11,016 bases of DNA from Thermodesulfobacteriota bacterium (GTDB lineage Bacteria; Desulfobacterota; Desulfobacteria; Desulfobacterales; RPRI01): positions 1-11,016 of the forward strand of contig JAUPLM010000011.1 in the NCBI GenBank assembly GCA_030836965.1, written 5' to 3'. Made by a program: the position numbers and the translations under genes. This document shows positions 1-11,016 of this stretch, piece by piece. The notes below the pieces were generated by a model. That model was not told the origin of the DNA. It did no database searches and saw nothing but the letters and a program-made list of their open reading frames with translations. Numbering within the stretch: position 1 is the first letter of the stretch; every line of letters begins with the position of its first letter.

Positions 1-2
1 CA

Positions 3-1061
3 TGGCCCGATTATGTAGCCGACGACATTTCTGCGGCAGGGATCAAAAAGGAAAGAATTGACGGCGCGGGCAGCGGAAATTACGGATATGCAAAAAATCT
101 TACCAACCGTTTTGCAGAAACTGTTAAATCCGGAAAAGCCGCGGTCAACCTGCTTTTGGTTTTAGAGTCTAATCCGCTGTATTCCCTGCCCGATACAAAC
201 ACAGTGAAGGAAGCTTTTAAAAAGATCCCCTTTATAGTAAGTTTTTCTTCCTTCATGGATGAGACGGCGGTAAATTCCGACCTTATTTTGCCAAACCATG
301 TTTATCTCGAACGTTATGAAGATGTTTATGCCGCCGCAGGCCTGTCAAAGCCGGTCGTCAGCCTCTCAAGACCTGTTGTCAGCCCGCAATTCAACACGAA
401 GCATGCAGGAGATGTTCTTCTTCTGATAGCTAAAGAAATGGATTCCCCTGTTGCGGATTCCTTTCCGTGGAAGGACTACAGCGCTTGCCTTGAAGAGATT
501 CTCGGCGATAAATGGAAGATACTGGTGAAGGAAGGATTCTGGACTGATGAGGCATCTTCAGCTCCTGTAGTGAAGACATCTTCAGGTAAATTTGAGTTAG
601 CAGGCGGATTTATAGATCTTGCCGCCGTCTTTGCTCCCGTAAATGCGGAAGGAGATCCCAAGACATATCCGCTTCTTCTTATCCCGTTTGATTCGATGAG
701 AATCGCAAGCGGTTATATCGGCGATCCGCCCTTTGCTGTAAAATCCGTTGAAGATACTCTTTTAAAAGGGAAGGACGCCCTTGTGGAAATTAATCCTGCG
801 ACGGCAAAGGCAGGAGGTTTTTCAGAGGGATGTTACGCAGTTCTTAAAACTCCGAAGGGAAGCGCAAAAGTTAAAGTACATCTGTTTGACGGGATCATGC
901 CCGGTCTTGTGGCCATGCCGAGAGGCCTCGGCCATACCGCGTATGACAATTATCTTGCCGGCAAGGGAATAAATGTCAATGAACTTATCGGAACGGTGGA
1001 AGATCCTGCATCCGGTCTTGATGCGGCCTGGGGAATCAGGGCCAATCTGATCAAAGCCTAA
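3..1061 (+). CDS. qrcB: Molybdopterin-family oxidoreductase subunit, QrcB-like (5' end outside the window)
   Basis: The frame is open from the first complete codon at position 3 to TAA at 1059-1061, so 352 C-terminal residues are visible of a family usually about twice that length. The TTG at 156 is internal and not a start. Seen: the CISM-family block with NPLYSLPDT, then PFIVSFSSFMDETAVNSDLILPNH and LERYEDV, and a C-terminal dinucleotide-binding beta-barrel domain (about the last 120 residues, from EINPATAKAGG to GLGHTAYDNYLAGKG). Known: this family forms the large subunit of polysulfide reductase, alternative complex III and the Qrc menaquinone reductase. In purified Qrc from Desulfovibrio the subunit was reported to lack molybdenum. 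Inferred: QrcB, because the next genes encode a four-cluster ferredoxin and a ten-helix NrfD protein in QrcC-QrcD order and size. A signal peptide or N-terminal Fe-S site cannot be judged here. A Phs/Psr-type catalytic subunit is the main alternative. Confidence 0.8.
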   Translation, partial: WPDYVADDISAAGIKKERIDGAGSGNYGYAKNLTNRFAETVKSGKAAVNLLLVLESNPLYSLPDTNTVKEAFKKIPFIVSFSSFMDETAVNSDLILPNHVYLERYEDVYAAAGLSKPVVSLSRPVVSPQFNTKHAGDVLLLIAKEMDSPVADSFPWKDYSACLEEILGDKWKILVKEGFWTDEASSAPVVKTSSGKFELAGGFIDLAAVFAPVNAEGDPKTYPLLLIPFDSMRIASGYIGDPPFAVKSVEDTLLKGKDALVEINPATAKAGGFSEGCYAVLKTPKGSAKVKVHLFDGIMPGLVAMPRGLGHTAYDNYLAGKGINVNELIGTVEDPASGLDAAWGIRANLIKA

Positions 1062-1080
1062 TTTAGAGCATGAGGTTCTG

Positions 1081-1860
1081 ATGAAAGAAGAACAAAGTAA
1101 AGAAAAAGACAAAAAATTTGGAATGGTCATTGATCTGGACAAGTGCACCGGCTGCGGGGCCTGTATGGTTGCCTGTATGGCCGAAAACAATGTGCCTTTC
1201 AAGGAAGACGAGTCGAATAAACGCGACAGCATAACATGGCTCAGGATTTACAAGCTGACAAACGGCAAGCCTTTTCCGGATGCCGATATATGTTATCTTC
1301 CCCGGCCCTGCCAGCACTGCGGCGGAAAAGGCGAACACGGTCATTCCCCCTGCGTATCAGTTTGTCCGGCTACCGCGACCGACTACAGCAAGGAGACAGG
1401 GATCGTCAGCCAGATATACACCCGATGTTTCGGATGCAGGTATTGCATGGCTGCATGCCCTTATCATGCCCGGTATTTCAACTGGTGGGATCCGGTCTGG
1501 CCGGACGGGATGGAGAAATATCTGAGCCCGAACGTGTCCGTCCGGATGAGAGGCATTGTTGAAAAATGCAGCTTCTGTTTCCACAGGTACCAGCTTGCCA
1601 AGGATAAGGCTTATTTCGAAGGCCGCCGTGAGATAGAGGAGAATGAATACCAGACGGCCTGCACGCAGGCATGTCCGGCAGGCGCGATCGTTTTCGGAGA
1701 TCTTAATAATCCAGAGCATGCCGTTTATGAACTTAAAAAGAGCGGTAATGCCTTCCGGCTCCTTGAGCGGCTCCAGACGAACCCCAAGGTTTATTATCTG
1801 TCCGGCAGGGAATGGGTGAGACGTGCGGGCGATAACTATCTCAAGGATGAAAAAAAGTAA
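1081..1860 (+). CDS. qrcC: Four-cluster ferredoxin subunit of Qrc-type menaquinone reductase
   Basis: This 259-residue electron-transfer subunit has sixteen cysteines in four cluster motifs: C22-C25-C28-C32, C77-C80-C91-C95, C116-C119-C122-C126 and C163-C166-C194-C198. That is the arrangement of the DmsB/PsrB/HybA/QrcC family, enough for four cubane clusters forming a wire between the molybdopterin-family subunit and the membrane subunit. The ATG at 1081 follows GAGGT at 1072-1076, and only 19 bases separate it from the stop of the upstream gene, so the two are almost certainly co-transcribed. There is no signal peptide, which fits a partner exported with its large subunit by hitchhiking (inference). 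The stretch RYFNWWDPVWPDGMEKYLSP after the third motif and the genes on either side favour QrcC over DmsB or PhsB. Family assignment is firm; the exact complex is less so. Confidence 0.82.
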   Translation: MKEEQSKEKDKKFGMVIDLDKCTGCGACMVACMAENNVPFKEDESNKRDSITWLRIYKLTNGKPFPDADICYLPRPCQHCGGKGEHGHSPCVSVCPATATDYSKETGIVSQIYTRCFGCRYCMAACPYHARYFNWWDPVWPDGMEKYLSPNVSVRMRGIVEKCSFCFHRYQLAKDKAYFEGRREIEENEYQTACTQACPAGAIVFGDLNNPEHAVYELKKSGNAFRLLERLQTNPKVYYLSGREWVRRAGDNYLKDEKK

Positions 1861-1863
1861 TCC

Positions 1864-1901
1864 GGCATCATCGGCGCGGATATATTAACCGGCGCGATGC
1901 C
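1864..1901 (+). other. Intergenic hairpin between qrcC-like and qrcD-like genes
   Basis: GGCATC (1864-1869) pairs with GATGCC (1896-1901), and inside it GCGC (1874-1877) pairs with GCGC (1892-1895), leaving a four-base bulge and a loop. AT-rich sequence with a run of five T follows (about 1908-1913). It resembles a weak terminator or an mRNA-processing/stability element inside the operon and could set the ratio of the soluble and membrane subunits. No function is proven. Confidence 0.4.
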
Positions 1902-1946
1902 ATATAAATTTTTAAGAAACAGCAGATATTGAGGAGTAAGGGACTT

Positions 1947-3185
1947 ATGGATTCAGCATTAATACCCAGGGGAGTTAAGCGCTGTCCGACATGGCAGTTT
2001 GCCTTGTGGATAGGCGCGGCCGGTGCGGTACTGTTATGGGGCGTTTTTGCCATGCTTCTTTGCTGGTTCAAGGGACTCAACCAGACCAACATGAATGATT
2101 CATACGGATTTGCGCTGTGGATCTGGGCCGATCTCGCGGTTATAGCTCTGGGAGGCGGGGCGTTTTTTACGGGTTTTTTAAGATACATTGTCGGGAAGGA
2201 TGAACTGAAAAACATAATCAACTATGCCGTTCTCATAGGTTTTATCTGTTACAGTTCCGCTCTTCTCATACTTGCCATAGATATCGGGCAGCCGCTGAGG
2301 GGCTGGTTCATTTTCTGGCATGCAAACGTGCACTCCATGCTTACGGAAGTGGCTTTCTGCCTGACATGTTATTTCGGCGTTCTTACCATAGAATATGTTC
2401 CGCTTATACTTGAAAACCGTCAGATCGACAAGGTTCCCTTCTTTCATCGGCTTGGCCACAACATGCATGAGATAATGGCTGTTTTCGCGGCAACCGGAGC
2501 ATTCCTCTCCTTTTTCCACCAGGGCTCACTCGGCGGAGTGTCCGGGGTTCTTTTCGGGCGGCCGTTCGGTTACAGGGAAGGTATATTTATCTGGCCATGG
2601 ACATTCTTCCTCTTCACATGGTCGGCTGCCGCATGCGGGCCGTGCTTCACAATCCTTGTCACCAAAATTACCGAAAAAATAACCGGGAAAAAACTGGTAA
2701 AGCAGAATGTGATCGAGCTTCTTGCAAAGATTTCAGGCTGGATGATCGGAACTTACATAATAGCTAAAATAATCGACACATGGTACTGGGCGAAAGTTAC
2801 GGCTCCTGCAGCCGGATTAAGCCTCATGGATTTTTATTCAAACAATCCTTTCTACGGCATCTGGATACTTGTGCTGGAAATAGTTATCTGCGGGATCATT
2901 CCGGCGATAATACTTATATCCGAAAAAGGGCGTAAGAATCCGGCCGCGCTCATGGCAGCCGTTGTTCTTGCCGTTATAGGGCCGTGCGTCAACCGCTGGG
3001 TAATGGTATTGCAGGTTATGGCAGTGCCTGTATTAACGTTTGAAAGCTGGGCAATGTACTATCCGAGCTGGCAGGAAGTCGCGACTACAATACTGCCTGT
3101 TGCATACGGTGTTATACTTATATCTTTCTCGTACCGTTACCTGCCGGTATTCCCGCAGGAGCAGGAACTGAATCCGGAGGTCTGA
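1947..3185 (+). CDS. qrcD: NrfD/PsrC-family membrane subunit, QrcD-like, ten helices
   Basis: This 412-residue integral membrane protein should carry the menaquinone site of the complex. Ten hydrophobic segments are visible, at roughly residues 16-41, 53-78, 91-113, 131-155, 174-203, 213-239, 258-281, 302-325, 333-360 and 376-399. That matches the ten-helix PsrC/QrcD/ActC class rather than the shorter eight-helix NrfD. Conserved-looking motifs are DIGQPLRGWFIFWHANVHSML (about 112-132) and HQGSLGGVSGVLFGRPFG (about 191-208). I chose ATG 1947 because GAGGAG at 1931-1936 lies about ten bases upstream. A TTG at 1929 would add six residues but overlaps that ribosome-binding site. The gene follows qrcC after 86 bases containing a hairpin, and 29 bases separate it from a small membrane-protein gene. 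Proton-translocating ability cannot be read from the sequence. Confidence 0.82.
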   Translation: MDSALIPRGVKRCPTWQFALWIGAAGAVLLWGVFAMLLCWFKGLNQTNMNDSYGFALWIWADLAVIALGGGAFFTGFLRYIVGKDELKNIINYAVLIGFICYSSALLILAIDIGQPLRGWFIFWHANVHSMLTEVAFCLTCYFGVLTIEYVPLILENRQIDKVPFFHRLGHNMHEIMAVFAATGAFLSFFHQGSLGGVSGVLFGRPFGYREGIFIWPWTFFLFTWSAAACGPCFTILVTKITEKITGKKLVKQNVIELLAKISGWMIGTYIIAKIIDTWYWAKVTAPAAGLSLMDFYSNNPFYGIWILVLEIVICGIIPAIILISEKGRKNPAALMAAVVLAVIGPCVNRWVMVLQVMAVPVLTFESWAMYYPSWQEVATTILPVAYGVILISFSYRYLPVFPQEQELNPEV

Positions 3186-3214
3186 AGCTGCCGGTTTTAT
3201 TGCGGAGGTAAATC

Positions 3215-3379
3215 ATGTTTCCTATTTGTTTTGAATGGATGTGGGATATGTCCCATATAATCTTTATGGGCGGACTCTGGTATGCTCTTACAATCATAGG
3301 GCTTGGAATGACATTTTGTATCGGCAAGGCTTTTTATGACACATTCCTTGACAAGGGCAAAGTTGATCATCACCATTAG
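3215..3379 (+). CDS. 54-residue single-helix membrane protein, possible accessory subunit of the Qrc-like complex
   Basis: This short gene is easily missed. ATG 3215 is preceded by GGAGGT at 3204-3209, the strongest ribosome-binding site in this operon, and the frame closes at TAG 3377-3379. The product starts MFPICFEWMWDMSH, has one hydrophobic helix at about residues 15-37 (IIFMGGLWYALTIIGLGMTF), then a basic-acidic tail ending in three histidines. It is Trp/Met/Phe rich and has no signal-cleavage motif, so it probably stays in the membrane with one span. It is the last gene before a strong terminator, so it belongs to the qrc-like transcript. I recognise no family. Inferred: a small subunit or assembly factor, by analogy with the tiny single-helix subunits of other respiratory complexes. 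The canonical qrcABCD operon as I know it has no such member. Confidence 0.72.
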   Translation: MFPICFEWMWDMSHIIFMGGLWYALTIIGLGMTFCIGKAFYDTFLDKGKVDHHH

Positions 3380-3402
3380 AAAAATTTAAATACCGTTAAA
3401 TC

Positions 3403-3445
3403 AAAAAGCGCTTGCCCCGTTGATTTTCCGGGGACGCGCTTTTTT
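3403..3445 (+). terminator. Intrinsic terminator ending the qrc-like operon (possibly bidirectional)
   Basis: AAAAAGCGC (3403-3411) pairs with GCGCTTTTT (3436-3444). Inside it CCCCG (3415-3419) pairs with CGGGG (3429-3433) around a nine-base loop, with a small internal loop between the two stems. Six T residues follow the GC stem. The A-run on the other side would give a T-run on the minus strand, so it could also stop transcription from the right. Confidence 0.88.
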
Positions 3446-3746
3446 GTGGGCCCTTTGCATAACATCAGATCTGAAGCCAAGTCAGGATATGGGCTTATGT
3501 GTACCGCCGGAATTATTTCCTTTTTTCTGCAACGGCAGCAGGTCCGCATCCAACAGATCCGAACAGCCCAGGTGAAGATATCTTCACGAAGCCATGTATC
3601 TTATCTGCCTGCCCAAGTTCCTGTAGATTACCCGGGGGCGTTGATTAGGTTTATGCATAATTTTCCGGCGGATCGCATAAGCTCATATCCTTATTTGGCT
3701 AAGTTAAATAATTGAAAACTCATTTTGTTTCAGAAGGCGGGGATAA
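3446..3746. other. 300-base gene-free gap upstream of murA
   Basis: I see no convincing gene here. One open frame (GTG 3446 to 3715) begins inside the terminator's trailing sequence, has no ribosome-binding site and has low-complexity, non-family-like composition. The gap holds a ten-base palindrome TCAGATCTGA (3465-3474) and a perfect 16-base palindrome (3572-3587, listed separately). A murA promoter must lie in or near this gap, because a terminator separates murA from the operon upstream, but I cannot point to a convincing -35/-10 pair. The 30 bases before murA are AT-rich and end in AAGGCGGGG (3734-3742), a usable ribosome-binding site. Confidence 0.6.
3572..3587. promoter_or_regulatory. 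Perfect 16-base palindrome, candidate operator
   Basis: GTGAAGATATCTTCAC reads identically on both strands with no spacer. It lies 160 bases upstream of murA, in non-coding DNA. A gapless dyad is typical of a dimeric repressor site. As RNA it would have no loop, so a hairpin role is less likely. No regulator is encoded nearby, so the binding protein is unknown. Confidence 0.35.
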
Positions 3747-5000
3747 ATGGATAAAATAGTCGTTGAAGGCGGGTATCCGTTAAAAGGCGAGGTCAGGATA
3801 AGCGGGGCGAAAAATGCGGCCCTCCCTATCCTTGTCTCCTCATTGCTTACCGACGGCCCCTGCACCTATTCGAATGTGCCTGTTTTAAAAGATATCGAGA
3901 GCACGAAAGAGCTTTTGATTAACCACGGCGCCAGAATAGAAACGGATCAGCATACCGTCACAATAGATGCGGGCGGACTCAATAACTCCGAGGCTCCGTA
4001 TGATCTGGTGAGAAAAATGAGGGCATCGATCCTGGTTCTCGGACCCCTTGTCGCCAGGCTGAAAAAAGCAAGGGTCTCCCTGCCGGGCGGATGCTCGATC
4101 GGAGCGCGTCCAATCAACCTGCACCTTAAAGGGCTAGCCGCGCTCGGTGCAAAGGTTGAACTGATACACGGATATGTCGAAGCAAGCGCCGCAAAATTAC
4201 GGGGAGCGGAAATATTTTTCGATACGGTCACTGTGACGGGAACTGAAAATCTCATGATGGCCGCAGTGCTTGCCGAAGGGATCACCCTCCTTCGTAATGC
4301 GGCAAGAGAGCCGGAAGTGACCGCCCTCGCCGATGTTCTGAATAAAATGGGGGCGAAAATCGAGGGTATAGGCACATCGGTATTGAAAATAACAGGTGTT
4401 CCGGCACTTAAACCGGTATCCGTTTCCATTATCCCCGACAGGATAGAAACCGGGACATTCATGGTATCTGCCGCACTTTCCGGAGGAGATATAAAGATAC
4501 TGGACTGTGAACCCACACATCTTGAATCCGTAATTCACAAGCTTAGGCTGACCGGCTCAGAAGTCAAAATAGACGGCAATACTATGACTGTTAAGGGCGG
4601 AGATAAAATCACAAGCATAGATATAAAGACCATGCCGTATCCGGGATTTCCGACAGACATGCAGGCACAGTTCATGGTGCTGCTCTCCGTTGCGAAAGGG
4701 TTCAGCGTAATTACGGAAACTATTTTTGAAAACAGGTTCATACACGTAAGTGAACTAAAGAGGCTTGGAGCGGATATTAAGGTTTCGGGAAACACAGCCA
4801 TGATCACGGGCGTTCCGAAGCTGATGGGGGCTCCCGTGATGGCAACCGATCTTCGTGCGAGCGCATCCCTGATACTTGCCGGACTTGCCGCTTCCGGCAC
4901 TACGGAGGTCAGCCGAGTATACCATCTGGACCGGGGATACGAGGCTATCGAGAAAAAATTTGCTTCACTCGGGGCAAAGATAAAAAGAGTAAAAGCATAA
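3747..5000 (+). CDS. murA: UDP-N-acetylglucosamine 1-carboxyvinyltransferase (MurA)
   Basis: This cytoplasmic enzyme transfers enolpyruvate from phosphoenolpyruvate to UDP-GlcNAc, the first committed step of peptidoglycan synthesis. At 417 residues it is the normal full length. Diagnostic residues are all present: K22-N23 in [11 protein letters not shown], the catalytic cysteine C116 in [10 protein letters not shown] followed by R121, D304 in FPTDMQAQ, R370 in TDLRASASL and R396 in HLDRGYE. The cysteine (not Asp) at 116 predicts a fosfomycin-sensitive enzyme. ATG 3747 follows AAGGCGGGG and gives the standard [10 protein letters not shown]-terminus. The gene appears to be transcribed alone, with a terminator-bounded operon upstream and repeat DNA from the first base after its stop codon. 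I see no truncation or odd insertions. Confidence 0.97.
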
Positions 5001-5130
5001 ATGACGGCTTTGTAAAAAGTCCGATTTCTTCGTTGCGCTTCATCCCGTTGTGATTGCGGCGTACAATAGGTACGCCTCATCACACGTGATTCGCGACGCC
5101 TTGAACTTGAACTTTTTACTTTGCCGCCGG
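5001..5130. repeat. Imperfectly palindromic MITE/REP-like element after murA
   Basis: The ends are imperfect inverted repeats: TGACGGCTTTGTAAAAAGTC at 5002-5021, and on the other strand of 5110-5128 GGCGGCAAAGTAAAAAGTT. In the centre GGCGTAC (5058-5064) pairs with GTACGCC (5070-5076) around a five-base loop AATAG, and an outer TGTGA (5049-5053) pairs with TCACA (5080-5084). It encodes nothing. The element begins at the base after the murA TAA. The structure suggests a non-autonomous mobile element or a dispersed intergenic palindrome that could act as a transcript end or stability hairpin. Its copy number cannot be judged from one window. Confidence 0.7.
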
Positions 5131-5137
5131 AATTTAT

Positions 5138-5190
5138 ACTTTTTACGAGAACAGCATCAATGACGGCTTTGTAAAAAGTCCGGATTTCTT
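5138..5190. repeat. Second, partial copy of the same repeat family upstream of comEC
   Basis: The 22 bases 5160-5181 are identical to 5001-5022 (beginning ATGACGGCTTTGTAAAAAG), and the next bases match apart from one extra G. Just upstream ACTTTTTAC (5138-5146) is a perfect inverted match to GTAAAAAGT (5171-5179), so this part could fold as a separate hairpin. The central hairpin of the first element is missing after 5190. It looks like a truncated neighbour or a nested insertion remnant. Confidence 0.7.
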
Positions 5191-5233
5191 AAACAGCCGT
5201 CCTCATTTTCATATGCAGCCTGAAGGTTGAGGC

Positions 5234-7738
5234 ATGATAAGCGATATCTTCTTTCGACCTCTTATTCCTCTCCTTATATCCATGATTGCCGGTATTTCAT
5301 GCGGCCTGCTGTTTCCAGCGCACATCGAATGGGCATATCTTGCCGCATCCTGCTGCTCGGTATTGATACTCATAAAAATTATAAGAAAAAAGTCCGCGTT
5401 ATTCCTTCCGTTGTTTCTTTTTTTCTCCCTTGGTTATCTTTCGATACAGCCCTGGTTTCCTGAAAGACTCCCCGGTTCGCACATAGCCAATTTTACGGAT
5501 ACTGGGCCTTTGAACATATCCGGAAAAGTGATCGATAGTCCTGAGATAAGGAACAAGCGGTTATCATTTACGCTTCTTGCCGAAACGGTTGAAAATGACG
5601 GTAAAATCATTCCTGTGACAGGGAAGATAAGTGTAAGAGTTTTAAACGGCATTCCCGAAATATCGTCAGGGAATAAAGTTTACTTTAAGAGCGGCATCAG
5701 ATCCATCAGGAATTTCAACAACCCCGGAGGATTCGATTACAAAAGACATATGGCCTTTAACGGCATAACGGGTACTGCATATGCGGCCTGGGATAATATC
5801 AGGATTGAGCAAAATGAAGAGAAGATTGAATGGAAAAGGGTGATTGAAAATGCGCGGGAAAAATTCGCCTCTCTCATAGATAGTTCAGCTCCTTATACTG
5901 AAGCCGGAGTCTTGAAAGCGCTTGTGATAGGGGATCAGAATTCAATTACTCCTGAAATCAGGGAGGCTTTTAACCGGACGGGCACAAGCCATATCCTTTC
6001 TATTTCAGGGCTTCATATCGGTATTGTCGCGACCGTGTCATTTCTGTTTTTTAATAAATTGCTTTCATATTTCAATCTGTTTCTCTGGAATGCGTGGACG
6101 AGAAAAGGTGCCGCGATTTTATCTCTTTTACCGGTTATCATATACGGGCTGCTTGCCGGGATGTCGCCCTCAACACAGCGGGCGGTCATTATGGTTTCGG
6201 TATTTCTTATGAGCTTTTTTGTCGAAAGAGAGCAGGACGGAATAAACACTCTTGCGGTTGCGGCGATGCTGATTCTTATCTTTCATCCGCCCTCTCTTTT
6301 TCTCGTATCTTTTCAGCTCTCTTTTTTGTCGGTTTGGTTTATTATCGCGGGAATGAATCTGACTCTGTACAGTAAGGATGTAAAAATCAAGGCGGAGGAA
6401 GGCTGGCGGTTAAGGCTTCAGAGACAAACAGCAGCTTTTTTCCTCGTTTCGTTTTTTGCGACGATCGGAACATTTCCGGTTGTCATGTACTATTTCAATC
6501 AGGTATCTCTTGTCGGGCTTGCCGCAAATTGTGTTGCGGTGCCTTTAATCGGGTTTGCCGTTGTGTCCGCAGGGCTGCTCTCTTTTTTCATATATCCGGT
6601 GAGCAGTCTTGTTTCGGTGTGGCTTATAAAAGCAAGTTCGATTATTTTGGGAATTTCACTTGAGTTCATAAATTATTTTTCGAAACTCCCCTTTGCGGCG
6701 ATTAAAACCGTGACGCCGTCATTTTTTGAAATAACCTGGTACTATTTACTGCTTGGCGTTGTTTTCGTTATTTTAAAGGTAAAAAACAGGGACACCGGAA
6801 GAGAAAGAGAAGGGGGTGTTTTTGTACGGATTAAAAAAAAAGCGCCGTTTATCGCGATACTGCTTTTGATAATTGCCGGATACGCGGATATATGGTACTG
6901 GCTTGATAAGAGATTTCTGCAGAAAGATCTTATGGTAACTGTCGTTGATGTCGGACAGGGCACCTCCTCCCTTCTTGAACTTCCGGGCGGCTATAATGTT
7001 CTTGTTGACGGAGGCGGATTTTCAGATAATTCGATATTTGATGTGGGAGAGAAAATAACGGCGCCTTTTTTGTGGCGCAAAAAGATCAAAAGTGTTGATC
7101 TCCTTGTTCTTTCACACCCGAACAGCGATCATTTAAACGGTCTTTTGTATATCGCTGAAAATTTCAACATAAAGGAGATCTGGACAAACGGAGAACCCGC
7201 CGACAGCCTCGGATACAAAAGACTGCTTGATATCATCAGAGAAAAAAATATAATGATGATGGATTTTAAAGAGGCGGTAAGAGACAGGGTCATAAACGGG
7301 ATTCAATTTAAAATCCTTTACCCTGAAGCCGGATTTAAGGAAAAGAAAGAGAAATGGAGAAAAGGGGACAACAGTTCCCTTGTATTAAAAGCAGTATTCG
7401 GGAAAAAGTCATTTCTTTTTACGGGAGATATAAAAGAAAAAGGTGAATCCGATCTTGTCCGGCTTTCGGGAAATCATTTGAAGAGCACGGTTCTGGTTGT
7501 GCCTCATCATGGAAGCAGGTCGTCCAGCACGTATAAATTTATTGATAAGATCGGGCCTAAGATCGCAGTGATACCTGTCGGGTGGAAAAACAGGTATAAA
7601 TTTCCAGCTCCCGAAGTACTTGAAAGATATAAATCAAGAGGATGCAGGATATTGCGTACAGATGAAAACGGCGCCGTGACTATATCCACGGACGGAAAGT
7701 CATTTAAGGTTATCCCGGTGATTGCCGGTCAAAGCTGA
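5234..7738 (+). CDS. comEC: DNA internalization-related competence protein ComEC/Rec2
   Basis: An 834-residue polytopic inner-membrane protein that forms the channel taking up transforming single-stranded DNA. Order: three N-terminal hydrophobic segments with the DUF4131 domain (about 1-190), the Competence domain with many helices (about 215-510) carrying the hallmark ILSISGLHIGIV (about 253-264), and a C-terminal metallo-beta-lactamase domain from about 567. Its metal motif is intact: H628-P-N-S-D632-H633 (HxxxDH), D732 in FTGDIK and H758-H759 in VPHHGS, so this domain may be an active nuclease. ATG 5234 has AAGG at 5223-5226. It is the first gene of a compact cluster; the next gene begins within a few bases of its stop. 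No other competence gene is visible. Length and domain order are normal for full-length ComEC. Confidence 0.95.
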   Translation: MISDIFFRPLIPLLISMIAGISCGLLFPAHIEWAYLAASCCSVLILIKIIRKKSALFLPLFLFFSLGYLSIQPWFPERLPGSHIANFTDTGPLNISGKVIDSPEIRNKRLSFTLLAETVENDGKIIPVTGKISVRVLNGIPEISSGNKVYFKSGIRSIRNFNNPGGFDYKRHMAFNGITGTAYAAWDNIRIEQNEEKIEWKRVIENAREKFASLIDSSAPYTEAGVLKALVIGDQNSITPEIREAFNRTGTSHILSISGLHIGIVATVSFLFFNKLLSYFNLFLWNAWTRKGAAILSLLPVIIYGLLAGMSPSTQRAVIMVSVFLMSFFVEREQDGINTLAVAAMLILIFHPPSLFLVSFQLSFLSVWFIIAGMNLTLYSKDVKIKAEEGWRLRLQRQTAAFFLVSFFATIGTFPVVMYYFNQVSLVGLAANCVAVPLIGFAVVSAGLLSFFIYPVSSLVSVWLIKASSIILGISLEFINYFSKLPFAAIKTVTPSFFEITWYYLLLGVVFVILKVKNRDTGREREGGVFVRIKKKAPFIAILLLIIAGYADIWYWLDKRFLQKDLMVTVVDVGQGTSSLLELPGGYNVLVDGGGFSDNSIFDVGEKITAPFLWRKKIKSVDLLVLSHPNSDHLNGLLYIAENFNIKEIWTNGEPADSLGYKRLLDIIREKNIMMMDFKEAVRDRVINGIQFKILYPEAGFKEKKEKWRKGDNSSLVLKAVFGKKSFLFTGDIKEKGESDLVRLSGNHLKSTVLVVPHHGSRSSSTYKFIDKIGPKIAVIPVGWKNRYKFPAPEVLERYKSRGCRILRTDENGAVTISTDGKSFKVIPVIAGQS

Positions 7739-7750
7739 TTGAATCAGGCG

Positions 7751-8563
7751 ATGCTTGTGAATATAAAAAAAAACCTTGATAAGCTTTATCTGAAATACAA
7801 TAAAAGAGAATATGTACATCCCGATCCGCTCGAATTCCTATACAGTTACCGGGATATCAGGGATCGTGAGATCGCAGGATTAATAGCCTCTTCCCTTGCG
7901 TACGGAAGAGTAGCCCGGATATTGACAAGCGTTTCTTCGGTTCTTGATAAAATGGGATCTTCTCCTTACTCGTTTATCAGGAATTCGACACTATCCTCGT
8001 TAGGAAAAACATGCGGCGGATTCAGGCACAGGTTCGCGGGAGACGAAAATTTAACGGCTCTGCTGACCGGGTTAAAGCGGGTTCTTGAAGAATACGGATC
8101 CTTGCACGCATGTTTTTTGAAGGGGGTCGGTAAAAAAGATGAAACGGTTTTGAAAGGTCTGGACTTTTTTACGGGTAAGATAATTTCAGGCTGCTGCGGG
8201 AAGCCCGGACATCTCATCCCGCTGGTTACGAAGGGGAGCGCCTGCAAGCGGCTTAATCTGTATCTGCGCTGGATGGTCAGGAAGGATGATGTGGACCCGG
8301 GCGGCTGGGATAAGATCCCGCCATCCATGCTGATTATACCCCTTGATGTTCATATGCACAGGATAAGCCGGTTAATAGGATTTACGGACAGAAAACAGGC
8401 GGATCTCCGCACGGCTCTTGAGATAACATCATGCTTCAGGAAGCTTGCGCCTGATGACCCTGTCAAATACGATTTTGCATTAACCCGTTTCGGGATAAGA
8501 GCCGACATGAGCATTGATGGTTTATTAAAAAGCATCCGCTTTAAACCCGGAACCAATTATTGA
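7751..8563 (+). CDS. TIGR02757/DUF2400 family protein, possibly a DNA-glycosylase-like fold
   Basis: A soluble protein of about 270 residues recognised by its family signature: [13 protein letters not shown] and [14 protein letters not shown] near the N-terminus, [17 protein letters not shown] (161-177), VDPGGW (181-186), [10 protein letters not shown] (196-205) and [15 protein letters not shown] (235-249). Its biochemical function is not established as far as I know. I see a resemblance to the OGG branch of helix-hairpin-helix DNA glycosylases: G-x3-K166 followed by P-L-D199-V-H mirrors the catalytic Lys and the PVDVH Asp of OGG1 (inference only). The start is uncertain: TTG 7739 directly after the comEC TGA, ATG 7751 (chosen) or GTG 7757 with AGG at 7746-7748. 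All have weak ribosome-binding sites, which suggests translation coupled to comEC. Confidence 0.85.
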
Positions 8564-8577
8564 AAAAGGAGGCCCAT

Positions 8578-8781
8578 ATGACTATCGATCGTCTTGTTAT
8601 GGCTTTTGCCGGCTGCTTCATATTAATCAGCCTGCTTCTTGCTCATTTTCACAGTTCTTACTGGCTCTGGTTTACGGCCTTTGTCGGCGCGAATCTCCTG
8701 CAGTCTTCCTTCACAGGATTCTGCCCGCTTGCAAAGATTCTGAAATCTCTCGGTGTAAAACCGGGTAATGCTTTTGATTGA
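8578..8781 (+). CDS. Small DUF2892 (YgaP-like) inner-membrane protein
   Basis: The product has 67 residues with two hydrophobic helices, about residues 6-22 and 26-45, and the family pattern [34 protein letters not shown]. The FCPLAKIL motif close to the C-terminus is typical of DUF2892 proteins, the membrane part of YgaP, where it is fused to a rhodanese domain; here it stands alone. Function is unknown; sulfur or thiol metabolism is often suspected from YgaP. ATG 8578 follows a perfect AAGGAGG at 8566-8572. A TTG at 8560 would start inside the previous stop region and is not needed. The gap to the upstream gene is 14 bases, so it is the third gene of the comEC cluster. Confidence 0.85.
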
Positions 8782-8788
8782 GCATTAC
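8765..8788 (+). other. Perfect 8-bp hairpin spanning the stop codon of the DUF2892 gene
   Basis: GTAATGCT (8765-8772) pairs perfectly with AGCATTAC (8781-8788) around an eight-base loop that contains most of the TGA stop. No T-run follows, so it is not a standard intrinsic terminator. It may protect the 3' end of the comEC-cluster mRNA or pair with factor-dependent termination. No other terminator is visible before the next promoter at 8809. Confidence 0.5.
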
Positions 8789-8808
8789 GCAAAGATCTCT
8801 GAAAATCC

Positions 8809-8835
8809 TTGACAAATTTATTTTACTTATATAAT
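8809..8835 (+). promoter_or_regulatory. Sigma-70-type promoter of the iorA leader
   Basis: TTGACA (8809-8814) and TATAAT (8830-8835) are both exact consensus hexamers. The spacer is 15 bases, shorter than the optimal 17, which should lower basal strength. Transcription would start near 8842, giving a leader of about 250 nt before iorA. The AT-rich context and the leader peptide that follows support it. Confidence 0.75.
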
Positions 8836-8898
8836 TAAAAACAGCCTGTTAATAAGATTTTAATTTTTAATGAATCAATTATTGTAAGCAGGGGAAAA

Positions 8899-8940
8899 AT
8901 GGGTTTTAATCTATGGTGCTGGTGGCGGCAGGAATGTTGA
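8899..8940 (+). CDS. Tryptophan-rich leader peptide of the iorA attenuator
   Basis: A 13-residue frame, MGFNLWCWWRQEC, starts at ATG 8899 and ends at TGA 8938-8940. AGGGG at 8890-8894 lies four bases upstream, a good ribosome-binding site. Three of the four codons at 8914-8925 are UGG (Trp 6, 8 and 9), far above the usual Trp frequency of about one percent. The Trp codons form one arm of an RNA hairpin and the stop codon lies at the edge of the second segment. This is how leader peptides of ribosome-mediated attenuators are built. The peptide itself probably has no function; its translation rate reports the supply of charged tRNA-Trp. It lies between a consensus promoter and an intrinsic terminator in front of an aromatic-2-oxoacid gene. 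Confidence 0.85.
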   Translation: MGFNLWCWWRQEC

Positions 8941-9076
8941 AGCGCCCACCAGTCTGAATAAAAAATATAATTTATAATTTATCAGAGCCCTGGGCGGCTT
9001 TAAGCAGCGAATATGTGCGTGCAGCCCAAGGCTCTGTTGATTTTGAAAGCCTGGGTTGATAACCCCGGCTTTTTTT
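8919..9076 (+). promoter_or_regulatory. Six-segment tryptophan transcription attenuator in front of iorA
   Basis: Mutually exclusive pairings are visible. 1:2 is 8919-8927 with 8943-8952 (CTGGTGG-CG against CGCCCACCAG, one bulge). 2:3 is 8938-8948 with 8991-9002 (AAGCGCCCA against TGGGCGGCTT, one bulged G). 3:4 is 8983-8995 with 9024-9036 (CAGAGCCcTGGGC against GCCCAaGGCTCTG, one mismatch). 4:5 is 9023-9033 with 9048-9057 (one bulged A). 5:6 is the terminator at 9046-9072. Inferred logic: a ribosome stalled at the Trp codons covers segment 1, so 2:3 forms, 4 is freed to capture 5, and the terminator cannot form. With enough Trp the ribosome reaches the stop and masks 2, so 3:4 and then 5:6 form and transcription ends. 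Without translation 1:2, 3:4 and 5:6 form, also giving termination. Confidence 0.8.
9046..9076 (+). terminator. Intrinsic terminator of the attenuator
   Basis: AAAGCC (9046-9051) pairs with GGCTTT (9067-9072), and GGGTT (9053-9057) pairs with AACCC (9061-9065) around a three-base loop, with one T/C mismatch between the stems. Seven T residues (9070-9076) follow. It lies between the leader peptide and the iorA ribosome-binding site at 9085, so it must be read through for iorA expression. Its 5' arm is also the partner of segment 4. Confidence 0.9.
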
Positions 9077-9093
9077 ATTGATATGGAGGGTGC

Positions 9094-10902
9094 GTGGGAA
9101 GAAAAAAACTGATGCTGGGCAATGAGGCTATAGCGCAGGGGCTTCTTGAGAACGGATGCGCTGTCGCTACTTCTTACCCGGGGACTCCGGCTTCGGAAAT
9201 CCTTGCTTCCTTTTCGCGGATAAAAAAGATAAACGCTCTTCCCGTGCATTCCCAGTGGGCGATAAATGAGAAGGTCGCCTTCGAGATCGCCTATGCCGGA
9301 TGCATGGCGGGGCTCAGAACCGCCGTCAGCATGAAGCAGGTAGGTCTTAATGTGGCGTCCGATCCTCTCATGAGCGCCGCGTACATGGGTACAAAGGGCG
9401 GTTTCATCGTGATAAGCGCGGATGATCCGGGACCTCATTCTTCCCAGACCGAGCAGGACAGCCGTCTTATGGCAATGATTGCGAAAATTCCGGTTCTTGA
9501 TCCCGATTCTCCGGCCCAGGCAAAAGATATGGTCTCTGTCGCATACGAGCTCTCGGAAACTTTTGAAATTCCGGTGATGCTTCGCCCTGCCACAAGAGTA
9601 TGCCATTCCCGCCAGGATATCCAGGCTGAGCCTTTCGGCTCATTCGGTAGAAAAGCCGATTTCAAAAAGGATCCGGCAAGATGGGCCGCGACTCCCAAAT
9701 TCCGATTCAAGCTTCATGGCGAACTTGAAAAAAAACTTGCGAAGATTGCGGCGTTTAAAAAAACATATCCTGTTAAACTTAATAAAGCGGCTGTCGCCAG
9801 GAAAGCGGTTATCGTATCGGGAGTAGCAGCCGCGCATGCAAGGGAGATAATGAAGGAGCTTAGCCTGTGGGATAAAATTCCTTTGTACCAGGTAATCCAG
9901 CCGTATCCTCTCCACAGAAATTTTATCTCTTCCGTTCGTAAGAAGTACGATGAAATACTGATCATAGAAGAGACTATGCCTGTAATCGAGATGCAGATCG
10001 CGGACAGAGCCAGGGTAAGGGGTAAACTTAACGGCTTTGTTCCCGGCGTGGGAGAAATTCTGCCTGAAGCTATTGAAGTGATGTTATGCGACTTTGCAGG
10101 CTTGAAGTCGGATAAGATAACCGTTCTGCCGCAACCCGGAAGACGCCCGACTCTTTGCGCCGGATGTCCGCACAGGGCGAGCTTTTTCGCGATAAAGAAG
10201 GCCGCGCCTAAAGGAATATATACCAGCGACATAGGGTGTTATACGCTCGGGCTTAACCTTGGGGCTGTTGATACAGTGCTTTGCATGGGCGCCGCGATCA
10301 GCCAGGCTGAAGGTTTCTATCACGCGTATAAGAATGATAGTAAAAAACCTGACATAGTTGCCACGATAGGCGATTCGACTTTTTTCCACGCGGGTATTCC
10401 GGCATTGATAGATGCCGTGGTGCAGAACGTGCATTTTACGCTGGTGATACTGGACAACAGGACAACCGCCATGACCGGAAACCAGCCTACGCCAGCTTCG
10501 GGATTCGGCTCTTCGGGGGAAACGCTTGAAACCGTAGATATCGAAGCGCTTGTGAAAGGCTGCGGTGTCAAGTTCTGTAAAACCGGCGATCCATGCAAAA
10601 TCAAAGAATTTATTCCCCTCGTGAAAGAAGCGGTTTTGTACGCAAGAGATAAAGGACCTGCCGTTGTTATCGCAAGACATCCGTGCCTCATCGGCGCCAG
10701 GATGAAGGATGAGAAGGCGAAAAAACTCTTTGTCAAAATTACGGATGCCTGCGAAGGATGTGAATATTGCATAAGACATTTTGAATGTCCGGCTATCATT
10801 TTTGACAAGGATAAAAAGCGGGCGGATATAGATCCGCTTCTTTGCAGCGGATGCGGAGTATGCATACATGTGTGTCCTAAAAAAGCTATAGAGATAAAAT
10901 AA
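9094..10902 (+). CDS. iorA: Indolepyruvate:ferredoxin oxidoreductase, alpha subunit
   Basis: This 602-residue thiamine-diphosphate enzyme interconverts aryl-pyruvates (indolepyruvate, phenylpyruvate, hydroxyphenylpyruvate) and CoA with arylacetyl-CoA, CO2 and reduced ferredoxin. Seen in order: the N-terminal pyrimidine-binding domain with LGNEAIAQGLLENG and TSYPGTPASEIL, a central CAGCPHRASFF motif (about 350-360), the ThDP/Mg motif from G426-D427-S428-TFFHAGIPAL to LDN455-RTTAMTGNQ, and a C-terminal ferredoxin domain with C553-C556-C559-C565 and C584-C587-C590-C594 for two [4Fe-4S] clusters. Length is normal. GTG 9094 follows GGAGGG at 9085-9090 and gives the usual MGRKKLMLGNEA start; ATG 9112 would cut into the conserved N-terminus. 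Expression must pass the Trp attenuator just upstream. The enzyme normally needs IorB, whose gene is not recognisable in the remaining bases. Confidence 0.96.
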   Translation: MGRKKLMLGNEAIAQGLLENGCAVATSYPGTPASEILASFSRIKKINALPVHSQWAINEKVAFEIAYAGCMAGLRTAVSMKQVGLNVASDPLMSAAYMGTKGGFIVISADDPGPHSSQTEQDSRLMAMIAKIPVLDPDSPAQAKDMVSVAYELSETFEIPVMLRPATRVCHSRQDIQAEPFGSFGRKADFKKDPARWAATPKFRFKLHGELEKKLAKIAAFKKTYPVKLNKAAVARKAVIVSGVAAAHAREIMKELSLWDKIPLYQVIQPYPLHRNFISSVRKKYDEILIIEETMPVIEMQIADRARVRGKLNGFVPGVGEILPEAIEVMLCDFAGLKSDKITVLPQPGRRPTLCAGCPHRASFFAIKKAAPKGIYTSDIGCYTLGLNLGAVDTVLCMGAAISQAEGFYHAYKNDSKKPDIVATIGDSTFFHAGIPALIDAVVQNVHFTLVILDNRTTAMTGNQPTPASGFGSSGETLETVDIEALVKGCGVKFCKTGDPCKIKEFIPLVKEAVLYARDKGPAVVIARHPCLIGARMKDEKAKKLFVKITDACEGCEYCIRHFECPAIIFDKDKKRADIDPLLCSGCGVCIHVCPKKAIEIK

Positions 10903-11016
10903 GGGTTCAAGAGGAGAGCTTTGAATAATATGGAATAACGGAGGCGTAGCAGGGGTATGCGCCGGTTTGTTCTGACGGAATTATAGCTTTACTTTTCTAT
11001 GACGGCGGCAGACTCG
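10903..11016. other. Window end after iorA, no intact gene start recognised
   Basis: GAGGAG at 10911-10916 looks like a ribosome-binding site with a TTG at 10921, but that frame stops after five codons (TAA 10936-10938). The neighbouring frame at 10925-10972 reads IIWNNGGVAGVCAGLF before a stop, faintly like an IorB N-terminus with its NxxxxGVGGQG loop. The frame from 10950 stays open to the end without a start. A minus-strand gene ending at TAA 10989-10991 is also possible. Too little sequence is present to decide. Confidence 0.3.

Follow-up and report, generated by a model that had tools for sequence, protein, structure and literature searches.

The window analysed here, a stretch of 11,016 nucleotides from a relative of sulfate-reducing bacteria, carries iorA, the gene for the alpha subunit of indolepyruvate ferredoxin oxidoreductase (IOR), behind a very short reading frame crowded with Trp codons. 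IOR is often regarded as a Trp-degrading enzyme. The locus raises the question of what such a frame does in front of this gene, and what it may say about the direction in which the enzyme works. For Asgard archaea, the accessible text of one study states that gene content does not settle the direction of IOR combined with an aryl-CoA ligase (PMC6737245). No leader peptide or attenuator ahead of ior was found in the literature searched, mostly papers outside subscription, in line with the earlier note on this DNA, which knew of none.

The leader frame ahead of iorA and its orthologues

The leader peptide frame (8899..8940, forward strand) runs from an ATG at 8899 to a TGA stop codon at 8938-8940 and encodes MGFNLWCWWRQEC, as read from the sequence and from orthologous leaders. 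Its UGG codons stand at 8914, 8920 and 8923, confirming the three among four codons described by the earlier note. A scan of both strands of the window for frames of 6-45 codons starting with ATG, GTG or TTG returned it as the sole short frame with three Trp in four residues. When the 323 nt ahead of iorA are Markov-shuffled, a frame of this kind arises with a frequency of 0.00115 if it must start with ATG and of 0.0022 if any of the three starts is allowed.

A gap of 153 nt, with an intrinsic terminator inside it, separates the frame from iorA (9094..10902, forward strand, GTG start). The encoded protein matches TIGR03336 over its full length at 648.0 bits (curated cut-off 650.9) and contains the Pfam domains POR_N and TPP_enzyme_C; a search of the PDB for sequence relatives at E <= 1e-10 returned none. 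Upstream of the leader, a promoter-like pair was read in the sequence at 8809..8835 on the forward strand, with TTGACA at 8809-8814 and TATAAT at 8830-8835. Both hexamers are perfect, and the pair is kept in three same-genus orthologues (L016, L017, L018). The earlier claim of a consensus promoter thus stands for the hexamers but not for their spacing: the spacer is only 15 nt, which is why the pair was missed by a scan for spacers of 16-18 nt. The claim that the frame has its own ribosome-binding site also holds in part, in that a Shine-Dalgarno-like AGGGG (8890..8894, forward strand) lies 4 nt before the ATG but is of moderate strength.

Directly upstream of the promoter is a small membrane-protein-like frame (8580-8781), whose neighbour (7739-8563) resembles sequence at the equivalent position in a genome of the same genus, G003. 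That genome retains, at the ior position (L013, about 1501-1531), the gene upstream and what looks like a remnant of the promoter, after which the sequence is unrelated. G003 has no IorA match at E <= 1e-100.

At the DNA level, a search of 96 relatives recovered the leader region at 82-85% identity in three same-genus genomes and at 65% in a member of another family (G070, L015), while two more matches cover the promoter only or the terminator only. At the protein level, 242 genomes of the order were searched with IorA, and 198 of them contain a match at E <= 1e-100. These matches fall into groups that we named class A (orthologous, 61-100% identity), class C (near 50%) and class B (near 40%). 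Up to 500 nt of upstream DNA were read for 63 class-A genes (62 of 66 places plus L015, leaving out the partial matches without a start in G187, G117, G206 and G030), for eight class-C genes (of 13 places) and for 20 class-B genes among the matches listed, one of which has only 129 nt upstream.

Frames with three Trp codons in four precede 19 of the 63 class-A genes, none of the 20 class-B paralogues among the matches listed and none of the eight class-C paralogues; 5 of 2520 Markov shuffles of the class-A upstream regions gave one. Six further class-A leaders with two Trp in four and the same RNA behind them (L052, L057, L066, L071, L072 and L078) are clear by alignment. The alignment of upstream regions that the earlier note had proposed as a check therefore yields a short Trp-codon frame at the same place in 25 of the 63 genes. 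A scan for clustered Trp codons found no leader in the other 38, of which L041 has a damaged one. The gaps among the Trp codons of the 25 aligned leaders are whole codons. The clustered cognate-codon frame typical of a trp-leader attenuator is present, and it is predicted to be translated.

A chance short frame, with a terminator belonging to a constitutive leader or an unrelated small RNA, would gain some credit from the commonness of short frames in AT-rich leaders. We regard this as having next to no probability and reject it, in the main on the conservation over several families and on the shuffle frequency near 0.001, while the 0 of 20 in the class-B control (among the matches listed) and the genes found behind further copies of the element (below) also count against it. 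The judgement of the earlier note that the frame is hard to explain by chance is borne out by the shuffles together with the orthologues.

Alternative helices and the proposed placement of the ribosome

The leader RNA comprises six segments, all on the forward strand. Segment 1 (8921..8927) lies within the Trp codons, has the consensus GGTGGTG in the alignment of the 25 leaders and can pair with segment 2 (8939..8953, consensus GAAGCTTGCTCACCACC). The latter overlaps the stop codon, in which it starts in most leaders, and pairs alternatively with segment 3 (8985..9001, consensus GAGCCGTGAGCGGCTTC) as an antiterminator. Segment 3 can instead pair with segment 4 (9018..9034, consensus GAAGnnGCTCATGGCTC), which can also pair with segment 5. 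Segments 5 and 6 make up the intrinsic terminator (9046..9076), a hairpin at 9046-9069 with a T run at 9070-9076, which stands before the first gene where the earlier note had placed a terminator. Helices 2:3 and 3:4 share segment 3 and are mutually exclusive, as terminator and antiterminator should be. The conserved primary sequence of the element includes GAAGCTTGCTCACC and GAGCCGTGAGCGGCTTC.

Because a single row of the alignment (L048) supplied the structure, comparison with slid versions is biased in its favour; with that proviso, paired cells make up 91.3% of helix 2:3 (33-48% when slid), 88.4% of 3:4 (36-54%), 82.1% of 4:5 (29-61%) and 86.3% of 1:2 (41-71%). The ten double-changed cells of helix 2:3 were reached by 2 of 500 shuffles and its covariation score by 1 of 500, whereas its number of double-changed pairs and its pair types lie within the shuffles. 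Helix 3:4 has 22 double-changed cells (0 of 500 shuffles) and helix 4:5 has ten (2 of 500), the latter with fewer pair types than the shuffles. Helix 1:2 is the weakest-supported, with no covariation beyond shuffles in the 25 leaders. Mean folding z-scores against dinucleotide shuffles are -2.13 for 1:2, -4.0 for 2:3, -4.15 for 3:4, -1.4 for 4:5 and -4.75 for 5:6; the last two values come from 23 sequences, since L071 and L075 end at 3:4, and 4:5 scores below -1 in only 13 of the 23. The combination of clustered Trp codons at orthologous sites with a conserved RNA of alternative helices supports the attenuator-type interpretation offered before.

In 15 of the 25 leaders, segment 4 is followed by a run rich in U (under a permissive criterion of 6 T in 9), so many leaders have a pair of consecutive terminators. 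The U run after 3:4 in the window is poor, and the first terminator there looks weak. L071 and L075 possess the first terminator alone (3:4 and a T run), with no 5:6 hairpin in the alignment, and in L072, L073 and L078 the last hairpin has a very high GC content and no U tract. In L041 (G121), 300 nt before iorA, the leader frame is gone and a long inverted repeat takes its place, with segments 3-6 and the terminator still present. The sensor seems to have been lost naturally here.

Rfam searches found nothing in the window at the gathering score, five leader loci likewise had no match at E <= 1, and the RNA element is without an Rfam counterpart, Trp leader and T-box families included. As far as the accessible parts of the sources describe them, classical trp operon leaders are alike in their short peptide with tandem UGG codons, their exclusive terminator and antiterminator, and their U-tract terminator before the first gene (PMC1262725; for enteric bacteria, PMC5343134). 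Unlike these, the ior element is a six-segment chain in which two terminator-like hairpins (3:4 and 5:6) oppose 2:3 and 4:5, it has conserved primary sequence without a match in Rfam, and it would also control iorA, a PaaK-like ligase, trpB2 and a TRAP transporter besides trpE and trpD.

The leaders contain two to five Trp codons, the last of which lies 12-19 nt from segment 2 (median 13, and exactly 13 in 16 of 25) and a variable 2 to 13 codons from the stop codon. A stalled ribosome reaches roughly 12-19 nt beyond its A site. With a narrow range of distances from Trp to segment 2 and a wandering stop, the geometry fits stalling on the Trp codons and not arrest at the stop, and the cognate codons appear placed so as to leave the antiterminator free.

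In tnaC, free Trp induces through an arrest leader, with a Trp at a fixed distance from the arrest stop codon. The ior leaders resemble it in bringing a Trp-containing peptide before a Trp-metabolism operon, and control of this type would mean that free Trp arrests the ribosome at the leader stop and induces iorA for Trp degradation, a role not out of keeping with the archaeal peptide fermentation in which IOR is known from the accessible part of PMC6737245. We consider it very unlikely. The position of the ior-leader Trp is set against an RNA helix, staying within 12-19 nt, and not against the stop codon; the leaders contain several Trp codons and not one, the alternative helices are typical of attenuation, and trpB2, trpE and trpD, whose induction by Trp would be senseless, stand behind copies of this element too (below). 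A TnaC-like arrest is rejected on the missing fixed distance between Trp and stop.

Attenuation by stalling would proceed as follows. When charged tRNA-Trp is plentiful, the ribosome would pass the UGG codons to the stop and cover segment 2, so that 3:4 and then 5:6 form and transcription stops before iorA. When charged tRNA-Trp is scarce, it would stall on UGG, its front edge stopping shortly before segment 2; 2:3 could then form, leaving segment 4 free to pair with segment 5 and pre-empt the terminator. With segment 1 masked, 22 of 25 folds contain 90% or more of the 2:3 pairs, and with the 5' half of segment 2 masked, as by a ribosome at the stop codon, 3:4 forms to a mean of 78% of its pairs. 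When the RNA up to segment 3 is folded unmasked, 2:3 forms in most of the 25 leaders and 1:2 in just 5, and termination must consequently rely on the ribosome at the stop; helix 1:2 is probably minor, and it is probably the stop-codon ribosome that permits termination. For the stalled leader of the window, the minimum-energy fold still contains the 5:6 terminator (-14.7 kcal/mol, with 4:5 at -15.6 kcal/mol), which means that 4:5 must form before segment 6 is made.

Genes behind the element in class and phylum

The 25 leaders served to build a covariance model, R1, whose matches on those same leaders therefore prove nothing. At E <= 0.01, R1 has a match in 84 of 291 genomes of the class. The 36 class matches at E <= 2.1e-10 precede iorA (25), a gene for a PaaK-like ligase (6), trpB2 (4) and a TRAP binding protein gene (1); 33 were assigned from loci and those in G041, G053 and G080 by their leaders, and 22 come from genomes used in building the model. 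All 14 independent matches at this threshold likewise precede PaaK-like ligase (6), trpB2 (4), iorA (3) or TRAP (1) genes. Seven weaker class matches, sampled with L181 left out as too short, lie before trpE (4), trpB2 (1), livH (1) and livG (1).

A search of 395 genomes of the phylum gave matches at E <= 1e-4 in 34, of which 31 belong to other orders. Among 27 loci outside the order, the element precedes iorA at ten (53-60% identity to IorA of the window), trpB2 at six, trpE at six and trpD at two, hence Trp-related genes at 24; the second trpD (L208) owes its name to its similarity to the first (L197). The other three are L189, at a contig end, L196, and L213, where the match is probably false. 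That nearly all examined matches stand before Trp-related genes is the remaining argument against a chance frame. In G079 the leader heads trpB2 followed by iorA, and in G119 trpB2 starts about 540 nt after the element. A family scan of one example each placed TrpB2, TrpD and the TRAP protein over their curated cut-offs, and IorB, the PaaK-like ligase and TrpE at near full-length matches below theirs.

The source genome has one R1 element, its second match being at E 0.73. The 20 class-B regions among the matches listed gave one weak match (L216, 14.9 bits), on the strand opposite to iorA and with an E of 0.0033 that derives from a small search. Over 90 loci (299 kb), R1 found the leaders, the damaged L041 leader at 31 bits and six antisense echoes. 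Five further genomes (by title Aminicenantes, two Elusimicrobia and Omnitrophota, and one other) had no match at E <= 0.01, a number too small to give a false-positive rate.

Trp-rich leaders and attenuator-like RNA stand before the livH-like and livG-like genes of L180 and L186, names that we assign from their sequence. The branched-chain-type ABC transporter there is a candidate importer of aromatic acids or Trp. L196 (G586) has its match on the minus strand with a Trp-rich leader-like frame; no Trp link was found, and the next long frame is, by its look, presumably a DedA-kind membrane protein.

Tandem Trp codons also occur at trpE loci of the same order (L107-L136), with three Trp in four at 16 of 30 and two in four at seven more. 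These leaders resemble those of iorA in this respect, and some are weakly recognised by R1; they differ in their longer peptides (for example MTSDSIRRWWWRGCIGPADTLISPQG), in the sequence after the Trp run and in their weaker scores. As the same element heads paaK-like genes, trpB2, TRAP, trpE and trpD, it marks a Trp regulon and not ior alone.

Gene neighbourhood and the direction of IOR

The neighbourhood of iorA was compared in 26 class-A loci with downstream DNA of differing lengths. The 11 leader-bearing loci have iorB in all 11, PaaK in eight and a TRAP protein in two others, whereas the 15 leaderless ones have iorB in 12, PaaK in one and TRAP in two. Besides iorA, the attenuator would in relatives control iorB, an AMP-forming aryl-CoA ligase of the PaaK kind and a TRAP transporter for aromatic acids. 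In L021, a TRAP protein follows iorABpaaK and matches Desal_3247 (4n6d) and Dde_0634 (4nap, 4pgn/4pgp); we take 4pgn and 4pgp to be Dde_0634 solved with indoleacetate, indolepyruvate and tryptophan. Other relatives have entry titles naming aromatic acids (cinnamate, coumarate, 4-hydroxyphenylacetate). The structure model of the TRAP protein is poor (pLDDT 45), and its fold matches, taken after the sequence match, served for entry titles only.

Of 86 relatives, 72 have a TrpE-like protein at E <= 0.001, nine of these proteins over the curated cut-off. Many of these organisms can thus probably make Trp, and the ior branch looks like salvage and not a replacement. No trpE was found in the source genome (G000), whose assembly is 64% complete. 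A switch that is on at low Trp points to a biosynthetic IOR working by reductive carboxylation and not to degradation of the substrate, and the make-up of the regulon suggests a carboxylase that yields indolepyruvate and other arylpyruvates from imported arylacetates. Import of arylacetates, their activation by the CoA ligase and the action of IOR would supply arylpyruvates and spare de novo Trp synthesis.

PaaK-like ligases also begin phenylacetate degradation. The attenuator could accordingly be real and Trp-responsive while IOR and the CoA ligase degrade or detoxify arylacetates and arylpyruvates, with the Trp codons gauging the general aromatic amino-acid state. The accessible part of a 2026 paper ties the IOR of Bacteroides thetaiotaomicron to the conversion of phenylalanine to phenylacetate, and cites a role in phenylacetate formation, but it also suggests that the Bacteroides IOR may be biosynthetic, an argument from ligase type alone in that AMP-forming ligases typically favour acyl-CoA formation (PMC13285125). 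Breakdown appears improbable to us, given that ligase chemistry, an expression at Trp shortage that has the wrong sign for degradation and a switch held in common with trpB2, trpE and trpD.

The biosynthetic reading has a counterpart in the aryl-acid route of methanogens, where the accessible parts of the sources describe a reductive IOR, accompanied in several methanogens by an aryl-CoA ligase (PMC3462420, PMC6737245, PMC4162585) and tie IOR to the making of aromatic amino acids from aryl acids (PMC3462420, PMC4162585); the ior system differs in being bacterial and under Trp attenuation. The leader, its conservation, the exclusive helices, the spacing and the members of the regulon are borne by the sequence, and from them we infer the stalling, the antitermination and the direction of IOR. 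We conclude that the element is very probably a ribosome-mediated attenuator of the trp-leader type that serves a Trp-salvage regulon, with IOR in reductive carboxylation. On balance we also lean towards a wider proposal, in which a phylum-wide Trp-attenuation regulon joins de novo synthesis (trpE, trpD) and indole salvage (trpB2) to arylacetate salvage by TRAP or ABC uptake, aryl-CoA ligase and reductive-carboxylase IOR, under a new RNA class whose single stalled ribosome would trip two terminators through a domino of helices.

Judged by its sequence, the element is a known type of Trp attenuator placed before an unexpected gene, made of an RNA that matches nothing in Rfam. It adds a natural set of attenuators outside Rfam, many of which have two successive terminators, and genes and transporters for arylacetate salvage could be located through such leaders. 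A Trp attenuator shared with trpB2, trpE and trpD provides an independent, regulatory argument that IOR works in the building direction in these bacteria, and it makes that direction directly testable.
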